Positions 1-64,000 of a DNA stretch of 64,000 nucleotides are shown here, one piece after another. Within the stretch, counting starts at the first letter, position 1; every line of letters starts with the position of its first letter. Under the pieces are notes generated by a model. That model searched no databases and had not been told where the DNA came from. It saw only the letters and a program-made list of their open reading frames with translations. This DNA comes from Bacteroidota bacterium (lineage in GTDB: Bacteria > Bacteroidota > Bacteroidia > B-17B0 > Aurantibacillaceae): positions 1 through 64,000 of the forward strand of contig JAQZBQ010000007.1 of assembly GCA_029237825.1 (NCBI GenBank), in the 5' to 3' direction. The position numbers and the translations under genes are program-made.

Positions 1-1
1 T

Positions 2-511
2 TTGGAGTTTATTGAGCAATCCGGAATTTCAAAGTCCTCCAAAATCATCGATATTGGTGGCGGAGATAGTTTTCTAGCAGAGAGTCTATTAGAAAAAGGG
101 TATACAGACATTACCGTGATGGATATTTCCGAAGCTGCACTTGATAGAGCAAAACAACGACTCGGAAAAAAGGCCAATCAGGTCACATGGGTCGTAGGAG
201 ATGCGGCCATTTTTACTCCTCCAGTTAAGTATGATCTTTGGCATGATAGGGCTGCATTCCACTTTCTTACAGATCCCAGTGATGTGAGAAACTATACAGT
301 TACAGCTAACAATGCACTGAATGAGCGAGGAATAGTGGTAATCGGAACGTTTTCAGAAAGTGGCCCGAAAAAATGTAGCGGAATAAATATAAAGCAGTAT
401 TCTGAGGAAGACCTTTCAAAAACATTTGAAAATGGCTTTAAAAGACTAACGTGTGTAAATGTCGACCACCCAACGCCCTTCAATACCACACAGAATTTTA
501 CCTTCTGTTAG
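2..511 (+). CDS. class I SAM-dependent methyltransferase (5' end cut by window)
   Basis: The 169 visible residues form a Rossmann-type methyltransferase fold. Glycine-rich motif I (IDIGGGDS, about residues 16-23) should bind S-adenosylmethionine. An acidic residue follows at the end of strand 2 (VMDIS), then a motif-II-like stretch (VVGDAAIF), and DLWHDRAAFHFL fits the post-II/III region. The first codon in the window is TTG, and real coding sequence may extend upstream, so the start is not defined. The substrate cannot be told; small cytosolic enzymes of this type often act on small molecules or thiols. It is followed by about 220 bases without a gene, so it does not look operonic with the transporter downstream. 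Confidence 0.8.
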   Translation: MEFIEQSGISKSSKIIDIGGGDSFLAESLLEKGYTDITVMDISEAALDRAKQRLGKKANQVTWVVGDAAIFTPPVKYDLWHDRAAFHFLTDPSDVRNYTVTANNALNERGIVVIGTFSESGPKKCSGINIKQYSEEDLSKTFENGFKRLTCVNVDHPTPFNTTQNFTFC

Positions 512-648
512 CTTTCAAAAGTTTGCACAAGGTTCATAAAACAATTTTTTTTACTGATAACGAAAGAATGGCAACGAAACCCCGTTTGAAAAGGTCTAAG
601 TTCCTTCTTCTGAAAAGGCCATAGATGTTCAGGCCCGCCAGCTAATAT

Positions 649-700
649 TATAACAACCCGGCATTAAAATGTAACCGCCTGCGGTCCTAACCTTGTTATA
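649..700. repeat. inverted-repeat element between methyltransferase and SemiSWEET
   Basis: TATAACAA (649-656) and TTGTTATA (693-700) are perfect 8-base inverted repeats. The 36-base interior contains a second, shorter GC-rich palindrome (CCGCCTGCGG). The layout loosely recalls integron attC sites (outer YAAC/GTTR boxes with inner stem boxes) but no integrase is visible. It could equally be an interspersed palindromic repeat. Only the inverted repeat itself is certain. Confidence 0.4.
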
Positions 701-731
701 TTTATTCCGCACTTTAAAGATCGAAATCATC

Positions 732-1001
732 ATGTCACCTAACGTTATTGGTATCATTGCGAGTATTTTTACAGCTTTGGCCCTTTTGCCTCAATTAATC
801 AAACTGATAAAAGAAAAAAAGGCGGAAAGTGTCTCTTTAGGAATGCTATTCGTAATGTTTGCCGGCCTTATCGGATGGATCATTTACGGCAGCTTAAAAC
901 AAGACCTTATTATCATCATATCCAACTGCGTGTCACTGTGTATTAGTGCCATCACCTTTGGCCTAACAATTAAATACAAAAACAATCCTAGAAAAAGTTG
1001 A
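732..1001 (+). CDS. SemiSWEET/PQ-loop sugar transporter
   Basis: An 89-residue membrane protein with three hydrophobic helices (about residues 4-24, 34-53, 58-78) and the PQ-loop signature LALLPQLIKL in helix 1. This is the single triple-helix bundle typical of bacterial SemiSWEETs, which dimerise in the inner membrane for facilitated sugar movement. The ATG at 732 gives a family-sized protein. An upstream in-frame TTG at 693 would add 13 polar/basic residues and lies inside the inverted repeat, so it was not chosen. The sugar substrate cannot be predicted. It stands alone between the methyltransferase and prs. Confidence 0.82.
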   Translation: MSPNVIGIIASIFTALALLPQLIKLIKEKKAESVSLGMLFVMFAGLIGWIIYGSLKQDLIIIISNCVSLCISAITFGLTIKYKNNPRKS

Positions 1002-1183
1002 GCATGTGCTAAAAGGACGAAATCCTGCCGTGGGTGGACAGAAATTCACCGGGATTCTGCCAGGCTGTAAATCATCCGGAAATTCGGGATGCGCAACCCG
1101 TAGGGGGCGTTAAAACAAGGTTCTGGCTTTATTGAGGGACAGAAAATGGAACCTCAGAAACACTTCAAAAAATGAACCGATAA

Positions 1184-1214
1184 TTTGTGAAAGCCGCTAA
1201 TTTTACTACATTTG
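1184..1214 (+). promoter_or_regulatory. Bacteroidota-type promoter of prs
   Basis: A -33 box TTTG (1184-1187), a 19-base spacer and a -7 box TACATTTG (1207-1214) match the Bacteroidota consensus TTTG-N19-TAnnTTTG exactly. Transcription would begin around 1221, about 10 bases before the prs ATG, so the leader is very short. Confidence 0.75.
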
Positions 1215-1230
1215 CATCCCTTAACACAAA

Positions 1231-2163
1231 ATGGAAACAGACGTTAGATTATTTTCAGGAAGTGCTACCCATGCCTTAGCAGAACAAATTGCAAAGTCTT
1301 ATGGGAAAGACTTGGGTAAAATGTCGCACTACCGCTTCAGCGACGGTGAGATTCAGGTATCCTACGACGAAAGCATCCGCGGACAAAGCGTGTTTGCAAT
1401 TCAGTCAACCATGCCGCCTGCCGATAATTTAATGGAATTGTTATTAATGCTGGATGCCGCTAAACGTGCGTCTGCCAACGAAATCATTGCAGTGTTGCCA
1501 TATTTTGGTTACGCACGTCAGGATCGGAAAGATCAGCCGCGTGTGGCCATTGGCGCTAAACTGGTAGCAGATATGCTGGCCCTGGCCGGTGCAACCCGTG
1601 TAATGACGATGGATCTGCACGCCGATCAGATTCAGGGTTTCTTTGATATCCCGGTAGATCACCTGTACGCTTCTTCTATTTTTTTACCATACATACAGGG
1701 GTTAAATTTACCAAACCTAACCATTGCTGCCCCGGATATGGGTGGTAGCAAGCGTGCTAATGCTTACGCCAAACACCTTAAATCTGATATCGTAATTTGT
1801 TACAAACAACGCACTAAAGCCAATGTGGTAGATCACATGACAGCTATAGGGGAAATTGAAGGGCGTAATATTGTATTGGTAGATGACTTAGTAGATACCG
1901 GTGGTACACTTTGCAAAGCGGCTGATATGATGATGGAACGCGGTGCATTAAGTGTGAGGGCAGTTTGTACACACGCAATCTTATCCGGAAAAGCATACGA
2001 TAACATAGCTCAATCCAAGTTAACAGAATTGATCGTAACGGATACTGTTCCATTAAAACAACAAAGTGAAAAAATAAAAGTATTAAGTGTTGCTGAACTG
2101 TTCGCAAAAGTGATCCATAGCGTTCAAAACTATGAATCCATCAGCAGCAATTTTATTATGTAA
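1231..2163 (+). CDS. prs: ribose-phosphate pyrophosphokinase
   Basis: Makes PRPP from ribose 5-phosphate and ATP for nucleotide, histidine, tryptophan and NAD synthesis in the cytosol. At 310 residues it has the usual class I length. The flexible ATP-binding segment YARQDRK is at residues 94-100, the metal/ATP-site MTMDLH at 125-130, and the PRPP-binding loop VDDLVDTGGT at 217-226. The start is the only ATG fitting the family N-terminus and sits just behind a canonical promoter. rplY follows 79 bases downstream, the usual prs-rplY pairing, so the two are probably co-transcribed and share the terminator after rplY. Confidence 0.97.
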   Translation: METDVRLFSGSATHALAEQIAKSYGKDLGKMSHYRFSDGEIQVSYDESIRGQSVFAIQSTMPPADNLMELLLMLDAAKRASANEIIAVLPYFGYARQDRKDQPRVAIGAKLVADMLALAGATRVMTMDLHADQIQGFFDIPVDHLYASSIFLPYIQGLNLPNLTIAAPDMGGSKRANAYAKHLKSDIVICYKQRTKANVVDHMTAIGEIEGRNIVLVDDLVDTGGTLCKAADMMMERGALSVRAVCTHAILSGKAYDNIAQSKLTELIVTDTVPLKQQSEKIKVLSVAELFAKVIHSVQNYESISSNFIM

Positions 2164-2242
2164 TTAAACCCGTAAACTATATATATAAACGGTGTGAATG
2201 AAATGAAACGGGCATTTTAAAAACACTACAAAGTTAAAACAA

Positions 2243-2824
2243 ATGAAATCAGTAAAATTGAGCGGTTCGCCGAGAGCGAACGTAGGAAAAGTAGACGCAA
2301 AAGCAATTCGTGAAAAAGGTCACGTGCCATGCGTAATTTATGGTGGAAAAGAGCAGATCCATTTTCATGCAGATATCCGTGCATTTAAACCGGTAATCTT
2401 TACTCCAAATGCACACATCGTAGAAATCGACCTTGATGGTAAAGTATACAAAACCGTATTACAGGAAGCACAATACCACAAAATTAACGACCAGTTAATC
2501 CACGCCGATTTCTTAGAAATCGTTGAAGGTAAACCGGTAACGGCTAATATTCCAATCGTTATCGTCGGACAGTCAGAAGGTGTGAAAAAAGGTGGTAAGT
2601 TAGTAGTGAAATTGCGTAAATTAAAAGTTCGTGGTATCGCTGACAAATTACCTGATACCATCGAAATCGATATCTCTAAATTAGACATCGGTGATTCAAT
2701 TGCTGTTGGTGACATCAATGTAAAAGACACAACGTTATTGAACGCTAAAAACGTATCTGTAGTTTCAGTTACTACTACACGTGCGGTTGCTGCAGCTGAG
2801 AATGCTGCTCCGGCTAAAAAATAA
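2243..2824 (+). CDS. rplY: 50S ribosomal protein L25 (Ctc/TL5 type)
   Basis: A 193-residue bL25 of the long (Ctc/TL5) form. The 5S rRNA-binding domain occupies roughly residues 1-90 (GSPRANVGK and a VPCVIYGG segment near 29-36 are typical). It is followed by the TL5 beta domain (about 95-180) and a short Ala-rich tail. It binds 5S rRNA in the central protuberance of the large subunit. It directly follows prs and is closed by a good hairpin terminator. No anomalies are visible. Confidence 0.96.
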   Translation: MKSVKLSGSPRANVGKVDAKAIREKGHVPCVIYGGKEQIHFHADIRAFKPVIFTPNAHIVEIDLDGKVYKTVLQEAQYHKINDQLIHADFLEIVEGKPVTANIPIVIVGQSEGVKKGGKLVVKLRKLKVRGIADKLPDTIEIDISKLDIGDSIAVGDINVKDTTLLNAKNVSVVSVTTTRAVAAAENAAPAKK

Positions 2825-2844
2825 GTTTAATTCAACTCCTTTAC

Positions 2845-2882
2845 AATCCTCTTTCGGCTAGTTCGGAAGAGGATTTTGTTTT
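2845..2882 (+). terminator. rho-independent terminator after rplY
   Basis: Arms ATCCTCTTTCG and CGGAAGAGGAT (one mismatch) around a short loop are followed by TTTTGTTTT. It begins 20 bases after the rplY stop codon. Confidence 0.75.
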
Positions 2883-3034
2883 ATACAATAGTTTTTCCAG
2901 GAATAAATTGGGGTCATGCGGCGGAGGCCGCACCGGGCTGTCGCTGCAATCTCTGCGCCGCAAACACAGAGTATTTTCGCTTGCATCCCTTGCCCAAATG
3001 ATCTTTTCTAAGTGAATTCATATATGCAAATGCG

Positions 3035-3170
3035 CACTAAATTTTTATGATCACCTGCGTGAGTGATAGAGCGCAAATCCTTTTTGTGTTCCTTTCAAAA
3101 AGATTGGAGTGATAGCCCGGCCCGCAGGGACACGCCAAAATAAGTATTGAAATTGAAAAAGAATGAGCTG
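3035..3170 (+). ncRNA. structured intergenic repeat, copy 1 (Flavo-1-like candidate)
   Basis: GCGTG (3057-3061) pairs with CACGC (3131-3135) to close the element. Inside, CTTTTTG (3080-3086) pairs with CAAAAAG (3096-3102), and the flanking AAT/ATT extends the stem past a bulged C. A conserved GGAGTGATAGCCCGG segment precedes the closing strand. The same architecture recurs at 3273. From memory it resembles the Bacteroidota Flavo-1 RNA motif, but that identity needs a covariance-model test. The transcribed strand is inferred. Confidence 0.5.
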
Positions 3171-3272
3171 GAAAATATTTGGGAAACAACGCCGGTCACT
3201 TTAGAAAATGCGCGCAGGCCTGCCAAAACGCGGCGGAGATGGGCAGTAATTTTTGGTTTTTCAGTTGAGCAA

Positions 3273-3410
3273 CACTAAATTTTTAACGATCACCTGCGTG
3301 AGGGATAGAACGGAAATCCTTTTTGTGTTCCTTTACAAAAAGATTGGAGTGATAGCCCGGCCCGCAGGGACACGCCCAAATAAGTATTGAAATATAAAAG
3401 AAATGAGCAG
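3273..3410 (+). ncRNA. structured intergenic repeat, copy 2 (Flavo-1-like candidate)
   Basis: Direct repeat of the 3035 element, 238 bases downstream and roughly 90 percent identical by eye. The closing stem is GCGTG (3296-3300) with CACGC (3371-3375). The inner hairpin is CTTTTTGT (3319-3326) with ACAAAAAG (3335-3342), one pair longer than in copy 1. Differences fall mostly in loops and flanks. Confidence 0.5.
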
Positions 3411-3457
3411 GATACTAGAAGAAAAAAGTAGTGAGAATTTATTTTGCTCTACAGATC

Positions 3458-3492
3458 AAAAAAAAGCGGTTGCCTCCTGAGAAACAACCGCT
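3458..3492 (-). terminator. rho-independent terminator after rng
   Basis: On the minus strand AGCGGTTG and CAACCGCT form a perfect 8-bp stem with a ~12-base loop, followed by a run of eight T. It starts about 23 bases after the rng stop. Confidence 0.8.
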
Positions 3493-3514
3493 GCAATATG
3501 TGATTTCAAAAAAA

Positions 3515-5071
3515 TTAGATCACGATTTCATCCAGATCCTTATTCAAAAAATGGTACTCCATGAATGAATAACTGTCAGACTTAATTACTTTAATCCATT
3601 GTTTGTATTCAAAATACCATTTCCACTGCTTACTTCTGAAAAGGCCACCTTGTTTCAAATACCCTTCAATGTATGGGTGAACACAAAGCGTAATGTCTTT
3701 TGCAGCTTGTTCTTTTATAATAAAGCGTAGGGCATTTTCAATTTGTTCAACAAATAAAATACTTGGCTGAACTTTACCGGTACCGTTACAGCTCGGGCAG
3801 GATTCTAACACTTCCACATTTACCTCCGGACGAAGTCGCTGGCGCGTAATTTGAATCAAACCAAACTTACTAGGCGGTAAAATATTATGGCGGGCCCTAT
3901 CCGACTTCATTTCCTCCTTTAACTTGTCGAACAGTAATTTTCTGTTCTCCGGGTTGTGAAGGTCTATAAAGTCAATGACGATAATTCCGCCCATATCCCG
4001 AAGACGTAACTGGCGGGCAACCTCAACAGCTGCTTCCAGGTTAACCTCCAGGGCATTTTCTTCCTGGGATTTATCACTCTTGGCACGGTTCCCACTGTTC
4101 ACATCAAACACATGAAGTGCTTCCGTATGTTCAACTACCAGATAAGCACCGCTTTTCATAAACACCGTCTTTCCAAACAGTGATTTAATTTGACGGTCAA
4201 TTCCAAAATTATCAAAAATTGGAACCTTGCCTGTATAATGCTTCAGGATATCCACCTTGTCAGGCGAAATGGTTCTGATATAGGTTTTAAGATCATCGTA
4301 AACGCGTTCACTGTTCACGTGAATGGCATTAAAGGATGCATTTAAAAAATCCCGGAGTATGGCATTTGTCCTGTCAACTTCACCTAAAAGACGAAAAGGT
4401 GGTTCGGACGTTTGCAAAGCTTTAAAACATTCATCCCATTTCGAAACTAAATCCGCCACATCGCCCTCAATATCCGAAACCGATTTCCCTTCCGCCACTG
4501 TTCGCACAATCACACCAAAATTCTTAGGTTTAATGCTCTGAATTAATGCCTTCAAGCGCGTCTTTTCTTCACTGCTTCTGATCTTTGAAGAAACGGAAAC
4601 TTTATCTGAAAAAGGAATCAGTACAATGTATCTCCCGGCAATCGAAATTTCTGTTGTAATGCGCGGACCTTTAGAAGAAATAGGTTCTTTTGCAACCTGA
4701 ACCAATACATACTGTCCAGGCTTAACTGCCTCATTGATTTTACCGTCTTTATTAATATTTCCTTCATTCTTAAAATACATCAGATTGCTTACGTTCTGTT
4801 TACCCGAACGTACCGCATCGACGTATTTGAATAATGAATTAGCCTGTGGGCCTAAATCAAGGTAATGCAAAAATGCATCCTTTTCGTATCCCACATCCAC
4901 AAAGGCAGCATTCAATCCGGTCATTACCTTCTTTACTTTGCCCAGGTAGATATCGCCTACCGAAAATCTAATGTTATTTTTTTCTTTATGAAGTTCTATT
5001 AAACGTTTATCGTTTAACAGCCCTATAACAACTTCGTTAGGCGTAGAATTTATTACGAGTTCTACGTTCAC
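3515..5071 (-). CDS. rng: ribonuclease G/E family endoribonuclease
   Basis: Single-strand-specific endoribonuclease for rRNA 5'-end maturation and mRNA decay. At 518 residues it is close to RNase G and lacks the long C-terminal scaffold of RNase E. The S1 RNA-binding domain starts at FSVGDIYLGKV (about 36-46) and carries a polar insertion near 88-112. The metal-binding aspartates expected in the catalytic domain are in FDVNSG (D322) and IVIDFIDL (D366). The zinc-link motif CPSCNGTG (424-431) probably holds subunits together. It is a single gene with its own terminator; 250 bases separate it from the upstream small gene, so its own promoter is likely. Confidence 0.93.
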   Translation of the reverse strand: MNVELVINSTPNEVVIGLLNDKRLIELHKEKNNIRFSVGDIYLGKVKKVMTGLNAAFVDVGYEKDAFLHYLDLGPQANSLFKYVDAVRSGKQNVSNLMYFKNEGNINKDGKINEAVKPGQYVLVQVAKEPISSKGPRITTEISIAGRYIVLIPFSDKVSVSSKIRSSEEKTRLKALIQSIKPKNFGVIVRTVAEGKSVSDIEGDVADLVSKWDECFKALQTSEPPFRLLGEVDRTNAILRDFLNASFNAIHVNSERVYDDLKTYIRTISPDKVDILKHYTGKVPIFDNFGIDRQIKSLFGKTVFMKSGAYLVVEHTEALHVFDVNSGNRAKSDKSQEENALEVNLEAAVEVARQLRLRDMGGIIVIDFIDLHNPENRKLLFDKLKEEMKSDRARHNILPPSKFGLIQITRQRLRPEVNVEVLESCPSCNGTGKVQPSILFVEQIENALRFIIKEQAAKDITLCVHPYIEGYLKQGGLFRSKQWKWYFEYKQWIKVIKSDSYSFMEYHFLNKDLDEIVI

Positions 5072-5323
5072 TTTAAAATAGTTTTAATGGTCGCTTTTAA
5101 GAGTTGCATTGCTCGATGTAAAAATCATTCTACTAGTTCTGAATTAACTTTACACACAACACTGCCATCACAATTCAAAGACGGCCTAATTTATATATTA
5201 TCATGTTTTTGATGCGAAAACAAAAAGCTTCAGCAAACAACAACATACACGAATAACACAAACGGATAGAACTATTGCTCTTCCGTTCGTGTAAATCACT
5301 TTAAAAAATACTCAGCAAACTGA

Positions 5324-5413
5324 TTATTTTTTCTTATGACGGTTCTTCCTCAAACGTTTTTTACGTTTGTGAGTCGCCATCTTATGTCTTTTTCTTTTCT
5401 TTCCGCTTGGCAT
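5324..5413 (-). CDS. 29-residue basic AURKAIP1/COX24-type (bS22-like) small protein
   Basis: A 30-codon frame (ATG at 5413, TAA at 5326-5324) encodes a protein almost entirely of Lys, Arg and His, beginning MPSGKKRKRHKMATHK. This sequence recurs nearly unchanged in Bacteroidota genomes and is annotated there as an AURKAIP1/COX24-domain protein, related to mitochondrial mS38 and actinobacterial bS22. It is probably a small-subunit ribosomal protein buried in 16S rRNA; the ribosomal role is inferred from family knowledge. It lies 31 bases after the TPR gene in the HU-TPR cluster and is short enough to be missed by gene finders. Confidence 0.8.
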   Translation of the reverse strand: MPSGKKRKRHKMATHKRKKRLRKNRHKKK

Positions 5414-5444
5414 AATCCTTTGGTTTTAAAAAATTTATATTAGG

Positions 5445-6278
5445 TTAATTATTTGTTTTAAGTTGTTCAATGTATTTTCGTATTTCCTGCTTGGCCATCG
5501 CATCATCTGTAATACCGGCATATTTTTCAAGCATTTCAATCGTTTTATTGATCTGCCCCTGTTGTTCATAAGCATCGGCCAAATGCAAATACGCTTCAAT
5601 GTATAAGGGATCAATTGTTAATACTTTTTCAAAGCGTTTAATGGCTTTATCCCATTGTTGCGATTTAACTGAGAAAAAAGCAAAACTCAACTGAAGTTTT
5701 ACATTATTACTATCCGTTTTTTCTACCTCACGCAATAAAGCGATGCCCTTCATCGGATCCTGGCCATTTTCCACAAAACATGCTGCAAGTTGAATTTTTG
5801 CATCAGTGTTTTTTGGGTCCATTTCAATGGCTTTCTCATAACAACGAACCGCGCTCTGGTATAAAACAGGAATTTCAGTTTCATCCTTGGTAAAACGTAC
5901 AGAATAATAGTAACGGTCGCCCGCCTTACTAAATGCGTCCGAGGTTTTAGTTCTCTGAGCCGTTTTTTCTACGAAGTAGGCAGCAAAGTCGGGCCTCTTT
6001 TGTTTATCCCAAAACTGAGCCACCGGAATAAAAGCACTATCCGACTGCGATGCATTTGCAGCAGATAACAGCCCATCATAATGAGTTTTATCTTCCGCCT
6101 TCATGGTTTTAGAAGCCGTTACTATAAACGACTCCACATTCCCATTTTCTGTTTTTACCGGTAAGGCAGTTTTACCTTCCCGCTTCACGGTGTGGGTTTT
6201 TGGTGCAAGAAATAAAAGAACGAATAAAACAACAGCTGTTATTACTAAACCAATCTGTGTTTTACGAGCCAGTGTCAT
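5445..6278 (-). CDS. membrane-anchored tetratricopeptide-repeat protein
   Basis: A 277-residue protein with one N-terminal transmembrane helix (about residues 10-25, IGLVITAVVLFVLLFLAP), a ~100-residue linker, and at least three TPR units from about residue 145 (the AIEMDPKNTDAKIQLA, AIKRFEKVLTIDPLYIEAYLHLADAYEQQG segments are diagnostic). It probably sits in the inner membrane with TPRs as a protein-interaction scaffold. Its ATG overlaps the stop of the HU gene (TAATG), indicating translational coupling and one operon. The HU-TPR neighbourhood is common in Bacteroidota. Partner unknown. Confidence 0.85.
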   Translation of the reverse strand: MTLARKTQIGLVITAVVLFVLLFLAPKTHTVKREGKTALPVKTENGNVESFIVTASKTMKAEDKTHYDGLLSAANASQSDSAFIPVAQFWDKQKRPDFAAYFVEKTAQRTKTSDAFSKAGDRYYYSVRFTKDETEIPVLYQSAVRCYEKAIEMDPKNTDAKIQLAACFVENGQDPMKGIALLREVEKTDSNNVKLQLSFAFFSVKSQQWDKAIKRFEKVLTIDPLYIEAYLHLADAYEQQGQINKTIEMLEKYAGITDDAMAKQEIRKYIEQLKTNN

Positions 6279-6595
6279 TATTCAATTTGCTTATTATCAA
6301 GTGGTTCAGCCACTTTTACATTGCGTTTTACTCTTTCACTAAAAGTTTTGGCAGGTTTAAAAGCTGGTATGAAATGAGCGGGAATAACTACAGTCGTATT
6401 TTTTGAAATGTTTCGCCCCACCTTTTCCGCGCGCTTTTTAACCACAAATGTTCCAAAACCGCGTAAATACACATTTTTTCCTTCAGTCATAGAGGTACGG
6501 ATCGATTTCATGAATGCCTCCACGGTGGTTTGCACTACGATTTTTTCTATACCTGTTTTTTCTGAAATTTCGTTTACGATATCTGCTTTCGTCAT
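6278..6595 (-). CDS. HU/IHF-family DNA-binding protein
   Basis: A 105-residue nucleoid-associated protein. The DNA-binding beta-arm is recognisable in the segment VYLRGFGTFVVKKR...VVIPAHFIPAFKP, where the usual proline at the arm tip is preserved. The N-terminal helices (MTKADIVNEISEKTG, AFMKSIRTSM) mediate dimerisation. The C-terminal tail is about 12 residues longer than minimal HU. It is the first gene of the minus-strand cluster with the TPR protein, driven by the promoter at 6644-6672. Whether it behaves as HU or IHF cannot be decided from sequence alone. Confidence 0.93.
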   Translation of the reverse strand: MTKADIVNEISEKTGIEKIVVQTTVEAFMKSIRTSMTEGKNVYLRGFGTFVVKKRAEKVGRNISKNTTVVIPAHFIPAFKPAKTFSERVKRNVKVAEPLDNKQIE

Positions 6596-6643
6596 TTATA
6601 CAAAATATTTACAATCAACGATTTAAAAATAAAAATCGGGCTG

Positions 6644-6672
6644 CAAAGATATGCTTTTTATTGTAAATCAAA
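6644..6672 (-). promoter_or_regulatory. promoter of the HU-TPR cluster
   Basis: On the minus strand TTTG (6672-6669), a 17-base spacer and TATCTTTG (6651-6644) match the Bacteroidota promoter consensus. The expected leader to the HU start at 6595 is about 40 bases. Confidence 0.6.
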
Positions 6673-6814
6673 AATTTACAAGCTACTTTTTGAGTTTTTT
6701 TGCCCCATTCTGCGTTTTTTAACTAAAAATCGCTCATCGCAGCGCTCGGTTTCACAGCTTTTCATTTACATGTAGCATTTTCGTAATTTGAGTATATTAG
6801 CAGACTGTATCATT

Positions 6815-7417
6815 ATGAAATACTTTTTCACTTATATTATTTCCAGAACTTTCTTAACCCATTTCGCTTTAGCCATCCTCTCAGTGGGAATTGTACTATG
6901 GATCCTGTTTAAATTATTGGGAACGTATACGCATCATGGTGAAACAGCGGAAGTACCCGATTTCAAAGGAAAATCTATTTCTGATTTGCGAGCGTTTGTC
7001 ACTGGAAAAAATGTGGGCTACCTGATCATCGATAGCATTTATGACCCCAAAGAAAAACCAGGTATTGTTATTAAGCAGGATCCGGAGGCAAAATCACTCG
7101 TAAAACACAATAGAATTATCTATCTATACGTTACTAGTACGCAGCCCCCGCAAATGGCTATGCCTAAGTTGGTTGACAGGAGTACCCGCCAGGCCGTATT
7201 TATGATTGAAAGTTATGGATTAAAAGTTGGAAAAATCACAGAAATTTCCGGCGATTGCAAAGGATGTGTTTTAAAACAGTACTTTAATGGAAAAGAAATT
7301 GAACCTGGAGCTGCAATAAAAAAAGGAAGTAAAATAGACCTGGAAGTAGGAAGGAAAGATGATTACAGTACGCCTGTTGATTCATTGTCTGACGGTGTGA
7401 CTGAAGAAGAAAATTAA
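6815..7417 (+). CDS. PASTA-domain membrane protein
   Basis: A 200-residue protein with one N-terminal transmembrane helix (about 15-38) and an extracytoplasmic part carrying two PASTA-like domains: VPDFKGKSISDLRAFV through IYLYVTS (about 47-110) and MPKLVDRSTRQAVFMI through IDLEVGRK (about 117-188). PASTA domains usually bind muropeptides or uncrosslinked peptidoglycan, so a cell-wall role is likely. The start ATG at 6815 gives a membrane anchor directly; an upstream TTG at 6788 is less likely. The T9SS gene begins 4 bases after its stop and RluD follows. PASTA next to RluD is a recurrent Bacteroidota arrangement. Confidence 0.85.
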   Translation: MKYFFTYIISRTFLTHFALAILSVGIVLWILFKLLGTYTHHGETAEVPDFKGKSISDLRAFVTGKNVGYLIIDSIYDPKEKPGIVIKQDPEAKSLVKHNRIIYLYVTSTQPPQMAMPKLVDRSTRQAVFMIESYGLKVGKITEISGDCKGCVLKQYFNGKEIEPGAAIKKGSKIDLEVGRKDDYSTPVDSLSDGVTEEEN

Positions 7418-7421
7418 AAAA

Positions 7422-9338
7422 ATGCGATTCAAAGTTTTTATTTATATACAAGTAGTTTTTTTCATCAGCGTTTATTGTAGCGCGCAGGAACAATTGGTGC
7501 CATTGAGCAGCAACATGCAGATCTCTAAATCTGCACACCAGGTAGCTAACAAAACCACCACCGTAACGCCCATTGAATTACCATTTTTCGATGATTTTTC
7601 TTACGCCTATAAATCACCTTACGCATCGTCAACACATTGGATAGATTCTTCAAGCGTTTACATTAATACCGGTTTTGGAATTGCACCTATCACCCTTGGT
7701 GTTGCTACATTTGATGGGCTTAACCGGCAGGGTTACCCTTATTTTATCAATAACCCGGTGAGTTATTCAGGGCCTTCAGATTATTTAATTTCCCGTCCAA
7801 TTAACCTATTTGCTACCGGCACCCACACCTACAGCCCTGCAGACACGGTTTATCTTAGTTTTTATTATCAGGCTGCAGGCAATGGAGAAGCTCCTGAACC
7901 AAATGATTCTCTCTGTCTTGATTTTTATAAATCCAAACAAAAAATCTGGAAGAAGGTTTGGGGCGTGAAAGGCTATAACCCAAGCGCAACAGATACTAAT
8001 TTTTACCGCGTGAGAGTACCCATTGCCGACACTTCTTATTTTAACGGCATGTTTCAGTTCAGGTTTAGAAATAAAGGAACGGCAAGCGGAAGCCTCGATC
8101 ACTGGAACCTGGATTATGTACAGGTTAAAATGTCTTATTTCTATTCAGATACCATTCCAGATGATATTGCTTTCGCGTATAAACCAGGTTCTTTTTTAAA
8201 GAATTATTCAGTAATGCCTTATCGCCAGTACGATTCGCTTGAGCGGGCGCCAAAATTCAGAAATTTCATTCGCAGTAATTTCAATGTAGCTAAAGCATGT
8301 GAATATAATTATTTCATTACAGATAAAAACGGAATCGTACCTACCGATGTGTATGGAACTTTTGACAATCCTGGAATTTTGCCCTTTAGAACAAACGGGT
8401 ATTATTCGGGTAACGCGGCGATGCCTGTTTTTACGTTACAACCTTTCCCATCCTTATTAAGCGATTCTGCAGTGTATACCATCAGGCATGTGCTTTCTAC
8501 ATCTGTTGCCGGAGACACTAAAAAATCGAATGATACAGTTATTCATGTTCAACGGTTTACTAACTATTATGCCTACGACGATGGGTCGGCAGAACTTGGC
8601 TATTACCTCAATACCTATGGTGCGAAAACAGCATTAAAATTCGAACTCAATGTTCCAGATACACTAAAGGCTGTGCGGATTTATTTTGATCCTGTAATTA
8701 ATGGCGGCGCGATTCAGTCCTCGTCATTTCGGATTATGGTGTGGGATAATGGCGGTGCCGGCCCGGGAAGTGTCATTTATAAAGACAGCCTAATGTACCC
8801 TTCCTACATTTCTGGGTGCCATAATTTAATGCCACGGTTTGAACTGACATCATGTCTTCCCCTTCCTGCAGGAACGTATTACATTGGAATTCAACAAACC
8901 ACTAACCAGGCACTGAACATTGGCTTCGATAAAAACACCAACCATAAGGATGCATTATTTTACGACATTAGCGGCAACTGGGTACAGTCTGAAATTGCGG
9001 GATCATTGATGATTAACCCAGTGATGGGTTGTGCACTTAATACTGTTATTGTAGATTGTAACACGCCTACTGTTAGCGTAGCAGAATATACCAAAAAGAG
9101 TACCATTGATGTTTATCCTAACCCGGCGCAAAATTTTATTTATATAAGGGATACTGATCATACTCTTAATGGAGCACGCCTGATGATTTTAAATGCGCTC
9201 GGTCAGGAAGTTCTTCAACATACCCTTGACTCCAACAAAAAGATTGACATCAGCACTTTACCGGATGGCCTCTATTTCCTTCAAGTGATAAGCAGAGAAG
9301 AAACATTTAATTCACAAAAAATACTTATCTCGAGGTAG
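7422..9338 (+). CDS. T9SS type A sorting-domain secreted protein
   Basis: A 638-residue exported protein. The signal peptide is about residues 1-22 (hydrophobic core YIQVVFFISVYC, then SAQ). The body of about 530 residues is beta-rich with no domain I recognise. The C-terminal ~75 residues are a type A T9SS sorting domain (IDVYPNPAQNFIYI, then LPDGLYFLQV and final QKILISR). It should be exported by Sec, crossed through T9SS and cleaved or anchored at the surface. It is tightly linked to the PASTA gene, but no functional tie is evident from sequence. Confidence 0.85.
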   Translation: MRFKVFIYIQVVFFISVYCSAQEQLVPLSSNMQISKSAHQVANKTTTVTPIELPFFDDFSYAYKSPYASSTHWIDSSSVYINTGFGIAPITLGVATFDGLNRQGYPYFINNPVSYSGPSDYLISRPINLFATGTHTYSPADTVYLSFYYQAAGNGEAPEPNDSLCLDFYKSKQKIWKKVWGVKGYNPSATDTNFYRVRVPIADTSYFNGMFQFRFRNKGTASGSLDHWNLDYVQVKMSYFYSDTIPDDIAFAYKPGSFLKNYSVMPYRQYDSLERAPKFRNFIRSNFNVAKACEYNYFITDKNGIVPTDVYGTFDNPGILPFRTNGYYSGNAAMPVFTLQPFPSLLSDSAVYTIRHVLSTSVAGDTKKSNDTVIHVQRFTNYYAYDDGSAELGYYLNTYGAKTALKFELNVPDTLKAVRIYFDPVINGGAIQSSSFRIMVWDNGGAGPGSVIYKDSLMYPSYISGCHNLMPRFELTSCLPLPAGTYYIGIQQTTNQALNIGFDKNTNHKDALFYDISGNWVQSEIAGSLMINPVMGCALNTVIVDCNTPTVSVAEYTKKSTIDVYPNPAQNFIYIRDTDHTLNGARLMILNALGQEVLQHTLDSNKKIDISTLPDGLYFLQVISREETFNSQKILISR

Positions 9339-9411
9339 ACTTTTTTGCGTGACCGGTAACAAACGTAATCAGCAATCCTTTGCCTCTAAAAAATGACTTT
9401 AGTACACAATT

Positions 9412-10476
9412 ATGAAAGATGATATAGAAGAAGTGGAATCCGGTGAAGAAGACAAGGAACTTTATGAACACCATAATATAAAAGTAGAGAAAGGTCAGGT
9501 AATGATGCGGATCGACAAGTTTTTGATGATCCGTGTTCAAAACGCCACACGTACCAAACTTCAACAGGCCTGCGATGCCGAATGTATTTTAGTGAACGGC
9601 AAACCTGTTAAGTCGAGCTACAAAATAAAGCCACTTGATGAGATTTCCATCTTGATGACAACACCACCAAGAGACGTTGAAGTAGTGGCAGAAAACATTC
9701 CAATTAATGTGGTCTATGAAGACGATTACATTTGTGTGGTCAATAAAGAACCTGGTATGGTTGTTCACCCGGCTTATGGCCACTATAGCGGAACACTGGT
9801 AAATGCACTTGCCTACCGCTTCAAAAATCTTCCAACATCAAAAACCCAACTCACCGAAAATCTGTCGATTGACAGGCCGGGCCTTGTTCACCGCATTGAT
9901 AAAAATACTTCGGGAATTATCATTGTTGCTAAAACAGAACTGGCAATGACACGCCTGGCAAAGGATTTCTTCGACCGTAACTTAGACAGAAAATACGTTG
10001 CTATTGTTTGGGGCGATGTAAAAGAGGATGCAGGAACCATCACCTGTAATGTCGCTCGGGATTTAAGAAACAGAAAAGTCATGGCGTGTTTCCCCGATAG
10101 CGACCATGGCAAACACGCCATAACACATTATAAGGTGATCGAACGTTTCGGTTATGTTACCGTTGTTGAATGCAAACTGGAAACAGGGCGCACTCATCAG
10201 ATACGTGTACACATGAAGCATTTAGGCCATCCGTTGTTTAATGATAACGAATACGGTGGCGACCGCATTTTAAAAGGATTGTCGAGCAACAAATACAAAC
10301 AGTTTATAGAAAATTGTTTCCAGATATTACCTCGTCAGGCCTTGCATGCTAAAACGCTCGGCATCACTCACCCTATCACAAAAGAACCCATGTTTTTTGA
10401 AAGTGAGCTACCCGATGAGATGCAACAGGTGATTGAAAAGTGGAGAAAATATTCGTACAAATTTGAAGAGGAATAA
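9412..10476 (+). CDS. rluD: RluA-family 23S rRNA pseudouridine synthase
   Basis: Converts specific uridines of 23S rRNA (RluD: helix 69 positions) to pseudouridine. The 354 residues contain an acidic N-terminal tail, an S4 RNA-binding domain (about 32-80, MRIDKFLMIRVQ...ILVNGK) and the RluA catalytic domain with motif HRIDKNTSG, where D163 is the catalytic aspartate. The later motif GRTHQIRVH is also intact. Assignment to RluD rather than RluA/RluC rests on the S4 domain plus general similarity, so the exact target is inferred. It ends on a strong bidirectional terminator. Confidence 0.9.
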   Translation: MKDDIEEVESGEEDKELYEHHNIKVEKGQVMMRIDKFLMIRVQNATRTKLQQACDAECILVNGKPVKSSYKIKPLDEISILMTTPPRDVEVVAENIPINVVYEDDYICVVNKEPGMVVHPAYGHYSGTLVNALAYRFKNLPTSKTQLTENLSIDRPGLVHRIDKNTSGIIIVAKTELAMTRLAKDFFDRNLDRKYVAIVWGDVKEDAGTITCNVARDLRNRKVMACFPDSDHGKHAITHYKVIERFGYVTVVECKLETGRTHQIRVHMKHLGHPLFNDNEYGGDRILKGLSSNKYKQFIENCFQILPRQALHAKTLGITHPITKEPMFFESELPDEMQQVIEKWRKYSYKFEEE

Positions 10477-10512
10477 AAAAAGTCCATCCAACATAAAATG
10501 GATGGACTTTTT
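10475..10512. terminator. bidirectional terminator between rluD and the exported protein gene
   Basis: AAAGTCCATCCA and TGGATGGACTTT form a perfect 12-bp stem with an 8-base loop, A-rich on the left and T-rich on the right. It can stop rluD (plus) and the convergent gene ending at 10529 (minus). Confidence 0.85.
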
Positions 10513-10528
10513 AAATCTTCCAAAAGGG

Positions 10529-11359
10529 TTATTTATTTTTGGCTGTTGTTAAAGCTTCGTCAAATTCAAAATTCAAGGTTTCTGATTTCATTTTAACTGC
10601 CGGCGCTTCGGTAAAAGTAGCATGCCAGATCACTTCCATGGGAACTTTTTGCATGTCCATCGCCTTTCCTCCCTCCATCTTTTCCCAAAGTAAGGTCAAG
10701 GTTTCTTCTCCACCTTTCATGATTATAATATCCTTGTTTTTGGATTCCAATAAACCTGGTTTTTTCTCATTAGCATATTCTTTCCCGTCAGGCATTTTAA
10801 CTGCCGGGCGATTATAATGTATGATTCCAACGTTATCTCCGTTATATGAGCATTTAAACTTCGCTTCTGTTTTGCCACTAGTTTTTACCAAATTAGAGAG
10901 GTCGCACGTAAAAGCGCCTGCTTTAAATTCATTTTGAGAAGCCGGCAATTTAAAGTTTTCTGCTTCAATTGTTTTGCCATCGGCTGCTACCCTGTATAAT
11001 CCATCAATGACAAAAGAATAATTCTTAACTTTGTTATATCCGCTTCCTTTCAGGTTGACTATAATAACATCGGATCCGTTCGGTTTAATGATCGCCATCT
11101 TTTCAGAAGGCTTTAAGTCTTTCCCTTCTATATTAAAACTGCTTTCAGTGGGTTTATATAAAATGTAATCGTTTGTTTTATTTGTTATTTTTAATTTAAA
11201 CTTCGTTTCGCCTGCGGTTGAAACCGCATTGTCTACAGAAACTGTAATGTCATCAGACTCCTTAACCTGGTCTTTATAAAATAGTTTTTCAAAATTTTGC
11301 GCGGAAGCAGATCCGATAAACAGGGCGGCCGAAGCAAATGCCAGAAATGTTTTTTTCAT
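10529..11359 (-). CDS. exported protein of unknown function
   Basis: A 276-residue protein with a clear Sec signal peptide (MKKTFLAFASAALFIGSASA, cleavage before QNF). The mature part is lysine-rich and looks all-beta, with two halves that each resemble an immunoglobulin-like or NEAT-like sandwich (about 40-130 and 145-270). I recognise no family motif and no catalytic signature, and it has no sorting domain, so a periplasmic location is most likely. It is a single gene convergent with rluD and shares its terminator. Confidence 0.7.
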   Translation of the reverse strand: MKKTFLAFASAALFIGSASAQNFEKLFYKDQVKESDDITVSVDNAVSTAGETKFKLKITNKTNDYILYKPTESSFNIEGKDLKPSEKMAIIKPNGSDVIIVNLKGSGYNKVKNYSFVIDGLYRVAADGKTIEAENFKLPASQNEFKAGAFTCDLSNLVKTSGKTEAKFKCSYNGDNVGIIHYNRPAVKMPDGKEYANEKKPGLLESKNKDIIIMKGGEETLTLLWEKMEGGKAMDMQKVPMEVIWHATFTEAPAVKMKSETLNFEFDEALTTAKNK

Positions 11360-11428
11360 AAGCAGTGTTTTATAGTTTATTATTTAAATAAAGTTTACAC
11401 AAGTTTTAATAATCAAATAAAGGTAATG

Positions 11429-11842
11429 CTATTCTTTTAACCACATAAAAATTTTTTGATTATCGCGATACTGGTCAAAATTTTTATCAAACGTAATGGC
11501 GCAAAAATCTATAAATGGCAGCACACCAAACACTCCTCCCAAACTTGCTATGTAAACAACAGGCACATGTGGTTTAGTGCCCAGGTATATCCGGTGCAGT
11601 CCAACCATTCCAAACGGGAAGGGGAAAGCCAAAACAGCAGCCGTAATTTTTTTATTGAGTTTGTGTTTCTTGCGAAACAACTGAAAAACAGGATTAGGAT
11701 TTTGTGAATTTAGATGAACTTGCTCCGAAGCAACAATATGGCCCAGACCATCCAGGTAATAAACTTCACAGCTGGCAGGGCTTGACCACACCGTTAGTGA
11801 AAACAAAACAACTATCAAAACGAGCAACGCGCGCATTCTCAC
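11429..11842 (-). CDS. TM2-domain membrane protein
   Basis: A 137-residue protein with a signal peptide or N-terminal helix (about 4-20) and a C-terminal TM2-like pair of helices. The hallmark between strands is GLHRIYLGT (about 80-88), a form of the GxHRFYLG motif, preceded by the hydrophobic AVLAFPFPFGMVG and followed by VVYIASLGGVFGVLPFIDF. TM2 proteins are small inner-membrane proteins of unknown function. Its ATG overlaps the stop of the SCO gene by 4 bases, so it is co-translated with the copper-chaperone genes upstream. Confidence 0.75.
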   Translation of the reverse strand: MRMRALLVLIVVLFSLTVWSSPASCEVYYLDGLGHIVASEQVHLNSQNPNPVFQLFRKKHKLNKKITAAVLAFPFPFGMVGLHRIYLGTKPHVPVVYIASLGGVFGVLPFIDFCAITFDKNFDQYRDNQKIFMWLKE

Positions 11843-12477
11843 TCCTGTTTTAAAAGCTTAATGTCTGAGATTAACTTAACCACTGCTACGCTGTCGGTAC
11901 CGTCATACATGCCACGAATTCGTTTTTTCGCATCAATGAGCACAAATAATTCACTATGTAAAAATCCTTCCTCACTTCCATCATCTTCAAAAGCATTTAC
12001 CAGGTAACTATAACGAGCCATGTCGTAAATTGATTTCTTTTCTCCGGTTAAAAAATGCCATTTATTCTTTATTGCTCCATAACTTTGCGCGTATCCATTA
12101 AGAACTTCCACCGTGTCATGGTGTGGGTTAACTGTGTGTGATAAAATTAAAACAGAACTATCATTTTGAAATGCCCTTTGTAGATGAACCAATTGTGAAC
12201 TCATTTTCGGGCAAATGCTCTGGCAGGTAACAAAAAAGAAGTCGGCAACATAGATTTTACCATTTACTGTTTTATCATTAACTACTTCATTGTATTGGTT
12301 TACGAAAGCAAATGGTTTAACCGTATGGTAAATAGTGTCTTTTCCATCCCGGGAAAGTACTTTTTCGCCGATGATGGGCAGCAGGGGAGCGTTTTCATCC
12401 GGATAGGTTTTAGTACATCCCACTAATACAATAAAACTTAAACCAATTAGTTTTTTAATCATGTGCTTTACTTTCAA
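11839..12477 (-). CDS. SCO1/SenC copper chaperone lipoprotein
   Basis: Thioredoxin-fold chaperone delivering copper to the CuA site of cytochrome c oxidase. The 212 residues start with a lipoprotein signal (LIGLSFIVLVGC, lipobox Cys21). The copper-binding motif CQSICP has C85 and C89, and the distal ligand is H174 in LHSELFVLID. An internal ATG at 12462 (MIKK) would give a more standard signal peptide and cannot be excluded. It overlaps the upstream SCO-like gene by 23 bases and the TM2 gene by 4, defining one operon. No oxidase subunits are in the window. Confidence 0.92.
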   Translation of the reverse strand: MKVKHMIKKLIGLSFIVLVGCTKTYPDENAPLLPIIGEKVLSRDGKDTIYHTVKPFAFVNQYNEVVNDKTVNGKIYVADFFFVTCQSICPKMSSQLVHLQRAFQNDSSVLILSHTVNPHHDTVEVLNGYAQSYGAIKNKWHFLTGEKKSIYDMARYSYLVNAFEDDGSEEGFLHSELFVLIDAKKRIRGMYDGTDSVAVVKLISDIKLLKQE

Positions 12478-13123
12478 TTTTATTTACCTTAACCATTTGC
12501 TCCTTTTCTTCCTTTAATCTTAGGTGCTGGTACTCTTCTGTTAAACGCTTTATCTCGGCAATATAACGCGCATCATAATATCCACGGATATGGCGTTGTT
12601 TATCAATCAACACAAAAAAACTATAATCAATATAAATTGGTTTTTCTTTAAAGTAACTGTGGTTTAAGCTGTCGAATGACCGGCTATTCCAATAAAGGTT
12701 GTGGATATTCTCATTCCCTACAGATAACTTATTCATCTCACTTAAACAGGTGGAGTCATTCCTTCCATCACAAGGAGTAACGATAATAAACGGAATAAAT
12801 TTAATTTTGTCCTTCTTGTACTGAGCATACTCAGCCAAACCAGCCATCCTGTAATCATCTTTCTGATAACTTTGTTTAATAAAACAAACAGCGTACAAAG
12901 GAAAATTTACAGTATCTAATTCAATGTGCTTTAAATCATCCGACTCATTGCTCACGGTTTTAAAAGCAGAGGCGACCTTATAATAGAGCGTGTCGTTTTG
13001 AACTAAAGTTTTCGGTCCGTAATACGGCAGTTTACGAGAATTAATCGTAGTGAATTCTAAAACAAGCTTCAACAGAGCCGGAAATAAAAGGATAACGAAA
13101 AACAGCAGCTTTTTATTTTTCAT
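12455..13123 (-). CDS. SCO-like thioredoxin-fold protein lacking the copper cysteines
   Basis: A 222-residue protein with an N-terminal membrane anchor (about 5-22, LLFFVILLFPALLKLVLEF). The pattern of strands (FPLYAVCFIKQSY..., FIPFIIVTPCD, SYFFVLID-like YSFFVLIDKQRHIRGYYDA) matches the downstream SCO protein. The CxxxCP motif is absent: the equivalent strand has a single Cys in LYAVCFIKQ. A second cysteine pair (TPCDGRNDSTCL, about 137-146) lies elsewhere. It overlaps the SCO gene by 23 bases. It is plausibly a non-catalytic partner or a redox-only variant; function is inferred only from position. Confidence 0.7.
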   Translation of the reverse strand: MKNKKLLFFVILLFPALLKLVLEFTTINSRKLPYYGPKTLVQNDTLYYKVASAFKTVSNESDDLKHIELDTVNFPLYAVCFIKQSYQKDDYRMAGLAEYAQYKKDKIKFIPFIIVTPCDGRNDSTCLSEMNKLSVGNENIHNLYWNSRSFDSLNHSYFKEKPIYIDYSFFVLIDKQRHIRGYYDARYIAEIKRLTEEYQHLRLKEEKEQMVKVNKIESKAHD

Positions 13124-13163
13124 CGTAGTAAGGGTCCATTATAATCATACGAATCATTATCAT

Positions 13164-13598
13164 TTAAAAATCTCTGTGCTTCAGGCTTGCGTCAATTTTT
13201 GTTTGAAGCGCCTGTTTAAACATCGGACGATGTGAAGCGCGCATACCCTGCAAAGGAATGTGTTCTAAATCACCATCATTGTAAACCAACTGAATTGCCT
13301 GAGGTTTAGATTGATCAACTGCCCTGGCATCCAGATAATAAAATTGTTTATTATAAATTAACGACTGCTTAATTTCAAAACGATTATCATAAACAATTGC
13401 GTAAGGATGAACAATGAACCATAGTGCCTGTAAAGTTAACATCAAACCCGGTATTGCTGTAGCGGTTCCCCAGGGATTAACATCCATCAATAACTTAATG
13501 CTGAGCCAATCTAATGCGAGTGCAGCGGCTGAAATAAATATTACTAAAACAATGCTCCGTTCGAAATACTCCTTGGGTTCTTCTTTCTCGTTTTTCAC
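13164..13598 (-). CDS. two-helix membrane protein with PH-like C-terminus
   Basis: A 144-residue protein with two hydrophobic helices near residues 16-35 and 46-65, then a ~75-residue polar beta-rich part (YDNRFEIKQSLIYNKQFYYLDARAV...) that reads like the small bacterial PH/YcxB-type domain. That assignment is tentative. It is the first gene of the minus-strand cluster leading into the SCO genes, 40 bases before the SCO-like gene, and may help in the same respiratory assembly context. No catalytic residues were seen. Confidence 0.65.
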   Translation of the reverse strand: MKNEKEEPKEYFERSIVLVIFISAAALALDWLSIKLLMDVNPWGTATAIPGLMLTLQALWFIVHPYAIVYDNRFEIKQSLIYNKQFYYLDARAVDQSKPQAIQLVYNDGDLEHIPLQGMRASHRPMFKQALQTKIDASLKHRDF

Positions 13599-13630
13599 AG
13601 CGCAAAGTTAAAAATTAAAGTACTTTAACT

Positions 13631-13660
13631 TTTGTTTATTGAATATATTTTTTATACTTG
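13631..13660 (+). promoter_or_regulatory. promoter of the lytic transglycosylase gene
   Basis: TTTG (13631-13634), an 18-base spacer and TATACTTG (13653-13660), one mismatch from TAnnTTTG. The predicted leader is about 60 bases. Confidence 0.55.
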
Positions 13661-13729
13661 TGTATAACGAATTGTGAAATTTTTGTAACGTTTTCCGTTT
13701 AATTACGTTACATAAGAAAACCTGTTGCG

Positions 13730-15250
13730 ATGTCCACTACTACTAAACTAAAACATAGCTTCAAAAAGGCACTTCTGGTGTCTGGATTGGCTTCCGGCAG
13801 TTTATTTGCCCAGAACACATTAACCATGACGGATAATCCCGTGGCGGCTATGCTTGATAGTCTTGCGAATCAAAAGGTGCTGGAGAAGGCGTTATCAAAA
13901 CCTGTTTACCCAAAAACCAACAAATACAAATACGCGGTTGACAGTGTTCCACGATTCGAAGATTTTGTGTACGAAAACCGTTTGGCAAAACTGGACGCCA
14001 ATTCTCCTTTCGACCTTGTGTTTAACCCGCATGTAAAAGGATTTATTGAGTTGTACGCTGTTCGTAAACGCGAACTGGTTAGCCGCGTCATGGGTCTTTC
14101 CCAATTGTATTATCCGATGTTTGAAGAGGTTTTTGATAAACATAACATTCCCCTCGAACTTAAACATTTAGCTGTAATTGAATCTGCCCTAAATCCTAAT
14201 GCACGTTCACGCTGCGGAGCAACCGGGTTATGGCAGTTTATGTATCCTACCGGGAAAATGTACGGCCTTAACGTAAACTCTTACATTGATGAGCGCTCGG
14301 ACGTGTATAAAGCAACGGAAGCTGCTGCGGAATACCTGAAAAGCCTTTACGGAATGTTTGGCGACTGGCAAATGGTATTGGCTGCCTATAATGCCGGGCC
14401 AGGAACCATTAGCAAAGCCATCCGCAGAAGTGGCGGAAAAAAAACCTACTGGGAAATCAGGCCGTATTTACCTTTAGAAACACAATCGTATGTTCCTGCG
14501 TTTATTGCAGCCAACTATGTGATGAACTACCCAACTGAGCATAACATTTATGCAGCTACTCCTCGTAAAACCTATTTTGAAGTAGACACTGCAGTGGTAA
14601 AAGAATCCATGACCTTTAACCAGATTGCGACTGCATTGGATATTTCGGTTGAGGAGATCGCGTATTTTAATCCGCAATACCGAAAAAGTGAAATTCCGGC
14701 TGGCGGTAACTTTTTAACGTTACCAAAAGCAAAAATTGGCACATTTCTTTCCAATGAAACTGAAATCTATGCGGCAATAAAATCACAACGCATGGTTGCC
14801 TCTGAAAACACACTTGTTGTGAAAGAAGTGCAAAAAACACATACGGTCCGCAACGGTGAAAAGCTTGGAACCATAGCCAGAAAATACGGTGTTACCGTGG
14901 CCGATCTCAAATCATGGAATTACATTGGAAAAAAAGGAATTCGAGCGGGAAAAAAACTTATTGTTTATGTGAAACAGGATGTGGCCGTTCCAAATACCGG
15001 GCAAGTAGCAAAATCAGATTCGCCTAAAGCACCACAAACACATGTTGCTACGAAAGACAGCACCAGTTCACAAAAGCTCGCAGACAAAACATCTTCCGGC
15101 ACTTCTAAGATCCATAAAGTAAAAAAAGGTGAAACCCTTTACGGAATTTCCAAAAAATATAATATCAGTGTAGATAAACTCATTGAGATTAACGGCCTCA
15201 AAAAAAATCCACAATTACTGATGGGGCAACAACTAAAGTTAGTTTCTTAA
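13730..15250 (+). CDS. LysM-containing lytic transglycosylase (MltD-like)
   Basis: Cleaves the MurNAc-GlcNAc bond of peptidoglycan with formation of 1,6-anhydro ends. The 506 residues comprise a signal peptide (about 1-28, ending SLFAQ) and an SLT domain at about 135-260 with the catalytic glutamate E151 in AVIESALNPNARS and the motifs GATGLWQFM and AAYNAGPG. Two LysM wall-binding repeats follow at about 368-412 and 461-506, separated by a Ser/Thr/Lys-rich linker. An earlier region near 283-325 looks like a third, weaker LysM. It is a single gene with its own promoter and terminator. Confidence 0.92.
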   Translation: MSTTTKLKHSFKKALLVSGLASGSLFAQNTLTMTDNPVAAMLDSLANQKVLEKALSKPVYPKTNKYKYAVDSVPRFEDFVYENRLAKLDANSPFDLVFNPHVKGFIELYAVRKRELVSRVMGLSQLYYPMFEEVFDKHNIPLELKHLAVIESALNPNARSRCGATGLWQFMYPTGKMYGLNVNSYIDERSDVYKATEAAAEYLKSLYGMFGDWQMVLAAYNAGPGTISKAIRRSGGKKTYWEIRPYLPLETQSYVPAFIAANYVMNYPTEHNIYAATPRKTYFEVDTAVVKESMTFNQIATALDISVEEIAYFNPQYRKSEIPAGGNFLTLPKAKIGTFLSNETEIYAAIKSQRMVASENTLVVKEVQKTHTVRNGEKLGTIARKYGVTVADLKSWNYIGKKGIRAGKKLIVYVKQDVAVPNTGQVAKSDSPKAPQTHVATKDSTSSQKLADKTSSGTSKIHKVKKGETLYGISKKYNISVDKLIEINGLKKNPQLLMGQQLKLVS

Positions 15251-15256
15251 TTTTTT

Positions 15257-15290
15257 TAAACCCTCTGATTTTCAGGGGGTTTTATTTTGT
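15257..15290 (+). terminator. terminator after the lytic transglycosylase
   Basis: AAACCCTCTGA and TCAGGGGGTTT pair (one G-T pair) around a TTT loop, followed by TATTTTG. Confidence 0.7.
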
Positions 15291-15340
15291 TTGGCTCTGT
15301 AACTTTTCTCCACACACCACCGTCTTATGAGTAATTAATT

Positions 15341-15826
15341 TTGACAGTTGCAGAATATAATCAGTGTGTAGACTTGTATTCGGATTCATTATATCGCTTT
15401 ATATTAAAGCATATTAAAGATGAAGATGCGGCAAGTGACATCGTGCAGGACACGTATGAAAAAGTATGGCGAAGGGTAAACGATATAGAATGCACAAATG
15501 CTAAGTCATACATGTTCACCGCTGCGCACAACACGCTTATTGATTACACGAGAAAAGCTAAAAAGCAAGGCGAATATAACGACGTGATTGAAAATTCCCT
15601 AATGCACGAAAGGCATTATTCCGATTTGAAACAGGTATTAAACGAAGCGCTCGAGCGATTACCGGAAATTCAAAAAAGTGTGGTTCTATTACGGGATTAT
15701 GAAGGATATGATTACGCTGAAATTGGAAAAATCACTAATCTCACAGAAAGCCAGGTGAAAGTATATATTTTCAGAGCCAGGACTTTTTTAAAAAATTACA
15801 TCGGAAAATTAGAAGTGGTTATTTAA
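15341..15826 (+). CDS. ECF-type RNA polymerase sigma factor
   Basis: 161 residues with sigma region 2 (about 12-75: LYRFILKHIKDEDAASDIVQDTYEKVW) and region 4 helix-turn-helix (about 105-155: LPEIQKSVVLLRDYEGYDYAEIGKITNLTESQVKVYIFRAR). The reading frame is closed by a TAA 9 bases upstream, so initiation must use TTG at 15341 (or ATT just before it), an unusual start that may keep expression low. It is coupled to the next gene through a TAATG overlap, the standard sigma/anti-sigma layout. The regulon is unknown. Confidence 0.88.
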   Translation: MTVAEYNQCVDLYSDSLYRFILKHIKDEDAASDIVQDTYEKVWRRVNDIECTNAKSYMFTAAHNTLIDYTRKAKKQGEYNDVIENSLMHERHYSDLKQVLNEALERLPEIQKSVVLLRDYEGYDYAEIGKITNLTESQVKVYIFRARTFLKNYIGKLEVVI

Positions 15827-16839
15827 TGGAAATCAACCTACATAATTATGAATCCTATCTACTTGATTTTTCGGAAGGAAACTTAAAGGAAGAATTAGTG
15901 GTTGAACTGGAAGTATTTTTGATTCGCCATCCGGAATTACATACTTCGCTCCCTGATGATCCCGGTTTATTTCTTAAAAACGAAGTTTATACATACAATG
16001 AAAAAAATTCTTTAAAAAAATCAGAGAACGATTTAATTACCGACACGATGTTTGTAGCTTACATTGAGGAACAAATGCCGGTTAAAGAATGCTTGCATCT
16101 TGAGAAAAGTTGTTCTATGAATTCGGGGCTTTCGCACCAGTTAAAACTTTATCGCTCAACGCTTTTAAAACCTGATCTATCCATACGGTATGCTCACAAA
16201 AATCAACTTAAACGAAAACCAAAAATTATTTGGTTCGATTTCGCGGTAAAATATTACGCGGCGGCGGCTTGTGTTATACTCTTATTTGGAGCCTGGATTT
16301 TCTGGACACACCAAATTAAAGATGAATCCGTCTCAAAAATTACTGCGGTTTCTCCAATTCCCTTTAAAGGATCAGTTCAACAAACCAAGACCTCATCTCA
16401 AAACCAAACCAACAATTCATTTTCTGCCGGCATATCTTTAGCTTCAAAAAACGGCATTCATCCATCCTTAGCCAAAGGCAAACGTTTACAACCTACGACG
16501 CAAGTAACAGTTGTGCCAGAAACCAATACTGCCTCGTCTGGTATATTAAATCCGGATTCAGCTGCCAGAACACCGCTAATTGCACAAAATCAGCTGGTTT
16601 TCCATACTCCAGAAACCACAACCGTCGTTGAAGTGTTAACCGAATCTGATGATGACGCTGAAGGTACTTCAACCGTACCAAAAAAAGGCTTGTGGGCAGT
16701 CGCCAGCCGCGCACTCAAAAACCTCAACCAGGCAGGTGTTAAATCGGTGGACGGAGAAGAAAGTGAAGCTAAAAATAAAAACGGGTATGTTTTAACACTG
16801 GGCGGAATCTGTATCACTCACAAACCGGCGAATTTATAA
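15826..16839 (+). CDS. putative anti-sigma factor, single-span membrane protein
   Basis: A 337-residue protein with a ~140-residue cytoplasmic part, one transmembrane helix (about 144-160, AAAACVILLFGAWIFW) and a ~175-residue periplasmic part rich in Thr, Ser and Gln with low complexity. It overlaps the sigma gene by one base (TAATG), and topology and position are what an anti-sigma needs. No zinc-binding anti-sigma HxxxCxxC motif was seen. The N-terminal piece resembles the start of other Bacteroidota membrane proteins that follow ECF sigmas. The role is inferred from context. Confidence 0.65.
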   Translation: MEINLHNYESYLLDFSEGNLKEELVVELEVFLIRHPELHTSLPDDPGLFLKNEVYTYNEKNSLKKSENDLITDTMFVAYIEEQMPVKECLHLEKSCSMNSGLSHQLKLYRSTLLKPDLSIRYAHKNQLKRKPKIIWFDFAVKYYAAAACVILLFGAWIFWTHQIKDESVSKITAVSPIPFKGSVQQTKTSSQNQTNNSFSAGISLASKNGIHPSLAKGKRLQPTTQVTVVPETNTASSGILNPDSAARTPLIAQNQLVFHTPETTTVVEVLTESDDDAEGTSTVPKKGLWAVASRALKNLNQAGVKSVDGEESEAKNKNGYVLTLGGICITHKPANL

Positions 16840-17196
16840 GGTTGGGCTGAATGCGCTTACGAAATGTTCTACACTAAGTCCTTTAGGATCTTCAACAATT
16901 GATACCACATCAAAACGGGTTTCAAGGTTAACGTTATTTTCTTTAATATAATGATCCGCAGCTTTAATTACTTTCTTTTGTTTGATGCGTGTCACAAATT
17001 CTTCTGGTCTTCCGTAATATGAGTTAGCCCGCATCTTCACCTCAACAATTACCAGTGTGCTATTAATTGTAGCAATAATATCAACCTCCAGGTGATTATG
17101 CCTCCAGTTTCGTTCCAGAATCTCATAACCGGATTTTAAAAGGTGGGCAACCGCGATTTCTTCTCCTGTTGTACCCTTTTGCGTATTATTTGGCAT
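16834..17196 (-). CDS. YraN/UPF0102 family endonuclease-like protein
   Basis: A 120-residue protein with the YraN pattern: GTTGEEIAVAHLLKSGYEIL then NWRHNHLEVDIIA and LVIVEVKMR. The E-D-ExK arrangement (about E37, D39, E53, K55) is a restriction-endonuclease-like active site. The family is widespread and its physiological role is unsettled (Holliday junction or competence-related DNA handling has been proposed). It is convergent with the anti-sigma gene and the two overlap by 6 bases at their 3' ends. Confidence 0.88.
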   Translation of the reverse strand: MPNNTQKGTTGEEIAVAHLLKSGYEILERNWRHNHLEVDIIATINSTLVIVEVKMRANSYYGRPEEFVTRIKQKKVIKAADHYIKENNVNLETRFDVVSIVEDPKGLSVEHFVSAFSPTL

Positions 17197-17254
17197 AATT
17201 TTTATATATAACTAAATTATATTATTTTAGTATAAAATTTAAATCTTAAATTAA

Positions 17255-17896
17255 ATGAATAAAATTAAATTATTAGTAGCGAGTTTTTCATTATCCCTGA
17301 TGGCTGTGGCTCAATCGTATGAAGGGACCATTGAATTTAAAATGGAAACCTCAAAAGATACTACCACCAACATCTATTACGTAAAAGGAAATGATGTAAA
17401 ATTAGATCAAATTGGACGGAAATCTGGTAAAGTGGAAGGAAGTTTTGTTTTTGATCTGGCTTCAAATGAAATTAAATTTGTAAATCCTGTTAGAAAAGTT
17501 TGGGGTGAACACAAAAGTGAAATTGCTCCCTCTATTAAAGGCACTTGTGTTACAACAAAAGGCTCAACTACCAAAATGATTCAAGGTCAGAAGTGTACGG
17601 AATATACTGTGAAAAATGCTGACGAGAATACACAAATTACATACTGGATCTCTACTAATAAATACGATTTTTTTATCCCCCTCGTTAAAATCTGGAACAG
17701 AAAAGATAAACAAAGTATTTATTTTAATCAGTTGAAAGATTTACCTAAAGGTTCAATGCCTTTATTGTCTGAGGAAAAAACGATTTCTGATGGGAAACTT
17801 GTAAGCAAGCTTGAAGTTTCAAAAATGAGCAAAGGCTCCATCGATGCTTCCAAACTGGCTATCCCGGCAGAGTATAAAAAGTTTGAACAAAAATAA
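17255..17896 (+). CDS. DUF4412-like exported protein
   Basis: 213 residues with a Sec signal peptide (MNKIKLLVASFSLSLMAVAQ) followed by SYEGTIEFKM, the opening typical of DUF4412 proteins of Bacteroidota. The repeated short beta strands (YYVKGNDVKLDQIG, GSFVFDLASNEIKFVNP, TKMIQGQKCTEYTV) suggest an LolA/LolB-like half-barrel that could bind a hydrophobic ligand; this is fold-level inference. It is a single gene followed by a strong terminator. Confidence 0.72.
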   Translation: MNKIKLLVASFSLSLMAVAQSYEGTIEFKMETSKDTTTNIYYVKGNDVKLDQIGRKSGKVEGSFVFDLASNEIKFVNPVRKVWGEHKSEIAPSIKGTCVTTKGSTTKMIQGQKCTEYTVKNADENTQITYWISTNKYDFFIPLVKIWNRKDKQSIYFNQLKDLPKGSMPLLSEEKTISDGKLVSKLEVSKMSKGSIDASKLAIPAEYKKFEQK

Positions 17897-17913
17897 ACCA
17901 TCCATTAATTTTG

Positions 17914-17943
17914 AAAGCCGCTGGATCCTTCCAGCGGCTTTTT
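17914..17943 (+). terminator. terminator after the DUF4412-like gene
   Basis: AAGCCGCTGGA and TCCAGCGGCTT form a perfect 11-bp stem with a short loop, followed by TTTTCG. Confidence 0.88.
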
Positions 17944-18019
17944 CGTTTCCTTAAGTATCGTTTGCCATGCCCGCATTAAAAACCATGCTTTTTGTAATTG
18001 CCTGATTCGGATATTACTG

Positions 18020-18027
18020 TATTTTTG
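18020..18027 (+). promoter_or_regulatory. -7 box before the hotdog dehydratase operon
   Basis: TATTTTTG matches TAnnTTTG. The best TTTG upstream (17991-17994) is 25 bases away, longer than usual. Transcription would begin near 18033, which rules out the in-frame start at 17998 and supports the ATG at 18049. Confidence 0.5.
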
Positions 18028-18048
18028 CACTTCACCACACTTACAAAG

Positions 18049-18492
18049 ATGATCAAGGTAAATGCGCCAATCGTTGATTCAGAATCCATTCTGAAATATA
18101 TCCCACAAAGACCTCCTATTGTTCTTATCAGTAGAATTTACCAATGCAACGAAAACTCTGTAATTACTGGATTTGATATTTCTAACGATCACTTCCTCAC
18201 ACAGAACGGAAAACTTACCGAGTCCGGCGTTATTGAAAACATGGCTCAAACTGCAGCCTGCATGGCAGGGTTTGAAGCGGTTGTAAAAAACTCCCCTCCA
18301 AGGGTGGGATTTATCGCGAACATAAAAAATCTTGTCATTCACTTTCTTCCAGAGGCGTGCAACGAAATTCTTACCGAAGTTAAAACCAAGACTCAGGTTA
18401 TGAACGTCTCCATTATTGAAGCAAGTTCTTACTGTCAAAACAAATTAGTTGCTACCTGTGAAATGAAAATATTTCTTCAGGAAAATGCTTAA
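18049..18492 (+). CDS. FabZ-like hotdog-fold 3-hydroxyacyl-ACP dehydratase
   Basis: 147 residues of hotdog fold. The first part (ILKYIPQRPPIVLISRIY) is the FabZ/ApeP opening, but the catalytic His normally in the PxRxP-H/F loop is not evident. The central helix GVIENMAQTAACMAG carries the expected glutamate. This is closer to the dehydratases found in aryl polyene/flexirubin clusters than to housekeeping FabZ. It overlaps the ABC transporter ATPase gene by 8 bases and so belongs to an exporter operon; it may tailor an acyl chain that the exporter moves, or be a binding protein. The start was set by the promoter position. Confidence 0.72.
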   Translation: MIKVNAPIVDSESILKYIPQRPPIVLISRIYQCNENSVITGFDISNDHFLTQNGKLTESGVIENMAQTAACMAGFEAVVKNSPPRVGFIANIKNLVIHFLPEACNEILTEVKTKTQVMNVSIIEASSYCQNKLVATCEMKIFLQENA

Positions 18493-19243
18493 GATGCCAA
18501 TCCTGGTTGACATAAAAAACGTTTCTAAAAAATATAAAGAAGCATCCCGTGCTGCCGTTGATTCACTTTCATTTTCAATCCAGCAAGGCGAAGTGTTTGG
18601 GTTGCTTGGCCCTAATGGCGCGGGTAAAACTACTTTTATCAGTATGCTGTGCGGACTATTTCCTCCGCCGGAAGGATTAATCTTAATCAATGGTTTTACC
18701 CATCAATCTAACAGCAGAGCGTGTAAACAACTAATTGGCGTTGTGCCTCAGGAAATTGCCTTGTACCCTAAATTAACCCTCTGGGAAAATCTTATGTTTC
18801 TGGGACACATGTACGGTTTAAGCACTGTCGTATTGAAAGAAAAAATAAAAGAAAATTTAAACATACTCGGCCTTGAAGCCAATAGGCACCAACAAATAAA
18901 TTCATTTTCAGGAGGAATGAAAAGAAGGGTGAATTTAGTTGCAGGCTTATTGCATGACCCACAACTTCTAATACTGGATGAACCCACTGTTGGTGTGGAT
19001 ATTCAGTCGAAACAAGCCATCATCGAATACCTTAAAAGGTTGAACAGTGAAAAAGGCATGACCATTTTATATACTTCGCATCACCTGGATGAAGCTCAGG
19101 ATTTTTGCACACACATAGCCATTATTGATGAGGGGAAAATTATTACTGAAGGGAAAACAGAGGAGTTAATTAAAAGCAATAATTGTAACAGCATTGAAGA
19201 AGTTTATCTCAAACTTACCGGAGTGAATTTCAGGGACAAATAA
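18485..19243 (+). CDS. ABC transporter ATP-binding protein
   Basis: 252 residues with all nucleotide-binding motifs: Walker A GPNGAGKTT (about 41-49), signature SGGMKRR (about 140-146), Walker B LLILDEPTVGVD (about 158-169), switch His in TSHHLDEAQ. It belongs to the ABC-2/DRA (drug, lipid or polysaccharide export) type by partner. The start could be 18485 or the ATG at 18494 (MPILVD); both overlap or abut the dehydratase stop. The permease follows with no gap (ATPase stop directly before the permease ATG). Confidence 0.93.
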   Translation: MLKMPILVDIKNVSKKYKEASRAAVDSLSFSIQQGEVFGLLGPNGAGKTTFISMLCGLFPPPEGLILINGFTHQSNSRACKQLIGVVPQEIALYPKLTLWENLMFLGHMYGLSTVVLKEKIKENLNILGLEANRHQQINSFSGGMKRRVNLVAGLLHDPQLLILDEPTVGVDIQSKQAIIEYLKRLNSEKGMTILYTSHHLDEAQDFCTHIAIIDEGKIITEGKTEELIKSNNCNSIEEVYLKLTGVNFRDK

Positions 19244-20515
19244 ATGAAATTAATTTATAGCATATACAAAGAGTATAAAGTACTAACCCGAGACCGGGCA
19301 GGACTTGCCATTACTTTTATTATGCCTACCGTTTTAATTTTAATTATTACCCTTATTCAGGATTCAACATTCAAGTCGGTGAACGAAGCTTCGGTACCAC
19401 TTCTACTTGTTGATCGCGACCATGACTCGTTATCACTTATCTTAGAAAAATCGCTGGCCTCATCTAAATTTTTTTCCATTACGAGAAAAGAACTGTCAGA
19501 TGAAGAAACAAAATCCGAAGTAGCCAAGGGTCATTACTTCATTGGAATTATTGTTCCTGAAAATACAAGTACAACCCTTCGTGAGAAATCATCGGCGCGC
19601 ATCTCTCGCCTATTAGATAGTTTTAGTGGCGATTCTGTTGCAACAACGAGAAAAGATACCATTAAGCTCCAGGTCCACATATTTTTTGACCCCATTACGA
19701 AAAAGTCTTTTAAAACGACCCTTACAAATTCCATTGAACGTATTATTTCCCAAATTGAGTTGCTTAGTATGGTAAATGCTTTAACCGAAAAAATGAAGGA
19801 AGATTTTCCACTCGCATCACCTACTACACCCGAACTCGGCCCTATTGTGAATATTAAAGAAGAGTATGCTTCTTTCAATGATTCTACCATTATTCCAAAC
19901 TCTGTGCAACATAATGTTCCCGCATGGACTTTATTTGCGATGTTCTTTATTTGCATTCCACTCGCAGGTAATATTATCAGGGAACGGGAAGACGGCAGCG
20001 CTTTCCGGTTATTGACGATGCCTGGATCTTACATGATTGTTATCTTAGGAAAAATGCTCACCTATGTAATCGTTAATCTTATCCAATTTGCACTGATGCT
20101 GGGCGTTGGGGTTTTTCTCTTGCCATTATTGGGTTTACCGCAATTGAATATAGGAAACAGTCTTCCTTTACTATTCCTGGTTGCATTCGCTTCTGGTTTG
20201 GCAGCAACGGGATTTGGTTTATTAGTAGGTACGATGGCTACAACCCACGATCAATCATCCCTATTCGGATCGGTATTTATAATCATTTTAGCGGCAATTG
20301 GTGGAATATGGGTTCCTACTTTTGTTATGCCGGATATGATGAGGCAATTTTCTGTGATATCACCGTTAAACTGGGGCCTGGAAGCTTTTTACGGCATTTT
20401 CGTAAGAAGCTCTGGGATCAGCGAAATATATCCATATGTCCTTCTGTTGATTGCTTTCTTTGTGGCCTGTGTGGCCAGTGCCTACCTTTACCATAGATTT
20501 AAACGTATGAGATAA
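19244..20515 (+). CDS. ABC-2 type transporter permease
   Basis: 423 residues: one N-terminal transmembrane helix (about 24-38), a ~190-residue extracytoplasmic domain, then five or six helices from about residue 226 to 415, the YhhJ/CcmB-like ABC-2 layout. The motif IPLAGNIIREREDGSAFRLL just after helix 2 is the coupling-helix E-x-E region of ABC-2 permeases. It exports an unknown substrate together with the adjoining ATPase. No separate membrane-fusion protein or outer-membrane channel gene is adjacent. Confidence 0.9.
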   Translation: MKLIYSIYKEYKVLTRDRAGLAITFIMPTVLILIITLIQDSTFKSVNEASVPLLLVDRDHDSLSLILEKSLASSKFFSITRKELSDEETKSEVAKGHYFIGIIVPENTSTTLREKSSARISRLLDSFSGDSVATTRKDTIKLQVHIFFDPITKKSFKTTLTNSIERIISQIELLSMVNALTEKMKEDFPLASPTTPELGPIVNIKEEYASFNDSTIIPNSVQHNVPAWTLFAMFFICIPLAGNIIREREDGSAFRLLTMPGSYMIVILGKMLTYVIVNLIQFALMLGVGVFLLPLLGLPQLNIGNSLPLLFLVAFASGLAATGFGLLVGTMATTHDQSSLFGSVFIIILAAIGGIWVPTFVMPDMMRQFSVISPLNWGLEAFYGIFVRSSGISEIYPYVLLLIAFFVACVASAYLYHRFKRMR

Positions 20516-20531
20516 CAAAATCATACAGGTT

Positions 20532-21758
20532 TCAGCTTTTAAGATTTTTCAAGGTTAACCAGGCCATTAAACCGGTCGAAATTTCTAACGAGTTTTCATC
20601 AATATCAAAAGTAGAAGTATGTACGCCTGAAACGATTCCCTTTTGTCTGTTACCGGTTCCAAGTCGATAAAAGCAACTCGGAACTACCTGGCTAACATAA
20701 GCGAAGTCCTCTGCGGTCATTCTTAGTGGTAATTCATCAACGCATGCTTCTCCCAAGAATTCTATAGCGGCAGCTCTACATGATTGTGTCAATGCTTCGT
20801 TATTTACAAGGCAAGGATAGCCGTCAATGATATTTATTTCTGCTTCGACACCATACTTTTCGCACACTGTAAGGATGATCGTTTTAATTTTCTGCTTTAC
20901 CTCCAAACGCCACGCTTCGTCCATTGTACGAAATGTTCCGGCAAGGTAAACGGTATCGGGGATTACATTTGTAGCTCCCTTTCCTTCAATTTTTCCAAAT
21001 GCGATGAGGGTTGGAATCTGGTTATGTATGTTTCTGGCAACACCTTCATCATCGGTTGAAAAAGGAAACTGTTCCTCAATAGAGGTAATTACATGAGCGG
21101 CAACAACTAATGGATTTAGATAATCATCGGCCATAGCTGCGTGTCCACCTTTTCCTTTGATCGTTATATGCAGTTCATCTGTACTTGCCATGTACATTCC
21201 GCTTCTAAACCCAACCTTGCCGGTTTCCATACTGGGAAACACATGTTGTGCAAGGGCAATATCAACCTGTGGATCAGTTAATGCTCCCGCTTTAATCATT
21301 AAAGAAGAACCGCCGGGCAAAACCTCTTCGCCTGGTTGAAACATGATTTTAATAGTTCCTTCAAACTCTGCTTTGATGTCATTTAAAATAACCGCTGTTC
21401 CTAACACCGATGCAGTATGCACATCATGTCCGCACGCATGCATTACACCTGGATTTTTAGATTTGTACACAACATTGTTTTCTTCCTGAATGGGCAATGC
21501 GTCCATGTCTGCACGCAACATGACGGTTCTTGATTGTGGGTTCCTTCCCTGTATAATTGCAATAATTCCTGTACCTACGAGGCCTGTCGTATGAGGTATT
21601 TTATATCTAGTAAGTACGGAACTAACATATGAACTTGTTTCAAACTCCTTAAATGACAATTCAGGATGGGAATGCAGATGCCTTCTATAACTCACTACTT
21701 CATTAAAATAGTGTTTGGCGAGTTTTTTAATATAATCTGCAGTAATCACCTTATTCAA
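20532..21758 (-). CDS. M20 family amidohydrolase (N-acyl amino acid/hippurate hydrolase-like)
   Basis: A 408-residue di-metal amidohydrolase removing acyl groups from amino acids or related amides. Metal ligands are visible in HACGHDVH (C109, H111), QPGEE (E144/E145) and AQHVFP, with the late ligand His in GVHTSTFDIDE. The opening RRHLHSHPELSFKE is diagnostic of the subfamily. No signal peptide, so cytosolic. It overlaps the DUF4296 lipoprotein gene upstream by 8 bases and is co-transcribed with it. Confidence 0.92.
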   Translation of the reverse strand: MNKVITADYIKKLAKHYFNEVVSYRRHLHSHPELSFKEFETSSYVSSVLTRYKIPHTTGLVGTGIIAIIQGRNPQSRTVMLRADMDALPIQEENNVVYKSKNPGVMHACGHDVHTASVLGTAVILNDIKAEFEGTIKIMFQPGEEVLPGGSSLMIKAGALTDPQVDIALAQHVFPSMETGKVGFRSGMYMASTDELHITIKGKGGHAAMADDYLNPLVVAAHVITSIEEQFPFSTDDEGVARNIHNQIPTLIAFGKIEGKGATNVIPDTVYLAGTFRTMDEAWRLEVKQKIKTIILTVCEKYGVEAEINIIDGYPCLVNNEALTQSCRAAAIEFLGEACVDELPLRMTAEDFAYVSQVVPSCFYRLGTGNRQKGIVSGVHTSTFDIDENSLEISTGLMAWLTLKNLKS

Positions 21759-22101
21759 TTTTTCCTTTTGCCTGCATCATACTCATCTTCGCCAGGACTT
21801 TGTCGTAAATAATCTTGAATTTCTTTGGATGGCGCGTATAATAATTTACTGTGGAATCGTATTTTTCTTTACTGATGTTATTATCCTTTAACGGATTAAA
21901 CATATAGGTAGAATCTATTTTATCACCTGATACAACTTTTACATTAATCCCCGCTGCGCTTTCGGCCAGGTAACTGTCTGTTAGCACTTGAATGAATTGT
22001 TCCTCGCTAAGTATATTATCAGGAACAGGCTGATCGCTTTCGCTTTCAGGATGACAAGCAAAAAAAAGACATGCCGAAATAATAAGTAAACTGGCCTTCA
22101 T
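21751..22101 (-). CDS. DUF4296 lipoprotein
   Basis: 116 residues with a lipoprotein signal (MKASLLIISACLFFAC, lipobox Cys16). The remaining segment ILSEEQFIQVLTDSYLAESA and YDSTVNYYTRHPKKFKIIYDKVLAKM match DUF4296, a small helical family restricted to Bacteroidota and of unknown function. It probably faces the periplasm on a membrane. It is first in a two-gene unit with the M20 hydrolase (8-base overlap). A TAACTTTG box at 22114-22107 lies only 6 bases before the ATG, hinting at a nearly leaderless transcript. Confidence 0.75.
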   Translation of the reverse strand: MKASLLIISACLFFACHPESESDQPVPDNILSEEQFIQVLTDSYLAESAAGINVKVVSGDKIDSTYMFNPLKDNNISKEKYDSTVNYYTRHPKKFKIIYDKVLAKMSMMQAKGKIE

Positions 22102-22179
22102 TCCAACAAAGTTAATACTCTATAGGACATAATTTATCTTAAGCCATTAATCTTAAAAAAAATAACTTTATTTAGCGCC

Positions 22180-22736
22180 TTAAATCAAGTGAGTTTTATC
22201 ATTTTGAATCAAAATAGCTCTCTTACCTTTAGAAATGCCTCTTTTTGATTTCTTTCCGTTTCGATTACTATCCTATCCATAAGGTGCTTTAGAAGTAAAC
22301 TTCTCTTTTCGCTTGGTAAGTTCCATCTTTCGTTCGACCAGAAATTTTTATCCTTTCGGCTTCCCCAATAGCCAAATAAAAGTTTAACAACACAATCCTG
22401 TCTGGATTTTCTTTTCCAATCATTGTTCCGCAGCGTTAATTTCTTTCCGAAGTTGTCAAACTGATGAATAATATTAAGATCTTCTCTAATATTTCGGGCG
22501 AACCTATCCCACTTAGAAAACAATATCAAGTGGATGAATTTCTCATTTGCTCTAGAGAAGGTCTCTAGGTCCTCACATTCTGGCCGTTTAAAGTCTTTAC
22601 CAGACTGGTCATCTATGAAAAAGGATACAATATTATATCCTTTTAACTCACAGAATCTCGTCTAGAATTCTTTCCGGTAATTAAAACTAAAACCAAATCT
22701 TTGTTCTTCACTTTCCATCTTATGTATATTAAGCAT
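22180..22736 (-). pseudogene. decayed site-specific serine recombinase (resolvase family)
   Basis: Reading the minus strand from 22736 gives EEQRFGFSFNYRKEF, an amber TAG (22664-22662), then RFCELKGYNIVSFF, SGKDFKRPE and LILFSKWDRFARNI, a textbook resolvase/invertase catalytic domain. The similarity then hops frame: INAAEQ-stop-LEKKIQ in a second frame, IVLLNFYLAIGEAERIKISG to KDGTYQAKREVYF-stop in a third, and SKAPYGYDSNRNGKKSKRGIS back in the second, ending at TAA 22182-22180. At least two internal stops and several frameshifts exist. The catalytic Ser region and the C-terminal zinc-ribbon part are gone. It marks an old mobile-element insertion. Confidence 0.85.
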
Positions 22737-22740
22737 TATT

Positions 22741-23100
22741 ATTCGTTAAGCTTAAAATTTAGTAATTATAGCATTGCCTTTCGAGATATTCGGTATGGTA
22801 TTGTTCTTCATCATAAAATTTAACTTCCTCATGATAATTTTCCAACATTTCTTATATCACGAAGTATTCTCCTAAATATTCAATCAGCACTGCTTCACGG
22901 TACTATCATCGGGGAGCGCTATTACATTATGGTCCCATGAGTTTACCTTGTAATTTTAAATATTCTATAAAATCTGGGTGCATCAGCCTTTGTCTTAAAT
23001 CTTTTAGTCAGGATGCCTTTGCTTAAATATTCTAAGCATGGGACATTTTGATACGATAATGTTTTATCGTGGTTTTTTTGATTTCGAATAGCGATTTGTT
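22741..23100. other. gene-free stretch between recombinase relic and T9SS gene
   Basis: No intact frame or RNA was recognised. A small perfect hairpin (ACGATAA-TGTT-TTATCGT, 23052-23069) followed on the plus strand by seven T is in the wrong orientation to terminate the minus-strand gene ending at 23101. The rest is AT-rich and looks like degraded accessory DNA. Confidence 0.5.
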
Positions 23101-26100
23101 TTACCTAACAATGACTAGCTTTTTTGACATTAGCGTCTTGGCATCACCCGTGATATTGTAAAAGTAAACACCGTTGTCTAAATTTAAATTTTCGATATTA
23201 TTTATATTTTCTTCAACGTTTAAATTATAAGAAGAAACTTTTTTACCTTGAACATTAAAAATTTCAATTTTTGCTTTCTTAAATTCTTTTAAACTATATG
23301 ATATTGATAGCATGCCTGTGGTTGGATTTGGATAAACAGCTATAGCATATCCCTCAGCGTAAAAAATTTCACTTTCTGGTTTTAAAGAAATTGATCGCGA
23401 TGCATTCACATTAGTTTTTATACTATTGAAGTTCATTTTACATTTATCTAATCGTTCAATAGCTTCATCAATACTAATATTTCCATTGATGGCCTCCATT
23501 TCAACATTCCATAGACATTGAAAATTTTGATACATATCTAAATGGGATGCCTTGGGATTATTTGCAATTATAGCGTTCACTATTGTTAATGCATTTTGAT
23601 GATGATCTGAAATGCGATAAATCATAGCTTTGTCTAATAATATTAGATCGCTAACCTCTTTAAAGTCTCTTTCTGTTATGTCCTTTCGTCCAGTCCTCAA
23701 CGCACAGATCAGATGCAAGTCATTGAATCGCGATTGCAAGGAAATAGGCATTGGATTGAATTTAACTGCTGTATCTCTATGAAGCTCTGCTAAATGAGCA
23801 ACGCAAATGAATAATTTTTGATAAGCTAACTCCAGCAAGTATTTATCTACAGGGTTGTTTACAGGTGAGGAGTAATTATACTTCAAAATTTCGGTAAACA
23901 AATCTGTTACCTCATTTACTTTGGCTACATTATGCATAGCATCCATTTTGGAAAGAGAGAACTGTAATGCTTTTTGAAGCTTCTTATTATAAAACGATGA
24001 GGTTGTAATAACAGACGAATTACTATTATCATTGAGCGGATGAACCATGTTATTAGTCCGACATGCAGGACCAACACATCCAGCAGCAACCGGAGGACAT
24101 ACAATTGGCCCTACACTGGCCAAAACGTTACCTGTTAACAGTGAAGCCGAATCATAAATCGGATAATAGGGATCTGTTAAATCGATTTTCCTTATTTTAT
24201 TTTGATTGTCTTCGACCACGTCTGATGCTGATACCAGTGAGCGCCAAAAGTTATTCTCAGCGAAAATTTCGTAATCACCAGACACAGGGTTTTGACTTGT
24301 AAACTGCATCAGACTTCCTTCGGTAATAGTAGGACATTTCCAATATCCAGGTGTAAAAGACGGACCATGACCGGATGGCGGAATCCATTGACATGGACCC
24401 CCATTTTTAATGTTAAAGTTGTTGTAGCCATTATTCGCTTCAAAAGAACTTGTCTCACGAAACTTTGCGAACTCCTCACAATTATTTGCATTGTTATATC
24501 CACCACCCAAATCATTACTCATGTTAATTTTACTATTTGCAATAGCAAACAATGCTAGTTGATTGTTTTGCATATCATTACAACGTAATTTTAAATTACA
24601 ATAACTAGTCCCGATACCATATTCCATATTGTTAATAGTATTTTCTTTTACATCAAATTCTACATTTGAGCCATCGATAACCATTGCAAACCCTTCTTGA
24701 TAATCCGGATTATTATTTAGATAACTAGTTAAAATATTTTTGGATATAAAGCTATTAAGAGTTGCATCTAAAACTTGTATCGCCCCTCCGTAAAAATTAT
24801 TGTTTGAAATGGCCGCGCCCCCTCCATATGTCGTAATTCCACTTCTATAAAAATTACAATTTTTTACGCCGGATAACTTTGTACCACCATAAAATAATGC
24901 CCCTATAATGCCAGAGCCGAAATTCTTAAAATCACAACCTGAAATGATACAATTGGGTTGCCCAAACACTAACAAGCCTCTTGGAAGTTCACCACCATTA
25001 CCTGAAGTGGGAAAGTAATTACTTTTTAACGTACTATTTGTAATAATAGTTGGCCGATCAGTTTCCAGTCTCGCACGCTCAACATTGTACTCGATCTGGC
25101 AGTTATTTAACAAGATCTGCGTTAAATTTTTTGGAATTGCAACATTTACTTGGCTAATATCAATCAATTTATCTGTTTTACTTTGGCCTTGTAAATTTAT
25201 TCTCGCGTTAGTACCACATGTTATGTGCGCATTATTAGGTGCCCAGTTATCCCACCAAACGCCTTGGCCTCTGTTGAATTTAATGTAACCACTATTGCTC
25301 CCCGGATAAGTAATTTTGAAGGTAGCGTTATCCCCAATATGAAGTCTTCCATTCAATTCTAATACAGCATCATCGCCTTTTAATTGAATTTCCGCACCTT
25401 GATTATAAGTTAATATGGCGTTATCACTAGTAGAACCATCTGAAAATATTTTAGTTTGGATAATTACATGGCCGCCATTTTCAACAATTAATTTACTCCC
25501 GTTATTTAATTCAAAAAAAGCGCCCGGTTCAATGATTAGTTTACCACCATCTCGAACTATTATTTTTGAATTAATTCCAGTTGAAAAAAGTTGGCCACCC
25601 TTTTGTATAATAGCCTTTGTGTTATTTCCAATATCCAAAGTACCGCTATTTTGAATGAATAAACCAGCATTATTTCGTACAATTACTTTAATTGAATCTG
25701 CGTTTGTTGGCTTCCCTGCATTTATAAGTGAACCATTACCTGAAACATTCACTTGGCCACACACAGTAAACTCCGTTTCATTTGTCAATGTTTTATTGTT
25801 CTGAATATAAAAAGTACCTTGATTGAATTCTTTAAAACTTATCCCCAACGCTAAATAATCCTTAAAAACTCTTTTCAGTGTAATACTTGTATTTAAAACA
25901 CCCGTTTGTGGGTTAGTATTTAATTCAAGCATTGGACTTTTTTTACAGTTACAACTTAAGTCCTCGTATTTCGGAAACGTACTATCACCAAACTTCAAGC
26001 GATACATGTTATATAACCACATCCAATCATTTGCATTGTATTCTCCATAGTTATAAGATTCAGTACTTATATCATCATAATGAGGTTCCTCAAAATTATT

Positions 26101-27638
26101 AGCACTATTCCAAAATGATGTAAAATCAGTGGGGCCATAATTACGCGGACCATCACATGGCATTTTGCTTAATAAATCAATATAATGCTGTTTTGATTTA
26201 AGAGGAGATTCATTGTTTAGACATGAATAAATTAAATCTATATTTTCATGACCATAAAAATCAGCAAATTTATTTACGTTTGCGTGAGTCCATGTTGCAC
26301 TGGTAGAACCTAAATATTCGAATATATAAAAATTTCGAGGGAAGCTGCTTAATTTTACTCCCAATGGTTTCGATAACTGCCCTCCAATAAAAGAGGGGCC
26401 AAATGTAAACACTAAATCCTCAGGCACTGATGGCATATTTTCCAATAAACTCCAAGCAGTTGACACTTTTGTTAATGGGATAAAGTAGTCATGCTTACTT
26501 AAACAAAAATAACTATCTCCTGAATGATCAATTGATTGATGATGAATACCTCTGAGCAAATACTGTGGACTCCCGGTCAAATTTAGAGCGATTTTAGCGA
26601 AAGCATACGAAAATAACCTAATGTCTTGTCCCTCGGTATCTGTTGAACTAACTCCCACTTTGCGGCCTGTTACCGGGTTTATTAAAATCCAATTCCCTCT
26701 AATGTCGTAGTTGCCACAATCGGAATCTGCGACCAAATATCCTAATGCCGTATTCATCGCAAAGGCAAACGGAGTGCCAGGTCCAAATATAGCTGGTGTT
26801 GGGTGAGCCGCTATATTATACATTAATTCGGTTCCGTGATCTTCCCGGAGTAACTGTCTATCAACTCCTGACATATAATCCATAATATTAGAAGTAATAG
26901 ACTGCATTTTATCAATAATGTTGAAGCCCACATCTGTTGACGTTGGTTTAACATATAAATTGGGCACATATTTTTTTATAAAACTGAAGCCAGTTAAAAT
27001 ATTAGAAATTTGATCCAGGCTAGGCTCATTTGTTGAACTATTGCCTGCTGGTTGCCCACCTTGACTTAAGTTCAAATCTAGGTTAGTAAAATGATCAGAA
27101 TTAATACATCTGTAATTGAGTAAAGGGTCCTGAACCCCCTCGACATCAAATTCATGATTCCATTTGCCGATAGTGGACTGTATTGCATCATCACGTAAAA
27201 AAAACCCATTATGATCAATCGGTTTGGATGGATCAAATGCGTTTTCCGCAACTCCATCTAATCTATCAATGGCATTAAGCGCATAATATAACTCGCTTAA
27301 AGTCGCCTTTGTACTTTTTCCATCCTGATTTAAAAGCGCATATTCCGTTGCCAAAGTGCACATATAATCGCCGATATAACTAGTTGCATCACCCCAACTC
27401 ATCAACCAAAGGAAGTAGGCTGTAAAGTCCCGCAACGACCTCCCCCAGCTTGCCTTTTAGAAGCTGGAATACCCTGACCCTGTCCTTCACCTAAACTTAC
27501 ATAGTATTTACGGAATCGTTCACGCATATTCCAGTACTTTTGGTTTAACGTTGTTTCGCTATCTTGCGCATTACTAGGAACCTGATTAATTATCATAGCG
27601 ATGCCAATAGTTACTTTTTTTAATAACTGTAAATTCAT
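23101..27638 (-). CDS. large T9SS type A beta-helix surface protein, frameshifted near the N-terminus
   Basis: The signal peptide (from ATG 27638: LLKKVTIGIAMIINQVPSNAQ) and first ~65 residues are in one frame; the remaining 1444 residues, opening RDFTAYFLWLMSWGDATSY, are in another. They join at a run of five G (minus strand, 27442-27446): one extra G would restore a ~1512-residue protein. After a ~500-residue globular region come many short strand-turn units rich in Asn/Gly (about 560-1100 of the long frame), a right-handed beta-helix signature, then a helical segment and a type A sorting domain (IAVYPNPTTGMLSISY ... SKKLVIVR). It is a secreted or cell-surface protein; ligand unknown. The lipoprotein gene lies 17 bases upstream, so they form one transcript. 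Confidence 0.8.
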
Positions 27639-27655
27639 AAATGAGTTGTTTTAAA

Positions 27656-28333
27656 TTATTGGATTATATTATATCGAATTAAATTCCAAGTTCGATTACT
27701 ATCTAATTGCTCGCGACGAATTATGCCAATGTTTTTGCTAATGTAATAATTTGTATTTTGGTCGTTATCGCAATCACTATCGTAGTTCAACCACCTTTGG
27801 GTAGCAGAAAAAGATTGCGCTTTTATAGTAAATGAATTAAAATATTCCTTATATTCTAAACGATCTAAGGATATAAATAATGTCATACCAACATCTATTA
27901 TTGCAAAATAAATATTTATCCCATTTTTAGATCCACTTCCAGGCATGATATATCTTTCTCTAAAAACCCTTGGAATATTATTGTTAACCTCGTAACTCTG
28001 ATCCATCCAATTTTTATACTTATAATGATCGTAACTGCTTATCGCCTCACAAGTAAACCAACTAAAGGTGCCACGATAAAGACCCTTAGCAACCTCTTTA
28101 TCACCATTCGTATAAATTCCCTTGTTAGCAAACGTAATATATACACTATCTAAGATACCGCTGATGCTGTCCTGATAAACCCAATACGTCCCAGGTTTAA
28201 AATAAGCATAGGCGTAAAGGTCGAGATTAACAGGTTGATTATATCCATAGTTTATAGGTTCTGGACTTCGGTGACAACTAGTGCAACCCACCATGAAGGC
28301 ATTAACCAATAAGATATAACCTAACGTTTTCAT
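27656..28333 (-). CDS. lipoprotein, tandem paralogue A
   Basis: 225 residues with a lipoprotein signal (ILLVNAFMVGC). I recognise no named domain. The block YAYAYFKPGTYWVYQDS to SGILDSVYITFANKG resembles other uncharacterised Bacteroidota lipoproteins. It is a close paralogue of the gene at 29445-30122: residues 1-135 and the last ~35 (NIGIIRREQLDSNRTWNLIR) are nearly identical, whereas about 136-185 differ strongly. It lies immediately upstream of the frameshifted T9SS surface protein. Secreted-side location is firm; function unknown. Confidence 0.75.
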   Translation of the reverse strand: MKTLGYILLVNAFMVGCTSCHRSPEPINYGYNQPVNLDLYAYAYFKPGTYWVYQDSISGILDSVYITFANKGIYTNGDKEVAKGLYRGTFSWFTCEAISSYDHYKYKNWMDQSYEVNNNIPRVFRERYIMPGSGSKNGINIYFAIIDVGMTLFISLDRLEYKEYFNSFTIKAQSFSATQRWLNYDSDCDNDQNTNYYISKNIGIIRREQLDSNRTWNLIRYNIIQ

Positions 28334-29444
28334 TCAATAAACATTTTTTTATAAATTAAAGTATTATGATTAGCTTTTATTGTTTTTAAGCCTTTAATAT
28401 CTAACACGGAAGCAAAGCTAAATCATATGTTTAAATTACACACTACCGTTAAACGGGTTTTTAGCACATTTCCAAAATATTAATTGGCGTTTGAAACAAA
28501 CTCTATAGAAATTGAATTTCGATCACAACCAAAAGTTGTTGATTAACTGTAGCCCTTAATTAGCCAAGTGCGGCTATTGTCCAAACCAATCCGCTAACAA
28601 CGCCCTTGTGCTCCGCTATATAGTTTTAAACCTATAAGAACGTACTGCCCATTTTTGATCAGCAATATTTTATTATTTTCAAATACAGGAAGATTTGAAA
28701 TATTATTATTAATATTTATACCGCTTAACAGCACTCTTGGCCAACATTAATCTCTGGAACCACTGCCCACTGTTGTCCAACCTTTTAAACTATTAAACAT
28801 AAATGTGTAAGAGACAAAATAGATGCCAGTGGTGAAACCTCTCATTAACAGCACTTGGAGACTTTTAAAATGCACATCGCCATAGTATCTTCCCCCCCAC
28901 CCACCAACTAGCACTTTTAAATGGCATCTTCATCACTACTTCGCATTGTCGATCGTCACCTACCGTCTTTAATATACATATTCTAGTATGAAAGGTGCCT
29001 ACATAATCTTCCTCCGAAGTTGCATTAACGGCATAAGCAGTAGCCTGCGCACTGGTAAATAAGTGCAAACAATTTTTCCAATTGCACTATCCTCGTTAAC
29101 CCAATAACTATATATTTTTAATCAAGCAGTAATCACTCAATGCTATAGCTGGGAATAAACATTATAATCAGTTTTCGGTTCAGTCTGCTTTGTATCTTAC
29201 GCAAGAGATGAAAAAACTACTAGCCATAATACAAAATGCTTCTAACTTTTTCCTAGATACGACCTTCACGTTTCTTCAAATTAGCATTTTATAACTGTGC
29301 CATTAAACAGGCGGATAATTAAATTTTTTGAATATACAATTCAATTTGACCCTAATTTCTTTTGGCATGCTAACAAAGAGAAGCAGAGAAAGAATAAAAC
29401 AATTAAACTTTTCAATTTTATGATAGTTATTTGTTTCATTTTAC
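28334..29444. other. 1.1-kb spacer between the lipoprotein paralogues
   Basis: Holds the promoter of paralogue A at its left end and otherwise no gene I can support. Minus-strand frames in about 28560-29070 give broken coding-like fragments (for example GFTTGIYFVSYTF, then ISNLPVFENNKILLIKNG) separated by stops. Short phrases such as AACAGCACT(C)TTGG recur. It may be the remains of a third gene or of a mobile element. Confidence 0.4.
28407..28456 (-). promoter_or_regulatory. promoter and dyad of lipoprotein paralogue A
   Basis: Minus-strand -7 box TAGCTTTG (28420-28413) lies about 80 bases before the ATG. About 26 bases further upstream is the perfect 11-base dyad CCGTTaAACGG (28446-28456), a candidate operator. 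The whole segment is repeated upstream of paralogue B at 30201-30250. Confidence 0.5.
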
Positions 29445-30122
29445 CTATTGTATTATATGATATCGAATTAAATTCCATGTGCGATTACTATCTAATTGCT
29501 CGCGCCGAATTATGCCAATATTTTTTGAGATAAAATATTTGGTATTCTGTTTATCATCAATCATACTTTTATTATTCAACCATTTCTGAATATTTTGAAA
29601 AATGTTACTGTTTATGTTTAAGATATTATAAAACGATTCGAAATAAATATAACCGGGGTAAGAAGTTAATTGTTCTCCGATAGCCACAATAGAAATATGG
29701 ATAGTTTCACCGTTAATATTTCCGCTTCCAGGCATGATGTACCTTTCCCTATAAACTGTCGGAGCGCTCCCGTTAACCTCATAACTTTGATCCATCCAGT
29801 TGCGATATCTATAATGGTCGTAACTGCTTATCGCGTCACAGGTAAACCAACTAAAGGTTCCGCGATAAAGACCCTTAGCAACTTCTTTATCCCCATTTGT
29901 ATAAGTTCCCTTGTTAGCAAACGTAATGTAAACACTATCTAAAATGCCACTAACGCTGTCCTGATAAACCCAATACGTCCCAGGCTTAAAATAAGCATAC
30001 GCATACAGGTCGGGATTAACGGGTTGATTAAATCCATGATCAATAGGTTCAGGACTTCGTTTACAACTAGCGCCACCCATCAAGAAAATATTAATCAATA
30101 ATATATAAACTAACGTTTTCAT
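29445..30122 (-). CDS. lipoprotein, tandem paralogue B
   Basis: 225 residues, the same length as paralogue A at 27656-28333. The lipobox differs (LINIFLMGGASC). The N-terminal 135 residues carry the same YWVYQDS, SGILDSVYITFANKG and RGTFSWFTC blocks, and the C-terminus the same RREQLDSNRTWNLIRY block. The stretch between is unlike paralogue A, which points to diversifying change or a segmental swap. It has its own copy of the promoter/dyad region but is followed by the 1.1-kb degraded spacer rather than a T9SS gene. Function unknown. Confidence 0.75.
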   Translation of the reverse strand: MKTLVYILLINIFLMGGASCKRSPEPIDHGFNQPVNPDLYAYAYFKPGTYWVYQDSVSGILDSVYITFANKGTYTNGDKEVAKGLYRGTFSWFTCDAISSYDHYRYRNWMDQSYEVNGSAPTVYRERYIMPGSGNINGETIHISIVAIGEQLTSYPGYIYFESFYNILNINSNIFQNIQKWLNNKSMIDDKQNTKYFISKNIGIIRREQLDSNRTWNLIRYHIIQ

Positions 30123-30200
30123 ACTTAAAAAAATATACTTTTTGATAAATACACAGCATCATTATCAGCTAATATCGTTAAAGGTTTTAACCTCTCCTAA

Positions 30201-30250
30201 CGGAAACAAAGCTAAATCATATGTTTAAATTACACGCTACCGTTAAACGG
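30201..30250 (-). promoter_or_regulatory. promoter and dyad of lipoprotein paralogue B
   Basis: Same arrangement as at 28407: -7 box TAGCTTTG (30214-30207) and dyad CCGTTaAACGG (30240-30250). About 55 of 60 bases match between the two copies, so promoter and gene were duplicated together. Confidence 0.5.
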
Positions 30251-30310
30251 GTTTTAGTGCGTTTTAAATGATATATCGTTAGATACAACTAAAGCTGACA
30301 AGTAGGGTTC

Positions 30311-30676
30311 TTACTGGGATACTCTAAAACCAATCTGTTTTCTGATTGTCGAGCTCAGTTTGCTTGCTATTAAATGGTAGGACTCCTCGGCGTAGTAACT
30401 CCATTGCTTTTTTGAAATTCGGTTAATATCATCAACATGCACCCATTTGTACCGAGCCAGATATGGTGCGGGAATAAATCCGGGTTGTTGAATCAGTTCT
30501 TCAAAATCATTATCCGACACTTTAAAGGACGCTGAATGAGGAACTGTATCAGGTGTAGTTACCAAAAACATTTTACCACCTATGTTAAAACATAAATGAT
30601 CGCCCCATTTTATATCTTCAGTAACTCCTTTAAGATTTTTGCAAATCGACTGCAAATCTTCAATTGTCATTTTCAA
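30311..30676 (-). CDS. MmcQ/YjbR family protein
   Basis: A 121-residue cytosolic protein with the CyaY-like YjbR fold. Family marks are IEDLQSICKNLKGVTEDIKWGDHLCFNIGGKMF at the start and PGFIPAPYLARYKWVHVDD in the middle, ending in a helix ESYHLIASKL. Family members are described as DNA-binding-like with no established role. It follows the desaturase gene after 11 bases on the same strand and may be co-transcribed. Confidence 0.88.
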   Translation of the reverse strand: MKMTIEDLQSICKNLKGVTEDIKWGDHLCFNIGGKMFLVTTPDTVPHSASFKVSDNDFEELIQQPGFIPAPYLARYKWVHVDDINRISKKQWSYYAEESYHLIASKLSSTIRKQIGFRVSQ

Positions 30677-30687
30677 AACGAAAATAG

Positions 30688-31422
30688 TTAGGCCTTCACC
30701 TTTGCTAAACGGATTATGTGCAATTTGTGCAATAACAGGATAATCGGGTATGTTGGGTCAAATTCGTACCATTTAGCAGCGAAATTTGGTTTGGAACCAG
30801 CATGATGGTGATTATTCTGAAATAATTCACCCATCATTAAAATGTCAAGTACTAAGGTATTTTTCGATTTATCTCCGGATTCAAAATTACGGTAGCCGTA
30901 TTTATGCCCTGCCCAGTTCACAATTGCGCCATGAATGGGCCCGATTAAAAAATGGATAGGCAATAATAAATACATCCACCAATGCGTTGCAAAAGCCGCA
31001 TAAAACGCAACGTAGGCGGCGCCAAAACCAATACGCGTAAACCAACTGTCTGCAATCCTGTCGATAGCGGGATATTCAGGAAAATTTCGGTCAAACTTTT
31101 CTTCAATGACTACCCGTTTATTCAACACATCATTGTAGATTTTTTTAGTATGCATCATCATTGTGAAAACTTCCCTGAAAAAATGTGGGGTGTGAGGATC
31201 TTTTTCAGTGTCGCTGTAGGCATGGTGCATGCGATGTAAAATGGCGTAAGCACGGGGATTTAAATAAGAAGAACCCTGGGTTACCCAGGCAAAAATATAA
31301 AAGAACTTTTCCCAAAATTTGTTCATGGTAAACATTTTATGTGCACCATAACGGTGAAGGAAAAATGTTTGACCGAACAGAGAAAGGTACCAGTGTAAAA
31401 TAAGAAACAATAAAATAATCAT
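30688..31422 (-). CDS. acyl-CoA/acyl-lipid desaturase (membrane fatty acid desaturase)
   Basis: 244-residue di-iron membrane desaturase inserting a double bond into acyl chains, relevant to membrane fluidity. All three histidine boxes are present: HRYGAH (23-28), HRMHH (63-67) and NNHHHAG (205-207 for HHH). Hydrophobic helices lie at about 2-20, 38-52, 133-170. It is shorter than the delta-9 acyl-CoA family (about 300) because the N-terminal helix pair is reduced; nothing key is missing. It is followed by the MmcQ/YjbR gene. Confidence 0.9.
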   Translation of the reverse strand: MIILLFLILHWYLSLFGQTFFLHRYGAHKMFTMNKFWEKFFYIFAWVTQGSSYLNPRAYAILHRMHHAYSDTEKDPHTPHFFREVFTMMMHTKKIYNDVLNKRVVIEEKFDRNFPEYPAIDRIADSWFTRIGFGAAYVAFYAAFATHWWMYLLLPIHFLIGPIHGAIVNWAGHKYGYRNFESGDKSKNTLVLDILMMGELFQNNHHHAGSKPNFAAKWYEFDPTYPIILLLHKLHIIRLAKVKA

Positions 31423-31530
31423 GCGTATTAAATTAAGAGAACTGCAATTTCAGAAATAAATATGGTTATTTTATATCCGTTCGACGAAATCTGATCATAA
31501 TCAGGTAAAATAGCGATTTGCTTTATGATC

Positions 31531-31567
31531 ATAAAAAAAACCTTCACATTTCTGTAAAGGTTTTTAT
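31531..31567 (-). terminator. terminator of the atp operon
   Basis: On the minus strand AACCTTtAC and GTgAAGGTT form an interrupted stem around a short loop, followed by eight T. It starts about 20 bases after atpG. Confidence 0.75.
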
Positions 31568-31584
31568 TAAAAACATTTTTACAA

Positions 31585-32463
31585 CTAACCATTTAACGCT
31601 TCCGCTCCGGCTACAATTTCAAGAATTTCTGTTGTAATAGCTGTCTGACGCGCTTTATTGTAAGAAATTTTAAGGTCGCGGAGCATGTCTTTTGCATTAT
31701 CTGTGGCTTTATGCATCGCTGTCATACGGGCGCCATGTTCGGAAGCAAATGAATCCAATAATGCTTTGTAAAATTGGGTCTTAAGTGACCTAGGGATCAA
31801 ATCTTCTAAAATGAATTCTTTGTTCGGTTCGAAAATGTAATCGGTCGCGCTTCCGCCACCTTCAGCTTTCGTAGCTACAACCGGAAGAAACTGTTCTGCC
31901 TGAACAATTTGAACCGCAGCATTTTTAAACTGGTTGTAAACCAAAATAACCTTGTCAAACTGCTTTGCTACAAACGCCTCCATGATTTTTTCTGCAATCG
32001 GAGCAACGGTATCGTATTTTAAATTATCAAATACTTCATTTAAACCGTGCGGTAAATCAGTTCCGTGAATGCTATGATCCGTGCGTTTAAACGCGTCATT
32101 CGCCTTCTTTCCAATGCTAATTACCGACACGTTACTTCCGGCATACTCATTCTTGATCAAGCTCCATGCTTTTTTTATGGCGTTGGCATTAAATCCTCCT
32201 GCTAAACCGCGGTTCGAAGAAACCACAATTAATAGCACATTTTTATCAGAAGATTCACGTGCAAACATATTTTCAGAGGTATCCAGACTAGAACTTACAT
32301 TTTGCAGGATTTCCTGCAATTTGTTCGCGTAAGGCCTCATCTGCGTGATTGCATCCTGTGCACGCTTCAATTTTGCAGCACTCACCATTTTCATGGCGCT
32401 GGTAATCTGCATGGTTGAACCAACGGATACAATTCTATTTCTTACTTCTTTTAAATTTGGCAT
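31585..32463 (-). CDS. atpG: F1 ATP synthase gamma subunit
   Basis: Central rotor shaft of F1 turning within the alpha3beta3 hexamer. 292 residues, the usual length, with the N-terminal helix PNLKEVRNRIVSVGSTMQITSAMKMVSAAKL and C-terminal helix YNKARQTAITTEILEIVAGAEAL that make the coiled shaft. It is the last gene of the minus-strand atpB-E-F-H-A-G unit, 71 bases after atpA and followed by the terminator. atpD and atpC are elsewhere, as is normal in Bacteroidota. Confidence 0.97.
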   Translation of the reverse strand: MPNLKEVRNRIVSVGSTMQITSAMKMVSAAKLKRAQDAITQMRPYANKLQEILQNVSSSLDTSENMFARESSDKNVLLIVVSSNRGLAGGFNANAIKKAWSLIKNEYAGSNVSVISIGKKANDAFKRTDHSIHGTDLPHGLNEVFDNLKYDTVAPIAEKIMEAFVAKQFDKVILVYNQFKNAAVQIVQAEQFLPVVATKAEGGGSATDYIFEPNKEFILEDLIPRSLKTQFYKALLDSFASEHGARMTAMHKATDNAKDMLRDLKISYNKARQTAITTEILEIVAGAEALNG

Positions 32464-32534
32464 TTTCTCAAGATTTTAGAAATCAGGCTTACGGTGTTTT
32501 ACCGAGATCCGATTTCTTAATTCTAATTTCCTAA

Positions 32535-34109
32535 TTAATACTTAGCAGTTAACTCTTTTGCAGCTGCCTCCAGAACACTTGTAATGGAATCATCGAATTT
32601 TCCTGCTTTTAAAGCGTCAAGTTGCTCCTTATGTTTACGTTCACAAACATCTAAAAATTCTTTTTCGAATTCTTTAACCTTGTTTACAGGAACATTACGT
32701 AATAAGTTTTTAGTTCCTAAATAAATGATTGCAATTTGCTGTTCAACACGTAAAGGCGATGCATTAGCTTGCTTTAAAATTTCCACGTTACGAGCACCTT
32801 TATCCAATACAGATTTAGTTGCAGCATCCAGATCAGAACCAAACTTTGCAAACGCTTCTAATTCGCGGTATTGCGCCTGGTCTAATTTTAAAGTACCGGC
32901 TACTTTTTTCATGGATTTAATCTGGGCATTACCCCCCACACGTGATACCGAAATACCTACGTTAATAGCAGGACGAACACCGGAGTTAAACAAGTTAGAC
33001 TCTAAGAAGATCTGACCATCAGTAATTGAAATTACGTTAGTTGGAATATACGCAGAAACGTCACCCGCCTGTGTTTCAATTAATGGTAAAGCTGTTAACG
33101 AACCACCACCTTTCACGATCGGTTTTAATGATTCCGGTAAATCATTCATATTTCTTGCAATCTCGTCAGAAGCGTTGATTTTAGCTGCACGCTCTAACAA
33201 ACGGCTGTGTAAGTAGAATACGTCACCAGGATATGCCTCACGTCCTGGAGGACGACGTAATAATAATGATACCTCACGGTAAGCCACAGCCTGCTTAGAT
33301 AAATCATCATACACAATTAAAGCCGGACGACCGGTATCTCTAAAGAATTCACCAACAGCAGCGCCCGCGAATGGAGCGTAGAATTGCATTGGAGCAGGAT
33401 CTGAAGCGTTAGCCGCAACAACAACTGTATACGCCATCGCGCCATTTTCTTCTAAAGTACGAACCACGTTCGCAACCGTAGAACCTTTTTGGGCAATCGC
33501 TACATAAATACAAAATACAGGCTTTCCTGCATCGTAAAATTCTTTCTGGTTAATGATGGTATCCAACGCAACCGTTGTTTTACCTGTTTGACGGTCACCA
33601 ATGATTAACTCACGCTGTCCACGACCAATTGGAATCATTGCGTCAACCGCCTTAATGCCGGTTTGCAATGGCTCAGTAACCGGCTGACGGTAAATTACAC
33701 CTGGGGCTTTACGCTCCAACGGCAATTCATAGGTTGTGCCCTGAATTGGTCCCTTACCATCGATAGGATTTCCTAATGTATCGATCACGCGACCTAGCAT
33801 ACCTTCACCTACATTAATAGAGGCAATACGTCCTGTACGTTTAACAGATGATCCTTCACTGATTCCAGTGCTAGCTCCTAGTAATACAGCACCAACGTTA
33901 TCTTCTTCAAGATTTAATACAATTCCTTGTAAACCTGTTTCAAATTCGATCAACTCCCCTGATTGAACTTTTGATAAGCCGTAAATACGAGCAATACCAT
34001 CGCCCACTTGTAATACAGTTCCAACCTCTTCTAACTCAGCTTCTGATTTGAACCCTGATAATTGTTGTCTTAAAATTGCAGATACTTCTGCCGGTTTTAC
34101 TTCTGCCAT
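32535..34109 (-). CDS. atpA: F1 ATP synthase alpha subunit
   Basis: Non-catalytic nucleotide-binding subunit. 524 residues with P-loop GDRQTGKT (171-178), the alpha-type signature [23 protein letters not shown] and the conserved arginine segment [18 protein letters not shown] that supplies the arginine finger. The start ATG follows atpH by 19 bases. Nothing unusual in sequence. Confidence 0.98.
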
Positions 34110-34128
34110 TTGTATATGGTTTTTGTGA

Positions 34129-34668
34129 TTAGTTTAATGCTTTGTTTGTTAATTCTTTTTTCATATTGCTTAACTGGCGGGCAACCGATTTGTCCAATTG
34201 CTGATCACCAATCTTCAAAACAAATCCTCCGATCAAATCAGGATTTGTTTTCTCAATCAATTCAATTTCACCGTTTAACTGTGATTTAACCAAATCCAGG
34301 GCTTTCTGCCTTGTATCAGCATCCAGTCCTTTTGCAGAAGTAATCACCGCAGTCAATACATTTTTATGTGTTCTGTACTGTTCAATAAAACTTCCCGCCA
34401 TTTCAGGAATAATAGCTTCTCTTCTCTTAGAAGTAACAATGGATAAAAATCCAGAAGTAATGGCGTTTAATTTGCCATGAAAAATGGCTTTTATAGCCTC
34501 AATCTTTTTGTCCGATTTAATAATCGGGCTATTTAAAAATGAGGTGAATTCCCTTGAACCGTCGCACACTTCCTTAACCATCTGCATGTCATTAAAAACA
34601 GCCTCAAGCTGCCCTTTTTCAACTGCAAGGTCAAGTAATGATTTGGCGTATCGTGATGCAACTATCAT
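34129..34668 (-). CDS. atpH: F1 ATP synthase delta subunit
   Basis: 179-residue stator subunit linking the top of F1 to the b subunit. It opens [18 protein letters not shown] and closes with the delta signature [31 protein letters not shown]. It begins 2 bases after the atpF stop, so translation is coupled. Confidence 0.95.
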
Positions 34669-34670
34669 GG

Positions 34671-35183
34671 TTAGTTTAGATTAACGTCTTTCATTAAGTT
34701 ATTTACCAATGCTTTTTGCTTTTCGTCGCTTGATAATTCAGAACGTAAAATTTTCTCAGCAATTTCAATTGATAAAGCAGCAACCTGATTTTTCAATTCC
34801 GCAACCGCAGCATTCTTTTCATTTGCAATTTGTTCGCGTGCAGAAGACATAATTCTTTCCACATCGGCCTGTGCTTTGGTTTTTGCTTCAGCAATAATAG
34901 CATCTTTGGTTTCGCGTGCTTCCTTCATTAAAATATCGCGTGCAGCACGCGCTTCTGCCAAACTTTTTTCGTTGTTGGATTTCAACTCGCGCATGTCGTT
35001 TAAGGCTCTTTCAGCACTCGCCAATGCGTCTTCAATTCCTTTTTCACGGGTTTTGATAGCGGTTAAGATTGGCTTCCAGGCAAATTTTCCAAGTAATACC
35101 AATAATAAAATAAAAGTAATTGTCGTCCAGAATATTAAACCAACCGCCGGTTCAATTAAACTTGCTAAAATAAATAAGTTCAT
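34671..35183 (-). CDS. atpF: F0 ATP synthase b subunit
   Basis: 170-residue peripheral-stalk subunit: a single N-terminal membrane helix (about 12-32, AVGLIFWTTITFILLLVLLGKF) with the usual KFAWKPIL junction, then a long charged amphipathic helix to the C-terminus. It is separated from atpE by a 94-base gap that holds a perfect 16-bp hairpin, unlike the tight spacing of the genes downstream. Confidence 0.96.
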   Translation of the reverse strand: MNLFILASLIEPAVGLIFWTTITFILLLVLLGKFAWKPILTAIKTREKGIEDALASAERALNDMRELKSNNEKSLAEARAARDILMKEARETKDAIIAEAKTKAQADVERIMSSAREQIANEKNAAVAELKNQVAALSIEIAEKILRSELSSDEKQKALVNNLMKDVNLN

Positions 35184-35228
35184 GGTATGATGTTTTTATG
35201 TTGTATTCCTTTTTTACCAAATAAAATT

Positions 35229-35265
35229 AAACTAAAGCTTTAACCAACCGTTAAAGCTTTAGTTT
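35229..35265 (-). promoter_or_regulatory. perfect 16-bp inverted repeat between atpE and atpF
   Basis: AAACTAAAGCTTTAAC (35229-35244) and its exact complement (35250-35265) flank a 5-base loop. On the minus strand it lies 12 bases after the atpE stop, with no T-run long enough for an efficient terminator (it is followed by AATTTTATTT). It probably acts as a 3' stabiliser of the atpB-atpE message or a partial attenuator, raising c-subunit output over the rest. Confidence 0.6.
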
Positions 35266-35277
35266 GTTTGTTGAAGA

Positions 35278-36572
<1,295 letters not shown>

Positions 36573-36609
36573 TACCAAAAAAGTATTTGTAAGCTTTAAA
36601 ATTCGGGTG

Positions 36610-36640
36610 CAAATGTAGGGATTAAATGATAAACCCGAAA
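36610..36640 (-). promoter_or_regulatory. promoter of the atp operon
   Basis: On the minus strand TTTC (36640-36637), a 19-base spacer and TACATTTG (36617-36610), one mismatch in the -33 box from the Bacteroidota consensus. It gives a leader of about 30 bases to the ATG at 36572. Confidence 0.6.
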
Positions 36641-36688
36641 TTTTTTTTCCGGTTTTAGACGAACAATGGGCAAAAATTCAGGGCAAGT

Positions 36689-37564
36689 TTAAAACACAAC
36701 ATAATCCTGCGGATTTATGGCAAATCCATTATGCCAGAGTTCAAAATGAAGGTGGTAACCGCGACTGAGTTCACCGGTATTGCCAACCACGCCAATTGGC
36801 TCGCCGGCCTTTACATAATCTCCTATTTTTTTGCTAAGGGACGAATTATGTTTATACACGCTTGTAACATTGCTATTGTGCTGCACCTGAAGCACATAAC
36901 CGTCGTCGGTGGTAAAACCCGCAAAAATTACTGTACCGTCCAGGGTGGCCTTCACCATTTCATTTTCTTTAGCGGCAATATCCACCCCAAAATGTTCTTC
37001 CCGGAGGTTATAGGAGCTAGTAATGATTCCTTTCACTGGCGTAAAAAAGAAAAAACTGCTTAGTGCGGTAATTTTGTTTGCCGACACCTTATCACTGGTT
37101 GAAGCTAACTGGTTGGTTTCTATGTCGGTACGCAATTTTTGATCTTGCTCACTCGGATGAATAGGGATATTGGCATATTTACCGGTAGTATCCCGCGGTG
37201 GTTTAGGAGGCTTCCCCTCCGTTTTACCCGAGAATACATTTAATAGATTCGCAATATACCAGTCACGCGAACTCAGAGTGCTTTCGAGTGAATCTGCTCG
37301 GGCCGTAAGGCGGATAATATCCTTACGGTCGTTCACATTTCCGTAACCCGGAATGTATTCCCGTAATGGCGTAAACGCAACCAGACTAATTACAAGGGTG
37401 GTCATAACTATGGTGATTGAACCCAGTAAAATAATTAGCCCTAAAGGTGAAAGACGTAATGAAAATTTTTCCGCAAAAGAATCGTCGTTTAGTATAACCA
37501 GACGGTACTTATTCCGCAATTGGTTGGTAAATATTTTCCAACGACTATTTTTAGATTCTGGCAT
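36689..37564 (-). CDS. M23 family metallopeptidase (LytM-type)
   Basis: A 291-residue zinc endopeptidase or degenerate relative acting on peptidoglycan stem bridges. One transmembrane helix (about 38-63), a ~100-residue linker with coiled-coil tendency, then the M23 domain from about residue 185. Zinc ligands are HFGVD (H and D) and HLHFE (first His before the catalytic Glu region), all present, so it is likely active. It sits upstream of atpB in the same direction but with a separate promoter in between. In many Bacteroidota this gene neighbours a bactofilin, here found 9 kb away. Confidence 0.9.
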   Translation of the reverse strand: MPESKNSRWKIFTNQLRNKYRLVILNDDSFAEKFSLRLSPLGLIILLGSITIVMTTLVISLVAFTPLREYIPGYGNVNDRKDIIRLTARADSLESTLSSRDWYIANLLNVFSGKTEGKPPKPPRDTTGKYANIPIHPSEQDQKLRTDIETNQLASTSDKVSANKITALSSFFFFTPVKGIITSSYNLREEHFGVDIAAKENEMVKATLDGTVIFAGFTTDDGYVLQVQHNSNVTSVYKHNSSLSKKIGDYVKAGEPIGVVGNTGELSRGYHLHFELWHNGFAINPQDYVVF

Positions 37565-37613
37565 ACGATCGACACAAAATTATACTAAATTTACGATTTT
37601 GACGTTATCCGCT

Positions 37614-37621
37614 TATTTTTG
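37614..37621 (+). promoter_or_regulatory. -7 box before the PorW/SprE gene
   Basis: TATTTTTG matches TAnnTTTG and lies only 8 bases before the TTG start at 37630, so the message would be almost leaderless. No convincing -33 TTTG at the right spacing was found. Confidence 0.4.
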
Positions 37622-37629
37622 AACCTTTT

Positions 37630-40332
37630 TTGAATTCCAAAAACAAATATCTGTTTATTTTTTTGGTCCTTTTCATCTTCCTTTCGGGATGTAAAACCAA
37701 TAAGAATACATTTATCCACCGAGGCTATCATAATTTAACGGCCCGTTTCAACGGTTATTATTACGCCACTGAAAGTATTAAAGAGGGCGAAGCAAAAATT
37801 GTAAGCAGCTATAAATACGATTACGACAGGCTTCTGCCGGTATTTCTTGTTCCCAATAACGAAACAGCGAAAACTACTTTTCCGGATTTTGACAAGGCCA
37901 TTAAGAAATCATCAAATGCCATTCAGCGCCATACGATTAAGGATAAGAAGAACAATGAGATTACAACAGCTGGAAAATGGATTGACAATAACTGGAACGT
38001 AATTGGCATTTCCCATTTTTATAAACGTGAATTTTTCTCCGGAATTGAAGCATTTGAATATGTGATCAGAAGTTACAAGTCCAAAGACCGTTATAAAGCC
38101 TTTATTTGGTTAGCCCGGTCCTACAACGAAATCGGCGCACCATCGCAAGCTGAACCAATCATAAGCTTGTTAAAAGAGGACAAAAAAATATCAAAATATG
38201 CCAAAAAAGAATTACCTGCCGTTCAGGCAGATTATTACATCAAACGCGGGTTATACAAGGAAGCGGAAAAGGCGTTACTGGCAGCAATTAAAGGAGGCGG
38301 TGATCCAAAAAAAGACAATTTTGTTGGAAAACTAACTAAAATTATAAATGGACGTCCGTCGAAGAAAAAGCGTGCACGATATTCATTTATTCTTGCTCAG
38401 CTTTACGAAGAGCGGAAAGACAACAAAAAAGCGGTTCAATATTATAAAAAGGTTGTTGATTTGAAACCTGAGTATGAAATCTTGTTTCACGCTAAAATGA
38501 AACAAGCCCGTTTGGTTGATGTTAAATCAGCAAACCTTGCCCGTTTAAAACGCGATCTCCTTAACATGGCGCGGGACGTTAAAAACACAGAATACCTGGA
38601 TGTACTTTATTATACATTGGGGGAGATTTACGAAAAAGAGAACAATCTCAACGAAGCGTTTGCAAACTATAAATTGTCTGTAAAAAACAGTATCCAAAAC
38701 CCAAAACAAAAGGCTCTTTCATATTTAAAGTTAGGCGAGCTGAGCTTTGAACAGGCCGATTATACATCCGCTGGTGGATATTATGATAGTACGATGATTA
38801 CGCTTCCAAAAGACTACAAAGATTATCAAACCATTAGTAAACGTAAAGAAACCCTGGAGACGCTTATTGGATACATACGCACGATACAGCGTGAAGACAG
38901 TTTGCAACGCATTGCCAAAATGTCGGAAACCGACAGAACACGCTTCATTGAAAAATTGATTAAAAGATTCGAAGAAGAAGAGGAACGTAAAAAAGAAGAA
39001 CTTGAGGCCTTACAGGCTCAAAACGAAAACCCGAATTATAATGCAACCCCGGTTCCAAATAACGGAATGCCTAACATGAATACCGGCGCTAAAGGAGAAT
39101 GGTATTTTTACAATCAAACCACACTCAGTTTTGGTATAAACGACTTCATTAAGAAATGGGGGAACAGGAAGCTGGAAGATAACTGGAGACGAAGTCAGAA
39201 AGCTATTACCATCGAAAATCAAAATACCGGTGATAATCCTGAAGATTCTTTAAATCCGGCAGTTGCTGTTACAAATTCGATTACGCCGAAAGATAAAAAA
39301 ACCGTCGAGTATTATTTAACTGATCTGCCCTTGGCTGATTCTTCAATGGCAAAATCTAACAAGATTGTAATTGATGCTTTTTATAATCTCGGAAGTACTT
39401 ATAAAGATGAGTTGAATAATAATAAGAAAGCAATCGGTACGTTCGAAGAATTGAATAACAGGTATTCGGATCACAAATACAAGCTAGCCACCTATTTTCA
39501 ACTCTACCGGATTTTTACCGATGTGAAAAATAAAACTCAGGCCGATTTCTATAAGAATAAAATTCTGAATGAATATCCAAATAGCGAATACGCGCAAATT
39601 ATTAAAAACCCTAATTATATATCCGATAAAAATGCACAAAAAGGGGAAGTTGAATTGTTTTATGTAGAAACCTATAACGAGTTTGCGCTCGGAAATTACA
39701 ACACTGCATTTGAGAAAAGCAAAGAATCGGAAAGCAAGTTTGGGAAGACCGACTATTCGCCAAAATTTGCTTTTATTAAGGCAATGAGCATAGGGAAATT
39801 GAAAGGTATTGATTCACTTGAAGCTGCGCTTAAACGTGTTCAGATTTTTTATCCAAAGGATCCTGTAACAAAACAGGCGCAGGATATATTGGAAATTGTA
39901 TATAATATGAAGCACCCGAGTGAAGCTTCAGGAAATGGTGCGATTCAGCAAAAAGATACGTTTAGCCTCAACTTAAATTCACAACATTTTGTAATTGCGA
40001 TTTGCCCGGATGATGCGGCCATTGCAAATGTATTTAAAACAGCTGTGGCCGATTATAACGAGAATTTCTATAGCAACGCTGATCTGACCATATCAAGCAG
40101 CCTCTTTGGAAACGCCGACCAAATCACCATCATCAAAACCTTTGACAACTCAAAAGAAGCGTTGCAGTATATTGAAAATTTGAGCAAGGATCAAACTGTT
40201 TTTGCCGGCAGGATTAAACGTGAGCTATTCACTATTATGGCAATATCCGTTGAAAATTTACCAAGGCTTTACCGTAAAAAACAAGTCAGTTACTATAAGC
40301 CTTTTTACGACGATCATTACTTACCTAAATAA
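37630..40332 (+). CDS. porW: PorW/SprE-like type IX secretion lipoprotein with TPRs
   Basis: A 900-residue outer-membrane lipoprotein required for T9SS function and gliding in model species. A lipoprotein signal (LFIFLVLFIFLSGC, Cys20) is followed by the family-typical opening HRGYHNLTARFNGYYYA. TPR arrays occupy about residues 120-410 and 600-760; a coiled, charged segment (about 425-465) and a low-complexity Asn/Pro stretch separate them. Start codon is TTG with a promoter box immediately upstream. Its presence fits the three T9SS cargo proteins in this window. Identification rests on the opening motif and architecture. Confidence 0.82.
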   Translation: MNSKNKYLFIFLVLFIFLSGCKTNKNTFIHRGYHNLTARFNGYYYATESIKEGEAKIVSSYKYDYDRLLPVFLVPNNETAKTTFPDFDKAIKKSSNAIQRHTIKDKKNNEITTAGKWIDNNWNVIGISHFYKREFFSGIEAFEYVIRSYKSKDRYKAFIWLARSYNEIGAPSQAEPIISLLKEDKKISKYAKKELPAVQADYYIKRGLYKEAEKALLAAIKGGGDPKKDNFVGKLTKIINGRPSKKKRARYSFILAQLYEERKDNKKAVQYYKKVVDLKPEYEILFHAKMKQARLVDVKSANLARLKRDLLNMARDVKNTEYLDVLYYTLGEIYEKENNLNEAFANYKLSVKNSIQNPKQKALSYLKLGELSFEQADYTSAGGYYDSTMITLPKDYKDYQTISKRKETLETLIGYIRTIQREDSLQRIAKMSETDRTRFIEKLIKRFEEEEERKKEELEALQAQNENPNYNATPVPNNGMPNMNTGAKGEWYFYNQTTLSFGINDFIKKWGNRKLEDNWRRSQKAITIENQNTGDNPEDSLNPAVAVTNSITPKDKKTVEYYLTDLPLADSSMAKSNKIVIDAFYNLGSTYKDELNNNKKAIGTFEELNNRYSDHKYKLATYFQLYRIFTDVKNKTQADFYKNKILNEYPNSEYAQIIKNPNYISDKNAQKGEVELFYVETYNEFALGNYNTAFEKSKESESKFGKTDYSPKFAFIKAMSIGKLKGIDSLEAALKRVQIFYPKDPVTKQAQDILEIVYNMKHPSEASGNGAIQQKDTFSLNLNSQHFVIAICPDDAAIANVFKTAVADYNENFYSNADLTISSSLFGNADQITIIKTFDNSKEALQYIENLSKDQTVFAGRIKRELFTIMAISVENLPRLYRKKQVSYYKPFYDDHYLPK

Positions 40333-40335
40333 GAT

Positions 40336-43300
40336 TTATTTTAATAAGGTAACATGACCAACGTATTTATGTAAATTTCCTTTAAAATCAGTTACTTCGA
40401 TTTTATAAACATATACTTCTTGTTTGGCAATATTCGCGCCGCCTTTAGCCTTACCATCCCAACCCGCATAGATGTCGTTGGTATAAAAAATCTTCTCTCC
40501 CCATCTGTCAAAAATCCACATTTCAAATTTATCAATGCTGGTTCCGTAACCTGTAAAGAAATCGTTTACGCCTCGGGTTGAACCAGGTGTAAAAGCGTTT
40601 GGCACATAGAAGGTGAAATCCTGTTCAATTTTTAAACAGGCAGTTGCAAGATCTGAGCAACCGTGTTGGTTAAATACTACCAGATTGACACAGTAATCTC
40701 CACCGCTTTCGTACGCATGAACCGGATTCACAGTTGAATTCAATAATTCTTTACCATCTCCAAAATACCACGACCATGACACGGCATTTGTTGATGTATT
40801 TGTAAAGCTGATTTCCGGATTAGAAGTTGAAGCTTCATTCGGGGTAAATGTAAAACTAGCTTCGGGTACAGGCTGAATGGAAATAGCTGTGTTCTGAGTG
40901 CTAATGCTGGTGCAGCCGTTTACTGTAGTTCCTTTTAATGAAATGGAATAGGTGCCTGTAGTCGTGAAGCAGTGGATTGGACTCTGAGTTCCAACAGTTC
41001 CGGTATTATCTCCAAAATTCCATTCCCACTGAGTCAGTAACCCTGTTGGCGTACTCGTATCAGTAAAACGAGGACAGAATAACGCGCATCCACTGGTGTC
41101 ATCAATCACAAAACTCACTGTTGGATCCGGATAGATCGTAACCTCTTTAGAAATTGTATCCTTGCAGCCGAAGTTATTCGTTACCACCAATATGGGATGG
41201 TAAACACCAGTTTGGTTGTAAATATGACTTGGTCCCTGACTGTTATTGATTGGCGATCCGTCTCCAAATGCCCACAACCACGACTGAACGGTTGCACCAA
41301 GTCCCGGAACAGATGTATCGGTAAACTGGGATGGCAAGTTTAAACATGCATTAGAAACAGAAAAATTCGCTACAGGTAAGGGAAATACGCCTACAGTTTT
41401 TGTTGCGTACGCCAGGCAACCATTCGAGCTAGTTACAGCTAAATTAACATTGAATATACCTGGCGACATAAACAAATGGGTGGGATTTTGTACGGTACTA
41501 TTAGGAGAAAAATCGCCAAAATCCCATTCCCAGGAGGTTAGACTTCCCGAAACCACGGACGACAAATCCGTAAAGGTTACAAGTTTATTACTGCAAACAT
41601 TTGGCGCATTAAAATTAGCGATCGGAGCATGAAAAACGTTAATATCCATCGTATCCGAATTGGAACATTTATTTGCAGAAACCGTTGTAAGGATAACGGT
41701 GTATGTTCCACTGTTTAGGTAATTATGAGCAGGGCTGATTGTTACGGAATCTAACGGGGATGAATCGCCAAAATTCCAATACCATTTCACAAAATTTGAA
41801 CCTGACAAATTAGTAAATTGAGTACTACTGTTAACGCATCCATTAGCAGCGGTGAATGATGCCGACGGTAATGAAAAGACATTTAGCGAATGCGTAACGG
41901 ATGAAATGCAATTATTATTGCTTGTAGCGGTTAAAGTAATTGTAAAAACGCCTGGAGAAGAATAAAAATGCACCGGGTTCAATACACCAGAAGAATTATT
42001 AAGGCCAGAAGAAGGATCACCAAAATTCCAGGTGTAACTGGTAATCGAGCCAGGTGAAATTTGCGAAGTGTTAGTAAAACTGATGCTTGAATTAGCGCAG
42101 ATTGACTTCAATAAAAAATCAGTATTAGGGCTTGGGTAAAAAGGAACAGACAATGAATGAGATTTGATACATCCCAAAGCAGTTTGAATAGTTAAAACAG
42201 GCGTGAAGCTTCCTGCCGCTGAATAAACATGGGTTGGATTTTGAAGAAGGGAGAAATTGCTGCTGCCTGAAAGAGGATCGTTAAAATCCCAACTCCAGGA
42301 AATAATTGAATCATTTCCTTTAACTGAAAGATCTGTAAAGGAAGTTGGAGTGTTTAAACAAACCGTATTTACACTGAATCCGGGAACTGCGGTCGAAATA
42401 AGCGATGGTAAAACTACCGGGAATGATTTCAAGCATCCGAGGTTATCCATCACCGATAAAGTGTAGTTACCAGCCATCACATTGGAAATTGTTGAATTAT
42501 TTCCTCCTGAAGGACTCCATGTATAATTGTAAACACCTCCGCCCCCACTGGGAGTTACAGTTGCACTGGCATTGCTGTAACCGCATGTTGATGCAATGGT
42601 TTGAGTTAGAATTGTAATTGGCGAAGGTTCGGTAACTACAACCGTGGAAGACGCAACACAACCAGTACTATCTGCCACGATTACCGAGTAGGTTCCCGCT
42701 GTTAATCCTGTCAAGGTTTGTATACTGGATCCTGTTGGATCCCAATAGAAGTAATAGGGCGGCACACCTCCCGACCCTGCGGCCGAAACTGCCCCTGTGG
42801 ATGTTGAATTACACGTAATGTTAGTGTGGGAAGTAGTAGCTGTTACAGCAGTGGCGGGTTGGCTGATGTTAACGTTCGCCGATTTCGTGCACCCTAAATT
42901 ATCTGTTACTAGTACAGAATAGGTGCCAGCTGCTAAGTTTCCTAATATAGATGTAGTTGTGCTATTAACAGACCATAAATATTTATAACCTGGCACTCCA
43001 CCACTTGCATAAACTGACGCTGTGCCGTTTGTCCCTCCAAAACAACCTACAGCAGTCGTTCCTGTGTACAGGGTTATCGGTGTCTCAGTAATCACCGCAA
43101 CTGTAGCTGAATTTGAACATAACGCTCCTACATTATCAAAAACTGTCAATGTATAGGTTCCTGCTCCAACAGAAATTGTTGGCGTTGTGGCGCCGTTACT
43201 CCATAAAAAGGAATAAGGGGCCTGGCCACCCGACGCAGATCCCGTAACGGTTGTTGTACCTAAAGGGCACACCATTGCGGGAGTAGTGATACTTGCTATT

Positions 43301-46300
43301 ATAGGAGGATTTTGAACAACGTTCACACATGCAGAAGCAATGCATCCCCCGGCGTCGGTCACATTTACGCAATGCGTGCCAGCCTGAACAATTTGAGTTG
43401 AACCTGTTGCATTATTGTCCCACGCATACGAAAAGCCTCCAAACCCTCCGCTCGCTGATACTGACACTGAAGTAGAAGACCCATAACATATATTTCCTGG
43501 CTGTGTTATAGTGGCAGTAAGGGCATTGTTGGCTGCTTGCACCGCGACTGTATTAAATGCGGTGCAACCCAGATAATCAACAACGGTTACAGTATAATTT
43601 CCTGAATACACACTTATATTTTGAGAGTTACTTCCATTACTCCAGGAGTAAGTATAGGAACCGTTACCTCCGGATGCCGAAGAAGACACGGCTATTGCTG
43701 CACTACACGAGATTAACGCTGCAGGCGTTGCCGTAACAGTTAATGGCGTAGGTTGTGCAATAGTAATTGCAGAAGTAGTTACAACACAATTTCTGAAATC
43801 AGTTACAATAACAGAGTAATTACCGGCAGTTAAATTACCCGCTACCTGTGTGGTTTGTGTTGGAGCGGTATTCCATGAATAAAAATAAGGTGTCGTTCCG
43901 CCTGATACATTTACACTAGCAGAACCATTGTTGCCGCCGTTGCAACTCACGTTGTTTACCAACGATAGGGTAGCGGTTAAAGGTGCCGGTTGGCCTACCA
44001 TTACTAGTTGCTGAGTGGTACAAAAATTATTATCGGTTGTGTTTACGGTATGTTGCCCCGCCGATAAACCATTTGCTATTGCAGACGTTGCACCGCTTGG
44101 CAACCATTGATAAGAATAGGGTGGCGACCCGCCTACTCCTGTAATAGTAGCTGAACCAGTACTGCTTCCAAAACAGGAAGTATTTGATACCCCAATTAGA
44201 CTTGATGTTAACGCGGCACCGGGTTGCACAATGGATACCTGCGAAGTTTGGAAACATCCTTTTGCATCAGTGACTGAAACAATATAATTCCCGGCAGACA
44301 AAGTAGAGGGATTCTGTGCAGTGTAGTTTCCCGGCATCCAAAGATAGGTGTAGTTTGCTGTCCCTCCCGAAGGCATAGCAGTAGCCGAACCGTTAGTTCC
44401 TCCATAACAGCTCACATGGTTATTAACGCTTACAGAAACTGTTAAAGGCGCCGGCTGATTTACAGCGATTGAACTTGTTAATGCACACCCTAAGCCATCT
44501 GTAACAGTTACGCTGAAGTTTCCCGCTAATAACCCCGTAGCTGTCGCGGTAGATCCCCCGTAAGGCGCCCATGAATAATAATAAGGTTGAGTTCCTCCTG
44601 CAGCTACTACAGTGGCTTTTCCATCACTGCTTCCAAAACAACTTGTTGCAGTGGTATTTACTACGGCATTAATAGGTGGGGCCTGATTTATTGCAACTGA
44701 TGCTGAAGCAGTACAACCTATAGCATCTGTAATTATTAATACATAATTGCCCGCTACCGCAGACAATGTGGGTCCGTTTTGGCCATTACTCCATGAATAA
44801 GTATATGGTAACTGTCCGCCGGACACAAAAGGATTTACCGTTGCTGTTGCTCCATTACAAACTGTTTGAGGAACTGGCATTACAATATTTAAGGCAGTAT
44901 TTTGGACTACCGAAACGCAAGATACTGAAATGCATCCCCCACCGTCTGTCACAGTTGCACAATAATTGCCAGCCCCAACTACAATGCTATTTGATGTTGA
45001 ATTATTGCTCCAAAGAAAGGAATATCCGCCAAATCCGCCCGATGCAGATACATTAAGCGTCGTAGTTCCTCCGTTACATAGCACTGTAGGTTGGTTAACA
45101 GAAGAAACCAGGGCGCTGTTTGAAGCTAAAACTGTTACCGAATTGGTTCCGGTACAACCTAAGGCATCAGTTACTGTAACAACATACGTCCCAGAATAAA
45201 CATTTGTAGAACTGGATTGCGCACCGTTACTCCAAAGATACGTCAACGCTCCTGACCCTCCCGATGCAGTTGCGCTAATAGTAGCAAAGGTTCCGCAGGA
45301 GATCGAATTATTTGGAGAAGTTACAACACTAACCTGAGGATTTGACGCAATGGTGATTACTGAGGATGTTGAACATCCTATACCAGAGTTACTGTTTATT
45401 GTAACACTGTAGGTGCCGGCATTTAAATTATAAATGGATGGTGTATTCTGCCCGTTGCTCCAGGAATAGCTGTAAGGGGCAAACCCTCCCGAAACACTTG
45501 TAGTAATATTGGCACTTTGGCCGAAGCATACAACAGAAGGTGCGTTTAATTGAACAGTTAAAGGAGGTGCAATTTTAATAACCATTTGATCGGAAACACC
45601 AATGCAGGAGCCGTTTCCAGTTGAACTGAATGTTAGAATGATAGTTCCCGATAATAATTCTGATTGCGTGGGTGTATAAATTGCGGTTGGAGAGGTGTTA
45701 TCAGGAGAAAATTGCCCGTTGCCTCCGCTCCAGACACCACCGGTTGCACCAGAAACACTCCCAGCTAAATTTACACTTGTTCCGCATAATGTTTGATCTG
45801 GCCCCGCATTTATTGAAGGCGTCGGACTTACGGTAACTGTAATATTTGAAATTTGAGGGGGACAGGCCGGATAATTTTTATCATACACGATTAATGAATA
45901 ATTTCCGCCCGTAGTTGCTGTATAACTTAATGAGGTGCCAACTACTGTGCCAGAGCCGTTCGTACCGTTTGTCCACGTATATGTATAAGGTGGTACGCCG
46001 CCATTAACATTTCCGGTTAAAACAATTCCTGCAGGATTATTCGCGCAAAATATTGCCGGATTAGGTGAAATAGTATTGATAATGGGCGGAGAAAAATGTA
46101 TGCGTACAGTATCACAGAAGAGACCGGATGAAACACACGCGCCAGCGGCTGGCTGACCGCAAACCATATAATCAACAAAAGGCGGGGCTCCTGCCTGGGC
46201 TGTTACAACCGTTGAGTCACATCCGGTAGTACAACTTAAATAGGAGTTATAAGCTCCCTGCGTTCCCGGGTAAACAGAAGTCCAGGAAATGGATGAATTT

Positions 46301-46803
46301 ACAAGGAGGCCAGATGCATACATTGTTGTAGAGCATCCGTTTCCAATCGTATCATCCGGAGATACTCCCGGCGCCGCTATGGAGGTGATGGCATAGGTGT
46401 TGATGTTGTTGCCGGGCTTACAAAAAGTTAGTGAATAAGGTCCCGGCCCGTTTAAACATATTGGCGAACCTACTGCTACTTGTGGTCCGCAATTTATTTG
46501 ATAAAAAAGGGCGCCAGGAGGCACCGCTCCGGATGCAATCTGGAAATTAATGGCTACAGCCTGAGGTGATAGCAAGATTTTAAATTCAACGCATTTATCC
46601 GGCGCAACAGTTCCACAACAGTTCCCCACTCTTGGTAGGGCGGTGGAAGTCCATGTACCATTCGGACTTGACGATAAATTAACGTTGAAAAAAGGAGTTA
46701 CAGGGTCGCAGTTCCCGGACGGCTGGCCAAAGGAGAGTTTTGTTATTACTAACAAAAAAACTGGTAAAAAGTTGTACCTGAAAACTTCGGAAAATACCTT
46801 CAT
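40336..46803 (-). CDS. giant SprB-repeat/PKD adhesin with type B T9SS domain
   Basis: 2155 residues. Signal peptide about 1-26 (ending LSFGQ), a ~225-residue N-terminal domain, then about 15 SprB-type repeats (residues ~240-1470) recognisable by SGG-x-PY-x-Y-x-W and GTYSVTVTD-x-x-GC. Seven PKD domains follow (~1480-2060, each with W-x-W-x-FGD). The end is a gliding-motility/CHU_C type B sorting domain (~2063-2155, FYVPNAFTPG to GHVTLLK). It resembles SprB, the mobile surface adhesin that gliding cells move, though smaller. It lies only 3 bases from the stop of porW, transcribed convergently. Confidence 0.88.
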   Translation of the reverse strand: MKVFSEVFRYNFLPVFLLVITKLSFGQPSGNCDPVTPFFNVNLSSSPNGTWTSTALPRVGNCCGTVAPDKCVEFKILLSPQAVAINFQIASGAVPPGALFYQINCGPQVAVGSPICLNGPGPYSLTFCKPGNNINTYAITSIAAPGVSPDDTIGNGCSTTMYASGLLVNSSISWTSVYPGTQGAYNSYLSCTTGCDSTVVTAQAGAPPFVDYMVCGQPAAGACVSSGLFCDTVRIHFSPPIINTISPNPAIFCANNPAGIVLTGNVNGGVPPYTYTWTNGTNGSGTVVGTSLSYTATTGGNYSLIVYDKNYPACPPQISNITVTVSPTPSINAGPDQTLCGTSVNLAGSVSGATGGVWSGGNGQFSPDNTSPTAIYTPTQSELLSGTIILTFSSTGNGSCIGVSDQMVIKIAPPLTVQLNAPSVVCFGQSANITTSVSGGFAPYSYSWSNGQNTPSIYNLNAGTYSVTINSNSGIGCSTSSVITIASNPQVSVVTSPNNSISCGTFATISATASGGSGALTYLWSNGAQSSSTNVYSGTYVVTVTDALGCTGTNSVTVLASNSALVSSVNQPTVLCNGGTTTLNVSASGGFGGYSFLWSNNSTSNSIVVGAGNYCATVTDGGGCISVSCVSVVQNTALNIVMPVPQTVCNGATATVNPFVSGGQLPYTYSWSNGQNGPTLSAVAGNYVLIITDAIGCTASASVAINQAPPINAVVNTTATSCFGSSDGKATVVAAGGTQPYYYSWAPYGGSTATATGLLAGNFSVTVTDGLGCALTSSIAVNQPAPLTVSVSVNNHVSCYGGTNGSATAMPSGGTANYTYLWMPGNYTAQNPSTLSAGNYIVSVTDAKGCFQTSQVSIVQPGAALTSSLIGVSNTSCFGSSTGSATITGVGGSPPYSYQWLPSGATSAIANGLSAGQHTVNTTDNNFCTTQQLVMVGQPAPLTATLSLVNNVSCNGGNNGSASVNVSGGTTPYFYSWNTAPTQTTQVAGNLTAGNYSVIVTDFRNCVVTTSAITIAQPTPLTVTATPAALISCSAAIAVSSSASGGNGSYTYSWSNGSNSQNISVYSGNYTVTVVDYLGCTAFNTVAVQAANNALTATITQPGNICYGSSTSVSVSASGGFGGFSYAWDNNATGSTQIVQAGTHCVNVTDAGGCIASACVNVVQNPPIIASITTPAMVCPLGTTTVTGSASGGQAPYSFLWSNGATTPTISVGAGTYTLTVFDNVGALCSNSATVAVITETPITLYTGTTAVGCFGGTNGTASVYASGGVPGYKYLWSVNSTTTSILGNLAAGTYSVLVTDNLGCTKSANVNISQPATAVTATTSHTNITCNSTSTGAVSAAGSGGVPPYYFYWDPTGSSIQTLTGLTAGTYSVIVADSTGCVASSTVVVTEPSPITILTQTIASTCGYSNASATVTPSGGGGVYNYTWSPSGGNNSTISNVMAGNYTLSVMDNLGCLKSFPVVLPSLISTAVPGFSVNTVCLNTPTSFTDLSVKGNDSIISWSWDFNDPLSGSSNFSLLQNPTHVYSAAGSFTPVLTIQTALGCIKSHSLSVPFYPSPNTDFLLKSICANSSISFTNTSQISPGSITSYTWNFGDPSSGLNNSSGVLNPVHFYSSPGVFTITLTATSNNNCISSVTHSLNVFSLPSASFTAANGCVNSSTQFTNLSGSNFVKWYWNFGDSSPLDSVTISPAHNYLNSGTYTVILTTVSANKCSNSDTMDINVFHAPIANFNAPNVCSNKLVTFTDLSSVVSGSLTSWEWDFGDFSPNSTVQNPTHLFMSPGIFNVNLAVTSSNGCLAYATKTVGVFPLPVANFSVSNACLNLPSQFTDTSVPGLGATVQSWLWAFGDGSPINNSQGPSHIYNQTGVYHPILVVTNNFGCKDTISKEVTIYPDPTVSFVIDDTSGCALFCPRFTDTSTPTGLLTQWEWNFGDNTGTVGTQSPIHCFTTTGTYSISLKGTTVNGCTSISTQNTAISIQPVPEASFTFTPNEASTSNPEISFTNTSTNAVSWSWYFGDGKELLNSTVNPVHAYESGGDYCVNLVVFNQHGCSDLATACLKIEQDFTFYVPNAFTPGSTRGVNDFFTGYGTSIDKFEMWIFDRWGEKIFYTNDIYAGWDGKAKGGANIAKQEVYVYKIEVTDFKGNLHKYVGHVTLLK
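43129..43713 (-). repeat. higher-order repeat block B within the adhesin
   Basis: Residues about 1031-1225, three consecutive SprB-type units that match units at residues 501-695 (44719-45303) in order and in distinctive features: NALTATITQPG, the GGFGGF-x-YAWDNN unit and the C-x-x-VVQN linker. Confidence 0.6.
44719..45303 (-). repeat. higher-order repeat block A within the adhesin
   Basis: Residues about 501-695. It carries SALVSSVNQPT, GGFGGYSFLWSNN, CISVSCVSVVQN in the same order as block B at 43129-43713, so three repeats were duplicated as one piece. Confidence 0.6.
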
Positions 46804-46820
46804 TTTATCGCTAAAAAGAT

Positions 46821-46828
46821 CAAAATTA
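46821..46828 (-). promoter_or_regulatory. -7 box of the adhesin gene
   Basis: Minus-strand TAATTTTG matches TAnnTTTG, 18 bases upstream of the ATG at 46803. No clear -33 TTTG was seen. Confidence 0.4.
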
Positions 46829-46977
46829 AACTAAATTAAGGTCGATTCCCTATTATTAACTCATTCAAACCGCCTTTTTAATCACCTGATTTAACCAATT
46901 ATAAAACCAATGCCTAAAGTAATTGTAATGGAAAATCAATGAATTTCACTATATTCGTATATCAAAATACTAGTGCC

Positions 46978-47388
46978 ATGTTTCAAAAACCAAACAAATC
47001 TACTTCCGTTGACAGTTCCTCTATTAATTTAATAGGAAATGGAACCTTTATTACGGGCGACATCAATTCCAATGGTGATGTTCGAATAGACGGAACTTTA
47101 AAAGGAAATATTTCGATTTCCGGAAAATTGGTCGTAGGTCCGTCAGGAAACATTGAAGGAAATGTCATTTGTCAAAATGCTGACATTTCAGGTGAAATAA
47201 ACGGCAAGATTAATGTCAGTGAATTACTCTCACTTAAAGCCAGCTCCAAACTATTAGGGGATATTGTTACTACAAAAATTTCTATTGAACCTAATGCCAC
47301 GTTCACCGGAACTTGTAATATGGGCGCAGTAGTGAAAACCATTTCAAATGCAACAGAATCCCGAGAAAAAGCCCCGCAAACCGCTTAA
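46978..47388 (+). CDS. bactofilin (polymer-forming cytoskeletal protein)
   Basis: 136 residues with the bactofilin beta-helix core: INLIGNGTFITGDINSNGDVRIDGTLKGNIS to KLVVGPSGNIEGNV, repeated hydrophobic strand pairs, Pro-free N- and charged C-tails. Bactofilins polymerise without nucleotide into filaments that position cell-wall or motility factors. The start ATG at 46978 was preferred over an in-frame ATG at 46939 that adds a non-family tail. The AtpZ gene starts 41 bases before its stop, so the two overlap. An M23 peptidase usually accompanies bactofilins and one lies at 36.7 kb. Confidence 0.9.
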   Translation: MFQKPNKSTSVDSSSINLIGNGTFITGDINSNGDVRIDGTLKGNISISGKLVVGPSGNIEGNVICQNADISGEINGKINVSELLSLKASSKLLGDIVTTKISIEPNATFTGTCNMGAVVKTISNATESREKAPQTA

Positions 47389-47587
47389 TGCTTACGCAAA
47401 ATACAGCGCTCTTGGAATTCAAATGGCTGTTATTATAGGTGCAGGCTGCTTTGGCGGATATAAATTAGACGCCCGATATAACAACACAACACCTGTTTTT
47501 ACAATCATCCTAAGTTTACTGTCAATAGCCATTGCTATTTACATTGTCTTAAAAGATTTATCAAACCCGAACCTTAATGGAAGATAA
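47348..47587 (+). CDS. AtpZ/AtpI-family membrane protein
   Basis: A 79-residue protein with two helices (about 20-40 and 48-68). The phrase YAKYSALGIQMAVIIGAGCFGGYKLD is the AtpZ signature (KYSxLGxQM). AtpZ/AtpI pairs aid c-ring assembly and divalent cation transport, and in most Bacteroidota stand directly upstream of atpB. Here they are about 11 kb from it and in the opposite orientation. It overlaps the bactofilin gene by 41 bases and the next gene by 11. Confidence 0.85.
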   Translation: MQQNPEKKPRKPLNAYAKYSALGIQMAVIIGAGCFGGYKLDARYNNTTPVFTIILSLLSIAIAIYIVLKDLSNPNLNGR

Positions 47588-47957
47588 AAAAAAATACTAC
47601 CTGCAGTTAAGTGTTGTTTGCGTTGGCACGCTCCTGTTTTCTTATGGGCTAGCGCAGTTAACAAATAAATACTTCCACACCAATCATTTTTGGGTTGCTA
47701 CACTATTTTTTGCCTTAACCACAGTAGGAACAAACGCACTGCTTACTAACTCCGATAAAACATCAAAAGAATTCGTTTTTAAAACCCTTGCTTTGAGCAT
47801 GGCCAGACTATTAGTATGTATGATCGTCGTTTTTATTTATTCTCTCATATTCAAAAATCAAGCGTTAGCATTTACATGTCACTTTATGATTCATTACCTG
47901 ATTTTCACAGTTTTTGAAATTTCGTTTTTATTGAAATATATAAAAGGAACCAGCTAA
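47577..47957 (+). CDS. AtpI-like four-helix membrane protein
   Basis: 126 residues, four hydrophobic helices near 9-27, 37-56, 74-96 and 100-120. It occupies the place of the second (AtpI-like) gene after AtpZ. Individual motif support is weak, so the family name rests mainly on position, length and topology. It overlaps AtpZ by 11 bases and ends the small bactofilin-AtpZ-AtpI unit. Confidence 0.65.
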   Translation: MEDKKKYYLQLSVVCVGTLLFSYGLAQLTNKYFHTNHFWVATLFFALTTVGTNALLTNSDKTSKEFVFKTLALSMARLLVCMIVVFIYSLIFKNQALAFTCHFMIHYLIFTVFEISFLLKYIKGTS

Positions 47958-48010
47958 AATCGCTTGCAGCCAATTAACACTTTTAAACAGGCTAATTCCT
48001 CGATTATAGC

Positions 48011-48018
48011 TATTTTTG
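48011..48018 (+). promoter_or_regulatory. -7 box of the C1 peptidase gene
   Basis: TATTTTTG matches TAnnTTTG, 25 bases upstream of the ATG at 48044. Confidence 0.45.
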
Positions 48019-48043
48019 TGCTTCACCTATTGAATTCTCACCA

Positions 48044-49228
48044 ATGAAACATTTTATCGTAACAGCTCTTACAGCAATTTCTTTTTCGCTAATTGCACAA
48101 ACCCAGGCTCCATTCCAGGGACCGTTAACTAATATGAAAGGGAGTGACTATAAATTTACTGTCGTAAAAACACTGGATGCAAATGCAGTTCAAAATCAAG
48201 GGCAAACTGGAACCTGCTGGTCGTTCTCTTCGTTATCCTTTTTTGAAAGTGAATTAATCCGGATGGGAAAAGGAAAGGAATTTAACCTCGCTGAAATGTA
48301 TATTGCCCGCAAAGCATACCCTTTAAAAGCCGACAATTACCTGCGCATGCACGGTAGAACAAACATGGCTGAAGGTGGCGGTTTTTCAGATGTAGTAAAC
48401 GTAATCAGAAACTATGGTTTGGTTCCCGAAGAAGTATATTCGGGAAAGAAAAACCAAAACGACATTCACAACCACTCGGTACTTGAAGCAACTTTAAAAG
48501 GCATTGTAGCAGCATCTGCCGATGATAAAAACAATAAGATAGATTTTGAAGCAGTGCATCAGGCCGTAGAAAGTACATGTGATGCTTTTTTAGGAAAAGC
48601 GCCTGAAAAATTTACTTACAAAGGAAAAGAATATACTCCGAAAAGCTATGCCGAAGCAACGGGAATTAATCCGGATGATTATGTATTTCTCACCTCGTTT
48701 TCCCATCATCCTTTTTACAGCAAATTTACCCTTGAAGTACCGGATAACTGGAATTGGGATCAAATGTATAACCTCCCTTTGAATGAATTCCAGGAAGTAA
48801 TGCAGAACTCCATTAAAAATGGGTACACGTTTGCCTGGGCAGCCGACGTAAGTGAAAAAGGTTTTCGTTTTAAAGAAGGTTTAGCAATTGTTCCTGAGGT
48901 TCCGTTTACGGACATGACAGATGAAGAAAAAGCAGAACTATTAAAGAAGCCACATCCTCAATTAAAAGTGACGCAGGATAACCGTCAGCGTGCATTTGAT
49001 AATTACGAAACACAGGACGACCACGGGATGCATGTAGTAGGTCTTGTGAAAGATCAAAACAACACCAACTACTATATCGTAAAAAATTCCTGGGGTAAAG
49101 ATCGAAACGAATGCGATGGGTATTTCTATGCTTCTGAGAGCTATATGCTTTACAAAACTACGAGTATCATGCTCCATAAAAAAGCGATTCCTGCAGCCAT
49201 CGCAAAAAAATTAAACATCAACCAGTAG
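48044..49228 (+). CDS. C1 family (bleomycin hydrolase-like) cysteine peptidase, exported
   Basis: 394 residues with a signal peptide (ITALTAISFSLIAQ near 8-20). The papain-like triad is complete: C58 in GQTGTCWSFSS, H330 in DDHGMHVVG and N348 in VKNSWG. The sequence pattern and the C1B-style insertions match bleomycin hydrolase/PepC aminopeptidases, but PepC is cytosolic, so the exported form is a Bacteroidota variant that likely trims peptides in the periplasm. It is a single gene with its own promoter. Confidence 0.92.
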   Translation: MKHFIVTALTAISFSLIAQTQAPFQGPLTNMKGSDYKFTVVKTLDANAVQNQGQTGTCWSFSSLSFFESELIRMGKGKEFNLAEMYIARKAYPLKADNYLRMHGRTNMAEGGGFSDVVNVIRNYGLVPEEVYSGKKNQNDIHNHSVLEATLKGIVAASADDKNNKIDFEAVHQAVESTCDAFLGKAPEKFTYKGKEYTPKSYAEATGINPDDYVFLTSFSHHPFYSKFTLEVPDNWNWDQMYNLPLNEFQEVMQNSIKNGYTFAWAADVSEKGFRFKEGLAIVPEVPFTDMTDEEKAELLKKPHPQLKVTQDNRQRAFDNYETQDDHGMHVVGLVKDQNNTNYYIVKNSWGKDRNECDGYFYASESYMLYKTTSIMLHKKAIPAAIAKKLNINQ

Positions 49229-49296
49229 GTAGTTAAATTAAATTAATTAAGAACCATTAGTGAAAAAAATATCGCTAGGTGATCTTAAATTTATAG

Positions 49297-49304
49297 TATT
49301 TTTG
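49297..49304 (+). promoter_or_regulatory. -7 box of the coiled-coil protein gene
   Basis: TATTTTTG matches TAnnTTTG, 18 bases before the ATG at 49322. Confidence 0.45.
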
Positions 49305-49321
49305 AGAAATATAAATCGCAC

Positions 49322-50242
49322 ATGGAGGAGAATACATCAAATGAAAATCGTAAAAAATCAGGTTTACTCTGGATTTTAATAGCATTGTTAGCGATTACAA
49401 ATGGTGTTACTTTTTGGATGTACTGGCAGGAAAAAAACAAAGCAGCTAATGAAATTGTTGTTAAAGAACAGGTTATTGTAGAACGCGATAATGTGAAGAG
49501 TGAATTATTGCAGTTACAAAAAGACTTCAGTAATCTCGAAACAAACGATAAGGCATTGCAAGCAGAGATCGAGGCAAAAAAAGCAGAAATTGAACAGTTA
49601 CTGGAAGACGCGGAAAAACATAAGGGTGATGCCTACATCATATCAAAGCTTAAAAAAGAATCGGAAACACTCCGAATGATTATGAGAGGTTATGTGCGAA
49701 CGATTGATTCGTTGGGAACTTTGAACAAAAATTTAATTGTTGAAAAAGACAATGTACTAAAAGAACTGGATAACGAGAAAGGAAAAACGACCACCTTAAA
49801 TAAAGAAAAGGACGACCTGAAGGCAACCATACAAAAAGGTTCAATTTTGTCAGTCTCCAATATTGTGGCCAAAGGTGTTAAATTTAAGAATGGTGGCAGA
49901 AAAGAAAGCGAAACCAGCAAAGCCTCACGCGTAGAAAAAATAAAGATTTCATTTACATTGGGTGAAAATAAGATTGCTAGGGCGGGTGAAAAAACAGTTT
50001 TCATTCGGATTGTAACACCGGACGGAAAAGAAATGGCAAAAAATTATGACGATAATTACCGTTTCACGTTTGATAAATCAAGTGGTTACTTTGCAGGTAA
50101 GCAAAGCCTCAATTATGCAAATACCGAAATTAGCGGAGTTGCATACTGCGAGGGTCAGGGCGAATTAGTTCCAGGAAATTATATTATTGAAATTTCGTGC
50201 GACGGTGCTGTTATCGGTGGTAGTAATTTAAGATTGGATTAA
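49322..50242 (+). CDS. membrane-anchored coiled-coil protein
   Basis: 306 residues: a short cytoplasmic head, one transmembrane helix (about 14-34), a long heptad-patterned coiled coil (about 45-170), then a ~135-residue beta-rich C-terminal domain beginning near SVSNIVAKGVKFKNGG. The layout fits a periplasmic rod holding a sensor or scaffold domain. The C-terminal domain (ARAGEKTVFIRIVTPDGK) recurs in Bacteroidota membrane proteins of unknown function. It ends 4 bases into the convergent FUSC gene. Confidence 0.72.
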   Translation: MEENTSNENRKKSGLLWILIALLAITNGVTFWMYWQEKNKAANEIVVKEQVIVERDNVKSELLQLQKDFSNLETNDKALQAEIEAKKAEIEQLLEDAEKHKGDAYIISKLKKESETLRMIMRGYVRTIDSLGTLNKNLIVEKDNVLKELDNEKGKTTTLNKEKDDLKATIQKGSILSVSNIVAKGVKFKNGGRKESETSKASRVEKIKISFTLGENKIARAGEKTVFIRIVTPDGKEMAKNYDDNYRFTFDKSSGYFAGKQSLNYANTEISGVAYCEGQGELVPGNYIIEISCDGAVIGGSNLRLD

Positions 50243-52440
50243 GCTGTCTCAGCGCTAATCTGCTGCTGACGAATCAGCGCACACATGGTTTCCATTTCGA
50301 ACACGATTTTTTCTAACTCGATCTTAATAAATTTCAGGGGTTCTGTTTGTGCAAAAACGGGTGAAGTTGTAACCTTCCTTACTTTTGAAAAATCCGGCGC
50401 AGGCTTTAAAACCAATGGCTCACTCACATGCAGTGCAATCCAATCAAAAATATCCTCCGTAAGAGTAAAGTAGTTTTTTAGTTCATCCGCTGAAAGTTGC
50501 TGCACACTGTCGTTCATAACAAGCGCTATCGAAGTTATTTCCCGTGCAATACGGATATTTACTCCCGACATAGCCAACGAAATATCCATATCCTTTTGAA
50601 CACGTTCGGGCTCCTGAACCATTCGTTGGACACTGGCAAAAACCTGGTTATTGCAACCCTCCGCTATTCTCCGCCATTTATTCCAACTATCTTTTTCAGA
50701 TTCTTTATAAAATAGAATCACCTGTTGCAGGTAATCCTTATTTTGATTTACTGCTTTTACCATTAATATTGGAAACCGCTCACTTTCCCAAACCGGCCAA
50801 AATACATAACTTATAAATACTGCGAGCACCGCGCCAACTAAGGTTGATAGCACACGCCACCCAATCAGTTCCCACGAAGCCTGTTCAGACAATTGCATTA
50901 GGATGACCATCATCACGGTTGCAAAAAAAACACCGACTTTATAATTATTTCTTAAATAATAAGCCACAAAAAAAGAAACAATTATCAGCATGCCCACAAA
51001 CACATCGTGCGCCAAGGGAAGCAACATTATAAGACCTCCAACTACAATACCGGTTACTGTACCGATAATGCGTTCCAATCCTTTTTTCCTGGTTGCACCG
51101 AAATATGGCTGAATAACTATAAGGAGTGTTAACGAAATCCAGTGGCCATGATCGATGTTAAAAAATTTATAAATAAATACGCCAATGCATAATCCAATAG
51201 CTACGCGAAGGGCATACGTGAAATGTTGCGAGTTAAAATTAAATGCTTCCTCAACTAACTCGCTGAGTGCGCGGGCCTTTAAACCCAATAAAAAATTATT
51301 AAAAGTTAGCCTATAATTTTCGAGGTAGTCGCTTTTCTTGAGATGTAATTTTTTCTCAAATAGGGTTGCAGTTTCGTTTAAATAGCTATAGGATTTACGA
51401 AGAGTCTCTTTTAAATGGCTCAACGCAAGTTTTCCTTTTTCATCTAGTTCCAGTTCTTCACCTGCTTCCATTAAAAGATCAATGGCAATATCACAACGCT
51501 TGATTCTGATTTTAGCAAGTGTTAAATCTTCAGCGCGAAAGGTAAACATTACAATAGACAACCTCGCACTAGCCTGGGCAAACGCGGAAAGCGTTTTATA
51601 CAACACAGCATCCTTAATTTTGCCGAATTCCGAATGAGTCAGAAAATCCAATTCCTCATTTAAACTATTAAGTGTGGCAGAAAATAAAGATGTGGCCCGC
51701 CTCATGTCCATCATCAAATCATAATGCTGAGCCTTCAGCCGGCTATCTGTTCCCCGCCTCGAAAAAAGTTTCATTGATTGGTTGATTGCCTCACGGATCT
51801 CGATCTCTTTTTCTATCACTTTAATGCCGTTAACCGGCTTTGCCACGCAATACTTTAAAATCAAGATATCTAAGAAATCCGTATTGGTTTTCCAGATTTT
51901 AGCCACAGACCTTCGCAAGGGGTTGGAGGGTTTGAATGGGAAGGATATGATGGTTAAAAAAATTGCCCAGATAGCGCCTGCTAAAACGTAATAGCCATAA
52001 TGCAATGAATTCACAAACGATGCGGGGCTGGCTATACCAAATAAATAAAAAAAAGCGGTAGAAACGCCAATACTTGCCCCATACGTGCTCCAATTTCTGA
52101 TGAGGGCAACAAACACACCAATCACAAACATGCAAAAAATACATGCTAAAACGGATGTGGCGACATTCATTCCTAATAGAGCAGCGAGGAAAATCAGAAT
52201 TCCTTCCATGCTCTGGATAAGTATTTTTTTGTAATGAGGCCCGCGGTAATCAATGAGAGAAACCATATAACCACCAAACGCCATCCATACCAGTTCATTG
52301 GAAAATCCAACAAAAAACGGAATGACAATTAACGGCACATTTAATGCAAATACAACTCTCAACGCCCAACTTAGAGTTGACTCATAATACTCCTGCTTTA
52401 AAACGGCATTTAATTGTTGTATGGGCTTAAATTGGATCAA
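50239..52440 (-). CDS. FUSC-family membrane protein (YccS-like)
   Basis: 733 residues with two groups of membrane helices (about 25-165 and 400-540), each about six helices, separated by a long soluble part (about 180-380) rich in charged helices, and a C-terminal soluble tail. The second half carries the FUSC signature region (LLIVIQPYFGATRKKGLERIIGTVTGIVVG). Such proteins are putative aromatic-acid or toxic-compound efflux components. The 3' end overlaps the coiled-coil gene by 4 bases convergently. No partner membrane-fusion gene is adjacent. Confidence 0.88.
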   Translation of the reverse strand: MIQFKPIQQLNAVLKQEYYESTLSWALRVVFALNVPLIVIPFFVGFSNELVWMAFGGYMVSLIDYRGPHYKKILIQSMEGILIFLAALLGMNVATSVLACIFCMFVIGVFVALIRNWSTYGASIGVSTAFFYLFGIASPASFVNSLHYGYYVLAGAIWAIFLTIISFPFKPSNPLRRSVAKIWKTNTDFLDILILKYCVAKPVNGIKVIEKEIEIREAINQSMKLFSRRGTDSRLKAQHYDLMMDMRRATSLFSATLNSLNEELDFLTHSEFGKIKDAVLYKTLSAFAQASARLSIVMFTFRAEDLTLAKIRIKRCDIAIDLLMEAGEELELDEKGKLALSHLKETLRKSYSYLNETATLFEKKLHLKKSDYLENYRLTFNNFLLGLKARALSELVEEAFNFNSQHFTYALRVAIGLCIGVFIYKFFNIDHGHWISLTLLIVIQPYFGATRKKGLERIIGTVTGIVVGGLIMLLPLAHDVFVGMLIIVSFFVAYYLRNNYKVGVFFATVMMVILMQLSEQASWELIGWRVLSTLVGAVLAVFISYVFWPVWESERFPILMVKAVNQNKDYLQQVILFYKESEKDSWNKWRRIAEGCNNQVFASVQRMVQEPERVQKDMDISLAMSGVNIRIAREITSIALVMNDSVQQLSADELKNYFTLTEDIFDWIALHVSEPLVLKPAPDFSKVRKVTTSPVFAQTEPLKFIKIELEKIVFEMETMCALIRQQQISAETA

Positions 52441-52523
52441 AATAATTACCGGGCAAAGGTAACACGAGCGGAACGATTTTGCCTTTTAACTATTCCACAA
52501 TTTAATACCAAAAAATGGACCCA

Positions 52524-53075
52524 TTATTTTCTAGGCTTAGTAGAATCTAACTTGGAAGGAGAAGTAGATTGAGGCGGTGGTTGCGCAATCACTTCACCTA
52601 ATTTATAGTTTTCACGTGGCTTCTGACGGACACTTACCTTTCCCTTTACTACCTTAGGGCTCCTGCGTAAAGAGTCATTGATCTGTGGCATTACACGAAC
52701 ACCGCCCATAATTGGCGACGAATTCACTTCCTCATCACCTTTTAAAACCGGAGAATGCTGTGCAAAAGCAGAAGAGGAATTAAAAAGCCAGCTTCCAAAT
52801 GTAAAAAATACAATCACTGCAATCCGTTTAGTAAGGTGAAAACTTTTAAATGAATTGAAATAACTCTCAAAACTCAGTGAAGAAAGCTGATGATCTTCAA
52901 ATCTCCCACAAATACGTTCTTTGCTTCGTAAAGTAAAAAACAGTTGAATTTCATCGAGCGACATTTTACTGAAATCTACAACCGTTTTAGCGCAGCTGCT
53001 GCAGAAAGCCCCTTGTTCATTCGGTGTCATTGTTGCCCAGTTTTCATTACAAGGCTTTTTAATTGAAATTTCCAT
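52524..53075 (-). CDS. Cys-rich N-terminal motif membrane protein (CxxxW...CxxC...CGRF type)
   Basis: About 183 residues. The N-terminal ~65 residues contain ISIKKPCNENWATMTP, GAFCSSCAKTVVDFSK and ICGRF, a Cys-rich block found at the start of many Bacteroidota membrane proteins, where four cysteines (C-x-x-x-W, CxxC, CGRF) could bind metal. A transmembrane helix (IAVIVFFTFGSWLF, about 84-97) and a Pro/Lys-rich tail follow. The start at ATG 53075 agrees with the family, not the ATG at 53120. The tail lacks the beta-barrel or carboxypeptidase-like domains that often follow this block. Confidence 0.6.
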   Translation of the reverse strand: MEISIKKPCNENWATMTPNEQGAFCSSCAKTVVDFSKMSLDEIQLFFTLRSKERICGRFEDHQLSSLSFESYFNSFKSFHLTKRIAVIVFFTFGSWLFNSSSAFAQHSPVLKGDEEVNSSPIMGGVRVMPQINDSLRRSPKVVKGKVSVRQKPRENYKLGEVIAQPPPQSTSPSKLDSTKPRK

Positions 53076-53128
53076 CTCCGTATATTTTGTATAGAGATGC
53101 GGGCGGGAAGGAAATTCCATAAATGATC

Positions 53129-53515
53129 TTACTCCGGAAAAATATGCATGTAAATAATGCGGGAAAGCTTATAGTTCTTTAATGAAAAAACACAAATGAC
53201 CGCAAGGATTATTAATACTACATTTAACGTTGGAAGAGTGGGAAAAAACGCGTATAGAACAAGGAAAGTTACAATCCCCTGAAATACTGCTAATCCGTAA
53301 CTGATATACATTGCTCCTAAAAAATATCCAGGCTCCCTGTCAAAATAATAGTGGCAATGTCCGCATTTGTCGTTCATCACAGGCAACTGCCAAAAATGTT
53401 TCTTTTTTTCATAAACCTCACCTAATCCACAATTTGGGCATTTTTCTTTTAAAATCCTTATGAAGAGATTTGGTTTACGTGTTTTAGAGGAGGTCATCAT
53501 GGCTGTAAATTTCAT
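53129..53515 (-). CDS. DUF983 membrane protein with zinc-ribbon
   Basis: 128 residues with a zinc-ribbon-like CPNCGLGEV and CGHCHYYF near the N-terminus and two hydrophobic helices (GYFLGAMYISYGLAVFQGIVTFLVLYAF, NVVLIILAVICVF). This is the DUF983 layout of unknown function. The start at 53515 (MKFTAMM) is chosen; 53500 is also possible, and the extra N-terminal residues up to 53587 do not look like family sequence. It lies between the Cys-motif gene and the divergent AraC gene. Confidence 0.8.
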   Translation of the reverse strand: MKFTAMMTSSKTRKPNLFIRILKEKCPNCGLGEVYEKKKHFWQLPVMNDKCGHCHYYFDREPGYFLGAMYISYGLAVFQGIVTFLVLYAFFPTLPTLNVVLIILAVICVFSLKNYKLSRIIYMHIFPE

Positions 53516-53605
53516 ACACCAAAGGTAAATAGAAAGAGAAAAACAACGTGTACATAAAATACACCAGAAATAGGACAATAAGGACACAATTACTATTTTT
53601 ATTGA

Positions 53606-54469
53606 ATGAGCGCGATGCCAGTTTATTCTATCCGGGACTTTGAAATCAATCTACATGAAGTTGATTTTTATGCCAATACTTTAAAGCGGCATTTATTGCA
53701 ACATCCTATGACAGCCGCACCTCATAAGCACGATTTTTACGTCGTGGCACTTTTCACAACCGGAACTGGTAAACATGAAATCGATTTTGTTGAATACTCA
53801 ATTAAACCGGGTCAACTCTACATCATGTCACCGGGTCAAATGCATAACTGGTCGTGCTCACCCGACGCCGATGGATTCGTCTTCTTTCATAGTAAAGATT
53901 TTTATGAAAAAGGTGAAGCGGTGTCGGGACTAAAAAACTTTCCCTTTTTTGATTCGACCTATTCAGCATCAGCACATCAACTCACAAAAAAAAACATTCA
54001 CTACTTAACGCCCTTTTTTAAAAGTCTAATTTTAGAATATCCAAAAGACAACCTATTAAAATTTGAAAAAATACACGCGCTGATCACCCTGATTTATATA
54101 GAAGCAGCAAGAGCTTATGCTCCGGTACGGCGAATTGAAAACGTCAATTATCTGCAAAAACTCCGTACTATGGAGTCGATGATTGACCTATATTACAAAT
54201 CAAAAAAATATCCTCATGAATATGCAAGTCTCTTGAACATGAGTGAAAAACATTTGAACCGAATTATAAAAGAAACACTGAATAAAACAACCAGCGTGTT
54301 GATTGCAGAAAGAATAATTTTGGAGGCGAAACGCTTATTGATTCATTCACCACTTTCTATTAAACAAATCGCTATTGAGCTTGGCTACGAAGACTACTCT
54401 TATTTCTCAAGGTTTTTTAAAAAACACACCGGTAAAACGCCTCAATCATTTCAGGGAAATTATAAATAA
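53606..54469 (+). CDS. AraC-family transcription regulator
   Basis: 287 residues: an N-terminal cupin-type ligand-binding domain (about 30-150, HKHDFYVVALFTTG and PGQLYIMSPGQMHNWSC) and a C-terminal AraC double helix-turn-helix (about 195-287, YASLLNMSEKHLNRIIKE and SIKQIAIELGYEDYSYFSRFFKKHTGKTPQSF). It probably responds to a small molecule and may regulate the adjoining DUF4442 gene, to which it is coupled by a TAATG overlap. A TATTTTTA box just upstream could be a poor -7. Confidence 0.93.
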   Translation: MSAMPVYSIRDFEINLHEVDFYANTLKRHLLQHPMTAAPHKHDFYVVALFTTGTGKHEIDFVEYSIKPGQLYIMSPGQMHNWSCSPDADGFVFFHSKDFYEKGEAVSGLKNFPFFDSTYSASAHQLTKKNIHYLTPFFKSLILEYPKDNLLKFEKIHALITLIYIEAARAYAPVRRIENVNYLQKLRTMESMIDLYYKSKKYPHEYASLLNMSEKHLNRIIKETLNKTTSVLIAERIILEAKRLLIHSPLSIKQIAIELGYEDYSYFSRFFKKHTGKTPQSFQGNYK

Positions 54470-54924
54470 TGAAAGTTTCAGAATTCATTCTTAAATGGTG
54501 TATGCGTTTATATCCGCCTTTGCTTATGCAGAGAATTTGGATTCAGAACATCAACGATAACTTTAAGCAAGCAAAAGTGAAAGTAATTCGGAGTGTTTTT
54601 ACGATGAATTTTGGTAAAGCAGTTTTTGGGGGGACATTATATGCTGCCACTGACCCATTTTATGCAATGTTGCTGGGCCAGATCCTTTTGCGAAGACATT
54701 TAAAAATTAGCATTTGGGTACGGAGTGCAAAAATTCAATTTATAAAACCTGCCCAATCCAGTCTATATTATAACATACACATTCCTGATGAGGAGATTGA
54801 AGAGATTGTGACAAAATTGGATAAAGAAGGTTTTGTTATTAAAACATTTACTATCCGCATGGAATCGAAAAACAAGATTCTCCACGTTATTGCTTCAAAT
54901 GAATTATTCATCCGTAAGCTGTGA
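54469..54924 (+). CDS. DUF4442 (hotdog-fold thioesterase-like) protein
   Basis: 151 residues matching the DUF4442/PaaI-like hotdog pattern: opening LKWCMRLYPPLLMQRIW, central helix TMNFGKAVFGGTLYAATDPFYAM. It lacks a clear catalytic Asp/Asn signature that I can point to. Such proteins are presumed acyl thioesterases. Its ATG overlaps the AraC stop, so it is expressed with the regulator. The regulator-thioesterase pairing suggests fatty-acid or aromatic-acid responsiveness, an inference only. Confidence 0.75.
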   Translation: MKVSEFILKWCMRLYPPLLMQRIWIQNINDNFKQAKVKVIRSVFTMNFGKAVFGGTLYAATDPFYAMLLGQILLRRHLKISIWVRSAKIQFIKPAQSSLYYNIHIPDEEIEEIVTKLDKEGFVIKTFTIRMESKNKILHVIASNELFIRKL

Positions 54925-55018
54925 CATGTGTATTTTGTAAGTTTCTATTCGAAGAATATAAAACCATTTCGTATCAAACTTAATACATTGTAACCCTAAG
55001 TTGCTTTGTTATTGACAT

Positions 55019-56209
55019 TTGAATCCTCGAAATATCCGATATCTAATTTTTGCAGCCATTCTGTCTTGCTTAATTCATCACAATGGAACTGCGCAGGTTG
55101 ACAGTTTGGTAAAAGCTCTCTCTGACACGGTTATTAAAAAACTCATCGTAGATGATATCCCAAAAAAAACTTTCAAAGACAAGTTTATGTATCCCCACAG
55201 GTGGTACATCAAACAACTTCGGAAACGACGGATTTCTGATTTCGATACCAGTTACATGATGAGTAACAAGCGAAAGCTAACCATCACCATTCCCGCAAGC
55301 AAAAAATATTACGGTGTTAACCTTATTGATCCAGATTCAAAAAAGAAATTAAAAATATCACCCAACAATTACTATAATATTGGCTTTAACTTTAGTAATA
55401 TATACCTCACATTCGCATTCGTTCCTCCCTTAAAATTTGGGGCTAAACCCGGAAGAGGAAACACCAAAAGCACCGATATTCAAATTACAATTATTGGGAA
55501 ACGCGTTATCACGGACATCAACTATCAAAACTATCGAGGAATGTATGTTCACTCAAACAAATTCCTGGAAAGTGGAGAAAATGAAGAACTCATTGATGTG
55601 AGAAGCGACATCAAAATAATCTCATACAGCGTAAACACTATGTACGTTTTCAACTACCGTAAATATTCGCTGCGAGGCGCGTTCTCGTTTACGGATGTTC
55701 AACGAAAAAGCTCAGGATCATTTATGACAGGTTTCTATCATTCACACGTTGATCAAACTTCAAACGACTCATCGTTCTTACGGTATCCACTTACCCCTTA
55801 TTTTCCTGAAAACCTGCACAACATAACAAACTTTTCAGTGATTGGCGCAGGTTTTAGTGCTGGCTACGGATACACGCATGTACGAAAGAAAATTCTGATA
55901 AGTGCTGCGTTGAATCTCGGGGTAGGTGGGCAAAAAACCGATTTTTCAAGAAATAACGGCACTTCACAAAATGTTCCGATTAATGCAACCCTTCATTTAA
56001 GTGCCAAAACCGCTATCCGTTATGACAACCTCCGCTTCTTTACCGGCGCTTTGGGAACTTACGACACTAACTATACTCCTTTCGCAGTTAGTTTTCACTC
56101 GGAAACTTATCAGGGTAAAATTGTACTATTTGTTGGCTATCGGTTCAACATAAAACAAAACGGAGAAAAAATCCTTCGAAAGATGAAACTAATTGATTAC
56201 AATATGTAA
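55019..56209 (+). CDS. DUF4421 protein
   Basis: 396 residues with a signal peptide (RYLIFAAILSCLIHHNGTAQ). The body (YYGVNLIDPDSKKKLKISPNNYYNIGFNFSN and later YSLRGAFSFTDVQRKSSGSFMTGFYHS) matches DUF4421, a Bacteroidota-specific beta-rich family that looks like an outer-membrane barrel with alternating hydrophobic strands and an aromatic C-terminus near residue 390. The start codon is TTG at 55019; no earlier ATG gives a signal peptide. It is alone, with 95 bases to the next gene. Confidence 0.75.
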   Translation: MNPRNIRYLIFAAILSCLIHHNGTAQVDSLVKALSDTVIKKLIVDDIPKKTFKDKFMYPHRWYIKQLRKRRISDFDTSYMMSNKRKLTITIPASKKYYGVNLIDPDSKKKLKISPNNYYNIGFNFSNIYLTFAFVPPLKFGAKPGRGNTKSTDIQITIIGKRVITDINYQNYRGMYVHSNKFLESGENEELIDVRSDIKIISYSVNTMYVFNYRKYSLRGAFSFTDVQRKSSGSFMTGFYHSHVDQTSNDSSFLRYPLTPYFPENLHNITNFSVIGAGFSAGYGYTHVRKKILISAALNLGVGGQKTDFSRNNGTSQNVPINATLHLSAKTAIRYDNLRFFTGALGTYDTNYTPFAVSFHSETYQGKIVLFVGYRFNIKQNGEKILRKMKLIDYNM

Positions 56210-56304
56210 TATGTACAAAAAATTTCGGGAGAAGTGCAACGGATTCGCGTATTGATTGAACCTACTTTGTATATTAAAATTAACAATTAAAAGCGGAGGG
56301 TCAC

Positions 56305-56802
56305 ATGCAGCAATCGCAAGGAATAAACTTATTTATTGTAGATGATAATAAATTGGTTCTCACAGATCTTAAATTCTATCTGCAAAACCGGTTTGGAAAA
56401 GAATTGAACATCTCAACATTCACCACAGGAGAAGGGTGTCTTGAAAAAGTAAACAAGAATACAAACATTGTTATCCTTGATTATTTTCTCGGCGGAAGAA
56501 ACGGTGTAGAGATCCTAAAAGAGATCAAACAAAAAAATCCTAAGACTGAAGTCATTATGCTTTCAAGCAACGAAGACGTCGCCCTAGCTGTACAAGCGTT
56601 CAAAAACGGAGCGACCGAATACGTGATAAAAGGGCAGGGTGCAGTTCGCAAAATCTCAAAATTGATTTATAAAATTGTAACTGAACCAATACGGATCCTT
56701 GTGAAAGAATTTGGCATATCAAAATTCATGGCCATTTTCCTTCTCACATTTACCACAATTGGGGTAGTTGTGGCGGTTGCGCTGTACTTTATGCAAAATT
56801 AG
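56305..56802 (+). CDS. tail-anchored single-domain response regulator
   Basis: 165 residues: a CheY-type receiver domain (about 7-125) with acidic pocket DD13-14, phospho-acceptor D59, S87/S88 and K109, all standard, followed by a linker and one C-terminal transmembrane helix (about 141-162, AIFLLTFTTIGVVVAVALYF). Receiver domains are normally soluble, so a membrane tail is unusual and would keep the phosphorylated switch at the inner membrane. A good Shine-Dalgarno (GGAGGG) lies 6 bases before the ATG, rare here. No histidine kinase is next to it. Confidence 0.88.
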   Translation: MQQSQGINLFIVDDNKLVLTDLKFYLQNRFGKELNISTFTTGEGCLEKVNKNTNIVILDYFLGGRNGVEILKEIKQKNPKTEVIMLSSNEDVALAVQAFKNGATEYVIKGQGAVRKISKLIYKIVTEPIRILVKEFGISKFMAIFLLTFTTIGVVVAVALYFMQN

Positions 56803-56902
56803 AGTTTATGTCCGAACACACCTCTTTAATTTATATTTCTTTAAACCCGGAATTTTCGCAAGAACACTTCGGGTTTATTTGTTTAAAAACAGAACCAAAA
56901 CT

Positions 56903-59245
56903 ATGAAATTCATCAGTCCCAAATTAAAGAAAACGCTAATCATCCTAACAATTGTCATCGTAGCGCTCGTTGCCCTGGTTATCATTTTTATTTCACCCAT
57001 TACTAAATACATGGTTGAAAAGTATGACACAAAATATATCGGTCGCGAGGTAAAGATGGATTGGGCCTATGTAAATCCCTTTACGGGCTATATTCACTTT
57101 GACGACTTAAAAATATTTGAACAGAAAAGTGATTCGGTGTTTTTAGAAATTGATGGGATTACCGCACGCGTTTCAATGCGTAAGTTATTCCGCAAAACCT
57201 ATGAAATTAATTCATTAGTGCTTGATCAACCGGTCGCCAAAATTATTCAAAAGAAAAAGGTGTTTAACTTTCAGGATATCATCGATCTCTTTAATGACAA
57301 AGACAAACCCAAAACCGACAAAGGCCCTGTTCACTTCAACCTGCTCAATGCCGAAATAAATGATGGTGTTTTTCATTTCAGTGAGCCTTCCACTCCCATC
57401 AACTATTCAATCATAAAAGTAAACTTTGAAAGTGAAGGCAAACGATGGGACAACGACACCATTAAGGGGAAACTTAAATTCAGCTCGGGAATTGGCCGTG
57501 GCGATGTAGACGCAAAATTCATGATTAACACTAAATCAATGGACTATGCGTTTGATGTCCTGGTCAAAAAATTTGATATGAAAATTATGAAGCAATACCT
57601 GAGAGACCTTTCAAATTATGGAAATATATCGTCGGTATTGGACGCTGATTTAGAAGGTAAAGGGAACTTCAAGGACAAAGAAGCAATTGACGGGAAAGGC
57701 AGGCTTGTGATCAGTGATTTCCATTTCGGAAAAGACTCAACGGAAGACTATGTTGCATACGAAAAACTAACCCTTGCTATCACTGAACTCGCTCCCGCGA
57801 AACGAAAATACTTTTTTGATACGGTTAGGCTTGAAAAGCCATACGTAAAATATGAACGGTATGATTACCTGGATAATATCCAACGCATGTTTGGTAAATC
57901 CGGATCAAAAGTGAAAGAAGCAAAAAGTAATCCTGAAAAGTTCAACTTAATTATCGAATTATCAAAATACATCCGCGTCCTATTTAAAAACTTTCTTCAA
58001 AGCGACTACAAGATTAATAACCTTTCAATTGAAGACGGAAATATTTTATATAACGATTACTCCATCAATGAAAAATTTACTGCGTCCTTAAATCCTTTAA
58101 ACATTCGGGCCGATTCGGTGGATGATGACAACAAATGGGTGAAACTTACAATGAATACAGGCATAAAGCCGTATGGTTCCCTTAATATTGCGGTGAGTAT
58201 GAACCCAAAAAATAATAAAGATTTTGATCTCAATTACAAGCTCCATAAGGTTCCCGCGCCCCTGTTGAATCCATACCTGATAACGTTCACATCTTTCCCT
58301 TTAGACAGAGGACTCATAGAATTATTTGGGACATGGAATATCAGAAATGACATTATTCAAAGTAATAATCATTTCATTATGGTTGATCCCCGGTTGGCCG
58401 ACAAGGTTAGAAAAAACGGTGCTAAGTGGATTCCACTTCCATTAATTATGGCAATCGTGCGTGAGCGCGGAAACGTAATTGACTATAAAATCCCCATTAC
58501 CGGTAACCTGAAAGATCCCAAATTTCATCTGAAGGACGTTATTCTGGATATCCTTAAAAACATCTTTGTTAAACCTCCTACAACTGGTTATGGGATGGAA
58601 ATTCGCAATACGGAATCGCAGGTCGAGAAATTAATGGCTGTAACCTGGCCGCTTCGGCAGGCAAAACCAGACGACGACCAGGATAAATTTCTCAACAAAC
58701 TCGCACTCTTTTTAGGAAAGAGCCCGGTTGCTCATCTCAATTTTCAGCCGTACGAATTTACAGACAAAGAAAAAGAGTACATACTATTTTTTGAAGCGAA
58801 GAAAAAATTTTACCTGGCCAATGATGGTAAAAAAGGAAAAGTGATTTCAGAAGAAGATTCAATAAATATTGAAAGGATATCCGTGAAAGATTCAGCATTC
58901 ATTTTGTATGTCAATGAAAGGGTGAAAGACAAGATGATATTTACAATGCAGGAAAAGTGTTATCACCTTGTCGGAAATTCTATTATTAATGCCCGTTTAA
59001 AACAATTGGAAACTGCCCGAAAGGAATCAATCCTGTCATACTTTAAAAAACTATACGTAGAGAAGCAGGTTCACTTTTTGGAAAAAAAATCGGTGATTCC
59101 AAAAAACGGCTTTACTTACTATAAAATCAGCTACAAAGGAGATATACCGGAAGATCTCAAGGAGTCTTATGATAAACTTCTTGAAATTGACAGTGAACCA
59201 CCACGCAAGAAATATTTTGATTTCCGGCATAAATCCAAAAAATGA
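56903..59245 (+). CDS. AsmA-like DUF748 protein
   Basis: 780 residues with one N-terminal membrane helix (about 12-32, TLIILTIVIVALVALVIIF) and a long beta-rich periplasmic part, the DUF748/AsmA pattern (YDTKYIGREVKMDWAYVNPFTGYIHFDDLKIFE and FNLLNAEINDGVFHFSE). AsmA-like proteins bridge inner and outer membranes and move phospholipids. The start was moved to ATG 56903 because the upstream residues overlap the response regulator and do not look like family sequence. The gene follows the membrane-tail response regulator after 100 bases in the same direction. Confidence 0.85.
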   Translation: MKFISPKLKKTLIILTIVIVALVALVIIFISPITKYMVEKYDTKYIGREVKMDWAYVNPFTGYIHFDDLKIFEQKSDSVFLEIDGITARVSMRKLFRKTYEINSLVLDQPVAKIIQKKKVFNFQDIIDLFNDKDKPKTDKGPVHFNLLNAEINDGVFHFSEPSTPINYSIIKVNFESEGKRWDNDTIKGKLKFSSGIGRGDVDAKFMINTKSMDYAFDVLVKKFDMKIMKQYLRDLSNYGNISSVLDADLEGKGNFKDKEAIDGKGRLVISDFHFGKDSTEDYVAYEKLTLAITELAPAKRKYFFDTVRLEKPYVKYERYDYLDNIQRMFGKSGSKVKEAKSNPEKFNLIIELSKYIRVLFKNFLQSDYKINNLSIEDGNILYNDYSINEKFTASLNPLNIRADSVDDDNKWVKLTMNTGIKPYGSLNIAVSMNPKNNKDFDLNYKLHKVPAPLLNPYLITFTSFPLDRGLIELFGTWNIRNDIIQSNNHFIMVDPRLADKVRKNGAKWIPLPLIMAIVRERGNVIDYKIPITGNLKDPKFHLKDVILDILKNIFVKPPTTGYGMEIRNTESQVEKLMAVTWPLRQAKPDDDQDKFLNKLALFLGKSPVAHLNFQPYEFTDKEKEYILFFEAKKKFYLANDGKKGKVISEEDSINIERISVKDSAFILYVNERVKDKMIFTMQEKCYHLVGNSIINARLKQLETARKESILSYFKKLYVEKQVHFLEKKSVIPKNGFTYYKISYKGDIPEDLKESYDKLLEIDSEPPRKKYFDFRHKSKK

Positions 59246-59290
59246 ACTCAGTGATATAGTTAAAGAACTAATTCTGAACAATTAATAATT

Positions 59291-59821
59291 ATGCCCAAAA
59301 ACCGTAGTCTGCCATATTCAATAAAAACCTACCGTTTGAAGGGTGATGCTACCATTCCGAATAACTCGCTACCCGTTATCCATTATAAACGCATCATCGA
59401 TCTGCCTTTTTTCTTTCCGGCCAGTTACCTGGTTTCATTATTTAAAAAAAACAATTGGAAAAACAGCTGGAAAAGCGGCATATATGAATATGAGCATTAC
59501 CATAGCAACACCCACGAAGTAATGGGTTTTTATAAAGGTAAGACTACTCTAAGAATTGGCGGGAAAAAAGGAGTAAAAATTAAAGTTGAAAAAGGAGACG
59601 TCTTGATTCTACCGGCGGGCGTTGCTCACCAAAATATGAAAAAAGAAAATGCAGTAAAGTGCGTGGGTGCTTATCCTAATGGGAAAAAATATGATATGAA
59701 ATATGGCGAGAAAAAAGAACGCGCAACCGCTCTTAAAAATATCAAGAAAGTAAAATTACCTAAAAAAGATCCTGTCTTCGGAAAAGCTGAGGGAATACTA
59801 AAACTCTGGAAAAAGTTATGA
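59291..59821 (+). CDS. cupin-domain protein
   Basis: 176 residues with a single beta-barrel cupin. The core contains H-x-N-T-H-E (HSNTHEVMGFYKGK) and later LPAGVAHQNMKK, giving His/His/Glu then His metal ligands. The N-terminal part (YSIKTYRLKGDATIPNN) is a recurring bacterial opening of unknown role. It begins a co-directional block with DUF763 (stop and next ATG adjacent) and an Fpg/Nei protein. Confidence 0.85.
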   Translation: MPKNRSLPYSIKTYRLKGDATIPNNSLPVIHYKRIIDLPFFFPASYLVSLFKKNNWKNSWKSGIYEYEHYHSNTHEVMGFYKGKTTLRIGGKKGVKIKVEKGDVLILPAGVAHQNMKKENAVKCVGAYPNGKKYDMKYGEKKERATALKNIKKVKLPKKDPVFGKAEGILKLWKKL

Positions 59822-61045
59822 ATGCCAAAGCTATACTTTAATAATTCTCGTTACGCCGACCTACCATTACACAACGGGAAAGTTCCATACTGGCTAGCAG
59901 ACAGAATGGCGAAATTAGGTGGGGCTATCATCGAAGCCATTATTATGGAGTATGGGCGGGCTGAAGTCCTTTCGCGATTAAGCGACCCGCTATGGTTTCA
60001 GTCGCTAGGTTGCGTAATGGGAATGGACTGGCATTCTTCAGGCATCACGACCTCTGTGATGGGGGCATTAAAAAAAGCTCTCAACCCAAAGTTTAATGAG
60101 CTTGGAATTTATATATGCGGTGGAAAAGGAAAATATTCACGACAAACACCAGCTGAACTAATTGCCCTCGCAGATAAAACGGGACTAGACGGACAACAAT
60201 TGGTTAGAACCAGCAGGCTTACAGCGAAAGTTGACACGAGCGCTGTACAGGACGGTTTTCAGATTTACCTACATACTTTTATCGTTTCAAAAGAAGGGGA
60301 ATGGAACGTTATTCAACAGGGTATGAATACAGAAACGGGCATGGCACGCCGATACCATTGGCAATCAACAATCCTCAAATCGTTCGTTAAAGAACCTCAT
60401 GCATATATCTATGGACAAAACCGCGGTTCAATATTAAACCTCACTGATAAATCAGCAGATGATGCAAAAGCCGGTATAATGAAGCTTGCTCAGGAAAAAC
60501 CGGAACTCATTCTGCCTGAAATTCGGAAAATTGTTATGCCTTCTCATCATGATGTTCGCACCGAAAATGTGGATTTGAAACGACTAGGGAGTGTTCTGGC
60601 GTTAGCCAACGAAACTAACACCAAAGATTTTGAATCGCTTCTCTTACTGGAAGGTGCAGGTCCAAGGACAATACAGTCACTGGCACTTGTGAGCGAAGTT
60701 ATTTACGGAACACCTTCCCGCTTCACAGATCCCGCCAGATTTTCATTTGCGCATGGCGGAAAAGACGCCCATCCGTTTCCCGTTCCCACAAAAACTTATG
60801 ATCTTACAATCGAGATACTAAGAGAATCCATCAACAAAGCCAAACTTGGAAATAGTGATAAGCTTATGGCGGTTAAAAATTTAACCCTTATTAGCCAGAT
60901 GATGGAAAAAGATTTCATACCAAATGAAAACTTCAATAAACTCCTGGAACGCGAAAGGAATGAATCTCACAAATACGGAGGACGTTCCATATACGGAAAA
61001 GCGGCACCGCCAAAAAACAATGGTCAGTTAAACTTATTTGATTAA
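59822..61045 (+). CDS. DUF763 protein
   Basis: 407 residues with the diagnostic opening of DUF763 (YADLPLHNGKVPYWLADRMAKLGGAIIEAI) and a helix-hairpin-helix-like patch (LLLLEGAGPRTIQSLALVSEVIYG) near residue 275-300. The family is found in archaea and scattered bacteria with suspected DNA-related function. Position upstream of an Fpg/Nei glycosylase and LigD supports a repair role. No catalytic motif is obvious. It starts immediately after the cupin stop codon. Confidence 0.85.
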   Translation: MPKLYFNNSRYADLPLHNGKVPYWLADRMAKLGGAIIEAIIMEYGRAEVLSRLSDPLWFQSLGCVMGMDWHSSGITTSVMGALKKALNPKFNELGIYICGGKGKYSRQTPAELIALADKTGLDGQQLVRTSRLTAKVDTSAVQDGFQIYLHTFIVSKEGEWNVIQQGMNTETGMARRYHWQSTILKSFVKEPHAYIYGQNRGSILNLTDKSADDAKAGIMKLAQEKPELILPEIRKIVMPSHHDVRTENVDLKRLGSVLALANETNTKDFESLLLLEGAGPRTIQSLALVSEVIYGTPSRFTDPARFSFAHGGKDAHPFPVPTKTYDLTIEILRESINKAKLGNSDKLMAVKNLTLISQMMEKDFIPNENFNKLLERERNESHKYGGRSIYGKAAPPKNNGQLNLFD

Positions 61046-61062
61046 TTATAATAGAAAAACTT

Positions 61063-61791
61063 ATGCCCGAAGGACCATCCATCGTAATTATCAAAGAAGA
61101 ACTGCAATCCTTTAAAGGAAAAAAAATTCTTCAAGTTGAAGGCAATGCGAAAATTGAACTCGCGTTAATGGAGAATAAGAAAATAAAAGATTTTAAAAGC
61201 TGGGGGAAACACTTCCTTATTTGTTTTGATACATTTTATCTTCGAATCCATTTACTGATGTTTGGCACTTATCGGATCAATGAACGAAAAGAAGCAGATC
61301 CAAGACTGCTTTTGAAATTTAAGAATTCAGAATTCAGTTTTTATACCTGCAGTATCAAATTGATAAAAGGAAACCCCGCCGAATCGTATGATTGGGATGC
61401 AGATATCATGTCGGAAACCTGGAGCCATAAAAAGGCTGTAAAAAAAATTAACTCCTTTGCAAATGAACAGGTTTGCGATGTATTACTTAATCAGGATATT
61501 TTTGCCGGAGTTGGAAATATTATAAAAAACGAAGTGCTGTTCAGGACACGGATCCATCCGGAAAGTGTTATCGGAAACCTCCCACGTACAAGGCTTAATG
61601 CGCTGGTTAAAGATGCGCGCGACTATAGCCTTCAGTTCTATATCTGGAAAAAAGCATTTGTTTTAAAAAAGAATTGGGTTATTTATAAAAAACTAAATTG
61701 CCTTAAATGCAAATCCAAAGTAACCCGCGCTTATTGTGGAAAAACCAAACGTCTTACCTGTTACTGCGAAAACTGCCAGAAAATATATTAA
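61063..61791 (+). CDS. Fpg/Nei-family DNA glycosylase
   Basis: 242 residues of base-excision repair enzyme type. The mature N-terminal proline and glutamate (PEGPS: catalytic Pro2, Glu3) are present, as is an H2TH region (FANEQVCDVLLNQDIFAGVGNIIKNEVLF) with the usual NDxxGxGN-like N-I-I-K core. A four-Cys zinc finger closes the protein (CLKC near 210, CENC near 237). It is closest in style to a Nei-like clade; the substrate lesion is not certain. 17 bases after DUF763. Confidence 0.9.
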   Translation: MPEGPSIVIIKEELQSFKGKKILQVEGNAKIELALMENKKIKDFKSWGKHFLICFDTFYLRIHLLMFGTYRINERKEADPRLLLKFKNSEFSFYTCSIKLIKGNPAESYDWDADIMSETWSHKKAVKKINSFANEQVCDVLLNQDIFAGVGNIIKNEVLFRTRIHPESVIGNLPRTRLNALVKDARDYSLQFYIWKKAFVLKKNWVIYKKLNCLKCKSKVTRAYCGKTKRLTCYCENCQKIY

Positions 61792-61800
61792 GCTAAATGT

Positions 61801-64000
61801 TCACCCTCCAAGCTTCTTAAGGCACTTGGTGAGATCAATCCCTTTTCCTAAAACTGGTGCAAACAAATCTCCCGTTTTTTCCATACGCTTTAAAGCATTG
61901 AAAATGGTAAAATCAGCGGGTGTCAAGCCGGGCTTGACCTCATTCCATTTCAGCGGCATTGACACAGTAGCTCCTTCCTTAGGACGCAAACTATAAACAG
62001 ATGAAATGGTTTGTCCTCTTCTATTTTGCAAATGATCGAGGTAAATCATTTTACTCCCGCGCTTTTTCAAATTGCGCTCGAGGCTTGTGAATTCGGGTAA
62101 TTGTTCCTGAACCATGATACACACCAGATGGGCAAAATCCTTTAACTGATCATAGGCATACTTTTTCTGAGTAGGGACATAAATGTGCAATCCGGTTGCC
62201 CCCGAAGTTTTACAGAAAGATTCGACGCCAGCCCTTTTAAACACATCACGAACAACGTTTGCTGTTTCAATGACGTGTTCAAATGTATTCTTTTCCGAAG
62301 GATCAATATCAATGACAAGGTAGTCAGGTTTATCTAAATTTTGAACTGTAGAGTGCCAGGGATTTATCTCTATGCATCCCAGGTTATTCATATACGCAAG
62401 GGTTGCCGCATTATTGCAAATAAGGTAATCTACATCCTTACCTGTCGAATCAGAAAATATCGGCTGGCTTTTCACCCAGGATGGTGCTTCATCGCCGGCA
62501 TCCTTATGGAAAAAACCTTTATCCTTAATGCCATTGGGATTACGCTTCAATGATTCGGGTCTGTTCTTCAAGTAAGGAAGAATGAATTTAGAAATGCTTT
62601 GATAATATTGGATGACATCACCCTTTGTAATTCCCTCTTCAGGCCAAAAAACCTTATGAAGGTTCGTGACTTTAACATTAGTCCTTCCAAATTTCAGGAA
62701 TTCTTCTTTACCCTTAGTATTTGCAGTTGTTGTTTTTACACCATTAGCGGATTCACTACGTTTGCCTGGCTTCTTAACCACGTTAATGGATGCATCATTA
62801 ACATCAACTGAGGATTTATCATCTCTTAACCTGAGAAATACGGGATGACGAAGAAGTCCGTCCCTGGTTCGTTCAGTATATTTTACTTCACAAACAAGCT
62901 CAGGCTTAACCCATGTAACTGTTGTATTGGTTTTTACCGCGCTCTTAAATGGCGATTTTTTTGATACAATTCGGTCTAGTGTTTTCTTTAGCATCCCCAA
63001 ACCTTTCGCGTCAAACCCAGTACCGGTATGTCCTATATACTTGAGTTTTTCGCCCTCCCAAATGCCGAGGATCAATGCACCGAAATGTTTACGACTTCCG
63101 GTTGGCTTAGTAAAACCTGCAATTACTGCCTCCATTGATTTATGGTTTTTAATCTTGAGCCAGCTAGAAGATCTTGCACCTGTATGATACGCAGAGCCGG
63201 CTTCTTTAGCCATGATCCCTTCAAGATCATTTTCCACAATCATTTTGAAAAATTCAATGCCTTTTCCCTCAATATGATCAGAATATTTAACCACTGGATT
63301 TTTAGGCAAGGTTTTCTTCAAATACTTTTTTCTTTCTAATAGTGGCAACTCACAAAGGTTTTTTCCGTTTAACTGTAACAAATCAAACACCCGGTATTCT
63401 AATGATGCATTTTCATTATTCTTGTAATCCTGTAGCGATTGAAAACTGGATTTACCATTCTCATCCACGATCACAATTTCACCGTCAATCACGGCATTAC
63501 CTTTCCATTTTTTTAACTGGCTTACAATGATAGGATAAGTTGCATTAAAACTATTACCATTTCGTGAATACAACTGCACTTCTCCGTCGTTAATTTCTGC
63601 CAAGGCACGGTAGCCATCCCATTTCATCTCATAAATCCAATCGGCATCATTAAATGGTTTGTCTGTTTCTTTGGCAAGCATCGGTTCAATGTATTCATTA
63701 AGCTTCCGATCTTTTTCTTCGACAAAACGGTTCACCTTTTGAGAATGTCTGTCCGTCCTTTCAGTGGTAATTTTTGAATTGTTCTTTTTAACCTGAGAAG
63801 TCAGCTTGCCGTTTTTTTGAAGCCATTTATTGATAGGGGAATTTTTTGGGGTGTATTTTTCACTGTCATAGCTTTCCGTTACCGCAAATTCATCCTTGTG
63901 TTTAATCAGTAACCAGGCATTTTCTTGCTTTCCTTTTAATTTTACCAGTGCAAACTCACCCCTCAATTTTTTACCATGTAACCTAAATTTCAGGTTTCCT
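61801..64000 (-). CDS. ligD: DNA ligase D, 5' end cut by the window
   Basis: At least 732 visible residues of bacterial NHEJ LigD. The order is 3'-phosphoesterase (end only, KFRLHGKKLRGEFALVKL), ATP-dependent ligase with active Lys in EMKWDGYRA (about residue 115 from the TTG-type frame at 63966), then polymerase/primase from about residue 425 with catalytic aspartates in VIDIDPSE. The frame is open to the last base, so the start lies beyond 64000. No Ku gene is seen in the window. It is convergent with the Fpg/Nei gene, 9 bases apart. Confidence 0.94.
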   Translation of the reverse strand, partial: GNLKFRLHGKKLRGEFALVKLKGKQENAWLLIKHKDEFAVTESYDSEKYTPKNSPINKWLQKNGKLTSQVKKNNSKITTERTDRHSQKVNRFVEEKDRKLNEYIEPMLAKETDKPFNDADWIYEMKWDGYRALAEINDGEVQLYSRNGNSFNATYPIIVSQLKKWKGNAVIDGEIVIVDENGKSSFQSLQDYKNNENASLEYRVFDLLQLNGKNLCELPLLERKKYLKKTLPKNPVVKYSDHIEGKGIEFFKMIVENDLEGIMAKEAGSAYHTGARSSSWLKIKNHKSMEAVIAGFTKPTGSRKHFGALILGIWEGEKLKYIGHTGTGFDAKGLGMLKKTLDRIVSKKSPFKSAVKTNTTVTWVKPELVCEVKYTERTRDGLLRHPVFLRLRDDKSSVDVNDASINVVKKPGKRSESANGVKTTTANTKGKEEFLKFGRTNVKVTNLHKVFWPEEGITKGDVIQYYQSISKFILPYLKNRPESLKRNPNGIKDKGFFHKDAGDEAPSWVKSQPIFSDSTGKDVDYLICNNAATLAYMNNLGCIEINPWHSTVQNLDKPDYLVIDIDPSEKNTFEHVIETANVVRDVFKRAGVESFCKTSGATGLHIYVPTQKKYAYDQLKDFAHLVCIMVQEQLPEFTSLERNLKKRGSKMIYLDHLQNRRGQTISSVYSLRPKEGATVSMPLKWNEVKPGLTPADFTIFNALKRMEKTGDLFAPVLGKGIDLTKCLKKLGG

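Follow-up and report, generated by a model that had tools for sequence, protein, structure and literature searches.

The intergenic region between the gene for ribosomal protein L25/Ctc (rplY) and a converging ribonuclease gene in a Bacteroidota genome contains several copies of a structured repeat, and the question raised by this locus is whether such an element acts as an RNA or at the level of the DNA. The window, i.e., the whole stretch of 64,000 nucleotides that was analyzed, had been covered by a preliminary description, in which two tandem copies of a conserved element were reported and Flavo-1 was offered as a possible identity. This guess proved right: a cmscan search of the 64-kb window returned a single over-threshold match, to Flavo-1 (RF01705), for copy 2 (E 8.9e-6), and the permissive Rfam threshold adds copy 1 and a copy on the minus strand, both of which score below the curated cut-off (Table 1). 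By sequence, the window repeat is Rfam Flavo-1, and a chance match is excluded. A clear identity with a transposon end, the other origin raised in the preliminary description, was looked for and not seen; the data resemble dispersed, doublet-forming DNA repeats.

Table 1. Features of the Flavo-1 cluster and its neighbors, in window positions. R1 is a full-element model built from 28 sequences, including all three window copies.
Feature	Position	Strand	Evidence
rplY, ribosomal protein L25/Ctc gene; upstream neighbor	2243..2824	+	NCBIfam NF004132, 239.9 bits, over cut-off
rplY intrinsic terminator	2845..2875	+	terminator scan; repeat search
Third Flavo-1 copy, GATGC/GACAGC subtype	2908..2997 (R1; Rfam 2927-2999)	-	Rfam 29.3 bits; R1 70.4 bits (R1 training member)
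Spacer between heads of minus copy and copy 1, 61 nt	2996..3056	.	head-to-head pair
First locally duplicated segment, contains copy 1	3035..3172	+	140-nt alignment, 91.4%
Flavo-1 copy 1: outer stem, main hairpin, short second hairpin	3055..3139 (Rfam 3048-3126)	+	Rfam 29.7 bits, below cut-off; R1 69.2 bits (R1 training member)
Second locally duplicated segment, contains copy 2	3273..3412	+	140-nt alignment, 91.4%
Flavo-1 copy 2	3294..3379 (Rfam 3281-3366)	+	Rfam 42.6 bits, cut-off 42; R1 83.2 bits (R1 training member)
Intrinsic terminator of converging RNase E/G gene	3465..3492	-	terminator scan
Rne/Rng family (ribonuclease G/E) gene; converging neighbor	3515..5071	-	TIGR00757, 445.2 bits, over cut-off

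The two direct copies exist as reported, with starts 239-240 nt apart. Since they are alike over ~140 nt including their flanks, they look like the result of a local duplication. The minus-strand copy had been overlooked; it stands head to head with copy 1. The T-run/A-run inner hairpin, the bulged C and the conserved unpaired purine blocks are all present in both direct copies, and the GCGTG/CACGC closing stem can be recognized as a possible outer stem that is supported by comparison and not by energy. Indeed, in its minimum-energy fold, copy 2 pairs CCTGCG with CGCAGG, not GCGTG with CACGC. Against shuffled versions of itself, copy 2 is clearly the more stable (z -2.1, both as RNA and as DNA), while the folding energies of copies 1 and 3 are not clearly better than those of their shuffles (z -0.6 to -1.0). 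A longer inner stem in copy 2, attributed to matching changes, had further been described. This does not hold, as the 5' strand (TTTTTGTGTT) is identical in copies 1 and 2 and only the 3' side gains an A (TTTAC versus TTTC); at the foot of the main hairpin, copy 1 is one pair short, its GTG facing CCC, while GGG occupies this place in copy 2. As the change in copy 2 is a one-sided insertion, the argument for covariation from these two copies is rejected: copies 1 and 2 alone exhibit none, and covariation comes from other copies.

To these belong 63 of the 64 matches in the window's own genome (one match of 14.1 bits was omitted) and 60 copies from relatives, taken from the best of the matches listed, which together were aligned. 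The full element exceeds the Rfam model: an outer stem encloses two hairpins, the Flavo-1 main hairpin and, just ahead of the stem's 3' arm, a small second one. Variants of the outer stem, whose 3' partner was selected for complementarity, include GCGTG/CACGC, GCGTT/AACGC, GCACA/TGTGC, GCGCA/TGCGC, GCGCC/GGCGC and others. RNAalifold, applied to 28 chosen copies, recovered the three parts unprompted; in 17 of the 22 pairs, both partners vary. In this alignment, from which the structure used for the pairing statistics was itself derived, 96.9% of 610 cells are paired, compared to a mean of 80.8% after shuffling and 36.8-51.2% after sliding; the covariation score reaches 0.471 versus 0.161 for shuffled alignments. 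One of five covariation measures, “further pair types,” was equalled by 28 of 500 shuffles. The main hairpin, by which Flavo-1 is recognized, covaries in the 28 chosen copies. The proposal that the structure is under selection therefore stands in part: selection or maintenance is supported by the many copies, and the two-copy argument by which it had been reached fails. An older form that lacks this outer stem (TAGCC...GCTCC) exists as well, e.g., in the 15 copies sampled from G057 and in two own-genome copies on contig C23.

Some individual copies have peculiarities of their own. Other palindromes, for example CCGCCAGCTGGCGG, are found within the end loops of certain Flavo-1 hairpins (L311, L321, L326, L338, L341 and others), as though foreign repeats could be accommodated there. 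Members of the GCACA subfamily have longer flanking repeats in common (GATACTTTTTGCAGCC..., GAAGCTGATATAA...) and form tandem clusters near contig ends (L068 on C19, L071 on C16, L070 on C1 and L074 on C15).

Rfam lists Flavo-1 under the entry type “Gene; sRNA,” and the strong covariation is in agreement with a structured non-coding RNA gene or a cis-regulatory RNA. In the accessible part of Weinberg et al. (PMC2864571), the motif is classed as a probable biological RNA that is unlikely to be cis-regulatory. The composition of the main hairpin was compared with that of tRNAs. In the survey of outer stems, 96 of the 123 copies had a recognizable head, and 89 of these were parsed for counting the six main-hairpin pairs; the parsing pattern required a 3' A and G beside the main stem and used some 3' letters as anchors, so that the A-G and T-A columns were excluded. 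Five of the six pairs beat all 1000 shuffles, with no excess for pair b3. Among 534 cells, 497 are Watson-Crick, 14 G-T, 6 A-C and 17 other, compared to 301, 29, 0 and 6 of 336 cells in 28 distinct own-genome tRNAs. Relative to Watson-Crick pairs, G-T is rarer in Flavo-1 than in tRNA (Fisher P 1.6e-4), and A-C is relatively more common (P 0.003); both values are to be read with the points that tRNA finding itself tolerates G-T and that Flavo-1 copies share ancestry. Taken on its own, the preference for G-T over A-C (14 to 6) is not significant (P 0.12), and a single pair accounts for nine of the 14 G-T cells, indicating that some RNA-like behavior remains. The wobble-poor pairing leans, short of proof, toward a folded DNA.

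The genomic setting offers little to an RNA gene. The two converging terminators bracket the Flavo-1 cluster of the window; 1.1 such matches are expected by chance in the terminator scan, and a hairpin with a T-run similar to the rplY terminator is, as judged by eye, also found 3' of rplY in congeners. The Bacteroidetes-type promoter motif TAnnTTTG, the one motif examined for an upstream excess, occurs upstream of 4 of 123 copies versus 3.7 expected by shuffling, and a sigma-70 promoter scan gave three weak sites versus 1.4 expected. Published transcription is mixed: in the accessible part of an RNA-seq study of F. psychrophilum, some 5' transcribed regions coincide with Flavo-1 hits, yet hits occur sense or antisense to transcripts alike and many lie outside transcribed regions (PMC9723704). 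The notion of an RNA element tied to a host gene, which the preliminary description had entertained, thus finds no support at this locus. Together with the occurrence of copies in either orientation, frequently as head-to-head pairs, and the range from 0 to 83 copies among congeners, these observations make the reading as a structured or cis-regulatory RNA an unlikely one.

Copy numbers are high and patchy. In the own genome, the Rfam model yields 64 matches at E<=10, of which 26 exceed the gathering score, and model R1 yields 77 at E<=0.01. R1 counts span the aforementioned range across 11 congeners, and with the Rfam model, a match at E<=1e-4 was obtained in 32 of 60 relatives, with counts between 0 and 60 in 19 congeners. 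Flavo-1 thereby forms dispersed intergenic palindromes in many copies, as REP/REPIN-type elements do. Among 33 clusters with ORFs on both sides, 13 lie between convergent, 16 between co-directional and 4 between divergent genes (by eye, from crude ORF calls). Occupation of individual sites differs between species. At the typA-deaminase junction, gene order is kept in 17 of 20 genomes, and copies are present in two of these 17, the own genome and G008, and absent from the other 15; the left arms of the two are alike, suggesting that the insertion may predate their split. Likewise, no copy was detected at 17 congener RNase-gene loci or 18 rplY loci (a few of which have less than 400 nt downstream). 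Two further observations concern these junctions. In G008, a long array of GTCACACTGAGCGGAGTCGAAG-type repeats adjoins the Flavo-1 copies in the typA-deaminase gap (L251), and the sequence downstream of the RNase gene varies between species of the genus (rng loci L088-L105), a sign of much rearrangement. A phage origin of the window cluster was dropped, as a blastn search of positions 2880-3460 against 50,697 phage records gave no match.

The arrangement of the window's minus-strand copy and copy 1 is a recurrent one. Among the 123 copies, 92 have a recognizable head and 91 of these have enough upstream sequence; an inverted partner head at <=100 nt upstream (<=2 mismatches) was found for 30 of the 91, a count to which both arms of one doublet may contribute, compared to 28 of 4550 in shuffled sequences. 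Spacers of 44-50 nt separate 23 of the 30 partnered copies from their partner. Partner frequency depends on the head, with 17 of 36 for GCGTG and 2 of 23 for GCGTT (P 0.002). Doublets are frequent in the G017 and G008 samples, and none of the nine counted sampled copies from G045, G015 and G009 has a doublet partner. Within the own genome, doublet spacers range from 35 to 78 nt, the window pair being an intermediate case. Doublets of two different arm subtypes show no clear excess by eye.

A scan of 84,980 genomes for head pairs with 35-65 nt between them identified 31 stretches, 23 of which were judged to be Flavo-1 doublets by eye. Ten of the 31 were scanned with Rfam and four of them showed Flavo-1; one that did not, L333, was retained by eye. 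Eight stretches were dropped, three of them without an Rfam scan. A spacer of 46-50 nt is present in 17 of the 23 doublets (P 1.3e-9 versus uniform). These doublets are not independent, as 12 come from one record set and six from another, and the preferred spacing is found in 9/12 and 6/6 of these, respectively, and in 2/5 elsewhere. A preferred doublet spacing is thus clear in two genomes and looser elsewhere. Both outer ends could be located in 17 of the 23 doublets, which measure 229-288 bp and have AT-rich flanks, mostly with TTT before GGGCG and A-rich sequence after CGCCC. Direct repeats of at least 5 nt were found at none of these 17, whose ends were set by pattern and where old duplications may have decayed. 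Target-site duplications, the mark of a DDE-transposon MITE, were accordingly not seen at these 17 doublets. The head pattern is also fitted by a different palindrome, GGGCGCGTTATCCCTCACGC, in three Opitutae records (L313, L329 and L336), with heads 45-47 nt apart; Rfam finds no Flavo-1 in these three.

Structure, copy numbers, doublets and species-specific site occupation underlie the reading that is favored here, with a probability of roughly 0.65: Flavo-1 arms are a small DNA repeat, non-autonomous and either still mobile or once so, whose action is on the DNA itself, as with REP, REPIN and BIME elements. In this model, one strand of each arm folds into the outer stem, the main hairpin with its bulged C and purine internal loops, and the second small hairpin. 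Such arms, single or joined head to head in inverted doublets that measure some 230-290 bp, would insert into intergenic DNA and then be duplicated locally, as for window copies 1 and 2. The form that is recognized would be single-stranded DNA, and the arms would be moved by an enzyme supplied in trans, which may have been lost from the window genome. Counted against the mobile-DNA reading are that no transposition event was observed, that no enzyme was found, that most window copies fold no better than shuffles and that the tight doublet spacing derives mainly from two genomes.

A broader proposal is put forward as a long shot: in Bacteroidota, Flavo-1 arms would constitute a novel type of DNA recombination site that is used as a folded single strand and mobilized in trans, either by a tyrosine recombinase resembling integron integrases or by another enzyme outside the REP-transposase family. 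If the recombination-site reading were true, what Rfam lists as a small RNA would really be the substrate of a DNA recombination system. Integron attC sites are folded single strands with bulges and variable end loops, and Flavo-1 arms could, in a similar way, be handled by a tyrosine recombinase of the integron-integrase-like type. One such gene exists on own-genome contig C1, where the recombinase scores just over the cut-off of NF040815 and below that of TIGR02249, and a Flavo-1 copy lies 79 nt upstream of it. In G046, a copy is located 107 nt upstream of an integron-integrase-like gene, and in G018, 245 nt before the start of homology, the two genomes having totals of three and two copies. 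At 30 integrase loci, model R1 detects a copy at three, versus 0.28 expected (P 0.003); for low-copy genomes, two loci have a copy versus 0.026 expected (P 3e-4). These probabilities are post hoc, and once intergenic clustering is allowed for by a factor of five, they rise to 0.17 for all loci and 0.0075 for low-copy genomes. The Rfam model had found no copy at the 19 of the 30 integrase loci that were scanned with it, for which reason the integrase was set aside, and it was partly revived by the three of 30 found with the fuller R1. Yet 27 of the 30 loci lack a copy, the orientation of the copy relative to the gene varies among the three loci, and the copy-rich genomes G002, G006, G009, G015, G017, G033 and G057 have no integrase homologue at E<=1e-40. 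The three neighboring copies are only suggestive as evidence for a partner, and an integron-integrase-like enzyme as the handler of Flavo-1 is considered improbable.

Some features of the integrase loci deserve mention in their own right. Flavo-1-type elements lie upstream of integron-integrase-like genes at L233:1126-1256 and L235:2711-2812, in genomes with totals of only two and three copies. On contig C1 (L070:267-6919), the integrase-like gene is followed by DUF6791/ThiF, multiubiquitin, DUF6527 and HTH/IrrE-type genes, and Flavo-1 copies are located near both ends of the contig. The genes after the integrase look like ubiquitin-like, possibly defense-related cargo.

The reading as an ordinary REP/RAYT member, moved by a REP-associated tyrosine transposase, would account for doublets, intergenic clusters and patchy copy number, and the accessible part of PMC6006769 describes, for Bacteroidetes, a subclass of these transposases with atypical secondary structures on either side. 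This reading is very improbable, as Y1 transposase (PF01797) is absent from the own genome and from 7 of 15 genomes with at least eight Flavo-1 matches and does not track the copies, the REP transposase model NF047646 finds none in the own genome, G009, G015, G016, G017 and G019, and none of 42 partly overlapping loci around Y1/REP transposase genes carries a Flavo-1 element. Reverse transcriptase (PF00078) was found in none of the own-genome proteins and in 7 of 20 genus genomes, with no fit to copy number, and all three enzymes were rejected as partners, their presence not tracking Flavo-1.

The accessible parts of the literature on Flavo-1 (PMC2864571, PMC9723704, PMC9029176) contain no mention of doublets or mobility, and a review table includes Flavo-1 among abundant bacterial small RNAs (accessible part of PMC9029176). 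If the mobile-DNA reading is true, a family counted as an abundant bacterial small RNA would be a mobile DNA repeat, its covariation would reflect folded DNA, and searches for structured RNAs would need to treat palindromic repeats differently. It would also raise the question of which enzyme moves the arms where REP transposase is absent.

Compared to known systems, the element shares its sequence and main hairpin with Rfam RF01705, including a copy over the gathering score, and differs in the additional outer stem and second hairpin, the head-to-head doublets and the behavior of a dispersed DNA repeat. With integron attC sites it has in common the folded single strand, the bulges, the variable end loop and, for some copies, the position beside an integron-integrase-like gene, whereas no cassette-like ORFs lie between copies in the clusters examined, most integrase loci have no copy, and the end sequences and box order of Flavo-1 do not seem to fit the attC core consensus. 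CGTC-tagged palindromic repeats likewise occur mostly as head-head dimers, are known in Bacteroidetes and have no dedicated transposase (accessible part of PMC3733652), but consist of 8-9 bp stems with 4-5 nt loops and a CGTC tag. The arms of Flavo-1 greatly exceed this size, and by eye neither a GTAG nor a CGTC tag was seen at the hairpin foot or ends of the aligned copies. REPIN and BIME elements, as described in the accessible parts of PMC3116915 and PMC3733652, are also imperfect intergenic hairpins that occur as singles, inverted doublets and clusters with patchy copy number, whereas Flavo-1 arms are longer (about 85-115 nt), adopt a three-part fold and have no association with REP transposase. 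As the definition of REPINs calls for a REP transposase in the vicinity of the inverted doublets (accessible part of PMC3116915) and none lies near Flavo-1, it is not a member of the REPIN/BIME family. Its arrangement is nevertheless REPIN- and CGTC-like, and with the transposase test failed, Flavo-1 is filed as a variant repeat of that kind, while by sequence it is still Flavo-1.
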